Origin: Candidatus Saccharimonadota bacterium
Lineage (GTDB): Bacteria; Patescibacteriota; Saccharimonadia; Saccharimonadales; Saccharimonadaceae
Assembly: GCA_009777795.1 (NCBI GenBank)
Contig: WRLC01000003.1
Coordinates: 1 to 64,000 of the forward strand
Direction of reading: 5' to 3'
DNA length: 64,000 bases
Shown here: in pieces, positions 1 to 64,000 of the stretch
How positions within the stretch are numbered: position 1 is the stretch's first letter
Layout: each line of letters starts with the position of its first letter
The notes under the pieces: model-generated
What the model saw: the letters and a program-made list of their open reading frames with translations, nothing else
Database searches by the model: none
What the model was told of the DNA's origin: nothing
Program-made: the position numbers and the translations under genes

Positions 1-842
1 GTGGAGTTGTCTCTGGCGTCTACTACTCTAGTTCTTTCGGTTGGGCAGGAATAGTTGCCGGGTGTACCATTAAGAGTAATTCGTTGCATATCAGCACCGA
101 TAGGAGCTGGAGTAGGTAGGGGTGTGGGTGCAACATCAACTGTCGTAGCAAGATAGGTAATAAAGGCCCCATAGTCGCCAGCAGGTGTAGTGAGGCCGGC
201 TTGAGCACCAAAGGTGATAGTGGTGGACATGGTGTCTTCTGGATTGTTAGCAGCGGAGATGATGGTAGGTACTGTAGGAACGGAAGTGAACTCGGTACCA
301 TGGTCTAGGTTAAAGCCCCATGCTGCAGTGTCGGGTAGGGTATTATCTACGATACGGCTAGCAAAGGTAAGACCATCTAATTGGGCTAGGTTGTAGGTCA
401 GGTTAGAGTCTGCTTGGCTAGTAATACTGCCACCTATAGGAGCAAAGCCTCCTGTAGAGTCGCCGGTGCCGTCGTAGAGGCCGGGTGTGTCGGCTCTTAG
501 GAGGTTAGCTTGGTCTGCTTGGATACTTAACGTATAGCCGTAGATGGAGTTAGTGGAGACTTGGACTGTATGGGTGCCTGTACTATAGCCACCTGTAGAT
601 ATATCAGTGCCAGTGAGGGTTAAGTCGATGGCTTGGTTATTGATGGCGGTGATAGTGATACTTTCGGAGACTGTGGCGTGGATGTTGGCTGAGGCTGTGT
701 CGGTATCGATTGAGTAGGTGGTGAGGGGGGATAGAGCGAAAACAAGGATAGCGACAAGAACAAGGGAGATTAGAAATTTAGGAAGATAGCGAAGCCGAGC
801 CTGAGAAAAGACCCCCCCCCCCGGCTTTAGATTGTGCGACAT
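1..842 (-). CDS. Secreted Fib_succ_major-type surface protein, 3' end beyond window (partial)
   Basis: Read by hand: MSHNLKPGGGVFSQARLRYLPKFLISLVLVAILVFALSPLTTYSIDTDTASANIHATVSES...GADMQRITLNGTPGNYSCPTERTRVVDARDN; the end matches the 51263-52771 protein (GADMQRITLNGTFGDYFCPTSRTRVVDARDN). Not in the supplied ORF track. Confidence 0.8.
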   Translation of the reverse strand, partial: MSHNLKPGGGVFSQARLRYLPKFLISLVLVAILVFALSPLTTYSIDTDTASANIHATVSESITITAINNQAIDLTLTGTDISTGGYSTGTHTVQVSTNSIYGYTLSIQADQANLLRADTPGLYDGTGDSTGGFAPIGGSITSQADSNLTYNLAQLDGLTFASRIVDNTLPDTAAWGFNLDHGTEFTSVPTVPTIISAANNPEDTMSTTITFGAQAGLTTPAGDYGAFITYLATTVDVAPTPLPTPAPIGADMQRITLNGTPGNYSCPTERTRVVDARDNS

Positions 843-844
843 TG
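807..844 (-). repeat. Poly-G element copy 1 (CAATGTCGCACAATctAAAGcCG11TCTTT)
   Basis: 35/38 identical by eye to plus-strand copy at 51039-51076; contains the putative ATG of the downstream surface protein. Confidence 0.85.
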
Positions 845-895
845 TTAGCTATATCGCGAAGCGCCCCTATCATGTTTGAGATACGTTGCATGCTT

Positions 896-1321
896 TTATT
901 TTAGCATAAGTGGGTTGGTGGTGCAAGAGGAATCGTAGTTTTGGATGGCGGAGGCGAGGGCTTCGGAGCCGAGGACGGAGCAATGGAACTTGCGGGGGGG
1001 GAGGCCGCCGAGGTAGTCGGCGATTTCTTCGGGGGTGATGGCGAGGGCGGCGGCGAGAGTGCGGCCTTTGACGAGCTCGGAGAGGGCGGAGGTGCTGGCG
1101 ATGGCGCTGGCGCAGCCGTAAGTTTTCCAGCGGATGTCTTGGATTTTGTTGTCTTTGATTTGGAGATAGACTATCATTTCGTCGCCGCAGATTTTGTTGC
1201 CGACGGTGCCTTTGACGTTGAAATCGAACTGGCTTTCGTCGCCCATGAGGAAGTTGCGGGGTTCGAGGAAGTGGTCTTTGACCGCGTCGCTGTAGGCCCA
1301 AGGGGTAGGAGGGGTGCTCAT
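896..1321 (-). CDS. nifU: NifU/IscU-like Fe-S cluster scaffold
   Basis: YSDAVKDHFLEPRNFL...CGDEM...YGCASAIASTSALSELVKGR; conserved Cys pattern of IscU/NifU N-domain. Confidence 0.88.
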   Translation of the reverse strand: MSTPPTPWAYSDAVKDHFLEPRNFLMGDESQFDFNVKGTVGNKICGDEMIVYLQIKDNKIQDIRWKTYGCASAIASTSALSELVKGRTLAAALAITPEEIADYLGGLPPRKFHCSVLGSEALASAIQNYDSSCTTNPLMLK

Positions 1322-2316
1322 GCGATGCCTCGGAGTTTGGTGATGACGGCGGGGAGGGCGGCCATAATGCGCCGGGCGGTATCGGCGGGAGCGTCCGGCG
1401 GAAAGCTGAAGCGGATGCTGGAGTGTGCAATCTCGGCGGCTTCGGCTGGCGACTTGTCTTGATGGAGGGCCATGATGACGTGGCTGGGCTTGCCGTCCGA
1501 GGTGGTGCAGGCGGAGCCGGTGGAGGTGGCGATGCCGTGGTGGTCGAGCATGAGCATGATGCTTTCGCCCTCGGCGCCGAGGAAGGAGACGTGGAGGGTG
1601 TTGGGGAGGGAGCTTTCTTGAGGGGTGTTGATGATGACGTCTGGGATCTCGGCGATGATGCGGGTGCGGAGCTGATCGCGGAGAGGTTTGACGTGCTGCT
1701 GGAATTGCTGGATGGTCTCGGGGGTGGCTTCGGCGGCTTCGCCAAAACTGACGATGGCGGCGGTGTTGGGCGTGCCGAGGGCGTGGGGTAGTTTATATTT
1801 GCCGCCGCGGACATAGAGGGCGGCGGCGCCCTTGCCAGCGCCAATTTTTTGGGCGGAGAGGGTGGCGAAGTCGAGGCCGAGTGTCCGGACATTGAGGGGG
1901 ATCTTGCCAAAGGCTTGAGAGAGGTCGGAGTGCTGGGCATGCTCTATATTGTATATTTCGCCGGTTTCGTGGTTGGCGAGCATGTGGGAGACAAGGGTGG
2001 GATTTTTGTCGTCGGTTTTGCTTATGCTCTGGATGATGCTGGGGTGCTCGAAGGGACTGGGGAGGAGATGGAAGTCTTGGGCGAGGAAGTAGTTGGCGAG
2101 GCTGGCGGAGGGGAAGAAGAAGATTTCATGAGGGTCGGCGCCGATGGCGGTGGCGACTTGGACGCGGGCGTGTTCGATGGCGGCGTGGGCCTGACGAGAT
2201 TCTTGGTGGAGGCCGTTTGGATTGCCGTGAGGGTCGAGAGCGCCAGCGTTGTAGTCGAGGTAGAGGCGCGAGTGTCCGGACATTGGGAACAGAGGTCCTG
2301 ACGAGTGTCCGGTCAT
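1318..2316 (-). CDS. nifS: Cysteine desulfurase (NifS/IscS family), condensed form
   Basis: YLDYNAG..., EHPSI, MLANHETGEI, LSAQKIGAGKGAAALYV (PLP Lys), STGSACTTSDGKPSHV (catalytic Cys). Confidence 0.88.
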   Translation of the reverse strand: MTGHSSGPLFPMSGHSRLYLDYNAGALDPHGNPNGLHQESRQAHAAIEHARVQVATAIGADPHEIFFFPSASLANYFLAQDFHLLPSPFEHPSIIQSISKTDDKNPTLVSHMLANHETGEIYNIEHAQHSDLSQAFGKIPLNVRTLGLDFATLSAQKIGAGKGAAALYVRGGKYKLPHALGTPNTAAIVSFGEAAEATPETIQQFQQHVKPLRDQLRTRIIAEIPDVIINTPQESSLPNTLHVSFLGAEGESIMLMLDHHGIATSTGSACTTSDGKPSHVIMALHQDKSPAEAAEIAHSSIRFSFPPDAPADTARRIMAALPAVITKLRGIA

Positions 2317-2819
2317 TCGACGCCTACAATCTCGCCGTTTTTGAGGTGGAGGAGGCGCTGGTTTTTACTGCCGCGGAACTTGAGGGTGAGGTCGCGCTGA
2401 GCTAAAATAAACGGGCCTTCAATGAGGGCGTCGAGTTCTTGGGCGAGCTGCCACATGGCGGGGGTAGCGTTGTCGCGGCCGTTTTTGATGTCATCGAGGA
2501 GGAAGCCGGTGAAAGCCCAGACGGTCCAGCCCATCTCTTGTTTGGCGAAACGGACGAGTTCGAGGGCGGCCTCGGCCTGCCACATCGGTTCGCCGCCACT
2601 TAGGGTGAGGCCGGTTTGGCCGCGGAAGGTGCGGAGTTTGGATTTGATGTAGTCGGTGTCGACCTCAACGCCGCCGTAGCGATCCCAAGATTCGGGGTTA
2701 TGGCAGCCGAGGCAGTGGCGGCTACAGCCCTGAAACCAGACGACAGCGCGAAGGCCGTCGCCGTCGACGATGCTATCGCGGACGACAGGGCCGGCCATGC
2801 GAACCTTGTGATTGGCCAC
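2313..2819 (-). CDS. nrdG: Anaerobic ribonucleotide reductase activating protein (radical SAM)
   Basis: GCSRHCLGCHNPESWD radical-SAM motif, TLSGGEPMWQ. Confidence 0.93.
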   Translation of the reverse strand: MANHKVRMAGPVVRDSIVDGDGLRAVVWFQGCSRHCLGCHNPESWDRYGGVEVDTDYIKSKLRTFRGQTGLTLSGGEPMWQAEAALELVRFAKQEMGWTVWAFTGFLLDDIKNGRDNATPAMWQLAQELDALIEGPFILAQRDLTLKFRGSKNQRLLHLKNGEIVGVE

Positions 2820-2820
2820 T

Positions 2821-5136
2821 CTAGACCTTTCCGGTCATTTTGGCTTGGGATTTTTTGGCGATTTCTTGCTTGGCTTTGACGGAGTGTTTGACGCGGGCTT
2901 TTTCTTCGGACTTTTTGGCGTCGTTCCAGCGTTCGAGGGAGCCGGCCAAGTAGCCGGTGATGCGGCGGAGTCGTTCGAAGCCGACGCCGTCCTCCCACTC
3001 TTTGCGATTACAGGATGGGCAGATGTCGCCCGGGATGACACCGGAGAAGCCGCAGACTGGGTCGCGATCGACAGGGTGGTTGATGGAGCCGTAGCCGATG
3101 CCGACGTCTTTCATGTAGCGAATGATAGTTTCGAAGGCGTCGAGGTTGTGGCTGGCGTCGCCGTCAAGTTCGATGTAGGTGATGTGCCCGGCGTTGCAGA
3201 GGGCGTGGTAAGGGGCCTCGATGTCGATTTTGTCGAAGGCGGCGATGTCGTGATAGACGGGGACGTGGTAGGAGTTGGTGTAGAATTCGCGGTCGGTGAC
3301 GCCGGGGATTTCGCCAAATTCTTTGCGGTCGATGGCGGTGAAGCGCCCGGCGATGCCTTCGGCTGGGGTGGCGAGGAGGGTGAAGTTGAGGTTGTGTTTT
3401 TTGGCGAGAGCGTCGATGCGGTCGCGCATGTGGCCGACAATCTCGATGCCGATTTCTTGGATTTCTTTGTTTTCACCGTGATGGTAGCCTTCCATGGCAA
3501 CGAGGGCTTCGGCGAGGCCGATGAAGCCCATGCTTAGCGTACCGTGTTTGATGACGTCGCGGAGCTTGTCGTTGGGCCCGAGTTTGTCAGAGCCAAACCA
3601 GTTGCCTTGGCCCATCATGAAAGGGAAGTTTTTGACAGTTTGGTTGGCTTGGAAGTCGAAGCGTTCGAGCATGACGCCGGTGGCGAGGTCGATGGCGTGA
3701 TCGAGGTCTTTATAGAATTTATCCCAGTCGGCTTCTTTGCGAATACCAGTAGAAATGCCGTTTTTGAGGGCGAGACGAGGAAGGTTGACGGTGCAGAAAG
3801 AGAGGTTGCCGCGGCCGCAGACTTTGCCGTGTGATTCGGGGAAGATGCTGGCGTAAACGCGGGTGCGGCAGCCCATGTAGGTGACTTCGGAATCGTAGTT
3901 GCCGGGCTTGTAGTCTTTGATGTTAAAGGGGGCGTCGAGAAAGGCGAAGTTGGGGAAGAGGCGCTTGGCAGAGACTTCCATGGCGCGGCGGAAGAGGTCG
4001 TAGTTAGGGTCTTTGGGGTTGTAGTTGACGCCTTCTTTGACTTTGAAGACGGAAATCGGGAAGATTGGGGTCTCACCCTTGCCGAGGCCGTTCATAGTAG
4101 CCTCGAGGAACATTTTGGAAACGAGGCGGCCGGCTTCAGAGGTGTCGGTGCCGAAGTTGATGGATGTGAAGGGAACCTGAGCGCCGGCGCGGCTGTGCAT
4201 GGTGTTGAGGTTATGGATGAAGCCCTCCATGGCCTGCATGGTTTGGTGGTCGGTGTCGTAGATAGCTTCGGTGAAGATTTCGGCGGGGATGCCTTTTAGC
4301 TGCTTATTGTATTCAAGTTTGTCGAGGGCTTTTTCGTCAAGTTTGATGTTTTTGCCAGTGAAGTTGTTATATTTAATGAGGTTGTGCTTGACACTTTTGC
4401 GATAAGTTTTATTGACGCCCTGGGCCATGGCGTAGTCGAAGTTAGGGATGGATTGGCCGCCGTGTTGCTCGTTCTGGTTGGCTTGGAGTAGGATGGCGGC
4501 AAGAGCGGCGTAGGAACCGATGGAGTTTGGCGTGCGGAGGTGGCCGTGGCCGGTGTTGAAGCCGTCTTTGAACATTTTAATTGGGTCGGTTTGGCAGCAG
4601 GTGGTGGTGCCGGTGGCCCAAAAGTCCATGTCGTGGATGTGGATGTCGCCGTTGTCGTGGGCGCGGGCGAATTCGGGCTTCATGAGGAACATTTTGGCGA
4701 ATTCTTTGGAGCCCTCGGCGCCGAACTGGAGCATTTTGCCCATGGCGGAGTCGCCGTCGACGTTGGCGTTGCCGCGTTTGACGTCGCTGTCTTCGGTGGC
4801 CTTGGCAATGGCGATGGTTTTGTAGGTCTGCATGAGCTTGGTCTTGGCGTTTCGGACGTAGTTGCGCTCCTGGCGGAAAGTGATGTATTCTTTGGCAGTC
4901 TTTTTGAACTTGCTTTCGAGGAGGACTTCCTCGACTAGGTCTTGGAGCTGCTCGACGCTAGGGATTTTCTCGGTGATGGTGGATTTGGCTTTTTCGAGTA
5001 CTTTGGCGCCGAGTTCTTCGGCCTTTTTAAGGTCGAATTCCTCGGTGACAGCGGCGGCTTTGGCAATGGCACCGACAACTTTATCTGGGTTGAATTTGAC
5101 GACCTTGCCGTCGCGTTTTCTAATTGATTTAAACAT
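2821..5136 (-). CDS. nrdD: Anaerobic ribonucleoside-triphosphate reductase
   Basis: N-terminal ATP-cone (IRKRDGKVVKFNPDKV), C-terminal CGFSGVIPGDICPSC Zn site, adjacent nrdG; strong SD GGAGG. Confidence 0.95.
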   Translation of the reverse strand: MFKSIRKRDGKVVKFNPDKVVGAIAKAAAVTEEFDLKKAEELGAKVLEKAKSTITEKIPSVEQLQDLVEEVLLESKFKKTAKEYITFRQERNYVRNAKTKLMQTYKTIAIAKATEDSDVKRGNANVDGDSAMGKMLQFGAEGSKEFAKMFLMKPEFARAHDNGDIHIHDMDFWATGTTTCCQTDPIKMFKDGFNTGHGHLRTPNSIGSYAALAAILLQANQNEQHGGQSIPNFDYAMAQGVNKTYRKSVKHNLIKYNNFTGKNIKLDEKALDKLEYNKQLKGIPAEIFTEAIYDTDHQTMQAMEGFIHNLNTMHSRAGAQVPFTSINFGTDTSEAGRLVSKMFLEATMNGLGKGETPIFPISVFKVKEGVNYNPKDPNYDLFRRAMEVSAKRLFPNFAFLDAPFNIKDYKPGNYDSEVTYMGCRTRVYASIFPESHGKVCGRGNLSFCTVNLPRLALKNGISTGIRKEADWDKFYKDLDHAIDLATGVMLERFDFQANQTVKNFPFMMGQGNWFGSDKLGPNDKLRDVIKHGTLSMGFIGLAEALVAMEGYHHGENKEIQEIGIEIVGHMRDRIDALAKKHNLNFTLLATPAEGIAGRFTAIDRKEFGEIPGVTDREFYTNSYHVPVYHDIAAFDKIDIEAPYHALCNAGHITYIELDGDASHNLDAFETIIRYMKDVGIGYGSINHPVDRDPVCGFSGVIPGDICPSCNRKEWEDGVGFERLRRITGYLAGSLERWNDAKKSEEKARVKHSVKAKQEIAKKSQAKMTGKV

Positions 5137-5175
5137 AATACCTCCTTTTGCTTATGTTTTTTGTTTTATAATCTG

Positions 5176-5253
5176 GCCCTAGATGTAGTGTGGTTATGCT
5201 AAAAACGCTAAATCTAGTGTCGTATACCTATTATATGGCGCTATATGTGGGTT
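5176..5253 (-). promoter_or_regulatory. Putative NrdR box array upstream of nrdD
   Basis: 16-mers gccCTAgATgTAGTGT (5176-5191) and acgCTAaATcTAGTGT (5205-5220) resemble the NrdR consensus acaCtAtATaTaGtgt; weaker third at 5238-5253. Confidence 0.55.
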
Positions 5254-5293
5254 GTCAATAGAATTTTGGGCTTGACATTCATTTTGTTTGTGC

Positions 5294-6202
5294 TTAGGAG
5301 CTCTCATCGCTATGGAAACGCTCGTGGACTTCCTTGAGGTGGGGATCGGTGAGGTGGGTGTAGACTTGGGTGGTGGCGATGTTGGAGTGGCCGAGCAAGC
5401 CTTGGACAGAGCGGATATCGGCGCCATTCATGAGGAGGTCGGTGGCGAAGCTATGGCGTAGGGAGTGAGGGGTGATTTTTTTGGTGAGGCCGGCGAGCTT
5501 GGCATATTTTTCAATCAGGCGCTGGACGGAGCGAGAGGTGAGACGCTGATCGTCGCTATCGCCTTTGTTGGAGCTGAGATTGACAAAGAGGGCGGGAGAG
5601 TCGTCAGTGCGCGAGGCGAGGTAGAGGGAGAGGGCTTCGGCGGCGACGTTGGAGATAAAAACGGGGCGGTCTTTCTGGCCCTTGCCGCGAACGATAAACT
5701 CGCGTTTGTCGAGGTTGATTTGATCGCGATTGAGGCTGGTTAGCTCGGAAACGCGAAGCCCGGCGGAAAAGAGCAGGGCGATAAGGGCGGTGTCGCGCTC
5801 GGCAGTTTTGCTAGCGGGAGGGACGGCGGCGAGGAGCTGCTCGATTTCGTCGACGTGGAGGAAAGAGACTTGGGGTCTGGCGACTTTGGGCAGGTCAATG
5901 TGGGCTGAGTCGAGGCTTTTGATTTCGCGGCGGGCGAGGTACTTGAGGAAAACGCGCAGGGCTATGAGATGATAGCTTTGGGTGCGAGGGGAGAGGGTGC
6001 GCCTTTGTTCGTCGCGGTAGCGGTTGAGCCAGAGGCGGTATTTGCGGGCGGTTTCGAGCGTGATGTCGCCGACTCGCATGTTATCAGAGAACTCGATGAA
6101 GCGGGCGAGGTAGAGGCGGTAGTTCTCGGCAGTTTTAACGCTGCGGCCGCGTTCGATTTCTAAGAACTCGACGAAATCGTTGGTTAGGTCGCTTAGATAC
6201 AT
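5294..6202 (-). CDS. xerC: Tyrosine recombinase XerC/XerD family
   Basis: Core-binding N-domain plus HSLRHSFATDLLMNGADIRSVQGLLGHSNIATTQVYTH (R-H-R-H-Y); start taken at MYLSDLTNDF. Confidence 0.92.
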   Translation of the reverse strand: MYLSDLTNDFVEFLEIERGRSVKTAENYRLYLARFIEFSDNMRVGDITLETARKYRLWLNRYRDEQRRTLSPRTQSYHLIALRVFLKYLARREIKSLDSAHIDLPKVARPQVSFLHVDEIEQLLAAVPPASKTAERDTALIALLFSAGLRVSELTSLNRDQINLDKREFIVRGKGQKDRPVFISNVAAEALSLYLASRTDDSPALFVNLSSNKGDSDDQRLTSRSVQRLIEKYAKLAGLTKKITPHSLRHSFATDLLMNGADIRSVQGLLGHSNIATTQVYTHLTDPHLKEVHERFHSDESS

Positions 6203-6257
6203 GTGTATATTATAGCAGAGGGTTGACTTAAGTGCGAAATTGTACTTCAATTATATT

Positions 6258-7880
6258 ATGACAGATGATGTTATAGGGAATAAGACGCCGGGCTGGCTGG
6301 ATAGCTTGCTGAAGAACACCGAAAATCGAGATCTTGAGTTCAAGGAGGCGAAGTCGAATTTCGGGGCGGCGGATTTGAATGAGTATTGCATGGGGCTTGC
6401 GAATGATAGCGGTGGGTATTTGTTGCTGGGGGTTGACGACAGAGGAAAGATTGTGGGGACGAGCTGCTACCAGAAACGAGTGCATGAAAAGCCCCACCAG
6501 CTGCAGCAAGAGCTGGGGATCGACGTGCAGGCATATGAGGTTAACCATCCGGATGGGCGGGTGGTGGTGTTTGAAATACCGAAGCACTTCCCGGGGCGGC
6601 CAGTGGTTTATAAAGGTCGATATAAGATTCGAGTGGGGTCTTCGTTGCCGGACATGACGGCCGATCAGCTGAGGAAGATTTTTGACGAGTTGGAGCCGGA
6701 TTATTCGGCGGAGGTTTGCAAAGGGGCGAGTGTGGCGGATTTGGACCAGCAGGCGATTGATAAGCTGCGCTCGATGTGGGCGAAAAAGGCGGGGCGTCCG
6801 GATTATCTGAAGAAGAGTGATGAGCAGGTGTTAAAAGATTTGCGACTGGTTGAGGGTAAGAAAATAACGATTGCGGCAATGATTTTGCTAGGCAAGCCGG
6901 AAGCGGTTGTGAAGTACATGCCGAATTCGGAGGTGATATTTGAGTGGCGGCAAAATCCGGCACAAGTTAAGTACGACTATCGAAACGTGTGGCGGCAGGC
7001 GTTAGTTTTGGCACTGGATGAACTATGGCAGACATTGGACGCGCGCAATACGGTGTTTAGCTTCCAACAAGGTTTTGTCCAAAGAGATGTTTGGGCATTT
7101 AATGAGAAAGTAGCGCGTGAGGCATTTGTTAATGCGGTAGTGCACCGTGATTATAAGATTGTGTCGCGTTCGGTGCGGATTGGGGCGACACCTGAGGTGC
7201 TGGCGGTCGAGAGTCCGGGCGGGCTGATGCATGGGGTAACAGTGGAGAATATTTTTGACAAGTCGTTATGGCGGAATCGTTTACTGGCGGATACTTTGCA
7301 GCAGATTGGTTGGATGGAGAAGTCGGGGCAAGGAATTGATGATATATTTAAGATTTCGATTAGGGAGGGCAAGAGCAAGCCGATATTGAAAACGGATGGA
7401 TATACAGTTGATCTGGCGATACCGGCGCGGGTGGTGGACGAACAGTTTATCCGATTCTTGGAGCTGGCGACGCAAAATAGCGGTGATTTGCTGTCATTAG
7501 AGGAACTGTTGGAGCTGGAAAGGGTGCGGGCTGAGGGTAAAGTCGGGAGCGTATTGTATAAGGAGCTGCTGCTGAAGAAGGGATTGATTGAATCCGTAGG
7601 ATATGGCAGGGGGACACAGTACTTGCTGGCGAAGTCGTACTATAAAGCGGTCGGTCGGATGGGTGAGTATACAAGAATAAGGGGCTTGGACAATGCAAGC
7701 AGGCGAGGGCTGATACAAAAACACCTAGAAGAAAACGGGAAGATCACGCAAGATGAGCTTGGGCAGATGTTCCCAGAGCTTGGATATTATCAGAAATATA
7801 ATTTGATGCGAGGCTTGGTGCAAGACGGTAAGGCAAAGCGGGTGGGTGGAAACCGACGAGACGGATACTGGGAGGCGTGA
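6258..7880 (+). CDS. AlbA_2/Schlafen-type putative DNA-binding ATPase (RecG-related family annotation)
   Basis: ENRDLEFKEAKSNFG...LANDSGGYLLLGVDDRGKIVG; winged-helix-like C-terminus. Confidence 0.8.
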   Translation: MTDDVIGNKTPGWLDSLLKNTENRDLEFKEAKSNFGAADLNEYCMGLANDSGGYLLLGVDDRGKIVGTSCYQKRVHEKPHQLQQELGIDVQAYEVNHPDGRVVVFEIPKHFPGRPVVYKGRYKIRVGSSLPDMTADQLRKIFDELEPDYSAEVCKGASVADLDQQAIDKLRSMWAKKAGRPDYLKKSDEQVLKDLRLVEGKKITIAAMILLGKPEAVVKYMPNSEVIFEWRQNPAQVKYDYRNVWRQALVLALDELWQTLDARNTVFSFQQGFVQRDVWAFNEKVAREAFVNAVVHRDYKIVSRSVRIGATPEVLAVESPGGLMHGVTVENIFDKSLWRNRLLADTLQQIGWMEKSGQGIDDIFKISIREGKSKPILKTDGYTVDLAIPARVVDEQFIRFLELATQNSGDLLSLEELLELERVRAEGKVGSVLYKELLLKKGLIESVGYGRGTQYLLAKSYYKAVGRMGEYTRIRGLDNASRRGLIQKHLEENGKITQDELGQMFPELGYYQKYNLMRGLVQDGKAKRVGGNRRDGYWEA

Positions 7881-8018
7881 AGTTGGGGCTTGGCCTAATG
7901 CAGACTTTTTATGGATTTTTGCAGACTTCTTAGGAGCTTTTTGTGGGTTGACCCCTGTTGGTGAAAGCGGTCTAATACAGGGTTTTTACAGGTTTTGCAA
8001 GGTTTTGGGTGCTGAGAA

Positions 8019-11000
8019 TTAGGAGCGGTGGCGACGGATGAGACGGTGAAGGCGTTTGCGATTGTAAATTAGGACGGCAAGGATAGCGGCAGAGCCGGCG
8101 CCGATGCCGATGGCGCGGGCGAAGTCGCTCGACCAGAAGATGGCGCTGGTGTCTGGGGCGTCGGGTAGGGTTGGCTCGTCGCGAGGGTCGACAGGGCGGG
8201 CGGCGATGGTGAGGATGAGGTCATGATCGGGTAGATGGGTGGTGCCGGTGTCGATGTCGTGGGCGGTGATGGTGATGCTGCCAGCGCGGGTTGGGGTGTA
8301 GGTGAAAGTGAGGCCGGCAGGTAGCGCGTGGTCGGTGACGACCGGCCAGTCGGCAGGGTCGAAAACGACTTGGGTTGGGCTAAAGATGCCGCCCATGCCA
8401 CCATCGGAGAGGTTAAAGGTGCCGTCGAAGAGGCCGTTTGGCGTGATGGTGAAGGTAATCGGCGTACCTACGACACCTTCGGTAGTGTCGGCGGTAAAGG
8501 TGAAGTCGGTGGCCGTGATGGCGACGTGAGGGTCGCCGGAAAGTCCGGGCGCTGCGGCCGAGATACCGATGTGGTTAGCCTCGATGTCGTGGGGGACGGA
8601 GACGGTGAAAGTGCAGGTGGTGGTGTTGGTCGTTATATCATAATCGTCGATGGTGAAAGTGCAGGTGGTGCGGCTCAATGCAACATCGGCAGCAGGGCCG
8701 GAAGTGCCATCGCCGGTCGGTAGGTAAGCGAGAATGGTGGCAGTGCCGTCATAAGGGCCGTTGATGGAGAGGGTATAGAGTTCACTTGTAGCACCACGCT
8801 GAATGCGGGAGGGCCCCGAGACATCTAACGTGGTGGCAAAGGTGATGATGTCGACAAGGCGTGGCGTGGCGGTGAAGGGGTCGCTGACGGAAATTGTGCG
8901 AATGCCCGGCGTGGTTGGGGTAAAGGTGAAGGTCTTGCCAACTGGATCTTTGCTGGTGGTTGGGTAATCAGAGAGGCCGAAGCTGACAGTAGGCACACTG
9001 ACGGTGGCACCGCCAATACCGGTGGAACCGATATTAAAGGCACCGTTGTAGACCGAGTTTGGCGTGATGGTGAAGGTGATTGGCGTGCCGATGGTGCCGG
9101 TCTGGGTGGTGTCGGGCGAGAGCGAGAAGTTGTTAGCGGTGATAGCAGTAAGGGCAGGGGCGGCGAGAGTCAGTGGTGGATCGCCGCTAGCAACGGCAGC
9201 GGTGATGCGCAGGTAGTGCGAGCCGGAATAATTGGCGGGCAGGCCGACGGTGAAATCGCAGATGGTGGCGCCGCTAAGGGTGGTGCCGAGGTCGGTTTCG
9301 GAAACAGTGCAGGAGCCGGAATTAGAAAATGTGGCGCCAGTAATTACACTGCCAGTAGCCGGGTCGGTGGCGGTAAAGTTGATGGTGCCAACGTAAGGCC
9401 CCGGGATGATGAGCCGATAGGTGCCACTCATGGTAGGGCTGATTTGGATGGCGGCGGTGCCGGTGAGGCTCATGCCGTCGGCCATGGTTTCGACGATGAC
9501 AGTTTTAGTGCCGAGCGAGCTAGAAACGGTGATGGTTTCAACGCCGGGCGCGGTGGTAGTGATGGTGAAAGTCCGGTTAATATCGTCGGCGGTGAAGGCT
9601 AGGGTGCTGGCGCTAAGAGTGCCGGGGCCGTCGGTGCTGATGCTGAAATTGCCGTTGAAAATAGAGTTTGGCGTGATAGTGAAGGTGAGGGTAGTGCCAG
9701 CAACGGCAATTTGAGTGGTGCTAGGTGAAAGAATGAAGTCGTTAGCGAGGATGTTGGTGGTGGCCGAAGCATCGGGCAAGGAGCGGCTACCAGTGTCGGT
9801 GGTGGCGACAACCTTGATTTGGCGAGAGCTGGAATAGTTGGCAGGTAGGGTAATGCTAAACTCGCAAGGGGTGCGGTTGGTGATGGTATTGTAGTCGGCT
9901 GCGCTGGTCTCACAGTAAGCGCCGCCAGTGCCGGTGTCGTTGACAGTGGCGCCAGCGATAGGCAGATTAGTTGTGGCATCGAGGATAGCAAGGTTAACGC
10001 GGCCAATGTAAGGGCCGTGGATATTAAGCAGGTAATAGCCAATCATTTCGCTGTCAATCTGGATGCTGCTGGTGCCAGTGAGCGACATGGTGTCGGCGAG
10101 GACGAGGATATCAACTGTTTCGGTGCCGAGGTCGCTAGTGACGGTGATGGTTTGCCAGCCATAACGCTCGGGTGAATAGTAGAAGGTTTGTCCGGGCATT
10201 GGGGTGTTGCCAGATGGCCACTCGGAGGTAGAGAAGGCGACGGTTGAGGTATCGAAAATTCCGGAGCCGCTATCATCGCTAAGAGAGAAAGTGCCGGCGT
10301 AGAGCGAGTCAGGAGTGATAGTGAACTCAATCGGTGTGTCGAGGTCGGCATCGTAGACGATGGATGGCGAGACCGAGAAGCTGAAAGCAACAACGGCGAC
10401 ATTGTGGGTGTCGGGGTCGAGGAGGCTGGTAGAGTCGGCGTCGACGGCGCGGATTTGGATTCGGTTGCCGGTGTAGGAGCTAGGCAGTGTGAAGTTAAAT
10501 GTACAGGTGCTGATTTCGGTGTCGGGGATGGCGTCGTCGGAGGTAAACGTACAGGTGGCGTCGCCATCGCTACTGATAATCTCGGCGCCAGTGATTTCGG
10601 TGTTGGTGGCTAAGTCCCAAATCGAAAGATTAATTGTGCCCTCAAGCTCGCCGCGAAGAGATAGGGTGTAGGTGCCGCTGGTTTGGCCTTTTTTGATGGT
10701 GTCGGGACCGCCGATGGCCATGGTGTCGAAGACGTGGACTTCAATCATTTGGGGGGCGATGGTGCGGCCGTCGGACGAGTCGGGAGTGATGAGGAAGCAA
10801 GCGCGGCCGAAGCTTGTCGGAGTAAAGGTGAAGGTTTTGCTAACAGGATTCTGCCCGACGGTTAGATAATCGTCATATGAATAGCTAATTTGGTCAGAAC
10901 TGAAGGTGCCGGTAAAACCGGATGGGTCGGGGCAGGTGTGGACGCCGTCGGCAATAGGTGGCGAGACCATAGCGACGTTAAAATCACCATCGAATTGGGC

Positions 11001-14000
11001 GTTTGGGGTGATGGTGAAGGTAATAGGGTTATTCATCTTTTGGTCGATTAGTTCGGGGCCGGGCTCGACGGTAAAGTCGGTCGCAAGGATGTTTATGTCT
11101 TTAGTGGCGTCAAACGGTGAAGAGAAGAGGGTAATGACGTTGCCATATTGGGCGAATTCGGAAGTAAAAGTGAATTCGCAGGATGTAGTATTGGTGATGG
11201 GGTCATAATCGTCAAGGGTAAGAACGCAACTGTTAGGCGCGAGCTTGGACGAGTCGTAGAACTCATCAGTGGAAGATTCGCCAAGCAGGATAGTACCTTC
11301 GTAAGGTCCGTTGAGGACGAGGGTGAAGGTTTCAGTGGAGCCTTTGACGAGCGTGTCGGGCCCGAGAATCTGGGCGGAGTTGGCGAGGACGAGTAGCTCG
11401 ATGGTTTGGATGCCCATGCTGGCTTGACCGGCTGGGGCGAGGGCGGTTTCGCGGATGGCGTCGACGGTGATGTCGATATAACCGGTCTGTTGAGGAACGT
11501 AGGTGAAAGTTTGAGCTTGCATGGTTTGGTCGTTAGTGGCTGGCCATTGGCTCTGGGTGCGGACAATACTGCCGGGCGGAGTGAAGTAGCCGAGAGCGCC
11601 ATTATCATCGAAGCTGTAAGTGCCGGCAAAGAGAGCGTTAGGCGTGAGGGTGAAGGTGAGAGGGGCGCCAAAGGCAACTGAAGCGCGGCTAGTAGTGGCA
11701 GATAGGCCGTCGCGAGTTATGGAGTAGCGGTTGGCGACGAGGCCAACGGTTTTGGAGGCGGGCAAGATGGTGGCATCGTCAGCGCTGATGTGAATCTCAA
11801 ACCAGTTGTAGTCAAAAATGAAGCCCTCGGCTTGAGCGCTATCAGCCATGCAGGCGGTGGTGGTGTTGGTGATGGGGTCGTAATTGTCGAGTGAGACTTC
11901 GCAAGTAAACGTGCCGTTGCCGTTGTCGGTGAAGTTGCTGGTGCCGGTAAGAACGGAATTATCAAACTGAATCTCGGAAGAGCCCTCGTGGCGGACGATA
12001 CGGCCATAGAGAGTGCCGATGAACGGGCCATTGATAGAGGTTATAAAGCGAGGCATGAGCGGCACTTCGTCGCGGGCGAGAGTGTCAGGGCCGGTGATAG
12101 TAATAGTGTCGCCCATGACATAGACGGTCAAGGTGTAAGTGTCGCCAACCTTGATGCCGCTATTTGGGTCGTCAACGCGAATAACCTCGGCGATGAGAGT
12201 CTTGACACCAGTGGAGCCGGGCGTATAGGTAAAGTCGAAATCGTCGCCACTGAAGTTCCAAGTGGCAAGGCCATCATCAGAGAACTCGGCAGTAGGGTCA
12301 TCTGGTGCGGAGATCTGGACTTGGCCGGCAAAGAGGCCATTAGGACGCAAGATGTAGTCTTGGGTGAGGCCGACGCGACTGGTTTCACAGTCAGGAGAGA
12401 TGTCGGAACAGAAAAAGAGTATGTCGTCGGGGATGATGTTGATAAGCGCCCAGTTGGCGTCGATGGTTGGTGAGGTGATATTGGCGCCGTCGGCTTGGAT
12501 GCGGACGATGGAATAGCTCGGGTCAGTGCCAGATGGGAGGGTGTAGGTAAAGGTGCGGTCGTAGGCTTCGCCGGGCAGGCAGTCGAGAAGGGTACCGCCG
12601 ATACCGCCACAAAATTCGTAGGTGAGAGTGGAGGGGTTAAATGTGCCGGAGAGCGCTGAGGTATCGGTAAAGGTGCCGTCGCCTGCGGCTTCGGGGATAC
12701 TATAACTTAGGAAGATATCGGATAGAGAGACGACGCCGCCCGGGTCGAGGTCGGATGGGTTGATGGAGAGGGTACAGTCGCTACTTTGACCGCGGGAGAT
12801 GGCGGAAGGTACGCAAGTGAGGGCGATGTGAGAGTCGATGACGTCAAAAGTGATGTCGCTATCGTCGATAGCTGGGTCGTCGCTCTCGCCAGAGAGGGTA
12901 TGTTCGCCAGTCTCGGCTGGAATGTAGCGGAAGGTTTCGTCGATACCAGAGCCATTGAAGGTGAATTCGAGCGTAGGGGTGCTGCTACCAGAGCCGCGAT
13001 CAAAGTTGCCGTCGAGGTCGCTGGAAAGGGTGATAGAGCCGAAATATGGTGCGTTAAAAGTGGATAGACCAAAGCGGGCGCTACAGCCGACGCAGCCGTG
13101 ATTTTCGTCGATTGGCGGGTTGTCGAGAGAGTAGATCTCGTAGCTTTGAGCGAGGAGGCCGACGGAGACTGAGCGCTGGGCAGGAGCGAGTGAGCCGGAA
13201 GAGGTGCCAGTAATAATGGGCCAGAAGAGATAATAGCCGTTGGCTTCGGTGTCGTCGTAGAGGTTGTCAATAATATAATCCCAAGATGGTGAGGTATAGG
13301 TGAAGGCGAGGACTTGGCCGGTGAGGTCGGCAGTGTCGGAAAGAGTGGTGGTGAAGACGCCGCTAGAGGAAAGACGAGGGTCGGAGCTAGTGAAGGTGCC
13401 GCCGAGGACGCTGGTCTCGGTTTCGCCAGTGGTGTCGGCGAGGCTGATGGTGCCATTATAGGAGCCATTTAAGATAATCCGGCAATCAAGCGGTGTACCG
13501 GGGTCAAGAAAGGCATTAGCGGCCCAAGCGCCGGTGGTGCCCTCAGACATACATTGCATGGAGAAAGTGGTGGCAATGGTAGTGATGGTGATGTTAAGCG
13601 TGGCGTTATCAACATAGCTGTTGCCAGAGTCGACCAGTAGGGTGATGAGACCAGAATAGCCGGACGGTGGAGTGTAGGTGAAAGTGCGAGAGGTTTGGTC
13701 GGTGAAGACTAGCTGATTGCCACCCACGACGTTAGCGCCACTGAAAGTGCCGCCCATGCCGCCATCGGTGAGAGTGACGGTGCCAGTATAATTATAGTCG
13801 AGGGAAACCGTATAGTTGCCACCAGCGCCAGTGCCGGAAAGGGTAGTAGGGCCGGTGAGAACGAGGGCGTCGGTGTAGGTATAGCCGGCGCTAGCAATGT
13901 AGGTTGAGCTGCCAATGGTGACGGCGACATCGACCACACCAGCGCTATGGGCGGGGGTGAGGCAGCTGATTTGAGTGTCGCTAATGATGTTGACCTCTTT

Positions 14001-15047
14001 GCAAGGATTGCCGCCAACGGTGACGAGATAAGGCAACTGAGTGATGCGGGCGTAGCCGTTGCCGGATTGGCCGGCTTGGGTGCCGCCGTTTGGAGCCGGC
14101 ATGGTACCAGTGGTGCTACCGTCTAGTGTCGCAGCGTTAAAAGCTTGGTACTGGGAGCCGAGGAGGTAGGCGCCGCCGATAGCGGTATTGCTGGGTACGT
14201 TGGACGAGGTGAAGACGAAACCGGAGCCGCCAGCGCCGTTGAGACCGGAACCGCCGCCGAACCAACCGCCGCCGCCGCCGGAGACATTGATGGCAGTAGA
14301 GAAAGGACAGTTGACAGCTGCGCCGAAGGCACCTTGACCGGCGCAACCGAGGACGTTGTTGGCGCCGCCGGAGGTTTGGGTGGCGACACCACCGGCTTGG
14401 TCGCCGGAAGTGAAGCTGGTGAGACCGCCGCCTGCACCGCCGCTGGTGCTGTTCCATTGATTACCGCTGGCGCCACCGCCACCGCCTGCAACGATAGCAC
14501 GAGCGTAAAGTGAGTTGATGCCGATGCGGATATCGGTGCCGCCACCACCGGAAGCAGTTTCGTGGCCGGTGCCGTTGTCGGTGCGGTAAGCACCGCCGCC
14601 GCCGTTAGCGCCACCCGGGTAAGGGGCGCTAGAAGTACGGGAGGCTTGGGAGCCAGCGCCGCCGACGCAAGCCCAGATGTTGGTGCCGGAAGATAAGTAA
14701 ACGGTGCCGGTCGAGTAGCCGCCGCGACCACCGGCAAAGGCTCCGGCATTACCACCGGCAGCACCCCAAGTTTCGAGCTGATAGTAGCCATTGGCTGGTA
14801 TAGTGTAGGTGGAACAGCCGGTGCTAGTGAAGTTGGTGGGCGCGCCGACTGTGTAGTCGGTGAAGCCGCTGCCAGTAATGATAATGTTTTGGCCGCCACG
14901 GCTGGGACCACGATCAGGAGTGATGTCGGTGATGTTAGTGGAGGCTAAGATAAAACCAAGGACGCCGACGAAGACGGCGAAAGAAGCGACGAAAGCGACT
15001 TTATATCGATGCCGACGTAAGAAACTAGTTTTGTGAAACCTTATCAT
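8019..15047 (-). CDS. Giant (2342 aa) repetitive cell-surface protein: N-terminal anchor, split TIG/IPT + glycine-rich domain, ~17 Ig-like repeats, C-terminal TM + basic tail
   Basis: Repeated GPxTL...GPYxGT and TPITFTITPNSxFxGTF modules; C-term AIGIGAGSAAILAVLIYNRKRLHRLIRRHRS. Confidence 0.9.
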   Translation of the reverse strand: MIRFHKTSFLRRHRYKVAFVASFAVFVGVLGFILASTNITDITPDRGPSRGGQNIIITGSGFTDYTVGAPTNFTSTGCSTYTIPANGYYQLETWGAAGGNAGAFAGGRGGYSTGTVYLSSGTNIWACVGGAGSQASRTSSAPYPGGANGGGGAYRTDNGTGHETASGGGGTDIRIGINSLYARAIVAGGGGGASGNQWNSTSGGAGGGLTSFTSGDQAGGVATQTSGGANNVLGCAGQGAFGAAVNCPFSTAINVSGGGGGWFGGGSGLNGAGGSGFVFTSSNVPSNTAIGGAYLLGSQYQAFNAATLDGSTTGTMPAPNGGTQAGQSGNGYARITQLPYLVTVGGNPCKEVNIISDTQISCLTPAHSAGVVDVAVTIGSSTYIASAGYTYTDALVLTGPTTLSGTGAGGNYTVSLDYNYTGTVTLTDGGMGGTFSGANVVGGNQLVFTDQTSRTFTYTPPSGYSGLITLLVDSGNSYVDNATLNITITTIATTFSMQCMSEGTTGAWAANAFLDPGTPLDCRIILNGSYNGTISLADTTGETETSVLGGTFTSSDPRLSSSGVFTTTLSDTADLTGQVLAFTYTSPSWDYIIDNLYDDTEANGYYLFWPIITGTSSGSLAPAQRSVSVGLLAQSYEIYSLDNPPIDENHGCVGCSARFGLSTFNAPYFGSITLSSDLDGNFDRGSGSSTPTLEFTFNGSGIDETFRYIPAETGEHTLSGESDDPAIDDSDITFDVIDSHIALTCVPSAISRGQSSDCTLSINPSDLDPGGVVSLSDIFLSYSIPEAAGDGTFTDTSALSGTFNPSTLTYEFCGGIGGTLLDCLPGEAYDRTFTYTLPSGTDPSYSIVRIQADGANITSPTIDANWALINIIPDDILFFCSDISPDCETSRVGLTQDYILRPNGLFAGQVQISAPDDPTAEFSDDGLATWNFSGDDFDFTYTPGSTGVKTLIAEVIRVDDPNSGIKVGDTYTLTVYVMGDTITITGPDTLARDEVPLMPRFITSINGPFIGTLYGRIVRHEGSSEIQFDNSVLTGTSNFTDNGNGTFTCEVSLDNYDPITNTTTACMADSAQAEGFIFDYNWFEIHISADDATILPASKTVGLVANRYSITRDGLSATTSRASVAFGAPLTFTLTPNALFAGTYSFDDNGALGYFTPPGSIVRTQSQWPATNDQTMQAQTFTYVPQQTGYIDITVDAIRETALAPAGQASMGIQTIELLVLANSAQILGPDTLVKGSTETFTLVLNGPYEGTILLGESSTDEFYDSSKLAPNSCVLTLDDYDPITNTTSCEFTFTSEFAQYGNVITLFSSPFDATKDINILATDFTVEPGPELIDQKMNNPITFTITPNAQFDGDFNVAMVSPPIADGVHTCPDPSGFTGTFSSDQISYSYDDYLTVGQNPVSKTFTFTPTSFGRACFLITPDSSDGRTIAPQMIEVHVFDTMAIGGPDTIKKGQTSGTYTLSLRGELEGTINLSIWDLATNTEITGAEIISSDGDATCTFTSDDAIPDTEISTCTFNFTLPSSYTGNRIQIRAVDADSTSLLDPDTHNVAVVAFSFSVSPSIVYDADLDTPIEFTITPDSLYAGTFSLSDDSGSGIFDTSTVAFSTSEWPSGNTPMPGQTFYYSPERYGWQTITVTSDLGTETVDILVLADTMSLTGTSSIQIDSEMIGYYLLNIHGPYIGRVNLAILDATTNLPIAGATVNDTGTGGAYCETSAADYNTITNRTPCEFSITLPANYSSSRQIKVVATTDTGSRSLPDASATTNILANDFILSPSTTQIAVAGTTLTFTITPNSIFNGNFSISTDGPGTLSASTLAFTADDINRTFTITTTAPGVETITVSSSLGTKTVIVETMADGMSLTGTAAIQISPTMSGTYRLIIPGPYVGTINFTATDPATGSVITGATFSNSGSCTVSETDLGTTLSGATICDFTVGLPANYSGSHYLRITAAVASGDPPLTLAAPALTAITANNFSLSPDTTQTGTIGTPITFTITPNSVYNGAFNIGSTGIGGATVSVPTVSFGLSDYPTTSKDPVGKTFTFTPTTPGIRTISVSDPFTATPRLVDIITFATTLDVSGPSRIQRGATSELYTLSINGPYDGTATILAYLPTGDGTSGPAADVALSRTTCTFTIDDYDITTNTTTCTFTVSVPHDIEANHIGISAAAPGLSGDPHVAITATDFTFTADTTEGVVGTPITFTITPNGLFDGTFNLSDGGMGGIFSPTQVVFDPADWPVVTDHALPAGLTFTYTPTRAGSITITAHDIDTGTTHLPDHDLILTIAARPVDPRDEPTLPDAPDTSAIFWSSDFARAIGIGAGSAAILAVLIYNRKRLHRLIRRHRS

Positions 15048-15104
15048 TGATGAGTTCCCTTATCCTATACTCATTATTTAATTATATAATAACATAAGCG
15101 AAAT

Positions 15105-15135
15105 AAAAAAACCAGCCTAATTTGGGCTGGTTTTT
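15105..15135. terminator. Bidirectional intrinsic terminator
   Basis: AAAAAAACCAGCC-TAATTT-GGGCTGGTTTTT. Confidence 0.8.
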
Positions 15136-15149
15136 AAAAAGTCGTCTGA

Positions 15150-15548
15150 CTATTTTGATTGCTTGTCAATTTCGTTGATAACGCGGAGCAGCGAGTCGGC
15201 CTTGCGGCTGTCGTCGTTGATGCCTTTGGTGGCCTCATAGGCGACTTCAAGCATACCGCCGTCTTTAGTGACATCATAGACACGCATAGTGAGGTCAAAC
15301 TTTTCATCGGCAGGAAGCTTGACAGAGCCAATGATTGGTCGGAGGTCAGCCAGAACTTCATTCTTGACGCGGCTTAAGTCGCCGCTTGGCGCTGCAACAG
15401 CAATATGCGTCTCGTGCTTTTCTTCAGCCTTTGGTTTGGGGAGAGGTGCCTCTTCGTGCTTCTCCTCATGTAGCTCGTCATCATCCGACATGTCGCCGTT
15501 GGCGATGCCCGCTAATGCGCGTTCTAGTTCTGCTTCTTCGTTGTCCAT
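15150..15548 (-). CDS. Hypothetical acidic protein (132 aa)
   Basis: ORF with SD-like AAGGG upstream; followed by terminator. Confidence 0.65.
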   Translation of the reverse strand: MDNEEAELERALAGIANGDMSDDDELHEEKHEEAPLPKPKAEEKHETHIAVAAPSGDLSRVKNEVLADLRPIIGSVKLPADEKFDLTMRVYDVTKDGGMLEVAYEATKGINDDSRKADSLLRVINEIDKQSK

Positions 15549-15624
15549 GTGCCTACCCTTTCTCTCGTTTAACTCTAGTCTAACATAAGCAATTTACCAA
15601 GTCAAGAACTTTCTAAGAATTCGG

Positions 15625-16089
15625 CTAACCGCGGATCTTTTGCGAGATGATGTCAAGGAGGCCGCTAGGGTTGTCGATTTCAGGGATTTTGTCGGCAAGG
15701 AGTTTTTGGAGTTTCTTGACATCAAAATCTTTTTTTGGTAGTTGGAGGACGGCTTGCTCTTTGAAGCGCTTTTTGGGGATGAAGTTGATGGCAGTAGGCT
15801 TGCCCTCGGGCCCAGTGAAGCTGTAGCTCTTGTAGCCGCTAATTGGTAGTTCGCGGTCGTTAATCTTGATGGCGTCTCTGGAGACGCTGTACTTAACAAT
15901 AGGTGGCTTAGTCTTTTGCTGGACAATGAGGGCGATGGCAGCAACAATGACGACGGCAAGAAAAGTCCAAGAACGAATTAAGATAGCTAGACCAGCCATG
16001 CTGAGAACGGCCAAAACAAAGGCGACGTAAAAGGTCGTGCTACGCTTGCTAATGGTGTACTCGCTGGCTTCCCACTCGATCTTTTCCAT
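15625..16089 (-). CDS. Hypothetical two-TM membrane protein (154 aa)
   Basis: Two adjacent hydrophobic segments, TFYVAFVLAVLSMAGLAILI and SWTFLAVVIVAAIALIV. Confidence 0.7.
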   Translation of the reverse strand: MEKIEWEASEYTISKRSTTFYVAFVLAVLSMAGLAILIRSWTFLAVVIVAAIALIVQQKTKPPIVKYSVSRDAIKINDRELPISGYKSYSFTGPEGKPTAINFIPKKRFKEQAVLQLPKKDFDVKKLQKLLADKIPEIDNPSGLLDIISQKIRG

Positions 16090-16118
16090 ATATATATTAT
16101 ATATATTTAATTGGAAGA

Positions 16119-19100
16119 TTACAAGCTTGGTTTTTTGGTAGTCCAGCCGAGGCGGTCGCGGACTTCGACGTCTATGAGATTGCGCTCAGCGGCACCAAGG
16201 CGGTTGAACATGGCTTGGGTTTCTTCGTCGATATTACCTAGGGCAAAGGATTGGTTGCGGGTACTGCCGTGCATGCCGAGGCGATAGTCAACCAGCTTCT
16301 CGACTAGGCTCTTATCCATACCGAGTTGGGTGATGTGAGCGGAGTCGGCAATGCGCATAATAGCGTCAATATATTCCGGAGTCTGGCTACTAAGCATCGG
16401 AGCCCAGCTGTTGTCCTTGCCGGGATCGCCCCATAGATTATTGTAAATGTCGGAAGTTTCGAACTTACCGCCGCGCTCGGTCATCTCGGCAATCTTGAGC
16501 TTGGTGAGGATATCGGTATTCATTTCAGACATCAACATACCATTGCCGTTAGCGATTTGCCATTTAGCGCGGGCCATCCAGAGACCGATTTCGTCGGCAA
16601 CTTCGCCAACGGCCCAGCCACGACCTTTCTTCTCGTCATCGGCCATTTCATTAAGACCGAGCAGGGCGTCGTTAATCATGGCGATTTGACCGGCTTTCAT
16701 ACCTTTAAGCTGTGCGGCGGACATGTCCTTGAGGTAAGAGGCGACGGTGTCGCGGTTCAAAATCTTCTGCAAACCGCCATCCTCACGGCGTTCGGTGCGC
16801 CAGAGCAGGAGGTCGGTCAAGTTGGTCAACGTTTCACCGTCAATCTCGCCGGATGTGGCGGCAGAGCGGAGCTGTTTGACCAAGAAACCAGCCTGCAAGG
16901 CATCGGGCTTAATGCCGGCTTCGCGCATGAGGTCGCCGATGGCCTCAAAGGTGGTGCGGTCTTGTGATTTGGCAATGCCCGGTTGGGTGATGTCGGCGAG
17001 GAGCTTGAGCATACCAAGACCACTGTCGTCCTTAGCCCAGTCAATGAGGGCTAGTGGTCGGGTAGCATTCTCGTGCTCACGAATAAGGTCGTTGACTGCC
17101 TTGCCTTTTTCAAGCGCAATTTGCTCCCAGACAGCTTGAACGGCTTGATCGCGAGTCTCGTCGGGGTGGTTTTGCATGCGGACTTGGATTTTACCTTCGA
17201 AATTACCGAATTTGCCACGGCGGATGTTCATGCTCTTAGCGTAGCTGGCGAGGTGGGCGGCATCAGGCTTATATTTAAGTAAACAGTCCATGAGGTATTT
17301 ATACTCATCGCTATCGACGGCCTTACCCGCTTCTGACCAGTTCTTGGTGGCTTCGGCGATTTCGTCAGTAATTAAGTTATAGTCGCCGCGGAGCGCCATG
17401 ACGTCGATGGCGGCGGTCATCTTGTTGAGGTCGCTTTCCTTGAAGGCATTGCGGAGCGATCGCTGGATGTCATAGGTCTTCTTGGTGTCGTTAAAGAGGA
17501 TGGCGTAAGCTTCACGCTCCTTTTTATCCATCATGTTATAGGTTTGGACTGCGCGAGAGGCGGAGTAATCGAGCATCTTCTTGGCCTCGACATCAGTGAT
17601 GCGGGCGGTAATGCGGTTGTTTTTGTTGTACTCATTAAAGAGCGTGCCGCCAATTGGGGCGATGTATTTCTCGTAGTCGCTGAGACCCTTATTGTACTCT
17701 TGGAGCTCCTCAGCTGACATAACGTCGGCAGCATTGAAGTTTGGGTTGTTCTTGGTCGCATCGTAAGTTTCCTTAGCGCGATAAGCAGCTTGAATGGTCT
17801 TGGTCTGGAAGCGGAGGTCGCCGTCGTCGTTGCGGGCTTTGCGCTCTAGAGCAGTGTAGGTCTGGAGCCAAGCCTGCGAGCCTTGTCCGGCAATCTTGGC
17901 GAGTTTTTTCTGGCCGGGTGTGCGGGCTGGGTGGGCGGCGTCGGTCCAAGCAGAAGATTCGTTCAACGTGCTGGCGCGGTCGAGAGAGGCGATGCCTGCG
18001 TGAAGCTCGTCAACACCGGCCTGCTTGGCGGTATAGCCAAGTTTGTGGTCGAGTTCGAAGTTGCCCTTCTTCAGGCTGTGAGCAGAAACATACTTATCAA
18101 CATAGGAGCCGACGAGGTGGGTAGCACTCTTGTTCTCGAGGGCGAGGCTTTCGCCGCGGAGGGCCTTTTGCTTCTCGAGAAAGGCGGCAAGCTTGCTGCT
18201 GCCCATGAGGCCCATTTGACCACGCATACCTGCGTTGACATTGCGAGCGCGGGCGATGGCCTGCTGTTCCTTGCTCCAGCCACCGAGTGCGGTTTGGGCA
18301 GGAGCAAAAGGTTTGCGGACGAGGTCGTTGACCTTGCCAAGCATAGTGCCGGACATTCGGAGGAGGGCAGGCGTCATGACGAGAGGGACAACTTGGACGG
18401 CCATACCGAGGACGACTTGGAGCATACCGTCGGCGGTGGCGATAATGGCCCAGCCAGCTAGGCGGGCGGCACCAAAGAGAACGGCGAACATTGGGAAAAT
18501 GACGAGCATCTGGAGGAAGAACTTGCGCCAGAGGTCGAAGAACTTTTCGGTGCTGGTGAGGAGGAGGGCGGCGAAAGCGAGTGGGGAAAGCATGACGAGG
18601 AGGAAAATAAGGGCTTGGCGGGCGGCCATGGTGAAAAGGGCGGCGAGAACGGCGACAAGGGCGCCAAGCAAGACCGGCGCGAGGACGAAGAAGAGGCCAG
18701 AGAGGCCACCAGAGATAACAAGACCTAAGGCGAGGCCGCCGCCGACAACTACAGCGCCGGTGGCAACGGCGAAGACGGCCTCCCAAGTAGGGATGTCGGC
18801 GAGGCTAATCGCCCCAGAAGATGCGGCACCCTCGGCGACGGAGTCAAAGAGGCCGACGAGGCTGACGCCAAGGATGTCCGAGATATTAACCGCGGCAACC
18901 GAGACGTAGAACGAAAGATTGATAAGAATAGCGACGACGAGGAGCTTGGGGGCGGCGCGACGGAGGGCATAGTTGGTGATGTTCCACTGGGTGAAGTGGG
19001 AGAAAATCATGATTAAGAACATTATAACGAAGACAATATTGGCCATGTTGCGGATATACTGCCAGATATAAAAGAGTGGAGAGTCGAAAACGTCGGCTTG

Positions 19101-19430
19101 CATGTTGACGACGAGGAGAGCCTCGAGGGCGCTCATGGCGGCGTCGGTGCCGGCGGCAATAATACCGGTAATCGGACAGATGGCCCAAGCCATTTTACCC
19201 ATTTGGTCGGTGCAGTTGTTGACTGGGGCGGATTCCTCTTCCTCCTCTTCCTCCTCTTCTTCAGGCTCTTCAGGGGTGGGTGTAGGGGCAGGAGCAGGGA
19301 CAACAGGGGTGGCTGGGGTTTCAGGTATAGTCGGTAAGGTAGGGTCAGCATAAACATTGGCCGACACGAGAAAGGCCCCCGCTAGAATCGAGGCAATAAA
19401 AATAGAAAACGTTTGGAATCGTTTTTTCAT
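16119..19430 (-). CDS. VirB6/TrbL-like polytopic membrane protein with signal peptide, Pro/Glu-rich linker and long soluble C-terminus
   Basis: Multiple TM helices (IFSHFTQWNITNYALRRAAPKLLVVAILINLSFYVSVAAVNISDILG...ALIFLLVMLSPLAFAALLL); start taken at MKKRFQTFSIFIASI. Confidence 0.75.
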   Translation of the reverse strand: MKKRFQTFSIFIASILAGAFLVSANVYADPTLPTIPETPATPVVPAPAPTPTPEEPEEEEEEEEEESAPVNNCTDQMGKMAWAICPITGIIAAGTDAAMSALEALLVVNMQADVFDSPLFYIWQYIRNMANIVFVIMFLIMIFSHFTQWNITNYALRRAAPKLLVVAILINLSFYVSVAAVNISDILGVSLVGLFDSVAEGAASSGAISLADIPTWEAVFAVATGAVVVGGGLALGLVISGGLSGLFFVLAPVLLGALVAVLAALFTMAARQALIFLLVMLSPLAFAALLLTSTEKFFDLWRKFFLQMLVIFPMFAVLFGAARLAGWAIIATADGMLQVVLGMAVQVVPLVMTPALLRMSGTMLGKVNDLVRKPFAPAQTALGGWSKEQQAIARARNVNAGMRGQMGLMGSSKLAAFLEKQKALRGESLALENKSATHLVGSYVDKYVSAHSLKKGNFELDHKLGYTAKQAGVDELHAGIASLDRASTLNESSAWTDAAHPARTPGQKKLAKIAGQGSQAWLQTYTALERKARNDDGDLRFQTKTIQAAYRAKETYDATKNNPNFNAADVMSAEELQEYNKGLSDYEKYIAPIGGTLFNEYNKNNRITARITDVEAKKMLDYSASRAVQTYNMMDKKEREAYAILFNDTKKTYDIQRSLRNAFKESDLNKMTAAIDVMALRGDYNLITDEIAEATKNWSEAGKAVDSDEYKYLMDCLLKYKPDAAHLASYAKSMNIRRGKFGNFEGKIQVRMQNHPDETRDQAVQAVWEQIALEKGKAVNDLIREHENATRPLALIDWAKDDSGLGMLKLLADITQPGIAKSQDRTTFEAIGDLMREAGIKPDALQAGFLVKQLRSAATSGEIDGETLTNLTDLLLWRTERREDGGLQKILNRDTVASYLKDMSAAQLKGMKAGQIAMINDALLGLNEMADDEKKGRGWAVGEVADEIGLWMARAKWQIANGNGMLMSEMNTDILTKLKIAEMTERGGKFETSDIYNNLWGDPGKDNSWAPMLSSQTPEYIDAIMRIADSAHITQLGMDKSLVEKLVDYRLGMHGSTRNQSFALGNIDEETQAMFNRLGAAERNLIDVEVRDRLGWTTKKPSL

Positions 19431-19579
19431 TGGTTTGGTTGGTTTACGCTTATGGCATAAATCAACACTGTTATTATAGCACACTATACCCGAAAAAGCA
19501 AGAGCTTTACGTGATTTTGTAGTTAAGCACAAGCGCAGTGGTGTTTGATGGCTTGATTTTGCTGGAGATGTGATATAAT

Positions 19580-19957
19580 GTGGTCAATATGAATAGGCTT
19601 GCTCGCTTGTTGATGGTGCTGTTGGTGGCGGTGGCGGGGGTTGTCGCTGTGCCGGCGACTGTCAGCGGGAGTGGATATGATTGTGAGCAAGGGGCGATTA
19701 TCCAAGTATCCTGTGATGATGAAGGCGGTGGTATCTTTGGGGTTTTGAACTTGGTTTTGAACGTTTTGACGGTAGGCGTGGGGATTGCTGCGACGGCCGG
19801 AGTAATTTTTGCAGCGCTACGTTATACGCAGGCGCGCGACAACACAGAGAGCGCAGCGGGGGCGAAGAGGATGATTATAAATATACTTATTGGCTTGGCG
19901 GCTTGGGCAGTGTTTTGGACGCTGCTACAATGGTTGTTGCCGGGGGGTATCTTTTGA
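19580..19957 (+). CDS. VirB2/TrbC-like small membrane (pilin-like) protein
   Basis: Signal peptide + two TM segments with intervening TQARDNTESAAGAKRMIINILIGL. Confidence 0.65.
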   Translation: MVNMNRLARLLMVLLVAVAGVVAVPATVSGSGYDCEQGAIIQVSCDDEGGGIFGVLNLVLNVLTVGVGIAATAGVIFAALRYTQARDNTESAAGAKRMIINILIGLAAWAVFWTLLQWLLPGGIF

Positions 19958-20742
19958 TGAGTGCTGTGCGCAGCAAGCTTGCAAAGATGCTCTTGGTATT
20001 CATGTTGATAATGACTGGAGCGATAGCGACCAACCTTACGGTCGCTAGTCAACCTACCTATGCAGCTTGCCCGAACGGGAACTTCCTTAACTTCCGTCCG
20101 TGGTGGCACGGGTTGCGCAATAACACAACTTGCGAGCTGGTCACGCCGGTGACCCGAATTGATTCAGATGGGAACGTGTCGGTAGGAACTGGTGGCAGCG
20201 GCGGGTACACTATAACGACATTTGCTTGGAGGATTGTGTTTAACTCTATGGATATATTGTTTGGTATTGTAGCTTATGCAGCAGTGTTCTTTGTTGTCTT
20301 GGGAGGATTCAATGTGCTGTTTAGTGGTGGCGACCCGGGCAAAGTGAGCAAAGGTAAGATGACAATCATGAATGCCTTGTTGGGCGTAGCGGTTGCATTG
20401 CTAGCGAGTGGCTTAGTGCGTTTCGTAAACGACACTTTGATTGGTACCGGGAATCACAATCTACGGATAGAAAATTCAACTGGCACGTTTAGGGTAGTCG
20501 ACGGATACGACGTGAACACTGACGACGTTTGGCTGGGTGCTATGGGTGCGTTTCTAATGGTGGCTGGGATTGGTGCAGTGATGATGGTGGTTTGGGGTGG
20601 TGTGAAACTATCGATGGCGTCGGGCGACCCAGCGGCAACGGCGAAGGCGAAAAATACGATTCTTTTTGCACTAATTGGCGCGATTGTGATGCTGCTGGCT
20701 AGCTTTATTGTGGGCTTTGTAGCTGACTCGGTGGGAGGATAG
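19957..20742 (+). CDS. Membrane protein with two fused VirB2-like modules
   Basis: Two copies of GGDPGKVSKGKMTIMNALLGVAVALLASG / SGDPAATAKAKNTILFALIGAIVMLLAS; TGATG overlap with upstream gene. Confidence 0.7.
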   Translation: MSAVRSKLAKMLLVFMLIMTGAIATNLTVASQPTYAACPNGNFLNFRPWWHGLRNNTTCELVTPVTRIDSDGNVSVGTGGSGGYTITTFAWRIVFNSMDILFGIVAYAAVFFVVLGGFNVLFSGGDPGKVSKGKMTIMNALLGVAVALLASGLVRFVNDTLIGTGNHNLRIENSTGTFRVVDGYDVNTDDVWLGAMGAFLMVAGIGAVMMVVWGGVKLSMASGDPAATAKAKNTILFALIGAIVMLLASFIVGFVADSVGG

Positions 20743-20748
20743 GAAGAG

Positions 20749-21192
20749 ATGACAAAACAAATGAGGCAAAAAATGTTTCACGGGGTACGGTTGACGTTGG
20801 CTGGGATTTTTGCGGTGCTGGCAATCTTGGGTGTGGCGTTAGCGAGTAATATTTTGACGACAGATGACGCGGCGGCTAAGCCAGCGATATGCGGGACGGC
20901 GGCGACTAGCGGCATGACTTCAGCTGAACTAGCAGCGTTAGGCTGCGGCAATGAGGCTGGTGAGGACATAGTTAACTCGCGGGCAACGAACATCTTACGG
21001 ACGTTGGTTTGGTTTGGCTGTGCGGTGGCGTTGACCTTTGTGATAGTGGGCGGCATCAAACTGGCGACCAGCGAAGGCGATCAGGCGAAGGTGGCGAAGG
21101 CGCGGAACACAATTGTCTTTGCGGCGATTGGGTTAGTGATTGCGCTACTAGCGACATTCATCGTGGACGAAGTCGTGGCTTTATTCATGTAA
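20749..21192 (+). CDS. VirB2/TrbC-like pilin-like membrane protein
   Basis: VGGIKLATSEGDQAKVAKARNTIVFAAIGLVIALLATFIV. Confidence 0.7.
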   Translation: MTKQMRQKMFHGVRLTLAGIFAVLAILGVALASNILTTDDAAAKPAICGTAATSGMTSAELAALGCGNEAGEDIVNSRATNILRTLVWFGCAVALTFVIVGGIKLATSEGDQAKVAKARNTIVFAAIGLVIALLATFIVDEVVALFM

Positions 21193-21197
21193 AGCCC

Positions 21198-21226
21198 TTG
21201 ACAGCTAAACGCGGTACTGCTATAAT
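21198..21226 (+). promoter_or_regulatory. Consensus sigma70-type promoter
   Basis: TTGACA-17 nt-TATAAT, exact match to both hexamers. Confidence 0.88.
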
Positions 21227-21252
21227 TGGCTTAAAGAATACAAGGAGAAAAA

Positions 21253-21561
21253 ATGTTTAAATTTCTTGCAGCACCTACTTGGACTACGCCGGGTACAGGG
21301 GCTTCTACTAGCTTAACTGACGCGAACTCGGTCGTGGCGCTGGTAGTGCAAACTTTGATTTTTGTGGCCTGTGCAGTGGCCTTTGTGTTTGTGATTGTCG
21401 GTGGTATCAAGTACATCACAAGCGGTGGCGACGAGAAGAAGGTCGCAAGTGCAAAGAATACGATTCTTTACGCAATCATCGGTTTGGTTGCTGCGCTCTT
21501 GGCTGGCGTGATTCTTAACGTCGTGCTAAGTGCAATCGGCATCAACACATTCACGTTCTAA
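21253..21561 (+). CDS. VirB2/TrbC-like pilin-like membrane protein (102 aa)
   Basis: VGGIKYITSGGDEKKVASAKNTILYAIIGLVAALLAGVIL; SD AAGGAG. Confidence 0.72.
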   Translation: MFKFLAAPTWTTPGTGASTSLTDANSVVALVVQTLIFVACAVAFVFVIVGGIKYITSGGDEKKVASAKNTILYAIIGLVAALLAGVILNVVLSAIGINTFTF

Positions 21562-21580
21562 GATATTAGATAACGGACAC

Positions 21581-21618
21581 ACAAAACCCCCGAGAAATCG
21601 GGGGATTTTGTTTGTGAC
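21581..21618 (+). terminator. Intrinsic terminator
   Basis: CCCCCGA-GAAA-TCGGGGG followed by ATTTTGTTTG. Confidence 0.75.
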
Positions 21619-21638
21619 CCTGTTGAGGGTGGCGCCGG

Positions 21639-21664
21639 TAAAGCCCCGATTGCTCGGGGCTTTA
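21639..21664. terminator. Hairpin terminator for the convergent hsp20 gene or second terminator
   Basis: AAAGCCCCGATTGCTCGGGGCTTT. Confidence 0.65.
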
Positions 21665-21677
21665 ATCTTTCGTCTGG

Positions 21678-22166
21678 CTATTTTTTGTATTGGACAGGGA
21701 CTTTGGTGGTGGTTGGGACTTGCTTCTCAAAGCAAATCGTTAGCACACCATTGTCAACACTGGCCTCAACGCTGTCTTCTTTGATTTTGACCGTTTCCGG
21801 TAATTTAATCGAGCGCGCGACCTCACCCCAATAACACTCTTGCGCGAAGTAGTTCATCGCTTGTGCGTCTTCGTTGCTCGAAAGCATACCCGAAACCGTG
21901 AGCACTAAATCTTCCGACAAGCTAACATCCAAGTTAGTTTTGTCAATACCTGCTACACGGGTTTTAATGACTAGCTTGTCGACAGTTTCATAAACATCGA
22001 CGGCTAGCTGCCCAGGCACGTTTTCGTCGCCCTCGGCGTCTTCCCACCCGTCTGTTTGGATCTCTTCCTCGACTATGGTCTCGGTCGCGACATCTTCGCC
22101 ATCATTCGAAAATGCTGCCTCCAAGGCCTCTGCGTCTAAGAGATCACTATCCTCATTGCGAGCCAT
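21678..22166 (-). CDS. hsp20: Small heat shock protein, Hsp20/alpha-crystallin family
   Basis: QLAVDVYETVDKLVIKTRVAGIDKTNLDVSLSEDLVLTVSG...ECYWGEVARSIKLPETV...NGVLTICFEK. Confidence 0.9.
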   Translation of the reverse strand: MARNEDSDLLDAEALEAAFSNDGEDVATETIVEEEIQTDGWEDAEGDENVPGQLAVDVYETVDKLVIKTRVAGIDKTNLDVSLSEDLVLTVSGMLSSNEDAQAMNYFAQECYWGEVARSIKLPETVKIKEDSVEASVDNGVLTICFEKQVPTTTKVPVQYKK

Positions 22167-22193
22167 TTCTCCTCCACTTATACTTATATCTTA

Positions 22194-22222
22194 ATAGTAT
22201 AGGTATTCTTTTGCGAAGTCAA
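22194..22222 (-). promoter_or_regulatory. Promoter of hsp20
   Basis: TTGACT-17-TACTAT on minus strand. Confidence 0.65.
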
Positions 22223-22287
22223 GGGTTTTCCAACATTTTTAACCTTAAACATTATGTTTATAGGGGTAAGGCAGATATAATTATCTT

Positions 22288-22968
22288 ATGGGATTGCTGG
22301 ATTTGATTTTGCCGCTCTATTGCGCGCGTTGCGGGCGGGTGGGGGCGGCGCTGTGCGGGGCGTGCGCGGAGGAGACATTGCGCGAGGCGGAGAATTGCTG
22401 CATGGAGTGCGGGAATTACAATGAAGGCTGGCGGTGTTCGGAGTGTGGCGAGCTGGAGGCGGAGAGTTTCACGTTTGGCTTTTATGACCAGCCGATTGGC
22501 AAAATGGCGACGGAGTTGAAGATGAAGGGTGCGCGACATCTAGTGGGGCCATTGGCGCGGTTGTTGGCGGAGGCGTTGCCAGATGTGGAGGGGCGAGTGG
22601 TGGTGGTGCCGGTGCCGACGATTAAAAGGCATCGGAAGGAGCGTAGTGTGGCGCATGCGGAGTTGGTGGGGCGGGAGTTGGCGCGGGCGCGGGGGTGGGA
22701 GTATGCGGAGGTTGTGGGGCGAGTGCGGGATGTGGTGCAGACGGGAAAGTCGGGGAAAGTGAGGCGCGAGCAAGTGGTGGGAGCTTTTAAGGTAGAACTC
22801 CCCCTATTATACCAGTATATCACAGAAGGGGCAAAAAGTCAAGAGGCTATGTTTATTCTGCTGGACGATATTACGACGACGGGGGCGACTTTGGGGGAGT
22901 GTGAGAAGGTTTTGCGGGAGGCGGGGGTGGAAAGGGTGCGGCGGGTGGTCTTGGCAAAAACGCGATAG
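22288..22968 (+). CDS. comF: ComF-family phosphoribosyltransferase
   Basis: Zn-finger CARCGRVGAALCGAC...CMECGNY..CSEC and PRT motif ILLDDITTTGAT. Confidence 0.88.
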   Translation: MGLLDLILPLYCARCGRVGAALCGACAEETLREAENCCMECGNYNEGWRCSECGELEAESFTFGFYDQPIGKMATELKMKGARHLVGPLARLLAEALPDVEGRVVVVPVPTIKRHRKERSVAHAELVGRELARARGWEYAEVVGRVRDVVQTGKSGKVRREQVVGAFKVELPLLYQYITEGAKSQEAMFILLDDITTTGATLGECEKVLREAGVERVRRVVLAKTR

Positions 22969-22988
22969 TGTGATATATTAAAGGGGTC

Positions 22989-23081
22989 GGAGGGATACCC
23001 AAGTGGCTGAAGGGGACGGTTTGCTAAATCGTTAGTGTGGGGAAACTTGCAGCGAGGGTTCGAATCCCTCTCCCTCCGCCA
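22989..23081 (+). tRNA. tRNA-Ser (anticodon GCT), CCA encoded
   Basis: GGAGGGA...TTGCTAA anticodon loop, long variable arm, GGTTCGAATCC T-arm, TCCCTCCGCCA. Confidence 0.93.
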
Positions 23082-23104
23082 AGGCACTGAGACAATAAGA
23101 GTTG

Positions 23105-23140
23105 TAAAAACCGCCCAAGAATGAATATTGGGCGGTTTTT
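23105..23140 (+). terminator. Intrinsic terminator
   Basis: AAAAACCGCCCAA-GAATGAATA-TTGGGCGGTTTTT. Confidence 0.8.
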
Positions 23141-23158
23141 GATTGTTTTCCAAATCTT

Positions 23159-23791
23159 TTACTTGGTGCCGAAAATGCGGTCGCCAGCGTCGCCGAGGCC
23201 GGGCACAATGTAAGCGTGCTCGTTGAGGTGAGAATCGATGGCGCAGGCGTAGATGCTGACGTCGGGGTGTTCTTGTTGCATGAACGCGACACCTTCGGGC
23301 GCGGCGATGATGCAGAGAAACTTGATGTCGGAGACGCCTCGCTTTTTGAGCTTGTTGACGGCGTCAACAGCGGTGCCGCCAGTAGCGAGCATGGGGTCAA
23401 CGACAATGACGCTGCGCTTCTCGATATCGTTGGGCAGCTTGCAGTAGTACTCAACGGGGCTTTTGGTCTCGGGGTCGCGGTAAGTGCCGATGTGGCCGAC
23501 TTTGGCGACGGGAATCAGGCCCAGCGCGCCAAAAAGCATGGCTTCACCAGCGCGGAGGATAGAGACCAAGGCAAGTTTCTTGCCCTCGATGACCGGGCTC
23601 TCGCAAGTGCAGATGGGAGTCTCGATGGTGATGGTCTCGGTTGGGAGGTCGCGGGTGGCTTCATAGCACATGAGGCCGGCGATTTCCTCAACCAGTTCGC
23701 GGAATTCTTTGACGCTGGTCTTTCCGTCGCGGAGCAGGGTCAACTTATGCTGAATTAAGGGGTGGTCAAGCAAAATTACATCATTCGACAT
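23159..23791 (-). CDS. upp: Uracil phosphoribosyltransferase
   Basis: [51 protein letters not shown]. Confidence 0.95.
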
Positions 23792-25151
23792 TTTCTGGGG
23801 CCTCCTTTCGCCCAATATTCAGAATCAGGTTGAGAACGATACCAGCGATAGCGGCGGTGGCGATGGCGGGGAGCTCGGCGCCGAAAAAGGGAATCATGCC
23901 GTTGCCCGCGAAAGCGTAGGACCCACCGAGACCGACGACCAAGACAACAGCGATGACAGCGGCGTTGCGGCCGTCGAAGATGTTGACTTTTTTCTCAATC
24001 ATCAGGGCGACGCCTTGGACGGCGATGACGCCGAAGAGGTAAATGCAGGCGCCGTTGATGACCGCGGCCGGGATGGAGTTGACGAAGGCGTTGACCGGAC
24101 CGATGAACGACGAAGCGATGGCGAGCAGGGCTGCGCCAATGACAGTGGCGTTCGAAAAGACCTTGGAAATGGCCTTGACGGCGATGTTTTCGCCGTAGTT
24201 GGTGCCGGCCGGGCCGCCAAACAGGGCTGCTACGATGTCGCCGATGCCATCAGCAACAAGATTAAGCCAGAGCTTATTCTTGATGTTGTATTTGCGGCGA
24301 GACTGCTTCTCTTCGGCCAGCTTGTCGACATAGAGGTCAATTTGGAACAAGTGGGCCGTGCTCTCGGGGATGGTAGCGATGGCGATGGGCATGATAGCGA
24401 GCAGGGCGGCAATCGAGGGAACAGGGGCCGTGAAGTGCGGTGTGGTAATGAAATTGGACGCCGCAACGCGGGAAAAATCGACCAAACCCATGGGGATGCT
24501 GGCTAAGAAGCCAACTCCGATGCCAAGAAGGATCGACGACTGCTGCCAAACGCCTTTCAGGAATACGGAAAAGAGGACGGTGGAAAGTAAGGTGATGAGG
24601 GCTGCAATCCAAGCGATGTTGCTGGTGAGGCCGGTCGCGGCGTCGTAGCCGGAAGCGTTGTTGAGGGCGACGACGAAGAGCGACCCGCCGACGATGAGGG
24701 CGACCGAACCGGTGACCGACGGGGGCAGGACCTTTTCGATTTTGGCCATACCAACGCGTGCGACAAGTAGCCCGGCAAGGGCCGAGGCGACGCCGGCCAT
24801 AATGATGCCGAACTGAGCCTGACCGATGAGGGCATCGGGCGCGACTTCGCCGAAAGCTTTGACGCCGGTGAGGGCGGCAACGGCGGCGATGAAACTGAAG
24901 CTACTGCCGTAATAGAGGGGAATCGCGGTCTTGTCCTTGCTGAAAAACTTGGTGACGAGTTGGGTCGCGATGGTCGCCACACCAGATGCAAAAAGGGCGG
25001 TCGAGGTGTGGAAACCCATGAGTAAGGCGGCCAATACGGTGGCGGGGAACATGGTGATGAATTGCTGAAGGGAAAAGACGAGCAGTTTACCGGGTGATGG
25101 CGTTTCGTTGGGCAAATAGCCCACGGCATTGGGATTTTTGGTGCTTCTCAT
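23781..25151 (-). CDS. uraA: Uracil/xanthine permease (NCS2 family)
   Basis: NCS2 topology; [22 protein letters not shown] motif; overlaps upp start by 11 nt. Confidence 0.92.
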
Positions 25152-25297
25152 AAAGCTACCTCCTTTTAATAAAAGATTTGGATGTCAAGGTTCTACACCT
25201 TACCACCCATTACATAAGTAGTGTATCTTGGTTGATTATATCATAACGAGAGGGGTTTTGCAAAACTTTTATATAAAATGTGGTATAATATATATGT

Positions 25298-25373
25298 GGT
25301 CTGGTAGCTCAACTGGAAGAGCAGATCCGTCCTAAGGATAAGGTTGTAGGTTCGAGTCCTATCCAGACTACCA
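25298..25373 (+). tRNA. tRNA-Arg (anticodon CCT), CCA encoded
   Basis: Cloverleaf GGTCTGG/CCAGACT, loop GTCCTAA, T-arm GTAGGTTCGAGTCCTAT, ACCA end. Confidence 0.85.
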
Positions 25374-25441
25374 GAGAGACCTTTAGCGCCCTTTGTAGGG
25401 TGCTTGCTTTTTGGCGCGAACTGTGCCATAATTTGAAGTAA

Positions 25442-28400
25442 ATGGCAAGGAATATTCCGGATAAAGGCTATGGTGGGATTTATGGGGCGGAGGCTGCGGG
25501 TAAAAATCCGGAAAATGTGAAAGGTGCGGGGTCGGCGGCCGAGGCGGCGGACCATTTTGCGGCGGCGGAAAAGTCGGCCAGCAAGGCGGCGCCAAAGATT
25601 AGCGATAAAACGACAAGCAGCAGTGCTGATGTGGCGGAGAATTATGCGCCGAAATATACATCGCTCGGGGTCCTGTCGCCCGACAATACCTCAAGCTCGG
25701 AAAAACTGACGAAAAAGGTGAGTGGGAGCGGGCGGAGTAAGAAGCCGCTGATTGCGGCGGGCGGGTTGACGGGTTTGATTGCGGTGTTGATGTTGACGGT
25801 TTCAAGTATGTTGCCGATTCACCTGATTGAGAATATGATTGATATGCGTAATTCGTTTGGCACGACGGCGGAGATGCGGGGGACGCGGTTGATTACGCGG
25901 GCGGTGGGGAAGCATAACACGACGGCGATAACGAACTTTTCGCGGCGGAATACAATGTCGGCGGGGCGGATTGCTCAGATGAACCGAGGGTTGGCGCCGG
26001 AGGGACTACGGTTGCAGCTGGATAGCGGCGGGCAAAATGTGGTGTTGCAGTCGGCGTTGGACCCGGGAACGAATCGAATTAATTTGGATGCGGGCGGCAA
26101 TATGGAATTTCGGACGGTGGCGATGAATGAGGTGGAGTTTGCGGGGCTGATTAATGACCATCCGAATATTCGCAACGGCTTTAATAAGGGTGCGCGGACG
26201 ATGACGGGGCGGACGGCGGGGTGGTATAACCGGGCGATGGCGTTTTTCTTGAACAAGAATGCGCTGACGCGGAATTTGTTTAAGGATTTTATCGGGAGAG
26301 CGGAGGGTAATGCCAATTTTCGGGATGCGCAGGCGCGGCTAGCGACCGCGGAAGCGAGAGTGGCGAAAAATAATATTGACTTGGCGACGCAAGAGCGGAT
26401 GACGAATGCGGAGACGGGCGAGGTGTCGGACGTAGTAAACCAAAATCAGTCGGGGCGAAATTTGGACACGGCGAAGGTGGCGATTGGAGCGGACATTCGG
26501 GCGCGGGCGCTGCAAATTGCCGGGCGAGCGGGCGGAATCGGGGCGGCAATGTCGGCGAGTTGCGCGGTGTTTTTGGCGGTGGGGGCGGCGTCGGCGGTGT
26601 TTGCGGCGATTGAAATGTCGAAGGCCTTACATGTGGTGGCGGGCTGGTTTGAGGCGGGGCAGAAAACGATGGCGGGTGAGGGAGATGACAGCTATCATGC
26701 GTTTGGCGAGGCATTGACGGAGGCGACGGTGACGACGGCGTTTGATGAAAACGGCAATGAAATTGAGCTGCACGGCGGGGCGAAAAAGAGCGCGACGGAA
26801 TCGGCGGGGTTGACGCAGGTCTTGATTGGTGGGACATTTTCGGCAGAGGACGACCAAAGCGCGATGAAATATCATGCGGAAAAAGCGGTGGGGTACTTGG
26901 GCTTGACGGGCGGAACGGTGGCGGGGTGTTTTGCGGCGATGATTGCGGGGGGAATTTTGGGGGCGGTGAGTGAAGTGTTTGCGATTGTGGTTTCGTTCAT
27001 CCCGATTGCCGGACAGGCGTTTGCGGTGAGCCGGATTGTGGCGCGGACGGCGGGCAATTTGGCCTTGCAGGCGGGGATTGCGGCGGCGTTGGGCGTGGCG
27101 ATTGGAGCGATTGTGCCGATGTTGGCGAAAAGTTTTGTGACGACGATTGCGACGGACGTGGGGGGCGAGGACTTTGGTAATATGATTGGCAGTGTGGGCG
27201 GGCGATATATGTCGGGTACGCATCAGGCGAATGGTGGCGTGGTGGCGACAGAGGAGCGGGCGTTGGCATTTTACCGCGAGACGCAGGCGGTTTTGGCACG
27301 ACAGGCGGAGTTGGAGCGGTTGGAGCGGAGTCCGTTTGATATGACGAATCGGAATACGTTTTTGGGCAGTTTGGCTTACCGGATGTCGGGTTTTGCGGCG
27401 AGCAGCGGGTCGCTTTTGAGCAACTTTACGGGTTTGGCGAGTGCGGCGCAGACGTCGAGGTTGCCGTGGCAGTTTAATGCTAGCGCGAGTCAGGCGCTGG
27501 CGTTTAAGGAAAGTCTGGGGAATTGCCCGCAGTTGTCGTCGCTCTATCCGGAGGGGATGAGCGCGACGGATGACGGGCGGTTGCATACGGTGGCGTGTGA
27601 TATTTTTGGTAATCCGATGCGGAGCAATGATTTGAATACGATGGAGTTTGACCCGGAATATATTTATTGGAAGACGGCGTTTACGTGTGATGAGGACGGC
27701 GAGTGTTCGTTTGGCAAGCAGGGTGGAGCGACGCAGACCTACACGGGGACGCATTTGGATGGGACGACGTGGTCGGTGACGGGTGCGGCGTCGATTGAGC
27801 TGGATGATAACGGGATGGAGAAAATTAATCCGAAGAGCGATTTGGGCAAAATGGTGGTTTATGGAGTGAACCGGTCGACTGACCCGGGAGTGTTGGACGT
27901 GAATATTATGATGGCGGAAAATAATGTGGGGCCGAGCTGGTTGGGTTGGGTGCCGGCGGTGGGGAGTATCCAGCAGGTAATCTCAACGGTGAATCAGAAT
28001 GAGGCTTTGCAAAGTGGTTGGGTGGACGGGAAGAATTATTGCAATGGCTGTACGCCGGAATGGGATACGAAATACCGGTATTTAAGCCAATATATTGTGG
28101 ACACGAATTTGTATGAGGGGATGGGGTCGATTGAGCGCAGTCCGGTGGTGGCGTTTTTGGAGGAGGAGGTTTGGCCGACCTTGGATCGTAGTTTTGAGGG
28201 GGTGTTGGCGCGAAATATGGGGGTGCCGAAGGAGTTTGTGGCCGACACGTTGGCGTTTACGTTTGATTTGTTGGAGACGCAATATGCTTACTTAGCGGCT
28301 TGGCCAGCAGCCTCCCAATCCTCGGCAGACATTTTCAGTCCTACGCTCCAAATCTGTTCAAAATCGCGAGCCTCTTCCTATCGGGGTTCTCACGATTTTT

Positions 28401-28519
28401 CACAGACTTGTTCACTCGGTGGAAATGTATTGCCTCGGATTGGGGAGTTTGCTGGCCACGTTCTTGGGTCTACTGGAACAGATTTGCGGCGACGGTTTAA
28501 TGCGGAGGCCACGGCATGA
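25442..28519 (+). CDS. Cassette 1 gene A: ~1025-aa membrane protein, MARxIPxxGYGGIYG N-terminus
   Basis: Full-length paralogue of 31279-34410: shared N-terminus, GDGDDSYHAFGE-type motif, RRRFNAEA C-terminus. Confidence 0.85.
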   Translation: MARNIPDKGYGGIYGAEAAGKNPENVKGAGSAAEAADHFAAAEKSASKAAPKISDKTTSSSADVAENYAPKYTSLGVLSPDNTSSSEKLTKKVSGSGRSKKPLIAAGGLTGLIAVLMLTVSSMLPIHLIENMIDMRNSFGTTAEMRGTRLITRAVGKHNTTAITNFSRRNTMSAGRIAQMNRGLAPEGLRLQLDSGGQNVVLQSALDPGTNRINLDAGGNMEFRTVAMNEVEFAGLINDHPNIRNGFNKGARTMTGRTAGWYNRAMAFFLNKNALTRNLFKDFIGRAEGNANFRDAQARLATAEARVAKNNIDLATQERMTNAETGEVSDVVNQNQSGRNLDTAKVAIGADIRARALQIAGRAGGIGAAMSASCAVFLAVGAASAVFAAIEMSKALHVVAGWFEAGQKTMAGEGDDSYHAFGEALTEATVTTAFDENGNEIELHGGAKKSATESAGLTQVLIGGTFSAEDDQSAMKYHAEKAVGYLGLTGGTVAGCFAAMIAGGILGAVSEVFAIVVSFIPIAGQAFAVSRIVARTAGNLALQAGIAAALGVAIGAIVPMLAKSFVTTIATDVGGEDFGNMIGSVGGRYMSGTHQANGGVVATEERALAFYRETQAVLARQAELERLERSPFDMTNRNTFLGSLAYRMSGFAASSGSLLSNFTGLASAAQTSRLPWQFNASASQALAFKESLGNCPQLSSLYPEGMSATDDGRLHTVACDIFGNPMRSNDLNTMEFDPEYIYWKTAFTCDEDGECSFGKQGGATQTYTGTHLDGTTWSVTGAASIELDDNGMEKINPKSDLGKMVVYGVNRSTDPGVLDVNIMMAENNVGPSWLGWVPAVGSIQQVISTVNQNEALQSGWVDGKNYCNGCTPEWDTKYRYLSQYIVDTNLYEGMGSIERSPVVAFLEEEVWPTLDRSFEGVLARNMGVPKEFVADTLAFTFDLLETQYAYLAAWPAASQSSADIFSPTLQICSKSRASSYRGSHDFSQTCSLGGNVLPRIGEFAGHVLGSTGTDLRRRFNAEATA

Positions 28520-29796
28520 ACAAGGTGAAGCGATGGTTGGTTGTGGTGGGGGGGTTGGTTTTGGCGTTGTCGCCGACGATGGTGATGGCGAATCGGGATG
28601 AGTTGTTTTGGGCGGAGACGGGGATTCTGTTTTATGATCCGGATGATATGGCGATTGCGTGCGCGAGCATGGCGATGGGACAGGCGACGGGCAGTAGCAC
28701 AGCGGGGTTGAGCGCGCAGCAGGCAGCGTTTGTCGATCAATATCAGGGGATTGCGTCGGCGCTGAGTGTGCAGTATGGGATTCCTTGGGAGGCGGTGATG
28801 GCGCAGGGGATTTTGGAGAGCGCGGCGGGGATGAGTAGTTTTGCGCGGAACCGGAATAACTTTTTTGGGATTGGGGCGGTTGATAGCAACCCGAACAATG
28901 CGCATTATTTTGAGACGCCGGAGGCGGGCTGGGAGGGGTACTATCGATTTATTCGGGATAATCCGCGGTATCGCAATCATGGGGTGTTTCGCGAGCCGAC
29001 GATAACGGACCCGTATGCGTACGTGGCGGCGGTGAAGGCGGCGGGGTATGCGACGGATCCGCTGTATGTTGATAAGTTGGCGCCGATTATTACGGCGATT
29101 GTGGCGCGGGCGGGGGAGCAGGGTTGGCAGACGTCGGCGGAGTTGGCGGCGGCGAATCCGGAGATGTTGACGGCGGCGGAGCAGAATGCGGCGGGGGCGA
29201 ATGAGGGGTCGGACGTTTCGAATTTCTTGACTTATTGCTCGGGGGTGAATTTGACGGGGAATTATGCGCAGGATTTGCATAATACGATTATGGCGTTTTC
29301 GTGGGATGGAATTCGGAGCCAACCGGCAAATAATCCGAAGCCGGAATATTATAGCGCGCTGTCGGGGATGGGCTTCTTTGGCAATCAGGATGCGTATGTG
29401 AAGGCGGGGGCGTCGTGTGATGCGTTTGTGGCAACCGTGATGCGGGCGAGCGGGGCGGATACGGATTTTCCGTGCTGCGGGACGAGCAACCAGCTGAATT
29501 ATTTGGCGAACAACCCGCTTTATACGGAGGTGCCGAATTTGGGTAATGTGTCGAATTTGCAGGATGGTGATATATTTGTATTGAATGGGCATATTATGAT
29601 ATTTATCAATGAAAATGGGCAGCCGAAGGTGGCGCATGCGAGCCGGGATACGGGGACGACGTGCCGAAGTTATAGTGGGATGCTAACGACGACGGCGGGG
29701 GGGCGGATTTCGTCGTGCGCGCGGACGGGCGAGCGAGGGACGGTTTATTTTAGCGATAGCCGGGGGAGTTATCGGATTTTTAGGAGGAATGGGTGA
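28516..29796 (+). CDS. Cassette 1 gene B: secreted glucosaminidase + C-terminal Cys/His hydrolase domain
   Basis: YGIPWEAVMAQGILESAAGMSSFARNRNNFFGIGA (glucosaminidase-like); ASCDAFVATVMR...GHIMIFI (NlpC/CHAP-like Cys, His). Confidence 0.8.
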   Translation: MNKVKRWLVVVGGLVLALSPTMVMANRDELFWAETGILFYDPDDMAIACASMAMGQATGSSTAGLSAQQAAFVDQYQGIASALSVQYGIPWEAVMAQGILESAAGMSSFARNRNNFFGIGAVDSNPNNAHYFETPEAGWEGYYRFIRDNPRYRNHGVFREPTITDPYAYVAAVKAAGYATDPLYVDKLAPIITAIVARAGEQGWQTSAELAAANPEMLTAAEQNAAGANEGSDVSNFLTYCSGVNLTGNYAQDLHNTIMAFSWDGIRSQPANNPKPEYYSALSGMGFFGNQDAYVKAGASCDAFVATVMRASGADTDFPCCGTSNQLNYLANNPLYTEVPNLGNVSNLQDGDIFVLNGHIMIFINENGQPKVAHASRDTGTTCRSYSGMLTTTAGGRISSCARTGERGTVYFSDSRGSYRIFRRNG

Positions 29797-30413
29797 GCAA
29801 GTGGGTTTATGTGTTGGGGGGTGTGGCGGCGGCGGTTTTGTTGGGGCTGGGGATTTATCGGGCGATTTGGTCGGCGACGTTGACGTTGGTGGTGGCGCCG
29901 TATGATGCGGTGATTTATGTGGATGGGGCGGCGGCGGTGAATGGGGCGACAAAGCGGGTGCGGCCGGGCGAGTATGTGGTGGCGGTGAGGCGAGAAGGGT
30001 TTGATGATGAGGAGCATAAGGTGGAAGTGCGGCGGGGCGATGAGGCGCGGGTGATGGTGGCGTTGTTGCCGTCGGACGGGGATTATTCGTGGTATATGGA
30101 GAATGCGGAGGATGGGTTGATTTTGGACTCGGTGATGAGCGCGCGGTCGACCGAGCGGGAGGAGCAGCTGACGGAGCGGTGGCCGGTGTTGAATGCTTTG
30201 CCGCAGCGGACGAATTTCTATGAGTTGACGTTGTTTGCGTTGCCGAGTTCGGAAAATCCGCGGATGGTGCTGATGTTGACAATTTATGAGATTCCGCGGG
30301 ATGGGATTTTGGCGACGCCAGAGAAGTTTGCGGAATATTCGGCGGCGGCGCGGGGGTGGCTTTTGGAACAGGGGTTGGAAGAGGGTGAGTTTGAGATAAT
30401 TTCGGGGAATTAG
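29793..30413 (+). CDS. Cassette 1 gene C: membrane-anchored PEGA-domain protein
   Basis: N-terminal TM; VYVDGAAAVNGATKRVRPGEYVVAVRREGFDDEEHKVEV. Confidence 0.78.
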   Translation: MSKWVYVLGGVAAAVLLGLGIYRAIWSATLTLVVAPYDAVIYVDGAAAVNGATKRVRPGEYVVAVRREGFDDEEHKVEVRRGDEARVMVALLPSDGDYSWYMENAEDGLILDSVMSARSTEREEQLTERWPVLNALPQRTNFYELTLFALPSSENPRMVLMLTIYEIPRDGILATPEKFAEYSAAARGWLLEQGLEEGEFEIISGN

Positions 30414-30432
30414 CGGCTGCAGGGGTCGGGCA

Positions 30433-30461
30433 TTGACTTTTAGCCATAAGTGTGATATAAT
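30433..30461 (+). promoter_or_regulatory. Sigma70-type promoter
   Basis: TTGACT-17-TATAAT with TG extended -10. Confidence 0.8.
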
Positions 30462-30545
30462 GGGGAGGGTATCCTACGGGGTACGGGTAGAATGTTTCCC
30501 TAAAACAATGGTGCGAGAGCGCCAAAATACTTTGAAAAGGAGAGA

Positions 30546-31184
30546 ATGATGATGAAAAAGATGACTTGTTTACTGATGCTTGCTCTCGCAATCTTTTGTT
30601 TGGCGGGATGCACGAGGAGTACTTCGGCGATGCCGGAGAGAGAACAGCCGGTGGTTTCGGCGCAGAATGATGTAGCTGGGAGAGATGATAGCACATCAAG
30701 CACCGGCGAGCCAACTGAGCCAGCAGCCCCTGAAGGGGATTCATGGCTGGATGAGTTAACTGAGGCAGTAGCGCTTGGCGAGTATCCGAACTGGGATGAG
30801 TGGGTCACGGAAGACCAGTTTAACCGTGTGCTTGCAGCAAAAGGAAGCCACTTTGAGCCGCAAGGGGACTACACTTGGGATAATGGGATAGGTCTTACGG
30901 TTGCGGTGGAAACATCGCTTGCCCGTGGTCTTGGATCGGATGACCGTTGGCACATAGTGCCTTACTATGCCGGAGGGTTCGCTCACACGCCAAGCCCCGG
31001 CTTCACATCCCAAGTTTGGCGGGATGAGCGCTGGATAAGCAGATATGTGGTTGACGAGCGAGGCATGTCGCAGCGGTTGGCCGAGGACTTATGGACTCTA
31101 CTATTGTACAGCGATTCGTTAGAAACGTTGGCTGATAACATTCTGTCTATCGACGGGATGAAAGAAGAGCTAGCTAATAAGTAA
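30546..31184 (+). CDS. Lipoprotein of unknown function
   Basis: MMMKKMTCLLMLALAIFCLAGCTRS signal peptide with lipobox LAGC; SD AAGGAGAG. Confidence 0.8.
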   Translation: MMMKKMTCLLMLALAIFCLAGCTRSTSAMPEREQPVVSAQNDVAGRDDSTSSTGEPTEPAAPEGDSWLDELTEAVALGEYPNWDEWVTEDQFNRVLAAKGSHFEPQGDYTWDNGIGLTVAVETSLARGLGSDDRWHIVPYYAGGFAHTPSPGFTSQVWRDERWISRYVVDERGMSQRLAEDLWTLLLYSDSLETLADNILSIDGMKEELANK

Positions 31185-31278
31185 TCAGCATCAATCTAGA
31201 CTCTTATTTTATTTTTAGCCCCTTGGCGTACGCTAGGGGGCTTGAAAGTGGTTATGATATATGACATAATTATTGTAA

Positions 31279-34200
31279 ATGGCGAGGACGATACCGAAAA
31301 CCGGTTATGGAGGTATTTACGGCGAGGAGGACGTGCGGAACAAGCGCGCGGGTAATGCGGCGGACGATTTTGCCAGTGCGGAGAAAAATGCCAGCGGAGG
31401 CGCGCCAAAAAATAATGAGCAGACGACGAGCAGCAGTACGGACGTAGCGGAGAATGGAGCGGCAGGTCAAGGGCCGAAATACAGTGGCGACGGAGCGGGC
31501 GCTGGGAAAGCGGGTGGCAAAGCTGGGGGCGTTGCGGGAGCGGCGGCAAAAGCGACACCGATGGGCAGATTTATGGGCGGGATGAAGAACGCGTTTAAGA
31601 GTGGCGATGATGGGGACAGAAAGCCGCTGTTTGCGATTGGCGGGCTAACGGGTATTGTGGGGGTTATTATGATGTTGGTGTCGAGTACGCTACCGATACA
31701 TATGATAAGCAATTTTGGCGATTTGAGGAATACGATGTTCGGGCAAAATAGTGAGCGGACGAACGTGCTGATACGCAGGATGACGAGAGGTGAGGTTGAT
31801 AGCAACTTGTTTAGCAAACGTTCGACGATGGGCAACCGTAGGTTGGCACAGATGAACCGCGGGTTGAATGACACTGGGTTTCGTTTTGAATTTGATAGCG
31901 GCTCGAAGCACTATGTGATGTTAAGAGCGGAAGTTGATCCTAGCACGGGGACAATAAAACGGACCTCAAGCGGTCAGGTGGATTTCACGGGTGCGCAAAG
32001 GATAAATAGTGAGGTGGAGTTGAAGGCTATGTTCGATGGCGATAAGGCTTTCCGGACGGCATGGAATGATGGCACGAAAACGATGACTGGAAAGAATAGC
32101 GGTTGGTTTAATAGGGCGATGGCCTATATGCTTAGAGGTAATAGGCTGACGCGGAATTTGTTTAAGGGCTTTATCGCTAGGGAAGATGCGAGAGCAGCGC
32201 TGAGGGCAATGCAGGGGCGGTTAAGCAACTCGGAGAAAATCCAGACTAACGGGTCATTGACGGACGCAACTCGGACGGTCACGGAAGGCACCGACTCAAA
32301 CGGCAATCCAACTACTACCGACACAACTACCTCACCGCAGGCAAGACAAAAAAGATTTCAAGACCTGAATGCTAAGATTACAAGCGATATACGAGTCAAA
32401 GCGATGCAGTTGGTGACGGGGGTAGCGGCGGCTTATTGTGGGGTGAAATTGGCGATAGCGGCGGTTTCGGCGGTATATGCGATGGATGCGGCAATGCGCG
32501 GATTAGCTGTGGTGGCGGGTTATTTTGAGGCTGGGCAGAAACCATTGGCTGGTGATGGAGATGACAGCTATCATGCTTTTGGCGAGATGCTAAATACGGC
32601 AACTGAAACTACTATTGTCGACGAAAACGGCAACAGAGAAGTATTGAATGATGGCGTGAAAATGAGCCCGACAGAGGCGCGCGGGATGCAGGCAATTTTG
32701 GTAGGCGGGCTTTCGGCCGGAGACGTGGTGGATGACCCGAGTGTGGCAAAATATAGCATGGAACAGGCAATGAAACATGTCTCGACATCAGCAAATGAGG
32801 TGCGGAACTGTTCGCGTGCGATGATGATAGCAGGAGGCGTGCAGATAGGTATCTTCGCAGCGCAAGTGATTGTAGGTATCTTCACTCTGGGTATTGGGGC
32901 CGGCCTAATCGAGATTGGTAAGATAGCGGCACAACAGGCAGGTAGCGCGCTGGTGATGTCAATCTTGGCGGGCGCAGCGATAAAGAAACTGGTGCCGATT
33001 ATTGCGATGACGGCGATCACGGCGATTGCGACTGAAGTTTGGGGAGAAGATTTTGGTAATTTGGTAGGTAGCTTTGGCTCGCGATATTTCAGCAAGGGGC
33101 ACCAAGGTAATGGCGGACCGGCTACGGGCTATGACAATGCGTTGGCGTTTTATGTTGAGCAGCAGAGGGTGCTGGCCTATGCGGCGGAGTTAGACCGAGC
33201 GACAAAAAGCCCGTTTGACATCACGAACCAGAACACATTCCTTGGCAAGATCTCGAGCAACCTAGCGATTGCTAGCGCCGGTAGGTCGAAGTCGATATTA
33301 GGACAGATGAATACATTAGGAGCTTTGACAGGCTCGATGCGGCTACCAGTGAACATGAGCTCAGCGGCGACTTATGAAATTGCCTTCCGCGATACGATTA
33401 ATTGGTCGAGCGATGGGAATGGTTGTTCGAGGCTAGAGATGATTGGCGCGGTGGGGGATATGTTCTGCAACCCAATTCGTAGTAATGATCTGACTACGAG
33501 CGTGGACGATCCGGAATTCGTGTTTTATAAAACAGCGGCGTCTTGCCGGGGGAGCAGCAACGGCTCGCCATGCTCATTTGGTGTGCGCGCAACAAGTGGC
33601 TCGACCAATTCGGAAACTGGCCACTATCCGGGCAAGACTTACACTGGGACGCATCCAGATGGCAGGACATGGTCAGTAACGGTGAATGCGACAATTGAGA
33701 CAGGTAGTGATGGCTTGGAAAAAATAAATTACGACTCAGATCTAGGTAAAATGATAAAGTATGGCGTTGATAGAAAAACCGACCCGGGAATCACCGACGC
33801 AAATATCGTACAGGAAGAGGCAAATCTGACGACTGGTCTAAATGCTCTGGACACTGTACTGAATGCAATCCCTGTTGTCGGTGATTTCATGCAGATTGCT
33901 CAGGGAGCGCGCCAAAACTTGGCGTTGGAGGCAGGCTGGGTAAATGGTGAGGCGTTTTGCGCCGGGTGTGAGCATGATAACGATGCGGTGCGGGCGAAAT
34001 GGTCCACAGACTATCGATACTTAAACCAATATATAGTTGACACTAACGCATATGAGAATGTTGGGGCGATAGATAGCAACCCAGTGGTGGCGTTTATGGA
34101 GGAATATATTTGGCCGTTTGAGGATAGGAGCTATGCGGGAATCTTGGCGGCGAATATGGGCATGCCGAAAGAATGGGTTGTGGCGACGCTGGCTTTTGCG

Positions 34201-34410
34201 GAAGACTTGCGAGATTCGCCGAGCGAGGTTGATGATTTGATTGCGAGTGCGCCAAATATTTATATGACTTACTACCACGGGATTGATTTAGAGCAGTTGA
34301 CCGTGCCAGAAGACGATGGCCCATATAGTGTCTTAGCAAACATGCAACAGTCGACGCAGACGGCTGGCGTGGAGTGGCGCCGACGGTTTAACGCCGAGGC
34401 GGTAGCATGA
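31279..34410 (+). CDS. Cassette 2 gene A: ~1043-aa membrane protein, MARTIPKTGYGGIYG N-terminus
   Basis: Collinear paralogue of 25442-28519. Confidence 0.85.
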   Translation: MARTIPKTGYGGIYGEEDVRNKRAGNAADDFASAEKNASGGAPKNNEQTTSSSTDVAENGAAGQGPKYSGDGAGAGKAGGKAGGVAGAAAKATPMGRFMGGMKNAFKSGDDGDRKPLFAIGGLTGIVGVIMMLVSSTLPIHMISNFGDLRNTMFGQNSERTNVLIRRMTRGEVDSNLFSKRSTMGNRRLAQMNRGLNDTGFRFEFDSGSKHYVMLRAEVDPSTGTIKRTSSGQVDFTGAQRINSEVELKAMFDGDKAFRTAWNDGTKTMTGKNSGWFNRAMAYMLRGNRLTRNLFKGFIAREDARAALRAMQGRLSNSEKIQTNGSLTDATRTVTEGTDSNGNPTTTDTTTSPQARQKRFQDLNAKITSDIRVKAMQLVTGVAAAYCGVKLAIAAVSAVYAMDAAMRGLAVVAGYFEAGQKPLAGDGDDSYHAFGEMLNTATETTIVDENGNREVLNDGVKMSPTEARGMQAILVGGLSAGDVVDDPSVAKYSMEQAMKHVSTSANEVRNCSRAMMIAGGVQIGIFAAQVIVGIFTLGIGAGLIEIGKIAAQQAGSALVMSILAGAAIKKLVPIIAMTAITAIATEVWGEDFGNLVGSFGSRYFSKGHQGNGGPATGYDNALAFYVEQQRVLAYAAELDRATKSPFDITNQNTFLGKISSNLAIASAGRSKSILGQMNTLGALTGSMRLPVNMSSAATYEIAFRDTINWSSDGNGCSRLEMIGAVGDMFCNPIRSNDLTTSVDDPEFVFYKTAASCRGSSNGSPCSFGVRATSGSTNSETGHYPGKTYTGTHPDGRTWSVTVNATIETGSDGLEKINYDSDLGKMIKYGVDRKTDPGITDANIVQEEANLTTGLNALDTVLNAIPVVGDFMQIAQGARQNLALEAGWVNGEAFCAGCEHDNDAVRAKWSTDYRYLNQYIVDTNAYENVGAIDSNPVVAFMEEYIWPFEDRSYAGILAANMGMPKEWVVATLAFAEDLRDSPSEVDDLIASAPNIYMTYYHGIDLEQLTVPEDDGPYSVLANMQQSTQTAGVEWRRRFNAEAVA

Positions 34411-35648
34411 GAACGCTAGCCATAAGACGATGGCGGATTGTGTCCGCGGCTTTGGTGCTGGCTTTGTCGCCGCAAGCGGTCCTAGCTAGGAACGCTGCGC
34501 AAGAGGAAAAGTTCGCGGAATATGACATTATGTTTTATGACCCAGACGATAACGCTGGTTGTGGTACCAGCTCGTTTGTGGCGGCTTCTCCGGTATCCGG
34601 TTCTGCATATGAACGGTTAAAAGACGCGGTGCGGCAATATGGTGAATTCGCAATGGAGATGCAACGGACCTATGGCACGCCGTGGGAGGTGGTCTTCGCG
34701 CAGATGCAAATGGAGTCTGGCACTGGAACTGCTGGGCATGCGATTAACGGGGCGCATAATAACTGGCTTGGAATCACAGGCACAGGGGATGCTGGGTCTT
34801 GGACTTCGCCGGGTGGTCGTAACTGGGCGGTTTATAGTAGCATAGAGGCAAGCATCGCGGATTGGGCTGGGCCGCGGGTGCTGAGAAACGGCATGTACAA
34901 CGCCGCGTTTCAATATCTAGATCCGAATAGCTATAGTCTGGGAAGCTTCTTGCAGGCGATGATTGCGGTCTATGCGCCAAGCTCGGATGGCAATAATGTG
35001 GAAGTATATGTGGCGAATGTGCTAAGCTTTATCAACGGACCAATTCGCGAAGTGCGAGAGGAAATGGGCTGGCCCAGCTCGGCGGAATTGGCCGAGCAAG
35101 AGAACATCCCAATTGGCGGGCAGAATCCGCTGGGCGGGACGGTAGACCCGACCCAAGCTGCCGGTACTTGTTTCATGGGTGGCAACGGCGATATCACCGA
35201 AGCAGCGATTGCCTTTTCGTGGGAGGGAATGAGAAGCCAGCCGAAAAATAACCCGACGCCGGCATACCGAGAAGCTATGGAAGCTGTCGGGTTAGCTGGT
35301 GTGAGCTGCAATGGTGGGCCGTCGGGTGCAAGCTGTGATGTTTTTGTGGCGACGGTAATGAGGGCAACTGTGGACCCGAACTTTCCGTGTTGTGGGACAA
35401 GCAACCAGCTAGCTAATTTGGCCGTCAACCCGTTGTACGAGGAGATTCCGAATTTGGGCAATACTTCAAACTTGCAGTCGGGGGATATCTTTGTCTTGAA
35501 CGGGCATATTATGATGTTTATTATTGACAACGGAACGCCGAAGATGGCGCATGCGTCTTGCAACGACCGGACGGGTGAGCGGGGTGGAGTGTTCTTTAGC
35601 GACAGCCGTGGGGCTTACCGGATCTTTCGATATATAGGAGGTGCGTGA
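34407..35648 (+). CDS. Cassette 2 gene B: secreted glucosaminidase-like + Cys/His hydrolase domain
   Basis: YGTPWEVVFAQMQMESGTG...NNWLGITG; GASCDVFVATVMR...GHIMMFII. Confidence 0.8.
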   Translation: MRTLAIRRWRIVSAALVLALSPQAVLARNAAQEEKFAEYDIMFYDPDDNAGCGTSSFVAASPVSGSAYERLKDAVRQYGEFAMEMQRTYGTPWEVVFAQMQMESGTGTAGHAINGAHNNWLGITGTGDAGSWTSPGGRNWAVYSSIEASIADWAGPRVLRNGMYNAAFQYLDPNSYSLGSFLQAMIAVYAPSSDGNNVEVYVANVLSFINGPIREVREEMGWPSSAELAEQENIPIGGQNPLGGTVDPTQAAGTCFMGGNGDITEAAIAFSWEGMRSQPKNNPTPAYREAMEAVGLAGVSCNGGPSGASCDVFVATVMRATVDPNFPCCGTSNQLANLAVNPLYEEIPNLGNTSNLQSGDIFVLNGHIMMFIIDNGTPKMAHASCNDRTGERGGVFFSDSRGAYRIFRYIGGA

Positions 35649-36283
35649 TGCAAGAAGAACGCGAGCAACAACAGAGGACTACTTTGATTCTCGGGATTAT
35701 AGTGGGAGCGGTGGTGGTCGGCGCGGTTATTTGGTACATATTATATAATGTGCGGTATTCGGCACGCTTGGAGTTGCATATTGCGCCGAACAACGCGCTG
35801 ATTTACTTGAATGATAAAGAAATTAGGAATCGGAACCAGCAGATTAGGCCGGGGGAGCATGTGATACGGGTTGAGCGGGAGGGCTTTGAGACCCAAGAAG
35901 AAGAGTTTAGTGTGGCGGGCGGCGAGACGTTTAATGTTTCGATAGCGTTATTGCCAAGCGATGGGAACTTAGACTGGTATAATAACAACCCAAGGGATGC
36001 GCTGATTCTGGATGGTGTGCGGCAGCGTGAGCAGGACAGAATAGTGCAAGATGCGTTGAATTCGGACCCGATTTTTGGGATTTTGCCGTTTACGGAGGAT
36101 GAGTTTGGGCTGAAATATGTGATTGAGGCGGCTTATAGTAATGGGGTGAGGTTGTTGATTCGGTTGAATACTTGCTCGGATATGGTGGCGGAATATTATA
36201 AAGAGCAAGCTTTTGAATGGCTGCGCTCGCAAGGATTTGAGCCGAATAATTATCATATTGATTACATGACGCTTTGCGGCTAG
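35645..36283 (+). CDS. Cassette 2 gene C: membrane-anchored PEGA-domain protein
   Basis: N-terminal TM; IYLNDKEIRNRNQQIRPGEHVIRVEREGFETQEEEFSV. Confidence 0.78.
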   Translation: MMQEEREQQQRTTLILGIIVGAVVVGAVIWYILYNVRYSARLELHIAPNNALIYLNDKEIRNRNQQIRPGEHVIRVEREGFETQEEEFSVAGGETFNVSIALLPSDGNLDWYNNNPRDALILDGVRQREQDRIVQDALNSDPIFGILPFTEDEFGLKYVIEAAYSNGVRLLIRLNTCSDMVAEYYKEQAFEWLRSQGFEPNNYHIDYMTLCG

Positions 36284-37302
36284 GTGAGGGTGATGAGGGG
36301 TTTGAGGTTGGGGGGCGGGGCGACGGCGGTGATGATGATTTGGTGGGAGGAGAAGTTTTTCATGAGGGCGGTTTGGCGGGGGCGGTCGAGTTCGGAGAAG
36401 ACGTCGTCGAGGAGGATAAGTGGGGCGAGGTTTTTGGAGTCGGCGAGGGCGGCGGCTTCGATGAATTTTTGGGCGATGATGATGGTGCGGTTTTCGCCGC
36501 GGGAGGCGGTGCCGTCGGCGAGCTTGCCGTTGAAGGCGTAGAGGAAGTCGTCGCGGTGGGGGCCGAAAGTGGTGGCGCCGACGGCGATATCGCGGGCGAA
36601 ATTGGTTTCGAGGGCTTGGAGATAGGTTTGTTCGTCGATGACGCGGCCGGAATATTTGAGCTGGACCTCGGCTGGCGCGTCGGAGATTTGGTTGTAGACG
36701 TCGGTGAGACGTTGGTTGATTTGGCTGGCGCCGTAGGCACGGCCGACGAGGATTTCGCTGCCGTATTGGGCGAGGATGACGTCCCAAGCGTAGAGGTTTT
36801 CGCGGGTGGCGTAGCCGGATTTGAGGAGTTTGTTGCGTTGGGAGAGGGCTTTTTTGTAGCGGCTGCTGGCGCGTTGGAAGCTGGGGTTTAATTGGCTAAA
36901 AAAACGGTCGAAATAATCGCGGCGGGAGGTAGGGGAGCGGTGGATGAGGTTTAAGTCGTCGGGCTCAAAAAGAACAACTGGGTAGCGATGTTCGGTTTTT
37001 AGTCTTTTTGATTTTTCGCCATTTATTTTAAAGGTCTTCCCTGTGGAATCGATGATTACTCTTGGAGTAAGACCGTCGGTTTTTGTTAGTTCGGCGAAAG
37101 AGTTCGGTTTTGTGGTTTGGATGATTTCGCGGTCGGTCGATTTGAAGCTGGTGCCGTGGAGGAGAAGGTAGAGGGCTTCTAGAATGGAGGTTTTGCCGGT
37201 GCCGTTTTTGCCGACGATGAGGGTGGTGGTGGGGGAAAAGTCCATGGCGAAGGCGTCGTGGGAGCGGAAGTTTTTGAGGCGGATAGAACTGACGATTTGC
37301 AT
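36280..37302 (-). CDS. recF: DNA replication/repair protein RecF
   Basis: LKNFRSHDAFAMDFSPTTTLIVGKNGTGKTSILEALYLL; GPHRDDFLYAFNGKLADGTASRGENRT; PLILLDDVFSELD; next to dnaN. Confidence 0.95.
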   Translation of the reverse strand: MQIVSSIRLKNFRSHDAFAMDFSPTTTLIVGKNGTGKTSILEALYLLLHGTSFKSTDREIIQTTKPNSFAELTKTDGLTPRVIIDSTGKTFKINGEKSKRLKTEHRYPVVLFEPDDLNLIHRSPTSRRDYFDRFFSQLNPSFQRASSRYKKALSQRNKLLKSGYATRENLYAWDVILAQYGSEILVGRAYGASQINQRLTDVYNQISDAPAEVQLKYSGRVIDEQTYLQALETNFARDIAVGATTFGPHRDDFLYAFNGKLADGTASRGENRTIIIAQKFIEAAALADSKNLAPLILLDDVFSELDRPRQTALMKNFSSHQIIITAVAPPPNLKPLITLT

Positions 37303-37314
37303 GGCGGATTTTGC

Positions 37315-38406
37315 TTAGGCCTTTCGGGGCATGACGATGTAGACGAGGCTGCCGGAGTCGTTGCCGCGGACGATGAGTTTGCCGCCGCTGAAATCGAGGA
37401 TGACTTCGGGGGCGTCGAAGACGCTGAGGGCGTCGATGAGGAAGCGGATGTTGAAGGCCATGGAGATGTCTTGGCCGCTGACGACGGCGGGCATTTCGGA
37501 GGAGTTGGAGCCGAGTTCGGACTCGACGGCGGCGACTTCGAGGAGGTTTTGTTTGCTGTTGGTTTTGAGGACGGCGGTGTTGTCGACGATGCGGGCGAAA
37601 ACTTGGGCGACGCGGAGGAGGCGGAGGAGTTCGGAGCGGTCGACAACGGCGGTGTCGTCGCCAGCGTCGGTGATGAGTTGGCGGTAGTCGGGGTAGCTGC
37701 CGGAAATGAGGTTGGTGGTGATTTTGGCGTGGCTGGCGACGAGGAATTGCATTTGGCTGGCGCCGGCGCGGATGACGAGATCGCCATCTTCGGCAACGCC
37801 GAGGGCTTCATGGATGGCGGCGGTAGGAACGATGACGCGGAGGTCGTCGTTGAATTTAGGTAGGAGCTCGGTTTCGGCGAGGCGGTAGCCGTCGGTGGCG
37901 GCGGTGAAGAGTTTCTTATTAAATGAGTTGAAGCAGACGCCGGTGAGGGCGGGGCGGGAGAAGTCGTTGGAGGCGGCGCCGACAACGCGCTGGAGGTTTT
38001 GGCGGAATTCGGCGAGGGAGAGGGTGAGGGAGAGGGCGTCTTTTTCGAGCTCGGGGACTTCGGGGAAGTCTTCGGCGTCGGTGCCGTTGAAGGTGGCGGA
38101 GAAGCCTTTGCCGGAGACTTTTAGCTTGGTGTCGAGAGTTTGGAGCTCGAGCTCGGCGTTGGGGAGGTTGTTAATGAACTCGGCGAGTGGTTTAGCGGGA
38201 ACGGTGATGACGCCGGATTTTTTGACTTTGGCGTCGAGGGTTTCTTCGCTTGCTAGTTCGAGATTGTTGGCGATGATGGTGAGTTTGTTGCCGTCGGCGC
38301 GGAGGAGGACGTTGCTGAGGATGGGGAGTTGGTTGCGAGAGTTGGCGATGCGGGAGATGTTATTTAGAGTTTTTGAGAGTTTGGTTTTATTGATTAAAAA
38401 GTGCAT
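37315..38406 (-). CDS. dnaN: DNA polymerase III beta subunit (sliding clamp)
   Basis: NISRIANSRNQLPILSNVLLRA...RPALTGVCFNSFNKKLFTAATDGYRLAE; synteny. Confidence 0.96.
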   Translation of the reverse strand: MHFLINKTKLSKTLNNISRIANSRNQLPILSNVLLRADGNKLTIIANNLELASEETLDAKVKKSGVITVPAKPLAEFINNLPNAELELQTLDTKLKVSGKGFSATFNGTDAEDFPEVPELEKDALSLTLSLAEFRQNLQRVVGAASNDFSRPALTGVCFNSFNKKLFTAATDGYRLAETELLPKFNDDLRVIVPTAAIHEALGVAEDGDLVIRAGASQMQFLVASHAKITTNLISGSYPDYRQLITDAGDDTAVVDRSELLRLLRVAQVFARIVDNTAVLKTNSKQNLLEVAAVESELGSNSSEMPAVVSGQDISMAFNIRFLIDALSVFDAPEVILDFSGGKLIVRGNDSGSLVYIVMPRKA

Positions 38407-38455
38407 GTTGCTCCTCCTTTTATTAAAAGATTATTATTCTTATTAGGGTTGTGGT

Positions 38456-38625
38456 TCTTGTGGGAAAGTGGGGTTTTTACGGGGTTGAGTTGGGATTGAC
38501 GGTTGTGGGTAAGTGGGGGGAAGGTGGTGGGGTGGTTGTGGGATTTTTTAGTGTTTGAGTTTGTGATTTTTGTGGTTGTGGGTAAGTGGGGAAGGAAGGG
38601 GGGAGTTGTGAGGGGGTTTTCCACA
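38456..38625. other. dnaA-dnaN intergenic DnaA-box-like repeat cluster (origin-type)
   Basis: GGTTGTGGGTAAGTGGGG twice (38501, 38574), CTTGTGGGAAAGTGGGG variant at 38456, TTTTCCACA at 38617. Confidence 0.55.
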
Positions 38626-38644
38626 TTTTTGGGCCGGCTATTGG

Positions 38645-39991
38645 TTAGCATGCGGCCTCCTGAATGTGGATGACTTGGTCGCGGAGGAGACCGTCGGTGG
38701 CGATGAGCTTATTGATTTTTTGGACGCCGTTCATGGCGGTGGTGTGGTCTTTGCGGCCGAGGGCGCGGGCGATTTGGGGGTAGGAGAGGGCGAGCTCGGT
38801 TTTCATGAGGTACATGGCGATTTGGCGGGGGGTGAGAATGTGTTTTTCGCGACTGTCGCTGGAGAGCTCGGTGACGGTGAGGTGGAAGTAGGAGGCGGTG
38901 GCTTTGATGATGTTTTCGGGGCTGGTGCGGGGGCGGAGTTTTTTGGTGTCTTGGAGTTCGGCTTCGAGGCGGGCGAGGGAGAAGCGGGGGCCGAGGCTCA
39001 TTTGGAGGAGGCCGGCGTAGTTGAGAGCGCCCTCGAGCTCGCGGATGTTGGAGGTGTATTTTTTGGCGATGAATTCGATGATGTCGGAGCTGAAGTGGAG
39101 TTTGCTAAGCTCGGCTTTGGTGTTGAGGATGGCACAGCGGGTTTCAAAGTCGGGCGGTTGGACGGCGATAATCATGCCTTGTTCGCAGCGGGAGGTGAGG
39201 CGATCGGCGAGGTCGGCGATGCGGGATGGCGGTCGGTCGGAGCTGATGATGATTTGCTTGTTGTTTTGCTGGAGGTCGTTAAAGGTGTGGAAGAATTCTT
39301 TTTGGCTTTCTTTTTTGCCTTCGAGAAATTGCATGTCGTCGATGATGAGGACGTCGTTTTCGCGGTATTTTTCGGTGAAGCCGGAGAGTTTTTTCTGGAC
39401 GCTGGCGACGAAATCTTTATAGAAGGTGTCGATGGATATATATAATATACGGAAGTCGGGGTGTTTGGCTTGGATTTCGTTGCCGACGGCTTGGATGAGG
39501 TGGGTTTTGCCGAGGCCGACGCCGCCGTGGATGTAGAGGGGGTTGTAGCGGGTGCCGGGCTCTTCGGCGACGCCGCGACAGGCGGCGAAGACAAGGTTGT
39601 TGTTGTCGCCGACGACGAAGTTATCGAAGACGTATTTGGGGTTGAGGTTGGTGGAGTGGTGCTTGATGGTGGTGGGTTTGGTGGGGAGGGAGGTGGTGAG
39701 GTCAATGGTGGTGTCTTTGCGGCGTTTGGCGATTTTTTCGGCGTCGCTGGCGCCGGCGACGATGTACTCGATGAGCTCGGGGGCGAAGTTGGCGGCTTTG
39801 AGGGCGTCGCGGACGGGGGCGGCGTATTTGCCTTCGAGTTGGCGGATGATGAATTTGTTGGGGGAGCTGAGGATGAGGCGGCCGTTTTCAGCGCTGATGA
39901 ACTCGAGCTTGCTGAAAAAGGTTTTGAAAGTCAGCGCGTCAGTGCTGGTTTCTAGGGCGCCTTTGGCGGCGTGCCATTTCTGTTCCTCCAT
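38645..39991 (-). CDS. dnaA: Chromosomal replication initiator DnaA
   Basis: NPLYIHGGVGLGKTHLIQAVGNEI, VLIIDDMQFLEGK, domain IV SYPQIARALGRKDHTTAMNGVQKI; start at MEEQKWHAAK. Confidence 0.97.
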   Translation of the reverse strand: MEEQKWHAAKGALETSTDALTFKTFFSKLEFISAENGRLILSSPNKFIIRQLEGKYAAPVRDALKAANFAPELIEYIVAGASDAEKIAKRRKDTTIDLTTSLPTKPTTIKHHSTNLNPKYVFDNFVVGDNNNLVFAACRGVAEEPGTRYNPLYIHGGVGLGKTHLIQAVGNEIQAKHPDFRILYISIDTFYKDFVASVQKKLSGFTEKYRENDVLIIDDMQFLEGKKESQKEFFHTFNDLQQNNKQIIISSDRPPSRIADLADRLTSRCEQGMIIAVQPPDFETRCAILNTKAELSKLHFSSDIIEFIAKKYTSNIRELEGALNYAGLLQMSLGPRFSLARLEAELQDTKKLRPRTSPENIIKATASYFHLTVTELSSDSREKHILTPRQIAMYLMKTELALSYPQIARALGRKDHTTAMNGVQKINKLIATDGLLRDQVIHIQEAAC

Positions 39992-40022
39992 GTTAGTTAT
40001 ATTATAGTGGGAGAGGGGGGAG

Positions 40023-40163
40023 TTGTCCACAGGGTTTTGGTAATTTGTGGAATTAATTTTATGTTTTGTGGGTCTTGAATGTGAATAACAGAGTGGGAGT
40101 TTTCCACAGGATGGAGGGGCCCCGATAAGGGCTTGTGGATAAATACTTGATTTTTGTGGAAAA
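40023..40163. other. dnaA-rpmH intergenic DnaA-box cluster (candidate oriC)
   Basis: TTGTCCACA 40023-40031, TTTTCCACA 40100-40108, TGTGGATAA (perfect TTATCCACA) 40134-40142, TGTGGAAAA 40155-40163. Confidence 0.75.
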
Positions 40164-40211
40164 GTTTGTTATGATATACAATGAAAATAGCTTAAAGGAA
40201 AGAAGTATAGT

Positions 40212-40349
40212 ATGCCAAAGCGAACATATCAACCACACAAAAGGCAGCGGCAAACGACGCATGGGTTTTTGGTGCGGATGGCGACGCCGAATGGGCGGAA
40301 GGTGTTAGCGCGCCGCCGGGCAAAGGGTCGCCAGAAACTAGCAGTTTAG
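40212..40349 (+). CDS. rpmH: 50S ribosomal protein L34
   Basis: [45 protein letters not shown] (45 aa; missed by the ORF track size filter). Confidence 0.97.
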
Positions 40350-40356
40350 GGGTGCG

Positions 40357-40710
40357 GTGTTAAGTGCGAAGTATCGGTTCCATTCCCGCGGGGGGGTGAG
40401 GGCGGTGCTTCGGGCTGGGAAAACGGAGCGCGGCAAGGAGATTTCGTTGGTTTGGGCGAAGAATCGGCGGGGTGGGACGCGGTTTGGTGTGGTGGTGAGT
40501 AAGAAGGTGATGAAGTCGGCAGTGGGGCGCAATAGAGTGCGGCGGCGAGTTTATGAGATAATCGGGGCTTGGTTGAAGGAGCAGATTGAGGCTAACGGCC
40601 TGCCACCGAGCCGGGATGGGATGGTAATATTATATAGTGCGAGTTTTCGCGAGATGGAAATGGCAGAATTCCGGGAGCGGCTGGTTAGCTTGCTCAATAA
40701 GACCTTGTAA
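40357..40710 (+). CDS. rnpA: Ribonuclease P protein component
   Basis: FGVVVSKKVMKSAVGRNRVRRRVYEIIG; synteny; GTG start. Confidence 0.95.
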   Translation: MLSAKYRFHSRGGVRAVLRAGKTERGKEISLVWAKNRRGGTRFGVVVSKKVMKSAVGRNRVRRRVYEIIGAWLKEQIEANGLPPSRDGMVILYSASFREMEMAEFRERLVSLLNKTL

Positions 40711-40739
40711 AAGTTGGCGTCGCGTGTTATAGTCATGAC

Positions 40740-41690
40740 ATGAGTATTTGGGATTTGATAGTTGTCCAACCGATTTTTAACTTGTTGTTAGCGGCGTATC
40801 AGCTGGTCGGTGATTTTGGTGTGGCGTTGATTATATTTACGTTGCTGGTGAAGCTGGCGATGTGGCCGCTGATGAAGCGACAGTTGAGCCAGACACGTTT
40901 GATGCGAAAGATCCAACCAGAGTTGGCGGAAATTAAGAAGCGCTGCAAGGGCAACAAGCAGATGGAGAGCCTGCAGATGATGGAGCTTTACAAGCGACAT
41001 AATGTGAAGCCGTTTGCTTCGATCTTGACGCTGGTGATTCAGATTCCGATTTTTATTGCGATTTATGGCGTGGTGCGGAATGCTTTGTCGAGCCCGGAGG
41101 CGGTGGAAAAGTTTGCCTATGGCTTTATGCAGGGCTGGTCGCGGATCAGTGAACTGATTACGAATTTTGACGCGTTTACGCCGCGGTTGTTCGGCGCGGT
41201 TGATTTGCGAGCAACGCCGTTGCCGCTGGCGTCGGTGAGTGCGGGAATCTTGTTGGGGCTGGTGTTGCTGTCGGGTGTGTTGCAATATGTGATGACCAAG
41301 CAGCAGATGCCGAAGCGAGATGGTAAGCGGACGTTGAAGGCGATTATGAAGGAAGCGGCGGATGGCAAGGAAGCCGACCAGAGTGAAGTCAACGCGATTG
41401 TACAGGGGCGGATGGCGTTTATGATGCCGTTGATGATGATATTTATTATGATCCAGTTGCCGGGCGCAATTATTTTATATTTCTTCACCTCTAACTTGCT
41501 GTCGGTAATCCAGCAAAAGATTGTGCTAAGTAAAGACTTGGATACGATGGAGGGCTTGGCAGAAAAGAAGGTTTTGAAGGAACTGCGAGACATACAGGAG
41601 GGTGAGGTGGTGAAGAAGCAGGGGGAGAAGACGGTGACGCGAGTGAAGATTGCTGACAGTAAGAAGGGCAGCAAGAAAGGGAAGAAATGA
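40740..41690 (+). CDS. yidC: Membrane protein insertase YidC/Oxa1
   Basis: GVALIIFTLLVKLAMWPLMKRQLSQTRLMRKIQPELAEIKKR; synteny. Confidence 0.96.
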   Translation: MSIWDLIVVQPIFNLLLAAYQLVGDFGVALIIFTLLVKLAMWPLMKRQLSQTRLMRKIQPELAEIKKRCKGNKQMESLQMMELYKRHNVKPFASILTLVIQIPIFIAIYGVVRNALSSPEAVEKFAYGFMQGWSRISELITNFDAFTPRLFGAVDLRATPLPLASVSAGILLGLVLLSGVLQYVMTKQQMPKRDGKRTLKAIMKEAADGKEADQSEVNAIVQGRMAFMMPLMMIFIMIQLPGAIILYFFTSNLLSVIQQKIVLSKDLDTMEGLAEKKVLKELRDIQEGEVVKKQGEKTVTRVKIADSKKGSKKGKK

Positions 41691-42142
41691 ATAGGGAAGA
41701 GTCGATTCGTTTTGCGACGAAGTTCTTAGAGGACACAATTTCGTTTTTTGGAGTGAATGTAGCGGTGCGCTCGACGACAGAAGACGATGTAATCCATTTG
41801 GCGGTGCCATCGTCGACATTGAACGCGGTGCTGATTGGGCGGAATGCGGAGACTTTGCGAGGGCTGCAGAATTTGGTTGCGGCGGCGTTAGCGCAAAAGG
41901 AGGCGGCTTTGACGCGGGTGAACATCGATGTGGCTGGCTATAAGGAGCAGCGGGCGGCGCATATTGAGAGCCGGGCGCGCGACTGGGTGGAGCGGGTGCG
42001 ACGAGAGGGGCGACTTGAGCTGGACCTGAATGCGGCGGATCGCCGGGTGGTGCATAAGTATGTCGAGGACATTTCGGATGTTGAGGGGCACTCTGAGGGC
42101 GAGGGGCGAGAGCGCAAGTTGATTTTAGAACTGAAGAAATAG
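41687..42142 (+). CDS. khpB: KH/R3H RNA-binding protein (Jag/KhpB/EloR)
   Basis: LIGRNAETLRGLQNLV KH-like; R3H ...ADRRVVHKYVEDISDVEGHSEGEGRERKLIL. Confidence 0.92.
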   Translation: MNREESIRFATKFLEDTISFFGVNVAVRSTTEDDVIHLAVPSSTLNAVLIGRNAETLRGLQNLVAAALAQKEAALTRVNIDVAGYKEQRAAHIESRARDWVERVRREGRLELDLNAADRRVVHKYVEDISDVEGHSEGEGRERKLILELKK

Positions 42143-42157
42143 TGGTATACTGATGGC

Positions 42158-42475
42158 ATGAAGCCGACGAAGAAGCAGCAGCAGATTTTGGATTATATTG
42201 AGCAGTTCCGGGCGGAGCAAGGGGTGGCGCCAACTTATAGGGAGATTATGTTTGGCTTGGGGTATTCGTCAGTGGCGACAGTGGCGGAGCATATCCAGAA
42301 CTTGACGGCAAAGGGGTTGCTTCTGAAAGAGGACTTTGCGGCGCGTTCGGTGGCAGTACCGCGGGAAAGTGTGCTGGAAGTGGATTTTTTGCAGGAGATC
42401 TCGGTGCGCCGGGCGCGTGGCGAGGATAAAGAGGCGGAGACATTGCAAAAAGCTTGGCAGATTTTGACCGATTAG
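42158..42475 (+). CDS. LexA-type winged-helix DNA-binding protein lacking the S24 peptidase domain
   Basis: MKPTKKQQQILDYIEQFRAEQGVAPTYREIMFGLGYSSVATVAEHIQNLTAKGLL. Confidence 0.85.
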   Translation: MKPTKKQQQILDYIEQFRAEQGVAPTYREIMFGLGYSSVATVAEHIQNLTAKGLLLKEDFAARSVAVPRESVLEVDFLQEISVRRARGEDKEAETLQKAWQILTD

Positions 42476-42531
42476 AGGGCTTAATTGCCGCTTGACTTGC
42501 AGAAAAGAGATAAACTTGGTATAATAGGTGA

Positions 42532-43647
42532 ATGAAGAAGCGTGTAAAGGATATGACGGCAAAGGAGCTGGACAAAGCGCTGGACGAGCCGGAGTTGGTG
42601 AACCTTTCGCCGAAAGGCGCTAAGGCGAAGAAACAACGCAAGAAGCGAATAGCATTATGGGTTTCGCTGGGTTTTGTTTTCCTGCTGTTGGCTGGCATTG
42701 GGGCTTTGATTTTTGTGGTTTCGAATGATTTAGGGAAGTCGTTTAGTGGCGGTATTTTCGGGTTGTTGCAGAAAGAAAAGCTGAAGACTGATGAACATGG
42801 GCGGACGAACGTGTTGATTTTTGGGGCGGATGACATAGGTTTGACGGACTCGATTATGGTTGCGTCGGTTGACCAAGAGACGGGCGATCGGCTGACTTTT
42901 TCGGTGCCACGTGATTTGTATGTTAAGCATGGTTGTGGCAAGGGTAAGATTAATGAAGTGTACTCCTGTGAAGTGCGACGAGGTAAGACAGAGGCTGAGG
43001 CGGCACAGGCACTGGCGAGTAAAATCACTGAGATAACGGGGGTTGAGGTGCAGTACGTAGTGAGCTTGGACTTTACTGTGTTGAAAGAGCTGGTGGACCG
43101 CGTGGGGGGAATTGAGGTGGTGATTCCGCATAATATGGCGGAGGAGAATGGAAGTTGTAATTTCCGGTACAAAGAGGGACAGGTGGTGAAGATGAATGGT
43201 GAGCAGGCGCTTTGTTTCTCGCGGGCGCGAAATAGTAATGGCGGTTATGGCATACCGAATGACTTCGAGCGAGGGAGGAACCAGCAGCGTGTAATCAGGT
43301 CCCTACAAACGGCGGCGCTAAATGATGGGAAGCTATTGACACCGACGGCGGCGCTTAGCACGATTGATTCAATGGGCAAGCACTTGAGGACAAGCCTACA
43401 TACGAATGAGTTAAGGTCGGCATTGGACTTGCTGAAAGGCTCGGGGGACGGGAACGATCGGGGCGAGTACACGTTTATGGACAAGGAGAGAGGGGTTTAT
43501 CTGTTGCGCGACGAATGTACGGTTTCGACGACTGAGGCGCCTTGTGGGGCGAACGGCGGGCAAATGATTTTGGTGCCAGCGGGGACGACCGACTGGTACA
43601 ATTACGCGAAGATTCATGAGCATTTTGCCGAGGTAATGGCGGGCTAG
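42532..43647 (+). CDS. LytR-CpsA-Psr family cell-wall ligase
   Basis: NVLIFGADD...LTDSIMVASVDQETGDRLTFSVPRDLYV...RARNSNGGYGIPNDFERGRNQQRVI. Confidence 0.93.
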   Translation: MKKRVKDMTAKELDKALDEPELVNLSPKGAKAKKQRKKRIALWVSLGFVFLLLAGIGALIFVVSNDLGKSFSGGIFGLLQKEKLKTDEHGRTNVLIFGADDIGLTDSIMVASVDQETGDRLTFSVPRDLYVKHGCGKGKINEVYSCEVRRGKTEAEAAQALASKITEITGVEVQYVVSLDFTVLKELVDRVGGIEVVIPHNMAEENGSCNFRYKEGQVVKMNGEQALCFSRARNSNGGYGIPNDFERGRNQQRVIRSLQTAALNDGKLLTPTAALSTIDSMGKHLRTSLHTNELRSALDLLKGSGDGNDRGEYTFMDKERGVYLLRDECTVSTTEAPCGANGGQMILVPAGTTDWYNYAKIHEHFAEVMAG

Positions 43648-43714
43648 GGCTTGATTTTCCTTTCGTAAGGCTATATATTATAGATAATAAATTGGGCAAA
43701 AGGAGGATAGTTAG

Positions 43715-44383
43715 ATGCAAAATGGACAGAAGGGGCTAGTAAAGAGCTTGGCCGCGTCGTTAGTGGGCGGTAGCTTTTTTGCAGGGTTAAGTATCGCGGT
43801 AAGTATTGCGATGTTGGCAAAGGTAATGCCGACTTTGGTTTCACCGTTTGGGCTACTGATAAGCGGGTCGGGAGATGCGTATTGGCAGATGTTGATCTGG
43901 ATTTCGTTTGCGATTGCGGCGATTGGTCTCGCGATTGTGCCTTTCGTATTAGTGAAGAAAGTGACCGATGGCGAGATGGTGAAGCACGAGTTCGCTAAGG
44001 GTGCGAAGATACTCTGGGTAATCGTTGCTTTGAACATGTTCTTGGCGGTAGCGACAATCTTTATCTCGCTATTTTCGATGGGGATTGAGGGTATGAGCGA
44101 GAAGGCGGCTGGGGCGCTGCAGAAGCAGTACTGGTTGGGGACGTTTGTGCCGGTATTGGTAGCAGCTTTGGTGAACGGAGTTGGCGCGTTCTTCCTAGGG
44201 GCGATTGCAAGCGGTAAGATGAAGCTGATGAACACCTTCAAGGTTGCTAGCATCTGTGTGGCTGGCGTGGCAGTGGCGTTGATGGTAGTAGCTAGTTTGG
44301 TGACGCTACATCCTAAGCAGAGTAGTGGAAGTGGGAGTAGCGACTATAACTTGGATATGATTTTAAGAGGAATGGGGTACTAA
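43715..44383 (+). CDS. Polytopic membrane protein of unknown function
   Basis: Four hydrophobic segments; upstream TTGATT-17-TATATT and SD AAAGGAGG. Confidence 0.7.
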   Translation: MQNGQKGLVKSLAASLVGGSFFAGLSIAVSIAMLAKVMPTLVSPFGLLISGSGDAYWQMLIWISFAIAAIGLAIVPFVLVKKVTDGEMVKHEFAKGAKILWVIVALNMFLAVATIFISLFSMGIEGMSEKAAGALQKQYWLGTFVPVLVAALVNGVGAFFLGAIASGKMKLMNTFKVASICVAGVAVALMVVASLVTLHPKQSSGSGSSDYNLDMILRGMGY

Positions 44384-46078
44384 ATGGCAGAGAGTGTTTT
44401 TGGTGGGAGCGAGGCGAAGCCGGAGGCTGGGGGTGTTTTTGCTGACAATAGCCAGCCAGCGGCGGTGAGTGGGGATGTGTTTTCGGCTGCAGCGCCTGTT
44501 GTGCCACAGGAGAAGAAGCCGTTGCCGTGGAAGAAGATCATGAAGATTGGCATACCGGTGTTGGCGGTTTTGTTGTTGGGCGGCGGAGTGTTGGCTTTCT
44601 TCTTGGTGCAGAACAGCGACGACAAAATCATTGGCGATGCTTTGGCGAACCTTTTGAAGGATAACGAGGTGAAAGTTGACGGCGAGGTATCGATAACGAA
44701 CCTAAACAGCGCCGGCGATAAGATTAACGTGAAGTTTGGTGTTGAGTCGCGGTCTGACATAGAGGGCCGAAACGGCGAGGCGAGCGTTGACTTGCGAGTG
44801 CGTCCGACTATATCGGGCATAGAAGGGTTGGATGGTTCGCAAGAGTTTAGCGGCAAGTTGCAGGCGGCCTATGTGGACGAGAGCTTTTTTGTGAGGATGG
44901 ACTATCTGCAGGTGGCACAGCAAGTTATAGATATGGTAGCGCCCGAGATGGGCACCGAATGGCCAGAGGAAGCGACACGTTATAATGACCGATGGCTGAT
45001 GGTTTCGAACCAGACATTGACGGACTTGATTGGCAGTAGCAATGATGACCTGCAAGAGTGCTTGCAGAACGAGGCACAGGCATTGCGCGGTAATAAAAAG
45101 GCGGCTCGAGAGCTGTACAGGATTATGACGACGATTGTGAAGTTTGAGCGCGAGAGCAAGAGCGGTGGCACGGCGGTTTATAGCGTGGCGCCATCGACCG
45201 TACTTTCTGACTACTATGACTTTATGCGGCAAGTTTATGATAGCGGCGTGGTGCGGGGTTTTGTAGGCTGTATGGACGATTTCCAAGTTGGTGCGTCGGA
45301 AGACTTTTATGAGATGTTAAGCCGGGCGATAGAGCAGTATGAAGAGATGACGGCTGACGAGCGCGAGCGGAATGAAAGAAGCTTGAAGGAAACTATGAAG
45401 AGCTTGCCGAAGGTGACGGTGGAGATTAGTACTCGGGCGCGCCGCTTTACAGGGCTAACGGTCAAGGGATCGATGAATGAGATGCGGTTTGAAATTGGGC
45501 TGAAGCTTGAGAGTAAACACGATAAGAGCGTGTCGATCGTGGCGCCGGAAGGATATTTGGAGCTGACGGTAAATGATCTGAATGGATTTGGCGACTTGGA
45601 TATTAACAGTATCCTGAACGCCGGGCAGACGGCAACGCAGCGTAATGCAACTGACAGAGTGATAGCCCAGCTGAATCAGTATATGGCGGACAACCAAGGC
45701 CGACTGCCGACATTAGAGTTGGGGTATGGCGGGGAAGTCATGGAAGACGATACGTTTTTTGAAGAATACCTAGCAAGTGGTTGGGACCCGGTTTTTACTC
45801 TAAGAGTATTAAACGATGACGGGAGCAAAGAGTTTCCGGGCTCGTATGGTGCGATGACAAATAGCGGGCCGTTTTTCCTTCAGAACTACTCGGGTGGTGG
45901 CTATAGCAGCATACGCTACTCGCGATATGGTGATATGAACGGGGATTTGTGGCTAGTTTATGGCGCGCGCTGTAGCGATGAGGTGGCAAGTACAGTGGAC
46001 CGTGTGTCGGGTGGCAGTAGTGTGGCGATAACTACTTACTTGGGCGACGGGCAATACTACTGCGCAGATAACAGCTGA
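44384..46078 (+). CDS. Single-TM extracytoplasmic protein of unknown function (564 aa)
   Basis: Cytoplasmic linker, IPVLAVLLLGGGVLAFFLV TM, large exterior domain. Confidence 0.75.
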   Translation: MAESVFGGSEAKPEAGGVFADNSQPAAVSGDVFSAAAPVVPQEKKPLPWKKIMKIGIPVLAVLLLGGGVLAFFLVQNSDDKIIGDALANLLKDNEVKVDGEVSITNLNSAGDKINVKFGVESRSDIEGRNGEASVDLRVRPTISGIEGLDGSQEFSGKLQAAYVDESFFVRMDYLQVAQQVIDMVAPEMGTEWPEEATRYNDRWLMVSNQTLTDLIGSSNDDLQECLQNEAQALRGNKKAARELYRIMTTIVKFERESKSGGTAVYSVAPSTVLSDYYDFMRQVYDSGVVRGFVGCMDDFQVGASEDFYEMLSRAIEQYEEMTADERERNERSLKETMKSLPKVTVEISTRARRFTGLTVKGSMNEMRFEIGLKLESKHDKSVSIVAPEGYLELTVNDLNGFGDLDINSILNAGQTATQRNATDRVIAQLNQYMADNQGRLPTLELGYGGEVMEDDTFFEEYLASGWDPVFTLRVLNDDGSKEFPGSYGAMTNSGPFFLQNYSGGGYSSIRYSRYGDMNGDLWLVYGARCSDEVASTVDRVSGGSSVAITTYLGDGQYYCADNS

Positions 46079-46116
46079 TAGTTGCTTTTTATACGAGCTT
46101 GTGGTATGATATAAGA

Positions 46117-48969
46117 ATGGAAAACGTGATTTCGGTGCGGGGCGCGAAGCAGCACAACCTGAAAGATGTTGATGTCGACATTCCGCGAGACAAGTTTGTG
46201 GTGATTACTGGTGTGTCGGGTTCTGGCAAGTCGAGCTTGGCGTTTGATACGATTTATGCTGAAGGTCAGCGGCGTTATGTGGAGAGTTTGAGCAGTTATG
46301 CGCGGCAGTTCTTGGGTGTGATGGACAAGCCGGACGTAGACCATATTACGGGGTTGAGCCCGGCGATTTCGATTGATCAAAAATCGACTTCGCGCAATCC
46401 GCGTTCGACTGTGGCGACAGTGACTGAAGTGTATGATTATTTGCGTTTATTGTTTGCGCGGGCGGGTGTGCCACATTGTCCGATTTGTGATCGGGTGGTG
46501 GCGAAGCGGAGTGTGGAGAATATCACGAACGAAGTTTTGGAAACGCCGGGCGGTACAAAAATGATAATTTTGGCGCCGATTGTAAACGAGAAAAAAGGTG
46601 AGTTTCAGCACATTCCAGAGCAATATATGAGCAAGGGATTTGTGCGAGCGCGGATTGACGGGATTATTTATGCGTTGGACGAATTTCCGGCTTTGGAGAA
46701 AATGAAAAAGCACACAATCGAGATTGTGGTTGATCGGCTGACGATGGATAAGGAGTTGGAGGCGCGAGTGGCACAATCGGTGGAGCAGGCGCTGGAAGTG
46801 GGCAATGGGATGTTGCAGTTGATGTTCCCGGATGAGGGCGACCGGATGATAACGCTGTCGCAAAAATATGCCTGCCCGGAGCATCCGGATGTCTTGATAC
46901 CGGATTTGGAGCCGCGGTTGTTTAGTTTCAACTCGCCGCAGGGGGCGTGCGAGACTTGTACGGGGCTTGGGGTACGGCTGGAAGTTGACCCGGAGCTGGT
47001 GCTAAACAAGAATTTGACATTGGCAGAGGGGGCAATTCGTCCATTTAATCGAATCAACCAAGACTCTTGGTGGTTGAAAAAGCTAGCGGCGGTTGGCGCG
47101 AAACATGGGTTTGACATTAAGACGCCGCTCCGAGAAATGAGCGACGAGGCGATTTACAAGATTCTGTATGGTACGGGCAATGACAAATATAAAATGACGG
47201 TTGGTGGACATGGCAAGTGGGGAGATGGGGCGACCTATGAGTCGACTTATGAGGGTGTGGTGCCGAATTTGGAGCGGCGATATCGGGAGACGGATAGCGA
47301 TTTTATGCGGCGGGATATTGAGAGGTTTATGCGGACGGAGAAATGCATAACCTGCAAGGGCGACAGGCTAAAGGCGGTGGTGCTGGCGGTGCGGATTGGC
47401 AAATGGAATATTATGGATATCTGCAATATGGATGTCGACACGGTTTTGGAGCATTTTGACGAAATGCCGGGGGCGATTTCGGAGACGCAGAAAATGGTGG
47501 CTGATCCGGTAATAAAAGAAATTATTGCGCGGGTTGGCTTTATGCAGAATGTGGGGTTGGGATATATTGAGTTAGCGCGAGCGGCAAATACGTTGTCGGG
47601 TGGTGAGGCGCAGCGGATACGGCTTTCGACGCAGATTGGCTCGGGTTTGCAGGGGGTGCTTTATGTGTTGGACGAGCCGTCGATTGGGCTACACCAAAGG
47701 GATAATGCGAGGTTGGTTGAGGCTTTGAAGCGGCTACGCGATATTGGCAACTCGGTTTTGGTAGTGGAGCATGACGAAGAGACGATTCGGGCAGCGGATT
47801 ATTTGGTGGATATTGGACCGCGGGCTGGTCGGCGGGGTGGACGAGTGGTGGCGGCGGGTACGCCAAAGGAAGTGGAGGAAAATAAGCAAAGTTTGACCGG
47901 GCAGTTTTTAAGTGGTGCGAAGAAGATTGCTGTGCCGAAGAAACGGCGGAAGGTGGCGGTTGGCTTAGATGGCGGAAAATATATTGAAGTATGGGGGGCG
48001 CGGGAGAACAACCTAAAGAACTTAAATGTGAAGTTCCCGCTTGGCGTGATGACGGCGGTGACGGGGGTTTCGGGTTCGGGTAAGTCGACGTTGGTGAACG
48101 ATATCTTGGCAAACGAATTGCTGGCACGGTTGCACCGGGCGCAGACGGTGGCGGGTGCGCATGATAAGATTACTGGGCTGGACAATCTAGATAAGACGAT
48201 TGTGATAGACCAGAGCCCGATTGGTCGGACGCCAAGGAGTAATCCGGCGACTTACACGGGAGTTTGGAACTATGTGCGTGAGTTGTTTGCGGGGTTGCCA
48301 GAAGCAGAGATGCGCGGCTATAAAGCGGGGCGGTTTAGCTTTAATGTGAAGGGCGGGCGTTGTGAACGATGCCAGGGCGACGGGGTGATTAAAATTGAGA
48401 TGCACTTTCTGCCGGATATTTTTGTGGAGTGTGAGGAATGCCATGGCAAGCGTTATAACCGCGAGGCGCTGGAAGTAAAATTTAAGGGCAAGAGTATTGC
48501 CGACGTGCTGGCGATGACGGTGGATGAGGCGGCGGAGTTCTTTAGCAACTTCCCGGCGGTTAGCAATAAGCTGAAGACTTTGCAGAAGGCGGGACTAGGC
48601 TATATTGGGCTGGGGCAGCCGGCGACGACGCTATCGGGTGGTGAGGCGCAGAGGATTAAGTTGGCGACGGAGTTGGCGCGGCCGAATACGAACAAGACGC
48701 TCTATATTCTGGACGAGCCGACAACGGGGCTACATAGCGATGACGTGGAGAAATTATTGGAACTGCTGAATGGGCTGATGACGGGCGGCAACTCGATGAT
48801 TATTATCGAGCATAATTTGGATGTGATAAAGACGGCGGACTGGATTATTGATTTGGGGCCGGAGGGCGGAGTGAAGGGCGGGCATGTGATAGCGATGGGG
48901 ACGCCGGAGCAGGTGGCGAAAAATCCGAAGTCGGCTACAGGGGAGTTCTTGAAGAAAGTTTTGCGTTAA
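46117..48969 (+). CDS. uvrA: Excinuclease ABC subunit A
   Basis: GVSGSGKSSLAFDTIYAEGQRRYVESLSSYARQFLG; two ABC cassettes and Zn fingers; start at MENVISVRGAKQHN. Confidence 0.98.
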   Translation: MENVISVRGAKQHNLKDVDVDIPRDKFVVITGVSGSGKSSLAFDTIYAEGQRRYVESLSSYARQFLGVMDKPDVDHITGLSPAISIDQKSTSRNPRSTVATVTEVYDYLRLLFARAGVPHCPICDRVVAKRSVENITNEVLETPGGTKMIILAPIVNEKKGEFQHIPEQYMSKGFVRARIDGIIYALDEFPALEKMKKHTIEIVVDRLTMDKELEARVAQSVEQALEVGNGMLQLMFPDEGDRMITLSQKYACPEHPDVLIPDLEPRLFSFNSPQGACETCTGLGVRLEVDPELVLNKNLTLAEGAIRPFNRINQDSWWLKKLAAVGAKHGFDIKTPLREMSDEAIYKILYGTGNDKYKMTVGGHGKWGDGATYESTYEGVVPNLERRYRETDSDFMRRDIERFMRTEKCITCKGDRLKAVVLAVRIGKWNIMDICNMDVDTVLEHFDEMPGAISETQKMVADPVIKEIIARVGFMQNVGLGYIELARAANTLSGGEAQRIRLSTQIGSGLQGVLYVLDEPSIGLHQRDNARLVEALKRLRDIGNSVLVVEHDEETIRAADYLVDIGPRAGRRGGRVVAAGTPKEVEENKQSLTGQFLSGAKKIAVPKKRRKVAVGLDGGKYIEVWGARENNLKNLNVKFPLGVMTAVTGVSGSGKSTLVNDILANELLARLHRAQTVAGAHDKITGLDNLDKTIVIDQSPIGRTPRSNPATYTGVWNYVRELFAGLPEAEMRGYKAGRFSFNVKGGRCERCQGDGVIKIEMHFLPDIFVECEECHGKRYNREALEVKFKGKSIADVLAMTVDEAAEFFSNFPAVSNKLKTLQKAGLGYIGLGQPATTLSGGEAQRIKLATELARPNTNKTLYILDEPTTGLHSDDVEKLLELLNGLMTGGNSMIIIEHNLDVIKTADWIIDLGPEGGVKGGHVIAMGTPEQVAKNPKSATGEFLKKVLR

Positions 48970-50648
48970 GGGGTGCGGTTGCGGGTGGTGCGGAGAGTGG
49001 CGTAGCGATTGGCGGTTTCGAAGCGAGACATCGGGCTGACGAGGATGGTGGATTCGGGGAAAGAAGTGGCGAAGTCGGCGGAGATATAGAGCATTTCGGA
49101 TTGATAGAGACCGATGGCAGGTAGGTCGGCTACCCATTCGCGGAGGAACTCTTCGTAGCGGGCGCGGCGGACACGGAGGTCGGTGGTGGCGTTGGCGGCA
49201 GTCAAATAGATGTCGGCGGCGCTAGAAACATAATTGGAGAAGTTGCGGGCGCCAACTTGCGAGGAGTGGAAATATTGGCTGGGGTCAGGGTCGCTAGGTA
49301 GGACGATGGTTTGGAGAAGGAGGTCGTAATCGCGGGCGTCAATTGTGTTCCAGAGGATTTGCGAGCCTTCGGGGTAGACAGTGAGCTCAACTGGAATGCC
49401 GGCCGCGCGGAGTTGTTCAGTGATGGCGTTTGCAACGGCTTGATTGCTGGCCAGAAATTGGAGGGGCTGGACGATGGCAGTACTGGCAACGCGAGGTGGG
49501 ATAGCAGGGGCATTGAGCGGGAAGCGAGAGATTATAATTGGGTAGTCGAGTGGGGTGAGATTGCCGGCGACCATGCGGATTTTGGTGAGGTCGAGGGCAG
49601 CGGCGATAGTTTGACGAACGCCGAGTTGGGAGGTTTGGGTAGCGGAGGTGTTGAGGAACAAATAAGTGCCGGCGGAGAGGAGGGCGCGGCGCTCGCGGAA
49701 ACTGTTGCGGCGGGCGAGCTCGCCAAAGTCGGCGGCCGAGAGCTCGGCGCTGGCGGTGATGGAGGCTTGATTAAGCCCGGTGATGATGTCGGCGTGGTTG
49801 GAGTAGGTGTGGATTTCGTAGCTGTTGAGTAGAGCTGGGCTGCCGTAGAAGCCGTCAAAGCGGGCGGTAGAAACGATTTGCGGGCTGGCGCTGGAAGCTT
49901 TGATACGGGTAAACATGAAAGGGCCGGCGCCGATGGGATTCATGTTGAAGTTGGAGTTGATGAGTTGGGAGGGTGGGATGTCGCCAAGTAAGTGTTTGGG
50001 GAGGACGAAAAAAGTGAGTTGCTCGGGGAAGGAGGCTTGAGAGCTCGGTAAAGTGAACGTGATGGTGAGGGAGTCTTTTTTAGTAGCGCGGATATTGGAC
50101 CAGTTGTTTTGGGCGGCGTAGTGAGTGAGGGGATTTTGCATGAGCTCAACGGTGAAGAGGACGTCGTCGGCGGTGAGTGGCGTGCCGTCGTGGAAGGTGA
50201 GGCCTTCGCGTAGGGCGACTTCCCATTCGCGGGCATCGGCGGAGTTGGTCCAGCTGGCAGCGAGATTGCCAGTGATGTGGCCGCTTTGGTCGTAGCCGAG
50301 GAGGCGGGCGTGGATGAGATTGACAGCGGCGAGCTCGGAGTTGGTGGTGGCAAAGAGGGGATTTAGCGTGCGGATATCGCCGAGGGTGGCTTCGCTATAA
50401 AGGCCGCCGCGGGCGCTGGTGGTGGTTGAGGTGATGGAGCGCCAGAGGAGCAGTTGAACGCCAGTCATGAGGAGTAGTAGGGCAACGGTGCCGAACCAGA
50501 GAAAGACTTGTTTGCGGACATAGTGGACTTTATGGAGACTACCGACGAAATGGGTCTTGACGTGGCTAGTGCCGCGCTTGCCGAGTTCGGCGATGTCCTG
50601 ACCAAGATACTTGGTGCGGCGGACGTGTTTTTTCCAAAACTTTGGCAT
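48966..50648 (-). CDS. Dipeptide/oligopeptide-type substrate-binding protein (SBP_bac_5) with N-terminal TM
   Basis: YSEATLGDIRTLNPLFATTNSELAAVNLIHARLLGYD...WEVALREGLTFHDGTPLTADDVLFTVELM. Confidence 0.9.
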   Translation of the reverse strand: MPKFWKKHVRRTKYLGQDIAELGKRGTSHVKTHFVGSLHKVHYVRKQVFLWFGTVALLLLMTGVQLLLWRSITSTTTSARGGLYSEATLGDIRTLNPLFATTNSELAAVNLIHARLLGYDQSGHITGNLAASWTNSADAREWEVALREGLTFHDGTPLTADDVLFTVELMQNPLTHYAAQNNWSNIRATKKDSLTITFTLPSSQASFPEQLTFFVLPKHLLGDIPPSQLINSNFNMNPIGAGPFMFTRIKASSASPQIVSTARFDGFYGSPALLNSYEIHTYSNHADIITGLNQASITASAELSAADFGELARRNSFRERRALLSAGTYLFLNTSATQTSQLGVRQTIAAALDLTKIRMVAGNLTPLDYPIIISRFPLNAPAIPPRVASTAIVQPLQFLASNQAVANAITEQLRAAGIPVELTVYPEGSQILWNTIDARDYDLLLQTIVLPSDPDPSQYFHSSQVGARNFSNYVSSAADIYLTAANATTDLRVRRARYEEFLREWVADLPAIGLYQSEMLYISADFATSFPESTILVSPMSRFETANRYATLRTTRNRTP

Positions 50649-50668
50649 TTACCCCCTATCAAACTTTG

Positions 50669-50893
50669 CTAAACCATAGGCACGAAAAATTCGGCGATGA
50701 TGGACAAGATAAAGATGGAGACAAGGACAAGGGTGGTGTTGAGGAGGCTCTTTTCGAGGCCGCGGCGCTTGATGTTGAGCTCGCCGCTTGAGCCAAGCCC
50801 GGCGCCGAGGCTAGCCCCGCGTTGCTGAAGGAGAATGAGGATAATCGATAAGCTGGCACTGATGACCATAATTGTGCGAAGGAAAGTTTCCAT
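50669..50893 (-). CDS. secG: Preprotein translocase subunit SecG
   Basis: METFLRTIMVISASLSIILILLQQRGASLGAGLGSSGE...RGLEKSLLNTTLVLVSIFILSII. Confidence 0.9.
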   Translation of the reverse strand: METFLRTIMVISASLSIILILLQQRGASLGAGLGSSGELNIKRRGLEKSLLNTTLVLVSIFILSIIAEFFVPMV

Positions 50894-50936
50894 AGGACTA
50901 TTGTAGCACATTAGGCGAAAGATAGCAAGATAGGGC

Positions 50937-50965
50937 TTGACTTAGCGTAAAAGATGAGCTAAAAT
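50937..50965 (+). promoter_or_regulatory. Promoter upstream of poly-G leader
   Basis: TTGACT-17-TAAAAT. Confidence 0.7.
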
Positions 50966-50998
50966 GATAATGTATAAATGTATCAAAAGAGGTAAGGA

Positions 50999-51082
50999 AT
51001 GAGTCAAGCTATTATAATACGTGCGACAATGCCAAAGGCAATGTCGCACAATAAAAAGTCGGGGGGGGGGGTCTTTAGATGA
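50999..51082 (+). CDS. Putative leader peptide containing poly-G tract: MSQAIIIRATMPKAMSHNKKSGGGVFR*
   Basis: SD AGAGGTAAGGA directly before ATG; in-frame TGA at 51080 with the 11-G tract as given. Confidence 0.5.
   Translation: MSQAIIIRATMPKAMSHNKKSGGGVFR
51039..51076 (+). repeat. Poly-G element copy 2 (CAATGTCGCACAATaaAAAGtCG11TCTTT)
   Basis: 35/38 identical by eye to minus-strand copy at 807-844. Confidence 0.85.
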
Positions 51083-51262
51083 TAGACTAGCTGACCCGCG
51101 TCTTTTTTATTTATTTTCGTGCCTTCAGATGACTCTTTCTGGAGGCAAATACATTCAAGCTAAGAATGCTCCGATGGCGTCCCTTTACTACGTTTGTCGG
51201 GGCATTTTTGGTGGCAAAGAGTTAGAGTCAAAGGTAAATAAATTAAGAGGTAAGGAGAAAAA

Positions 51263-52771
51263 ATGGTAAGGAAATATAAGGATATACAAGGTAAGTTAGG
51301 TTGGGTGAGGAGAGTGGCGGGAGCGGTGGGCGTTGCGGCGGCTTTCGGGGTATTGGTTGGGATGGTGTCGGATGGGATAAGGCGAGTCGAGGCGGAAGAA
51401 ATCCAGATTAATGCTACGCTAGGTATGGGTTCTCTTTCGATTACTGATGGTGCTTGTTCCTTTGCTAATGGCAGTCAAACGGATTATAACGCTGCCAGTA
51501 ATGTACTAGACATAAGCGTGCTGACCGACAGTATTGCTAGTAATTGCTTGGGTATTAGTGTGGTGTCTTTGAGCAATAATGGTTATACGCTAACCATTGA
51601 AGGCCCAAGCACAGGCAATTTGACTCTTGCTAACCATAACATCACTGGTGCTACTGGTAGTATTGCAGCTCCAGCTGTTTTTGACCATGATGTGGCGGAA
51701 AGTGCTTGGGGTTTTGCGATACCTAGCGGCCAAATAAGAGATGTGGCAAATGGTTTTGATGCGAGCTATAGCGTATTAGCGCCAAGCAATACAACCAATA
51801 CCGCTAAATACGCCGCTGTGCCGACGACAGCTACAGCAGTATCGGCGACGACAACAGCTAACCCGTCAGCTCATAAATACGATTTCTTTTTTGCGGTTTC
51901 GGCTGGGACATATGTGCCGACAGGTACATATCGAGGGGTGGTGACTATTACGGCGGCTGGGAATGCGGCGCCGATGCCGACTGAAGCGCCAGCCGGTGCG
52001 GATATGCAGCGGATTACTTTGAACGGTACGTTTGGGGATTACTTCTGCCCAACTTCTCGCACCAGAGTAGTTGACGCGCGCGACAACAACAGCTACTGGA
52101 TACGCAAAGTAGGCGACCTCTGCTGGATGGAGACCAACCTTGCCTACAAAGGCGGTGGTACCAACACTTACGGCGATACCATGACTATCACCGCAGGTAC
52201 AACTGGTCCTAATGCCCTAGTTGCAGGAGTGACCGGCTCATCTGGTGCCTGCTATGGCGACAACGCAACGATGAACACTAACGGCCAAGGCTGCTTCTGG
52301 GAGCCAACTGGTAGCAACATCACAACAGGCACAACTGACCCAAGTACTAGCACTACAGGCACAGGCCAATACGGTGTGTTATATAACTGGTGTGCAGCTA
52401 TGGGCGGCCAAGCTTCTGCTTGCCAGACCAGTACTGCCACCCAACCCGATACTACTATTAACGTATGCCCAAGCGGTTGGAGACTGCCGACAGGCAATAG
52501 TACAACTGGCGAATTCACATTACTAAATAACACCATCAACAGCGGAAGTACCAGCAGTCCGACAGGCCTATTAACCAATGGCCTTTATATGTACGCCGGC
52601 TTCTTCAACAGTGGCTCGTTCCTCACTCAGGGCTCAATCGGCTACTATTGGTCTTCTACTGTTGGTATCGCCTCCAATGCTCTCAGCCTGTACTACCTCA
52701 GCTCCAATGTCTATCCTGCGTACACGAGCAATAAGGGCCGCGGCTACTCTGTTCGTTGTGTCGCGCCTTGA
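51263..52771 (+). CDS. Secreted Fib_succ_major paralogous-domain surface protein
   Basis: N-terminal hydrophobic segment; WIRKVGDLCWMETNLAYKGGG...CPSGWRLPTG...YWSSTV...GYSVRCVAP. Confidence 0.88.
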   Translation: MVRKYKDIQGKLGWVRRVAGAVGVAAAFGVLVGMVSDGIRRVEAEEIQINATLGMGSLSITDGACSFANGSQTDYNAASNVLDISVLTDSIASNCLGISVVSLSNNGYTLTIEGPSTGNLTLANHNITGATGSIAAPAVFDHDVAESAWGFAIPSGQIRDVANGFDASYSVLAPSNTTNTAKYAAVPTTATAVSATTTANPSAHKYDFFFAVSAGTYVPTGTYRGVVTITAAGNAAPMPTEAPAGADMQRITLNGTFGDYFCPTSRTRVVDARDNNSYWIRKVGDLCWMETNLAYKGGGTNTYGDTMTITAGTTGPNALVAGVTGSSGACYGDNATMNTNGQGCFWEPTGSNITTGTTDPSTSTTGTGQYGVLYNWCAAMGGQASACQTSTATQPDTTINVCPSGWRLPTGNSTTGEFTLLNNTINSGSTSSPTGLLTNGLYMYAGFFNSGSFLTQGSIGYYWSSTVGIASNALSLYYLSSNVYPAYTSNKGRGYSVRCVAP

Positions 52772-52792
52772 AGTCTATGATATACTGTTAGT

Positions 52793-54418
52793 ATGGGAAG
52801 GATCAAGTGGAAGTCGGTGGTGGCGTTGGCGAATACCGAGATGCCGATAAAGATAACGGCGGTGATCTTGGCGTGTTCGACGCTGGGGTCGGCGCTTTTG
52901 GGGTTGTTTCGCGACCGGTGGTTGAATACGATGTATCTGGCGACTTACAAAGAAGGGATTGATGCTTATACGGCGGCATTTTCGGTGCCGGATTTCATGT
53001 TTTTCTTGCTGGTGAGCGGGGCGCTAACGGTTTCGTTTATACCGGTTTTTACAGAGCGGCTAGGTAAGGGCAACCGGAAGTCGGCTTGGGAGCTGTCGTC
53101 GTCGTTGTTGAATATTATGGCGCTAGTGATGTTTGTGGTGTCGGTGTTGATAATCATCTTTGCCGAGCCATTGGCTTGGTTGATTGCGCCGGGCTTTTCG
53201 GCGGAGACGCACCAGCTGACGGTGAGCTTGATGCGGGTGATTGCGGTCAACCCGTTGTTGTTTTCGATTTCGACGGTTTTGCTCTCGATGCAGCAGGCGG
53301 TCGGGCGGTTCCTGTCGTTTGCGTTGGCGCCGATTATATATAATATATGTATCCTAATTGGTGTGCGGGTGTTTACGGGCGGGATTACGATATTTGGCGT
53401 GCAGATTTTTGACGGTGGGATTATGGGTGTGGCGCTGGGCGTGGCGCTGGGCTCGATAGTGCAGTTGTTGATTGCGCTATTCGGGATGATTGGACTAGGC
53501 TTTGAGTACGAACTAAAGATCTTCTGGAAGAACTTGGGGCTTCGGAAAGTGGGGAGCTTGCTACCGGCGCGAACGGCGGACCAGGGGCTGAACTATGTGG
53601 CGAGCTTTGTGAACACGAACTTGGCGTCGCGGATGGCGGCGGGGACGGTGCGGCAGTTGCAGCAGGCGACGACGTTGGCCAGTATGCCGGTGTCGTTGGT
53701 GGGAGTGGCGATTTCGACGGCCTTTTTCCCGAAACTGTCGCGTGAGATCAATGAGGAAGATGGCGATGCTTTTAACCATAGCTTGCGGACGGCGCTTAGG
53801 CTAGTGATTTGGTTGATTTTGCCGATTGCGATTGTGGCGTTTTTCGCGCGAGGATATGTGGCGGCGTTTATTGTGAACGGTGGTAATGCGATGATTGCGG
53901 GGCTACTAGGCGTGCTATGTGTGACGATTGTTTGCTCGAGCGTGTTCCAGATTTTGGTGCGGGCGTTTTACGCGAATCAAGACACGAAGACGCCATTCTT
54001 CGTGTCGCTGGTGTCGGTAGGCGTGATGGTGGTGATGGCAATTCTGCTGGCGCGATATACGAATTTGGGGGCGTTTGGCATAGCATACGCGAAGGCAACG
54101 AGCGCGATATTGGAAATCTGTTTGCTGTTTGGGATTTTGGGCTTTCGGCGGCGGAGCGTGTTTACGTTGGAGTTTGTGCGTGGTGTGATAAAGATGTGCG
54201 TGGCGGGGTTCTTCACGGCGTTGGCTGTCTATACAATGGTGCGTCTATTTCCGTTTCGATTATCGGACGTGAGCTTTATGAGTACCTTCCCGAAATTTGC
54301 TTTGATAACGGGCGTCGGATTTATCACTTATATAGTCGCAGGATACTTCTTGGCGGTAGATGAAGTGAGCCCGATTGTGGCAAGAATCAAGAAAATCGTT
54401 TTCCGCAATGTTGAGTAA
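52793..54418 (+). CDS. murJ: Lipid II flippase MurJ/MviN
   Basis: GLFRDRWLNTMYLATYKEGIDAYTAAFSVPDFMFFLLVSGALTVSFIPVFTERLGKG. Confidence 0.94.
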   Translation: MGRIKWKSVVALANTEMPIKITAVILACSTLGSALLGLFRDRWLNTMYLATYKEGIDAYTAAFSVPDFMFFLLVSGALTVSFIPVFTERLGKGNRKSAWELSSSLLNIMALVMFVVSVLIIIFAEPLAWLIAPGFSAETHQLTVSLMRVIAVNPLLFSISTVLLSMQQAVGRFLSFALAPIIYNICILIGVRVFTGGITIFGVQIFDGGIMGVALGVALGSIVQLLIALFGMIGLGFEYELKIFWKNLGLRKVGSLLPARTADQGLNYVASFVNTNLASRMAAGTVRQLQQATTLASMPVSLVGVAISTAFFPKLSREINEEDGDAFNHSLRTALRLVIWLILPIAIVAFFARGYVAAFIVNGGNAMIAGLLGVLCVTIVCSSVFQILVRAFYANQDTKTPFFVSLVSVGVMVVMAILLARYTNLGAFGIAYAKATSAILEICLLFGILGFRRRSVFTLEFVRGVIKMCVAGFFTALAVYTMVRLFPFRLSDVSFMSTFPKFALITGVGFITYIVAGYFLAVDEVSPIVARIKKIVFRNVE

Positions 54419-55670
54419 TTTACCGAGTTCGCCGGGGGTGTATTTCCATCACGATGAGGACGGTAAGATAATTTATATTGGCAAAGCGGCGAATTTGAAA
54501 AACCGGGTTAGCTCGTATTATCAAAAAACAAGGACGCGGGATGCGAAAACGCGGGCGCTGGTGGCGGAGATTAAGAAGACGACTTGGCGAACGACGGAAA
54601 GCGAGCTGGACGCGTTGTTTCTTGAGTCGGAGCTGGTGAAGCGATACCATCCGAAATATAATATTTTGTTGCAAGACGATAAGTCGGCGATATATATAAG
54701 GATTGGCGCGAAAGGTTCGCAGGTGCCGTATATAACGTTAGTGCATAACCCGATGGGTGATGAGGCGAAGTATTTTGGGCCGTATTATGCGAAGTTGCCG
54801 GTGAAGAAAGCTTTGAAAGCGTTAAGGCGGGTGTTGCCGTTTTATGAAAAGCCGTATGATGGGAAGCGGAGTTTGTATTCGCAACTTAATTTGACGCCGG
54901 GGCTGGAGCTGGCGGTGGACGCAGCGGATTACGAGGCGCGACTAAAAGTTTATAAGTCGAACTTGAGGACATTACAGAGGATTTTGGAGGGTAAGCGGGT
55001 GGAGGCGACGAAGGACTTTGAGCGTGAGATGGAGCAGGCGAGCGAGGCGCAGGATTTTGAGCGGGCGGCGTTGTTAAGGAATCAGATCCACGGGTTGCAG
55101 GCGCTTGGGCAGAGGATGGTATTTGCGAGTGATGAGTTTGCGGAATTGGAGGCTGACCCGGCGTTGATGGAGTTAGCGCGGGCGCTGAAGTTGTCGGAGC
55201 CGCCGCGGCGGATTGAGGGATTTGATATTAGCCACCAGAGCGGGACGAATGTGGTGGGGAGTGCGGTGGTGTTTAAGAATGGCGTGGCGAGCCGGGCGGA
55301 TTATAGACTGTTTAAGCTTAGGACGCAGAAGAATGATGATTTTGCGAATATGCGGGAGGTGATTACTCGTCGACTAAAACACTTGGAAGATTGGGGTAGG
55401 CCGGACTTGGTGATTATTGATGGTGGGATTGGGCAGTTGACGGCAGTGGAAGACTTGCTACGTGAGGCAGGAATTCGTGTGGCGGGCTGGAACAAAACGG
55501 CGAAAGAACTGATTGTGGCGAATGAGCAAGGCTTTCATAGGACGGTGAGTTTGCCGGAGAGTTCGCATGCTTATAAACTAATTGTGCGGATCGATGATGA
55601 AGCGCATCGGTTTGCGATTAATTATCACACAAAGTTGAAGAGAAAAGCTGCGATACCGGACAAGAAGTAG
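54408..55670 (+). CDS. uvrC: UvrC-type excinuclease, apparently lacking C-terminal HhH2 region
   Basis: LPSSPGVYFHHDEDGKIIYIGKAANLKNRVSSYYQK GIY-YIG; UVR motif; RIEGFDISHQSGTNVVGSAVVF; ends shortly after HRFAINYHTKLKRK. Confidence 0.92.
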   Translation: MLSNLPSSPGVYFHHDEDGKIIYIGKAANLKNRVSSYYQKTRTRDAKTRALVAEIKKTTWRTTESELDALFLESELVKRYHPKYNILLQDDKSAIYIRIGAKGSQVPYITLVHNPMGDEAKYFGPYYAKLPVKKALKALRRVLPFYEKPYDGKRSLYSQLNLTPGLELAVDAADYEARLKVYKSNLRTLQRILEGKRVEATKDFEREMEQASEAQDFERAALLRNQIHGLQALGQRMVFASDEFAELEADPALMELARALKLSEPPRRIEGFDISHQSGTNVVGSAVVFKNGVASRADYRLFKLRTQKNDDFANMREVITRRLKHLEDWGRPDLVIIDGGIGQLTAVEDLLREAGIRVAGWNKTAKELIVANEQGFHRTVSLPESSHAYKLIVRIDDEAHRFAINYHTKLKRKAAIPDKK

Positions 55671-55685
55671 GGCTCTTGCGGCTTG

Positions 55686-56492
55686 TTATTGGCTGTAGAT
55701 TTCCATGTAGAGTTCGTAGAGCTCGTCGCTTGGCTCGGGTTCTTCAACGTAAGGGACGCGCATGACGATAAACTTAAGTGGCGCCATGGCGGGGATGTTG
55801 CCAAAGGCGGTCTCGCCGTAGGCTTTTTGGAAGGGGATAGTAATTTCGCGGACGCCACCGACACGGAGGCCATCAAGTGGGGTGCTGCAGGCGTTGTCGT
55901 CGGTTTCGATTCGGCCGCTGGTGCAAATGCGGGCGCCGGTAGCGAAGCCACCGACTCGGCCGATGAGGCCCTCTTTAAAACCGGTGATAAAATCAACGGT
56001 GGCCATGGTAGGGAAGCGGACGCGGGTGGCGGTGCGCCATGCGTTGAGGTCGTTAGGGTCGCTGATTTCAAAGCTGGAGTCGAAGACGGTTTCGTCGCCG
56101 AGCCAGCCGATGTAGAGGATGGAGTTGAGGTCGTTGATGTCGGTGAGTGGGTCGCCAGTGCCGACGACAAGGTCGCGGACCTGCAACTCGGAGACATTGG
56201 CAGCGACGAAGCTACGGACGTTGGCGCGGTATTTGGCGAAAGTCTCGAAGTAGAGCTCGTTAGTTTCGTCGGCGGCCGCGGCGAGTTCATCACCATAGGC
56301 AGCGAGGAGCTCGTCGAGGCGGGCCTCTTTCTCGCGGCGTTCGGCGAGGAGGATATCGTCGATTTTGTCCTGATTGTTGCTGCCAAGCGCCATGCTAATA
56401 AAAAGGGCGCCAGTTGAAAATACCATCAATGCCGCGATGGCTATGACGGCGATACGGGTACCGCGTGAGGTTTTGGTTTCAGTTGCAATCAT
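55686..56492 (-). CDS. FKBP-type peptidyl-prolyl isomerase, membrane-anchored
   Basis: N-terminal TM; LQVRDLVVGTGDPLTD...YIGWLGDETVFDSSFE...GLRVGGVREITIPFQKAYGETAFGNIPAMAPLKFIV. Confidence 0.88.
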   Translation of the reverse strand: MIATETKTSRGTRIAVIAIAALMVFSTGALFISMALGSNNQDKIDDILLAERREKEARLDELLAAYGDELAAAADETNELYFETFAKYRANVRSFVAANVSELQVRDLVVGTGDPLTDINDLNSILYIGWLGDETVFDSSFEISDPNDLNAWRTATRVRFPTMATVDFITGFKEGLIGRVGGFATGARICTSGRIETDDNACSTPLDGLRVGGVREITIPFQKAYGETAFGNIPAMAPLKFIVMRVPYVEEPEPSDELYELYMEIYSQ

Positions 56493-56549
56493 TCAAATCT
56501 CCGTTCCTATATATATTATATATATCAGATAAGGGATAGAGATGCAAGC

Positions 56550-59162
56550 TTAAGCGGTTTGATAGCCGGCAGAAAGACAGACTTTCCCAATGGCTTGCAT
56601 AATGTCGTTGATTTCGGCGGAAGACATGGTGTGAGTTGTGTCGGCGAGTGTGATATGAAAAGTGGTGGTTTTTTGGCCGTCTTTCTCGAAGATATCGAGG
56701 GGTTGGAGGCTCCATTCTAGGTTAGCGTCGACGAAAGTTGAGAAGGAGTTTTGGAGGGTTTGCTCGACTTGCTGGAAGCTCTTGGTGGCAGGGGCGATGA
56801 TGCTGATGTAGCGCTTGGCGCTAGGGAAGCGGCTGGTGAAAGAACGCTTAGCGGGTTGGCTAGCAGGACAAACTTTGGTCAAGAAATCACTGAGGTTAAG
56901 GGACTCGGCGGCAAAAACGGGTTGGTCGGTGCCGAAGCGTGCGACTATGGCAGGCTCGAGTTGGCCGAAGCGGAGCAGCTCGGTGCCGCCCTGCATAATT
57001 TTGGCGGAATGGCTAGTGTAGAGGTTGTCTTGGAGCGGTTCGAAGGTGAAGTCGGTGATTTTAGCGGCGTCGAGCAGGCTGACTAGCCAGTGTTTGAGGG
57101 TGTAGAAGTCGCTGTTGGTTTGGAGGAGGGCGAGTTGTTGGCGTTCAACAGGGACGCCGGAGCTGTCGAGGCCCCAAGATTTGTTGAAGACTTGGTTGAT
57201 TTCAAAGAGGGTGAAGTTGCGGTCAAGGTCGCGAAGGTTGATTTCGAGCTTGGAGAGGAGGCTTGGCAAGAGGCGAGTGCGGATGGCTTGGAGTTCAGGC
57301 GAGATGGAGTTGATGAGCTCGTAGGCGTCGTCAAGTGGAAGACTACACTTCTCGAGTAAGTCGCGGCTGATGAAGCTGTAAGTGAGGACTTCGTTGGCGC
57401 CGAAGGCGGCGAGCTTGTCGCGGAGTTGATGAGCGAGTTGGCCGAAGGGATCGGTTTGCGGAGCGCTGAAATCGCGCAATGGTAATTGATGCGGGAGGTT
57501 GTCGAAGCCGAGTAGGCGGCCGACTTCTTCGATGACGTCTTCGGCGATGTTGATATCGGTGCGCCAGTAGGGTGCGAGAACGATGAGTTCGCTGGCTTCG
57601 CCGGTTGTGCCGGCCCAGCCGGCGTCAAAGCCGACGTTTTGGAGGGCTTCTTCGACTTCGCCTTCGGTGTAATTGCTGCCGAGGAGGGTATTGAAGCTTT
57701 CTAGTCGAAGAGTAAGTTTAGGGTTTTTGGCGTTTTTACCGGCTTCGGCGAGGCTGGAGCGGAGGCCGAAGTTGAGATTTTTGCGTAAAGAGTTGGCGGT
57801 GAGCAAAATGGCTTGTTCGGCGAGGGCGGCAGGTTGGCCTTTGGTGAAGCGGGTGGTAGCTTCGGAGAAAATGCCGTAGCGGAAGCTGGTTTCGCGGATG
57901 CGGTAGAGATTGAAAGAGGCGCTTTCGACGACGACGCGTTTGGTGGAGGCGTCAATTTCGGTGCCGAGGCCGCCCATGACGCCAGCGAGGGCAATCGGTA
58001 CGCCGCTAGAAGTGATGACGGTGTCGCGCGGGTCGAGATCAATAGTTTTGTGGTTGAGGAGGGTGAGTTGCTCGCCTTTTTTGGCGGCGCGGACGGTGAT
58101 TTTGGCCATTTTGCCGCCGCCGAGGGCAAGGAGTTTGTCGTAGTCGAAAAAGTGGAGTGGCTGGCCGGTGAGGAGCATGAGATAGTTGGACCAGTCGACG
58201 AGTGGGTTGATAGTGCGGACGTTAGAAAGCATGAGCGGAACGCCGATTTGGCGAAGGTGGCGGAATTCGGTGAAGGCAGGGTCGGATGCGTCGGTTTTGT
58301 TAGCGAGGCCGGCTTCGAGGATGATGGCGGTGTAGCGGGAGCAGAGTTCGGGGTCTTCAATCTCGACGTCGAGAGAGATGGCGCCGTCGGCGCTGGTGAC
58401 GGCTTTTTTGCCGATTTTGGCCCATTCGCCAGCGTCGATGCGGCGGAGGCGCTCGATTTTGTCGGCGATTTCGTTTTCTTCAAGGTAGGTTGGGGTGGTG
58501 AACTTTTTGCCAAAAATGCCGGCGACTTCACGGGCGAAGCCGATGACACCGAAGCAGTCGGGGCGGTGGGTGAGGGATTTATTTTCGATGTCAAAGAGGG
58601 TGCTGTCGAGCCGGAGGACGCTGGCGAATGGGGCGCCGACTAGGGAGGCGTCGTCGTCTTGGTCGTTTTGGTTAGTGTCGGGGTCGACTTCAAGGATGCC
58701 TTCATGAGCGGGGCCGAGGTCGAGTTCGTCGATGGCGGCGAGCATGCCGTAGCTTTGGACGCCGCAGAGTTTTTTGGCGCCGATAACGAATGGTTTTTTG
58801 TCGCCGAAGGTGGCAGGGACGGTGGCGCCGGGCGCAATCCAGACGGCGAGCAGGCCTTTTTTGACGTTGGGCGCGCCGCAAACTACGGGGATGAGGCCTT
58901 TGGAATTGCGGGCAATGAGGGTGTTTGGGGCGTACTTTTCCATGATGCCGGCGTCGTCGACATAGCATAAGTGGAGGTGGTCGGAGCTCTCGATAGGTTC
59001 GCAACTTTTGACCTCGACGACGAAGATGCCGTTGTATTTGCCGTTGTATTCAACGGCTTCTTCGACCTCGACAAGGCGGCTGCCGATGCGTTCGGCCAGC
59101 TCGGCGTCAGTGATGCCGCTGAGATCGACGAATTCTTCGAGCCATTTTCGAGATATAATCAT
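56550..59162 (-). CDS. pheT: Phenylalanyl-tRNA synthetase beta subunit
   Basis: EMAP/B1-B8 architecture; VGRLLGFDNLPHQLPL; C-terminal FDX-ACB RFPSAKRYISIIAP. Confidence 0.96.
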   Translation of the reverse strand: MIISRKWLEEFVDLSGITDAELAERIGSRLVEVEEAVEYNGKYNGIFVVEVKSCEPIESSDHLHLCYVDDAGIMEKYAPNTLIARNSKGLIPVVCGAPNVKKGLLAVWIAPGATVPATFGDKKPFVIGAKKLCGVQSYGMLAAIDELDLGPAHEGILEVDPDTNQNDQDDDASLVGAPFASVLRLDSTLFDIENKSLTHRPDCFGVIGFAREVAGIFGKKFTTPTYLEENEIADKIERLRRIDAGEWAKIGKKAVTSADGAISLDVEIEDPELCSRYTAIILEAGLANKTDASDPAFTEFRHLRQIGVPLMLSNVRTINPLVDWSNYLMLLTGQPLHFFDYDKLLALGGGKMAKITVRAAKKGEQLTLLNHKTIDLDPRDTVITSSGVPIALAGVMGGLGTEIDASTKRVVVESASFNLYRIRETSFRYGIFSEATTRFTKGQPAALAEQAILLTANSLRKNLNFGLRSSLAEAGKNAKNPKLTLRLESFNTLLGSNYTEGEVEEALQNVGFDAGWAGTTGEASELIVLAPYWRTDINIAEDVIEEVGRLLGFDNLPHQLPLRDFSAPQTDPFGQLAHQLRDKLAAFGANEVLTYSFISRDLLEKCSLPLDDAYELINSISPELQAIRTRLLPSLLSKLEINLRDLDRNFTLFEINQVFNKSWGLDSSGVPVERQQLALLQTNSDFYTLKHWLVSLLDAAKITDFTFEPLQDNLYTSHSAKIMQGGTELLRFGQLEPAIVARFGTDQPVFAAESLNLSDFLTKVCPASQPAKRSFTSRFPSAKRYISIIAPATKSFQQVEQTLQNSFSTFVDANLEWSLQPLDIFEKDGQKTTTFHITLADTTHTMSSAEINDIMQAIGKVCLSAGYQTA

Positions 59163-60184
59163 TGGAGCTCCTTTAGGGCTTTAATACGGCCGCTTTCAAA
59201 AACGCGGACGTCGTTGATTTGGCGGGCGAGCATGACGAGACGGTCGATGCCGCCACCCCAAGCGAAACCGCGGAATTCGGTAGGGTCGAGGCCGGCGTGG
59301 TTTAGGACGTTGGGGTGAATCATGCCGCAGCCGAGCATCTCGAGCCAGCCGGCGCTTTTGCCGCCGGTGAGGGCAGCGGGCTTTTCGATTAGGAACTCGA
59401 GGCCGGGCTCGGTGAAGGGGAAGAAAGCGGGCTGGGTTTTGATGCGGAGTTTTTGGCCGTAGTAGGTCTCAAAAAAGTTGCGCAGGACGCCGAGCATTTG
59501 GGCGAGGTTGGCGTCGCGCGAGACGAAAATACCCTCGCATTGGTAGAAAGTGTGTTCGTGGGTGGCGTCGGTGTCTTCGTTTCTAAAGCAGCGGCCGTAA
59601 GAGACGCTGGCGATGGGTTTATTGTCGTTAATGAGGGCGGTGCGGCCGGCAAGGAGGATGCGGTTTTGCATGGTGGAAGTGTGGGCGGGTGGGATGAAGC
59701 CCTCGCTGGTGCGGAAAGAGTCGTAGGAGTCGCGGGCGGGGTGGCCGTCGGGGAAGTTGAGAGCTTCGAACATGTTGAAATCGTCGTCGAGCTGGCGGCT
59801 TTCGACAGCGGTAAAGCCCATGTCGCGGTAAATGGCGACGACGCGTTCGATTTCTTCAGTTAGGGGATGGCGGGAGCCGAGGTCGGCGGTGCTAAGGGTA
59901 GGTTTGGTGGCGATTTGGTCTTGAGTGCTGGGTGCGAAGGGCGCTGTGATGTCGATCGGTGGCAAAGTGGGCGGTTTTACTCGTAGAGTAGATTGGGTCT
60001 CGGCGACGATTTGCTCAAGGGAATCCTTCAATTCGTTGAGTTGGCGGCCAAATTCGGCGCGGCGGGCCATTTCGGTCTGCATGATTTGGGCGGTGGCTTC
60101 GCGCCAAATGTCGGATTTGAGGACGCGTTCGTCGCCGGCGCGGGCGCGTTGTTCGAGGGTTTCCCTAACCTTATCTAAGTCCAT
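59159..60184 (-). CDS. pheS: Phenylalanyl-tRNA synthetase alpha subunit
   Basis: GSRHPLTEEIERVVAIYRDMGF...HEHTFYQCEGIFV...GFAWGGGIDRLVML. Confidence 0.97.
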   Translation of the reverse strand: MDLDKVRETLEQRARAGDERVLKSDIWREATAQIMQTEMARRAEFGRQLNELKDSLEQIVAETQSTLRVKPPTLPPIDITAPFAPSTQDQIATKPTLSTADLGSRHPLTEEIERVVAIYRDMGFTAVESRQLDDDFNMFEALNFPDGHPARDSYDSFRTSEGFIPPAHTSTMQNRILLAGRTALINDNKPIASVSYGRCFRNEDTDATHEHTFYQCEGIFVSRDANLAQMLGVLRNFFETYYGQKLRIKTQPAFFPFTEPGLEFLIEKPAALTGGKSAGWLEMLGCGMIHPNVLNHAGLDPTEFRGFAWGGGIDRLVMLARQINDVRVFESGRIKALKELQ

Positions 60185-60275
60185 ATAATATATATAGCAT
60201 AAATCGTAAGGTGATTGCAAGAGGGGGGCTGGATATTGGCTAGTGTGATATAATGAAGGTAAAAGGATAAGCATT

Positions 60276-60887
60276 ATGAAAAGTAAGAAAAGTGTGGCGA
60301 AAGAGTGTAATTTTAAGTGGTGGAAAGCGGTGGTTGGAGTTGTGGCTGCGGTTTTACTGGTTGCGATTTTGGGTTATATGGTGGAAATATGGCGGGGAGT
60401 TGGGCATGTCTCGAATAATGCGGCCGTGGCAGACTGGAGGGCAGTTGGGCTGCAACATTATGGCGAAGTGGGCGTGAGCGATGATGGGAATTGGTATTTG
60501 ATACCGGATGTGCGGGTGAAATTGCCGTATTTTAAGACGGTGGAGAATGCTAGGTTTGTGCATGGGTCGTCGCCTTTGCGTTATTTTGTCGGTTATGAGA
60601 TGTCAGATGATGCGAATAAGGCGGAGGGGTTTCGGATAACGTTGACGTACGATGTGTCGTTAGATAGGGAGAATATGATTTCGGATGGCTATTGTGTGGG
60701 GCCGTTTGCGATTGATTATAACTTGAGTGGCAGCGATTCTGAGTATCGGACTGTGGCCGAGATAGTTTTGAGCGATGGGCGGGCGGTTGAGCTGAAGGTG
60801 CGGACAAATGACCGTTGTAAGGATTTTGTTAGTGGTGAGCGTGGGGAGTTTTTGGAAGAGCAGTTTAGTAGGCTGGAGAGTTATTAA
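60276..60887 (+). CDS. Single-TM protein of unknown function
   Basis: ORF with TGTGATATAAT extended -10 and AAAGGA SD; VVGVVAAVLLVAILGYMV. Confidence 0.75.
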   Translation: MKSKKSVAKECNFKWWKAVVGVVAAVLLVAILGYMVEIWRGVGHVSNNAAVADWRAVGLQHYGEVGVSDDGNWYLIPDVRVKLPYFKTVENARFVHGSSPLRYFVGYEMSDDANKAEGFRITLTYDVSLDRENMISDGYCVGPFAIDYNLSGSDSEYRTVAEIVLSDGRAVELKVRTNDRCKDFVSGERGEFLEEQFSRLESY

Positions 60888-61138
60888 GCGGCGCCCATGC
60901 GGGAGATGAGGAAGATGATGCCGCCGAAAATGAGGATGATGAGGACGGTGAGCCAGAAGCGAGCGGCGTCGCCCTCGTGCCGGGCGAAATCGGTGATGTA
61001 TTTGGATTTGTCGACCATGTCAGGTGGTTCTTGATCGGCGATGTCTTTGAGGCGTTTGGCATCGCGTTCGCGTAGCTCGCGGGCGACGCGGTCGGCTAGG
61101 CGCCCCTCGGACCCTTGTTGTCGTTGTAAAATCGCCAT
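60884..61138 (-). CDS. Small C-tail membrane protein of unknown function
   Basis: 84 aa, C-terminal TM FWLTVLIILIFGGIIFLIS; SD AAGGGAG. Confidence 0.68.
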   Translation of the reverse strand: MAILQRQQGSEGRLADRVARELRERDAKRLKDIADQEPPDMVDKSKYITDFARHEGDAARFWLTVLIILIFGGIIFLISRMGAA

Positions 61139-61142
61139 ACTC

Positions 61143-61171
61143 TTGACACTCCCTTTTCAATTTGATACTAT
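61143..61171 (+). promoter_or_regulatory. Promoter of MIP-family gene
   Basis: TTGACA-17-TACTAT. Confidence 0.68.
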
Positions 61172-61193
61172 GATTATATCAGAAGGAGGATAA

Positions 61194-62159
61194 ATGGCAA
61201 CTAAAAAGGCTAAAAAACCAGCCGGCAACAACGCCAAGGCGCCAGCGAAAACTGCGCCGAAAGTAGTAGCCGCTAGGGGTGGAAATACCACTGTTAATAT
61301 TACAGAGGTAAACGAAACGGTGATTATCGCGTCGCCGTCAAAAAATAAAGCGGACTGTGAGCCGAAAACATTGTTTTCTGGCTTCTTCAAGAAAAAACAC
61401 GAGGACGAGGACATCTTGACGATTTTCAAGAGCCCGCGAATTATTGGCGCGGTCTTGGGTGAAATCATCGGGACGATGCTTTTGGCGCTCGTGGTCTTGG
61501 TCTTGACAAGAAGCTTGGAGCCAATTTATTTGATCTTTGCGTTCTTGTTCATTACACTGGCAGTTTACCCAATCTCGGGTGCGCACCTCAACCCATTGGT
61601 GACAGTTGGTATGATGGTGACGCGACGAGTGTCGGCAATACGAGGTGTATTTTACATCATCGCGCAGTTGATTGGTGCGATGTTGGGTTGGCTGGTCATT
61701 CAGTGCTTGATTGGTGTGGCGACGTCGGATATGGTGGACTCGACGGTGGCTGCAGCGACGATCCAGCCGATTACCGAAAACAGCAAGTTGGCTGGCTTAA
61801 TCGCGGTTGAGGCAATTGGCGCGATTATCTACGGTTTCGCGTTTGCTAGGGCCTTGAAGTACAAGAAGTCAGCATTTACTTTCGCGGCATTGGTGGCAGC
61901 TGGTGTGTTTACAGTTGTTTTGGTCGGCTTGTTCTTGTCGTTTGACTTCTTTGGCGCGCCAAACTCGATTGCCTTCAACCCAGCGTTGGCTGTAGCGATG
62001 GAAGCATTCATGGCGAAGGACACGATTGTCTGGCAGGTAGTAATTACCTATGCTTTGGTGCCGTTGGTCGGTGGTATTCTAGGGTTCTTGCTTGCGGACT
62101 TTACGTCGGCGCTTTCGGGCGAGTCCTGCGATTGCAGCCGCAAAGATTGCAAGTGCTAA
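61194..62159 (+). CDS. MIP/aquaporin-family channel, atypical
   Basis: SGAHLNPLVTVGMM and APNSIAFNPALAVAME; six hydrophobic segments; long charged N-terminus. Confidence 0.85.
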   Translation: MATKKAKKPAGNNAKAPAKTAPKVVAARGGNTTVNITEVNETVIIASPSKNKADCEPKTLFSGFFKKKHEDEDILTIFKSPRIIGAVLGEIIGTMLLALVVLVLTRSLEPIYLIFAFLFITLAVYPISGAHLNPLVTVGMMVTRRVSAIRGVFYIIAQLIGAMLGWLVIQCLIGVATSDMVDSTVAAATIQPITENSKLAGLIAVEAIGAIIYGFAFARALKYKKSAFTFAALVAAGVFTVVLVGLFLSFDFFGAPNSIAFNPALAVAMEAFMAKDTIVWQVVITYALVPLVGGILGFLLADFTSALSGESCDCSRKDCKC

Positions 62160-63038
62160 GATAAGTACAGTGAAAATGAAGAGAGCAGTGGGAGCAACGA
62201 AGACCCACTTGCTCTCTTCAACTGTTTGGCCGAGGAAGCGGCTTTGTTGGGTGAGCTTGTAGATGCCAAAAGGACCTTTGCTTTGCCAGTTGAGTTCGAA
62301 GCGGCGGGAGGTGCCGGGAAAAATGAGTTTGGCGGGTTCGGTGATTTCGCCGACAGTCTTACCAAAGAAGTTGGTGATGAGGAGGCGGCTTTCGGCGTCG
62401 AAGTCGGTATTGCCGGAGTTCTCGATGATGAGGGAGGTGTTGACGTTGCGGGATTGATAGCGGCCTTGCCAAGTGCGTTCGATGACGGTGCCGCGCTCAA
62501 TGGTGTTGCCGTTGATGTTGGCATAGAGCAAGGAGGCGACGCGGCGGACGGCGACGACGCCGGAGGCGTCGGCAGGAGGGATGACTTCGGCCATGATACC
62601 GGCGTATTGGCCGCCGGCGGGAACGCTGGCGGGAATGGTGATAGTGAACTCGATGGTGCGCCGGGCGTTAGGCGCGAGGGTGAAAGAGGCGGCTTCGTCT
62701 AGGCTGTCAGATTGGTTGGCGAAGGAAATCCAGCGGTAAATTTGGGAATGGGCGGTGGCGGGGTCGTCGAAAATGTTGCGAGAGTAGTCGGGTGCGACTT
62801 GATAGGGGGCGGCGTAGACGCGGACTTGGTAGGGGGTGTCGCCGGAGTTGATGACGGTGATTTCGGCGGTTTGGGTTTGGCCGGGGTCGAGGGTGAGGCG
62901 TTGGGTGCTGGGCGAAATGGAAATGCTGACGTTGGAATCGGCGGCGGCGAGGGGCCGGGCGAGGCCGATGGTGAGGAGGGCGGCGGTGGTTAGGGCCGCG
63001 GCAAGGGTGGTTATGCGTGAGATTTTGAGGTTAGTCAT
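62079..63038 (-). CDS. DUF916/WxL-interacting-like membrane-anchored secreted protein
   Basis: ISISPSTQRLTLDPGQTQTAEITVINSGDTPYQVRVYAAPYQ...TFTVLILALAIFAAAIAGLARKRRRKVRKQ. Confidence 0.75.
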   Translation of the reverse strand: MTNLKISRITTLAAALTTAALLTIGLARPLAAADSNVSISISPSTQRLTLDPGQTQTAEITVINSGDTPYQVRVYAAPYQVAPDYSRNIFDDPATAHSQIYRWISFANQSDSLDEAASFTLAPNARRTIEFTITIPASVPAGGQYAGIMAEVIPPADASGVVAVRRVASLLYANINGNTIERGTVIERTWQGRYQSRNVNTSLIIENSGNTDFDAESRLLITNFFGKTVGEITEPAKLIFPGTSRRFELNWQSKGPFGIYKLTQQSRFLGQTVEESKWVFVAPTALFIFTVLILALAIFAAAIAGLARKRRRKVRKQEP

Positions 63039-63057
63039 GGCTAGACGTACCTAAACT

Positions 63058-63660
63058 TTAGGGGTTAGCGCTGGCAGTGTAGGTGACTTGGTTGGAATAG
63101 GTGATGCCGGAGTCAAGGGTGTAGTCGACGAGGGCGCCGAAGTTGACGAAGAATTGCGAGGTGCCGGAGGTGCTGGTGGCGAGGAGGGTGGCAGGGGTGG
63201 CAGCGGCAGGAACGGGCGAGAAGGTCGAGGTGCTGTTTTGGGCGGTGTTGGTGGATGCATTTACGACATTATAGCCCCAAGTGTTGGCGGTGAGGACAGA
63301 GGCGGCGGTGCCGATTGGCGCGACGACATCGGTGGTCGTGAGAGGGGCGGAAGTGCCGTCGTCGAAGAGGGCACCGTTGTTAGCGTCGGTGGCAATCATC
63401 GAGAGGGTGACGGTGGCGCCGTTTTCGTCGTTGCAGGAGAGGGTGAGGGGAACTTCGGTTGAGGCAAAACCGCTGTTGATGGTAGGGTCGGCAGGGATGG
63501 TGACAGGGTTGCTGGCCGTGGTGGTGAGAGTAATCACCGAGCTAGAGGTGACTTGGACGGTTTGGTTCCAAGTTGATGGGGTTGCGGCGTTGGCTGAAGC
63601 CAGACCGATGGCACCGATAAGGGTGGTAGCGGCGACGCCTGAGATTACTATTTTTTTCAT
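63058..63660 (-). CDS. Secreted WxL-like surface protein
   Basis: Signal peptide MKKIVISGVAATTLIGAIGLASANA; TWGYNVVN; YSNQVTYTASANP; next to DUF916-like gene. Confidence 0.7.
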   Translation of the reverse strand: MKKIVISGVAATTLIGAIGLASANAATPSTWNQTVQVTSSSVITLTTTASNPVTIPADPTINSGFASTEVPLTLSCNDENGATVTLSMIATDANNGALFDDGTSAPLTTTDVVAPIGTAASVLTANTWGYNVVNASTNTAQNSTSTFSPVPAAATPATLLATSTSGTSQFFVNFGALVDYTLDSGITYSNQVTYTASANP

Positions 63661-63879
63661 TTTGCTCCTTTTTGCTTTACTTTTAGGTTTTTGTTTATGT
63701 ACCCTCTCCATTATATCAAATCATAAGCGTTTTGTCAAGTGCTATTTGGAAATCCTAAATACTGCCCTCGCCTCGCTACTCCCCTCGAACGAAACAGCAG
63801 GGGCGTTGCACCTCCCTCTTGGCCTACGGCCAATTCACCCCCGCATCGTTCTCGAGGAGTGCGAGGCCTCGGGTAATTG

Positions 63880-64000
63880 TCAGGGTAGGGAGATTAGGAT
63901 GGCGCGGAAGCCGATGTAGGCTTGTTGGGCGCCGTTGGCGTCGGACTGGGCGAAGATGCCGGAGCTGGCGCCGTTTTCGGCGTTGCCGCCGCGGAGGGTC
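63880..64000 (-). CDS. C-terminus of FGE-sulfatase/C-type-lectin-fold-like protein (partial)
   Basis: Read by hand: TLRGGNAENGASSGIFAQSDANGAQQAYIGFRAILISLP*; RGG...GFR signature. Confidence 0.5.
   Translation of the reverse strand, partial: TLRGGNAENGASSGIFAQSDANGAQQAYIGFRAILISLP

Follow-up and report, generated by a model that had tools for sequence, protein, structure and literature searches.

A candidate poly-G phase-variation element carrying one arm of the chromosomal dif site upstream of exported-protein genes in a Saccharibacteria genome

Copies of the element in the genome

A 38-bp element ending in a tract of 11 G residues and a short downstream flank was found repeatedly upstream of exported-protein genes in a 559-kb Saccharibacteria genome assembly (G000), and this surface-protein family is likely subject to poly-G phase variation. 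We consider it rather probable that the element serves as the switch within a 5' cassette belonging to this multigene family and works by a slipped-strand mechanism. The window, the whole stretch of DNA analysed (64,000 nucleotides), contains two copies, termed copy A (the locus at 51 kb, L002) and copy B (the start of the contig, L001); G001, G002 and G003 denote three sister genomes.

51039-51076, + strand: 38-bp element copy A, G11
844-807, - strand: 38-bp element copy B, G11

The sequence-only reading had described a duplicated element in opposite orientation with the same G length, and this was reproduced, since the copies are identical at 35 of 38 positions and both tracts are G11. When the genome was searched with the pattern CAATGTCGCACAATNNAAAGNCGGGGGGG, allowing up to 3 mismatches, 8 matches were obtained, and the reversed control gave 0. 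The eight copies are spread over five contigs, and the tract is exactly G11 in every one. Their consensus order is a -35/-10 promoter, a short leader, the core AATGTCGCACAAT, 8-9 variable bases and G11; a ribosome site is present in the leader of most copies, and a TTAGATG gate follows the tract in 7/8. Seven copies lie upstream of exported proteins and the remaining one, a solo module, upstream of ftsK. A motif scattered over the genome without association with surface genes was thus not borne out: the solo module is the sole G-tract copy away from a surface gene, and the one exact core that lacks a G tract belongs to the dif site described below. The promoter/leader context common to all eight copies, the position of seven before exported proteins and a 13-bp core that is identical in all eight, including where flanks or reading frame differ, largely uphold the part of the earlier reading that took the element as a functional, non-random 5' module. 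The identity of the core with a dif arm, the frame gate and the hairpins behind the tract had escaped that reading.

The element was rejected as a family-wide feature because, among ~300 genomes, it was found only in the source genome and one sister species; a match in a third genome (G278) lacked the G tract, and a GTDB scan returned the same one sister species only. A plasmid- or virus-borne element was also rejected, as there were no plasmid matches and no viral contigs with core and G tract.

The copy A locus and its reading frames

The features of the copy A locus are as follows.

50912..52771 (left edge approximate), + strand: inserted transcription unit (promoter, leader, hairpins and surface gene), missing at the collinear position in three sister genomes
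50937..50965, + strand: sigma-70-type leader promoter TTGACT-N17-TAAAAT, with homologous promoters in L003, L007 and L008
50999..51082, + strand: leader ORF as assembled (11 G), MSQAIIIRATMPKAMSHNKKSGGGVFR and a stop, with the ribosome site AGGTAAGGA immediately upstream
51021..51049, + strand: hairpin GTGCGACA..TGTCGCAC, pairing with the core, present in 5/8 copies
51040..51052, + strand: core AATGTCGCACAAT, an exact match to the left arm of chromosomal dif
51061..51071, + strand: G11 tract, putative slippage switch
51072..51082, + strand: frame gate TCTTTAGATGA, closed by TGA at 11 G and by TAG at 12 G, and open at 10 or 13 G
51083..51269, + strand: leader continuation in the 10/13-G frame, whose terminal TAA overlaps the surface-gene start (ATGGTAA)
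51120..51147, + strand: hairpin P1 of the conserved leader RNA
51159..51212, + strand: hairpin P2, terminator-like, with a conserved CTTTAC loop and a long stem whose 3' arm has a T5 run
51263..52771, + strand: exported surface protein of 502 aa with a C-terminal Fib_succ_major domain (E=7.6e-13)

In copy A, the tract lies outside the surface protein, in a separate leader ORF (MSQ...MSHNKKSGGGVFR) that stops soon after the tract with 11 G. An upstream ATG in frame with ATGTCGCACAAT (MSHN) is present in seven copies, and from the upstream ATG, 11 G gives an early stop (mostly TGA), 12 G mostly TAG, and 10 or 13 G an open frame. In L003 and L005, the open frame runs on through a signal peptide to encode an exported protein of ~500 aa. 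In the leader subtype, to which copy A, L004, L007, L008 and the solo module (L037) belong, a short leader ORF contains the tract and is followed by P1 and P2. Both closed frames end 1-6 codons from the tract in 5/5 leader copies, and the open frame passes P2 in four of the five, the exception being L004, where it stops before the hairpins. It ends 4-14 nt past P2 in L007, L008 and L037; in copy A, its end falls on the surface-gene start, ATGGTAA. A related locus in the sister species (G002) carries G9, which is in frame, and its frame is long and open. Two marks of a poly-G (SSR) phase-variable locus were accordingly found, namely a tract long enough (about 8 or more) near the 5' end or promoter and a frame that is open or closed depending on tract length.

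The mechanism proposed is as described below. The single assembly gives one length for each tract; replication slippage, presumed to take place in living cells, would change this length and hence the reading frame. Translation of an 11-G or 12-G template would stop within a few codons at the TGA or TAG that forms part of TTTAGATGA, and with 10 or 13 G it would continue. In L003, L005 and, from its upstream ATG, copy B, continuation would lead directly into the signal peptide; in the copy at 51039 and four more, it would lead through two conserved hairpins to or near the start of the next gene. There, translating ribosomes may block a hairpin-driven end of transcription and/or couple translation to the surface gene, an attenuator step that we infer from the layout of the leader.

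We also considered that errors of sequencing or assembly produced the tract lengths, in which case the frames would mean little. Long G-runs are prone to error, and the genome is a draft in which contigs terminate at repeated surface genes. Exact length, however, has no bearing on the tracts as such, on where they lie or on the stop gate, and on contig C6 two G10 tracts inside other genes are in frame; we regard an artefact as very unlikely.

Insertion history and the solo module

The locus at ~46-58 kb is collinear with the three sister genomes, all of which lack the 1.86-kb segment from ~50912 to 52771; between the genes flanking the insert site, G001, G002 and G003 carry 29-74 nt that remained unaligned. 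Insertion by a crossover at the dif arm was rejected because the arm lies ~130 bp inside the insert. The solo module (L037/L218; G000 C6 ~20000-20350) consists of a leader and both hairpins with no surface gene, lies between a helicase gene and ftsK, and is absent before ftsK in G003. Its neighbour ftsK is the partner of Xer at dif. Elsewhere in the window, an open reading frame of 2342 codons occupies 8019-15047 on the - strand.

The missing unit in three sisters and the missing solo module in G003 give partial support to the mobility named in the sequence-only reading, and speak for a small mobile or duplicating (MITE-like) element with promoter, leader and hairpins that lands before genes by chance. 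Terminal repeats and target duplications, however, were not recognised, seven of the eight copies adjoin surface genes, and 60 relatives gave no match to the hairpins. A chance-landing element of this kind is highly improbable in our estimation.

Conserved hairpins in the leader

A covariance model of P1/P2 had exactly five matches in the genome, 5/5 directly behind the element, and no match in 60 relatives. Nine base pairs were changed on both sides as compared to 3.5 in shuffles (0/500), in an alignment of few sequences whose signal came mostly from L037. A genome-wide P1-P2 repeat was rejected since there are only five copies, each behind the element. A known RNA family was also rejected; the single match (E 0.26) was to a human lncRNA far below its threshold and was taken as chance. 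The P1 loop (ACTCTTT) is, by eye, complementary to AAAGAGT past P2 in L002, L004, L007 and L008, a possible pseudoknot or alternative pairing.

Promoters scanned on the coding strand were found only upstream of the leader. A T run is present in the P2 of L002, L007 and L008 and absent from that of L037, and a terminator scan returned terminator-like hairpins just 5' of P1 in L004 and L008 and none in L002 or L007. Of the parts of an attenuator, in which a translated ORF with a ribosome site precedes a terminator hairpin, the ORF and covarying hairpins are present, and terminator-like sites occur in L004 and L008 only. The uneven T run, the few terminator sites and the L004 frame that stops short of its hairpins count against the proposed mechanism. 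The location of the tract in a leader ORF, together with an open frame that runs through the hairpins to the surface-gene start, suggests a frame-gated attenuator or translational coupling, which may operate at the 51-kb copy with a probability that we put slightly below even.

Copy B and the surface-gene family

898..926, - strand: copy B promoter TTGCAC-N17-TAAAAT, read by eye
831..843, - strand: copy B core AATGTCGCACAAT
812..822, - strand: copy B G11 tract
1..891, - strand: copy B surface-protein gene, ending at the contig edge, with the tract directly joined to the signal peptide

In copy B, an ATG at 891-889 (- strand) lies 6 nt past the promoter and is probably a leaderless start; the frame from it is open with 10 or 13 G. 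Within the core there is a further ATG that 11 G places in frame, but it lacks a ribosome site. The likely start of copy B thus probably reads the same DNA core in another frame, and since the core is conserved despite this, conservation at the DNA or RNA level is indicated rather than at that of the peptide.

Both copies had been said to precede Fib_succ_major-type proteins. This holds for copy A; the 270 aa available for copy B gave no Fib_succ_major or TIG match in Pfam and only a sub-threshold Cadherin-like match. Copy B was the exception among ten proteins tested, the other nine of which carry Fib_succ_major or TIG domains, some below the curated cut-off.

The copy B body is near-identical to those of L198 and L204, whose promoter, leader, tract and signal peptide differ, and the joint between body and 5' part lies ~100 nt beyond the core. 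A body common to genes with different 5' parts indicates that 5' modules and bodies are shuffled in evolution. Near-identical surface-protein genes (L198, L201, L204, L206 and window 1-844) stand at the ends of contigs C2, C3 (both ends), C4 and C5, which implies that the assembly breaks in this repeat family.

G tracts in the genome and its relatives

G-runs of at least 10 occur 21 times in the genome, against ~1.1 expected under a third-order Markov model of the window (~20-fold excess); a chance homopolymer was rejected by this expectation. Most of these runs stand at the start of exported proteins, and there are six further G9 tracts. Pattern searches, in a survey covering tracts of more than 8 G, showed that ~14 further surface genes begin with similar G9-G11 tracts, nearly all one base off frame. 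Altogether, the source genome has ~22 surface/leader tracts of G9-G11, with G always on the coding strand and mostly off by one; by our count, only one (L014, G11) is clearly in frame. If one third were expected in frame, the probability of at most 1/22 would be near 0.002, a bias toward off. On contig C6 (L147; C6:1-8000), two G10 tracts, both in frame, lie inside genes of what was assigned by eye as a glycosyltransferase-like surface polysaccharide cluster.

In relatives, some surface genes begin with G10-G17 tracts, which are in frame in some cases and off in others; such tracts also occupy promoter spacers behind TTGAC, and several of these loci are at contig ends. In G022, G012, G023 and G003 (L105, L106, L113, L115, L116, L118, L120 and L135), G10-G17 stands directly behind -35-like boxes, and a promoter-spacer type of phase variation is possible in related Saccharibacteria. 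Paralogous tracts in G006 range from G10 to G14, some in frame and some off. The length variation among paralogs and the tracts behind -35 boxes represent the classical layout of poly-G contingency loci. In G014 C38 (L104), G15 and G14 tracts stand on opposite strands ~250 bp apart.

Tract length thus varies among relatives and between classes, with G9 in the sister species, and is G11 in 8/8 dif-arm copies. Since free slippage would be expected to give more scatter and ~1/3 of tracts in frame, the uniform G11 and the ~1/22 in frame count against it. These facts, and the position of most other surface tracts one short of the open frame, would fit programmed slippage, in which DNA length is fixed and slippage by RNA polymerase or the ribosome places a constant minority of products in frame. 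This explanation is at odds with the in-frame G9 of the sister species, the two states of the G006 paralogs and the in-frame G11 of L014, and, being based on the product frame, is inapplicable to some relatives' tracts, those in promoter spacers; we judge it unlikely, and retain slippage of the DNA tract as the preferred reading.

The dif arm and Xer

A ninth exact core was found in an intergenic region (G000 C2:55979-56008; L145, L169) within AATGTCGCACAATGTACCTTTTGCGACATT. In length, palindrome and 6-bp centre, this sequence matches known dif sites, among them that of E. coli. Such properties of dif sites have been described (PMC3599477). Of the 61 genomes searched, 27 carried related sites, a single one in nearly every case, with the consensus TGTCGCACAA-TRTAYM-TTTTRCGACA. 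From this footprint and the three properties, we conclude that the C2 site is likely the chromosomal dif of this Saccharibacteria lineage, occurring about once per genome across the order. In a dif site, a 6-bp centre separates two 11-bp arms in inverted orientation; the element has the lineage's arm sequence on the left only, sharing the left arm and the first centre base (exact 13 bp) and differing in the rest of the centre and the right arm. Chance identity of the 13-bp core with the dif arm is very unlikely, and the core is taken as a putative Xer-binding or past recombination site. The following gene presumably encodes the enzyme acting at dif.

5294..6250, - strand: Xer-type tyrosine recombinase, the only PF00589 match in the genome assembly

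The exact arm, the invariance of the core although flanks and frame differ, the copy B body shared by genes with another 5' module and the Xer gene in the window would all be expected if the core were a half-site at which Xer exchanges 5' cassettes between surface genes, in the manner of mycoplasma Vpma/Vsa switching, with the G tract secondary. Against this, there is only a single arm, the centre and right arm mismatch dif, the collinearity of the 51-kb locus with the sisters indicates no inversion there, and the copy B joint is not at the core. We therefore regard Xer recombination as quite improbable as the main explanation, and hold to the G-tract switch. A present role of the dif arm in the cassette is doubtful. 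It is likewise improbable, though conceivable, that the single Xer is coupled to surface variation, with the dif half-site serving Xer binding or 5' module exchange and the G tract with the frame-gated attenuator serving as on/off control; if true, the half-site and the frame gate would be two stacked variation systems in a reduced genome.

Comparison with known systems

For Saccharibacteria, life attached to other bacteria and a dependence on surface contact are assumed. A set of surface genes that can be switched would supply variation within the population as a means against host resistance or phages, and a dif arm before surface genes offers a testable link between chromosome resolution and surface variation. 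In the literature searched, we found no link between Saccharibacteria or the candidate phyla radiation and homopolymer phase variation, which is no proof of novelty, and no description of phase variation via a leader ORF in which a G tract determines the frame. In trp-type translation-controlled attenuators, a leader ORF overlaps RNA hairpins upstream of the structural gene. This overlap is shared by the leader copies described here, but DNA tract length, in place of a metabolite or charged tRNA, would exert the control.

From a Gracilibacterium, a hypervariable repeat protein has been described (PMC6851277). Xer-family targets at the 5' end of surface families occur in Mycoplasma agalactiae Vpma (PMC2268961) and Ureaplasma parvum mba (PMC3599477); those systems have their own sites, whereas here one arm of dif itself is present and no rearrangement was seen. 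The poly-G/SSR contingency loci of Campylobacter, Neisseria and Helicobacter (for example PMC6321876, PMC3639595 and PMC2823697) are alike in having long G tracts near surface-gene 5' ends or in promoter spacers, with tract length setting frame or spacing; the present element differs from them in the fixed dif-arm core before the tract and in the five copies that gate a separate leader ORF. Clostridioides difficile cwpV (PMC2784873) also has an upstream promoter and a leader before a surface-protein gene, with phase variation proposed to act via an intrinsic terminator; there, the switch is DNA inversion by RecV, while here it would be a homopolymer frame gate with a leader ORF.
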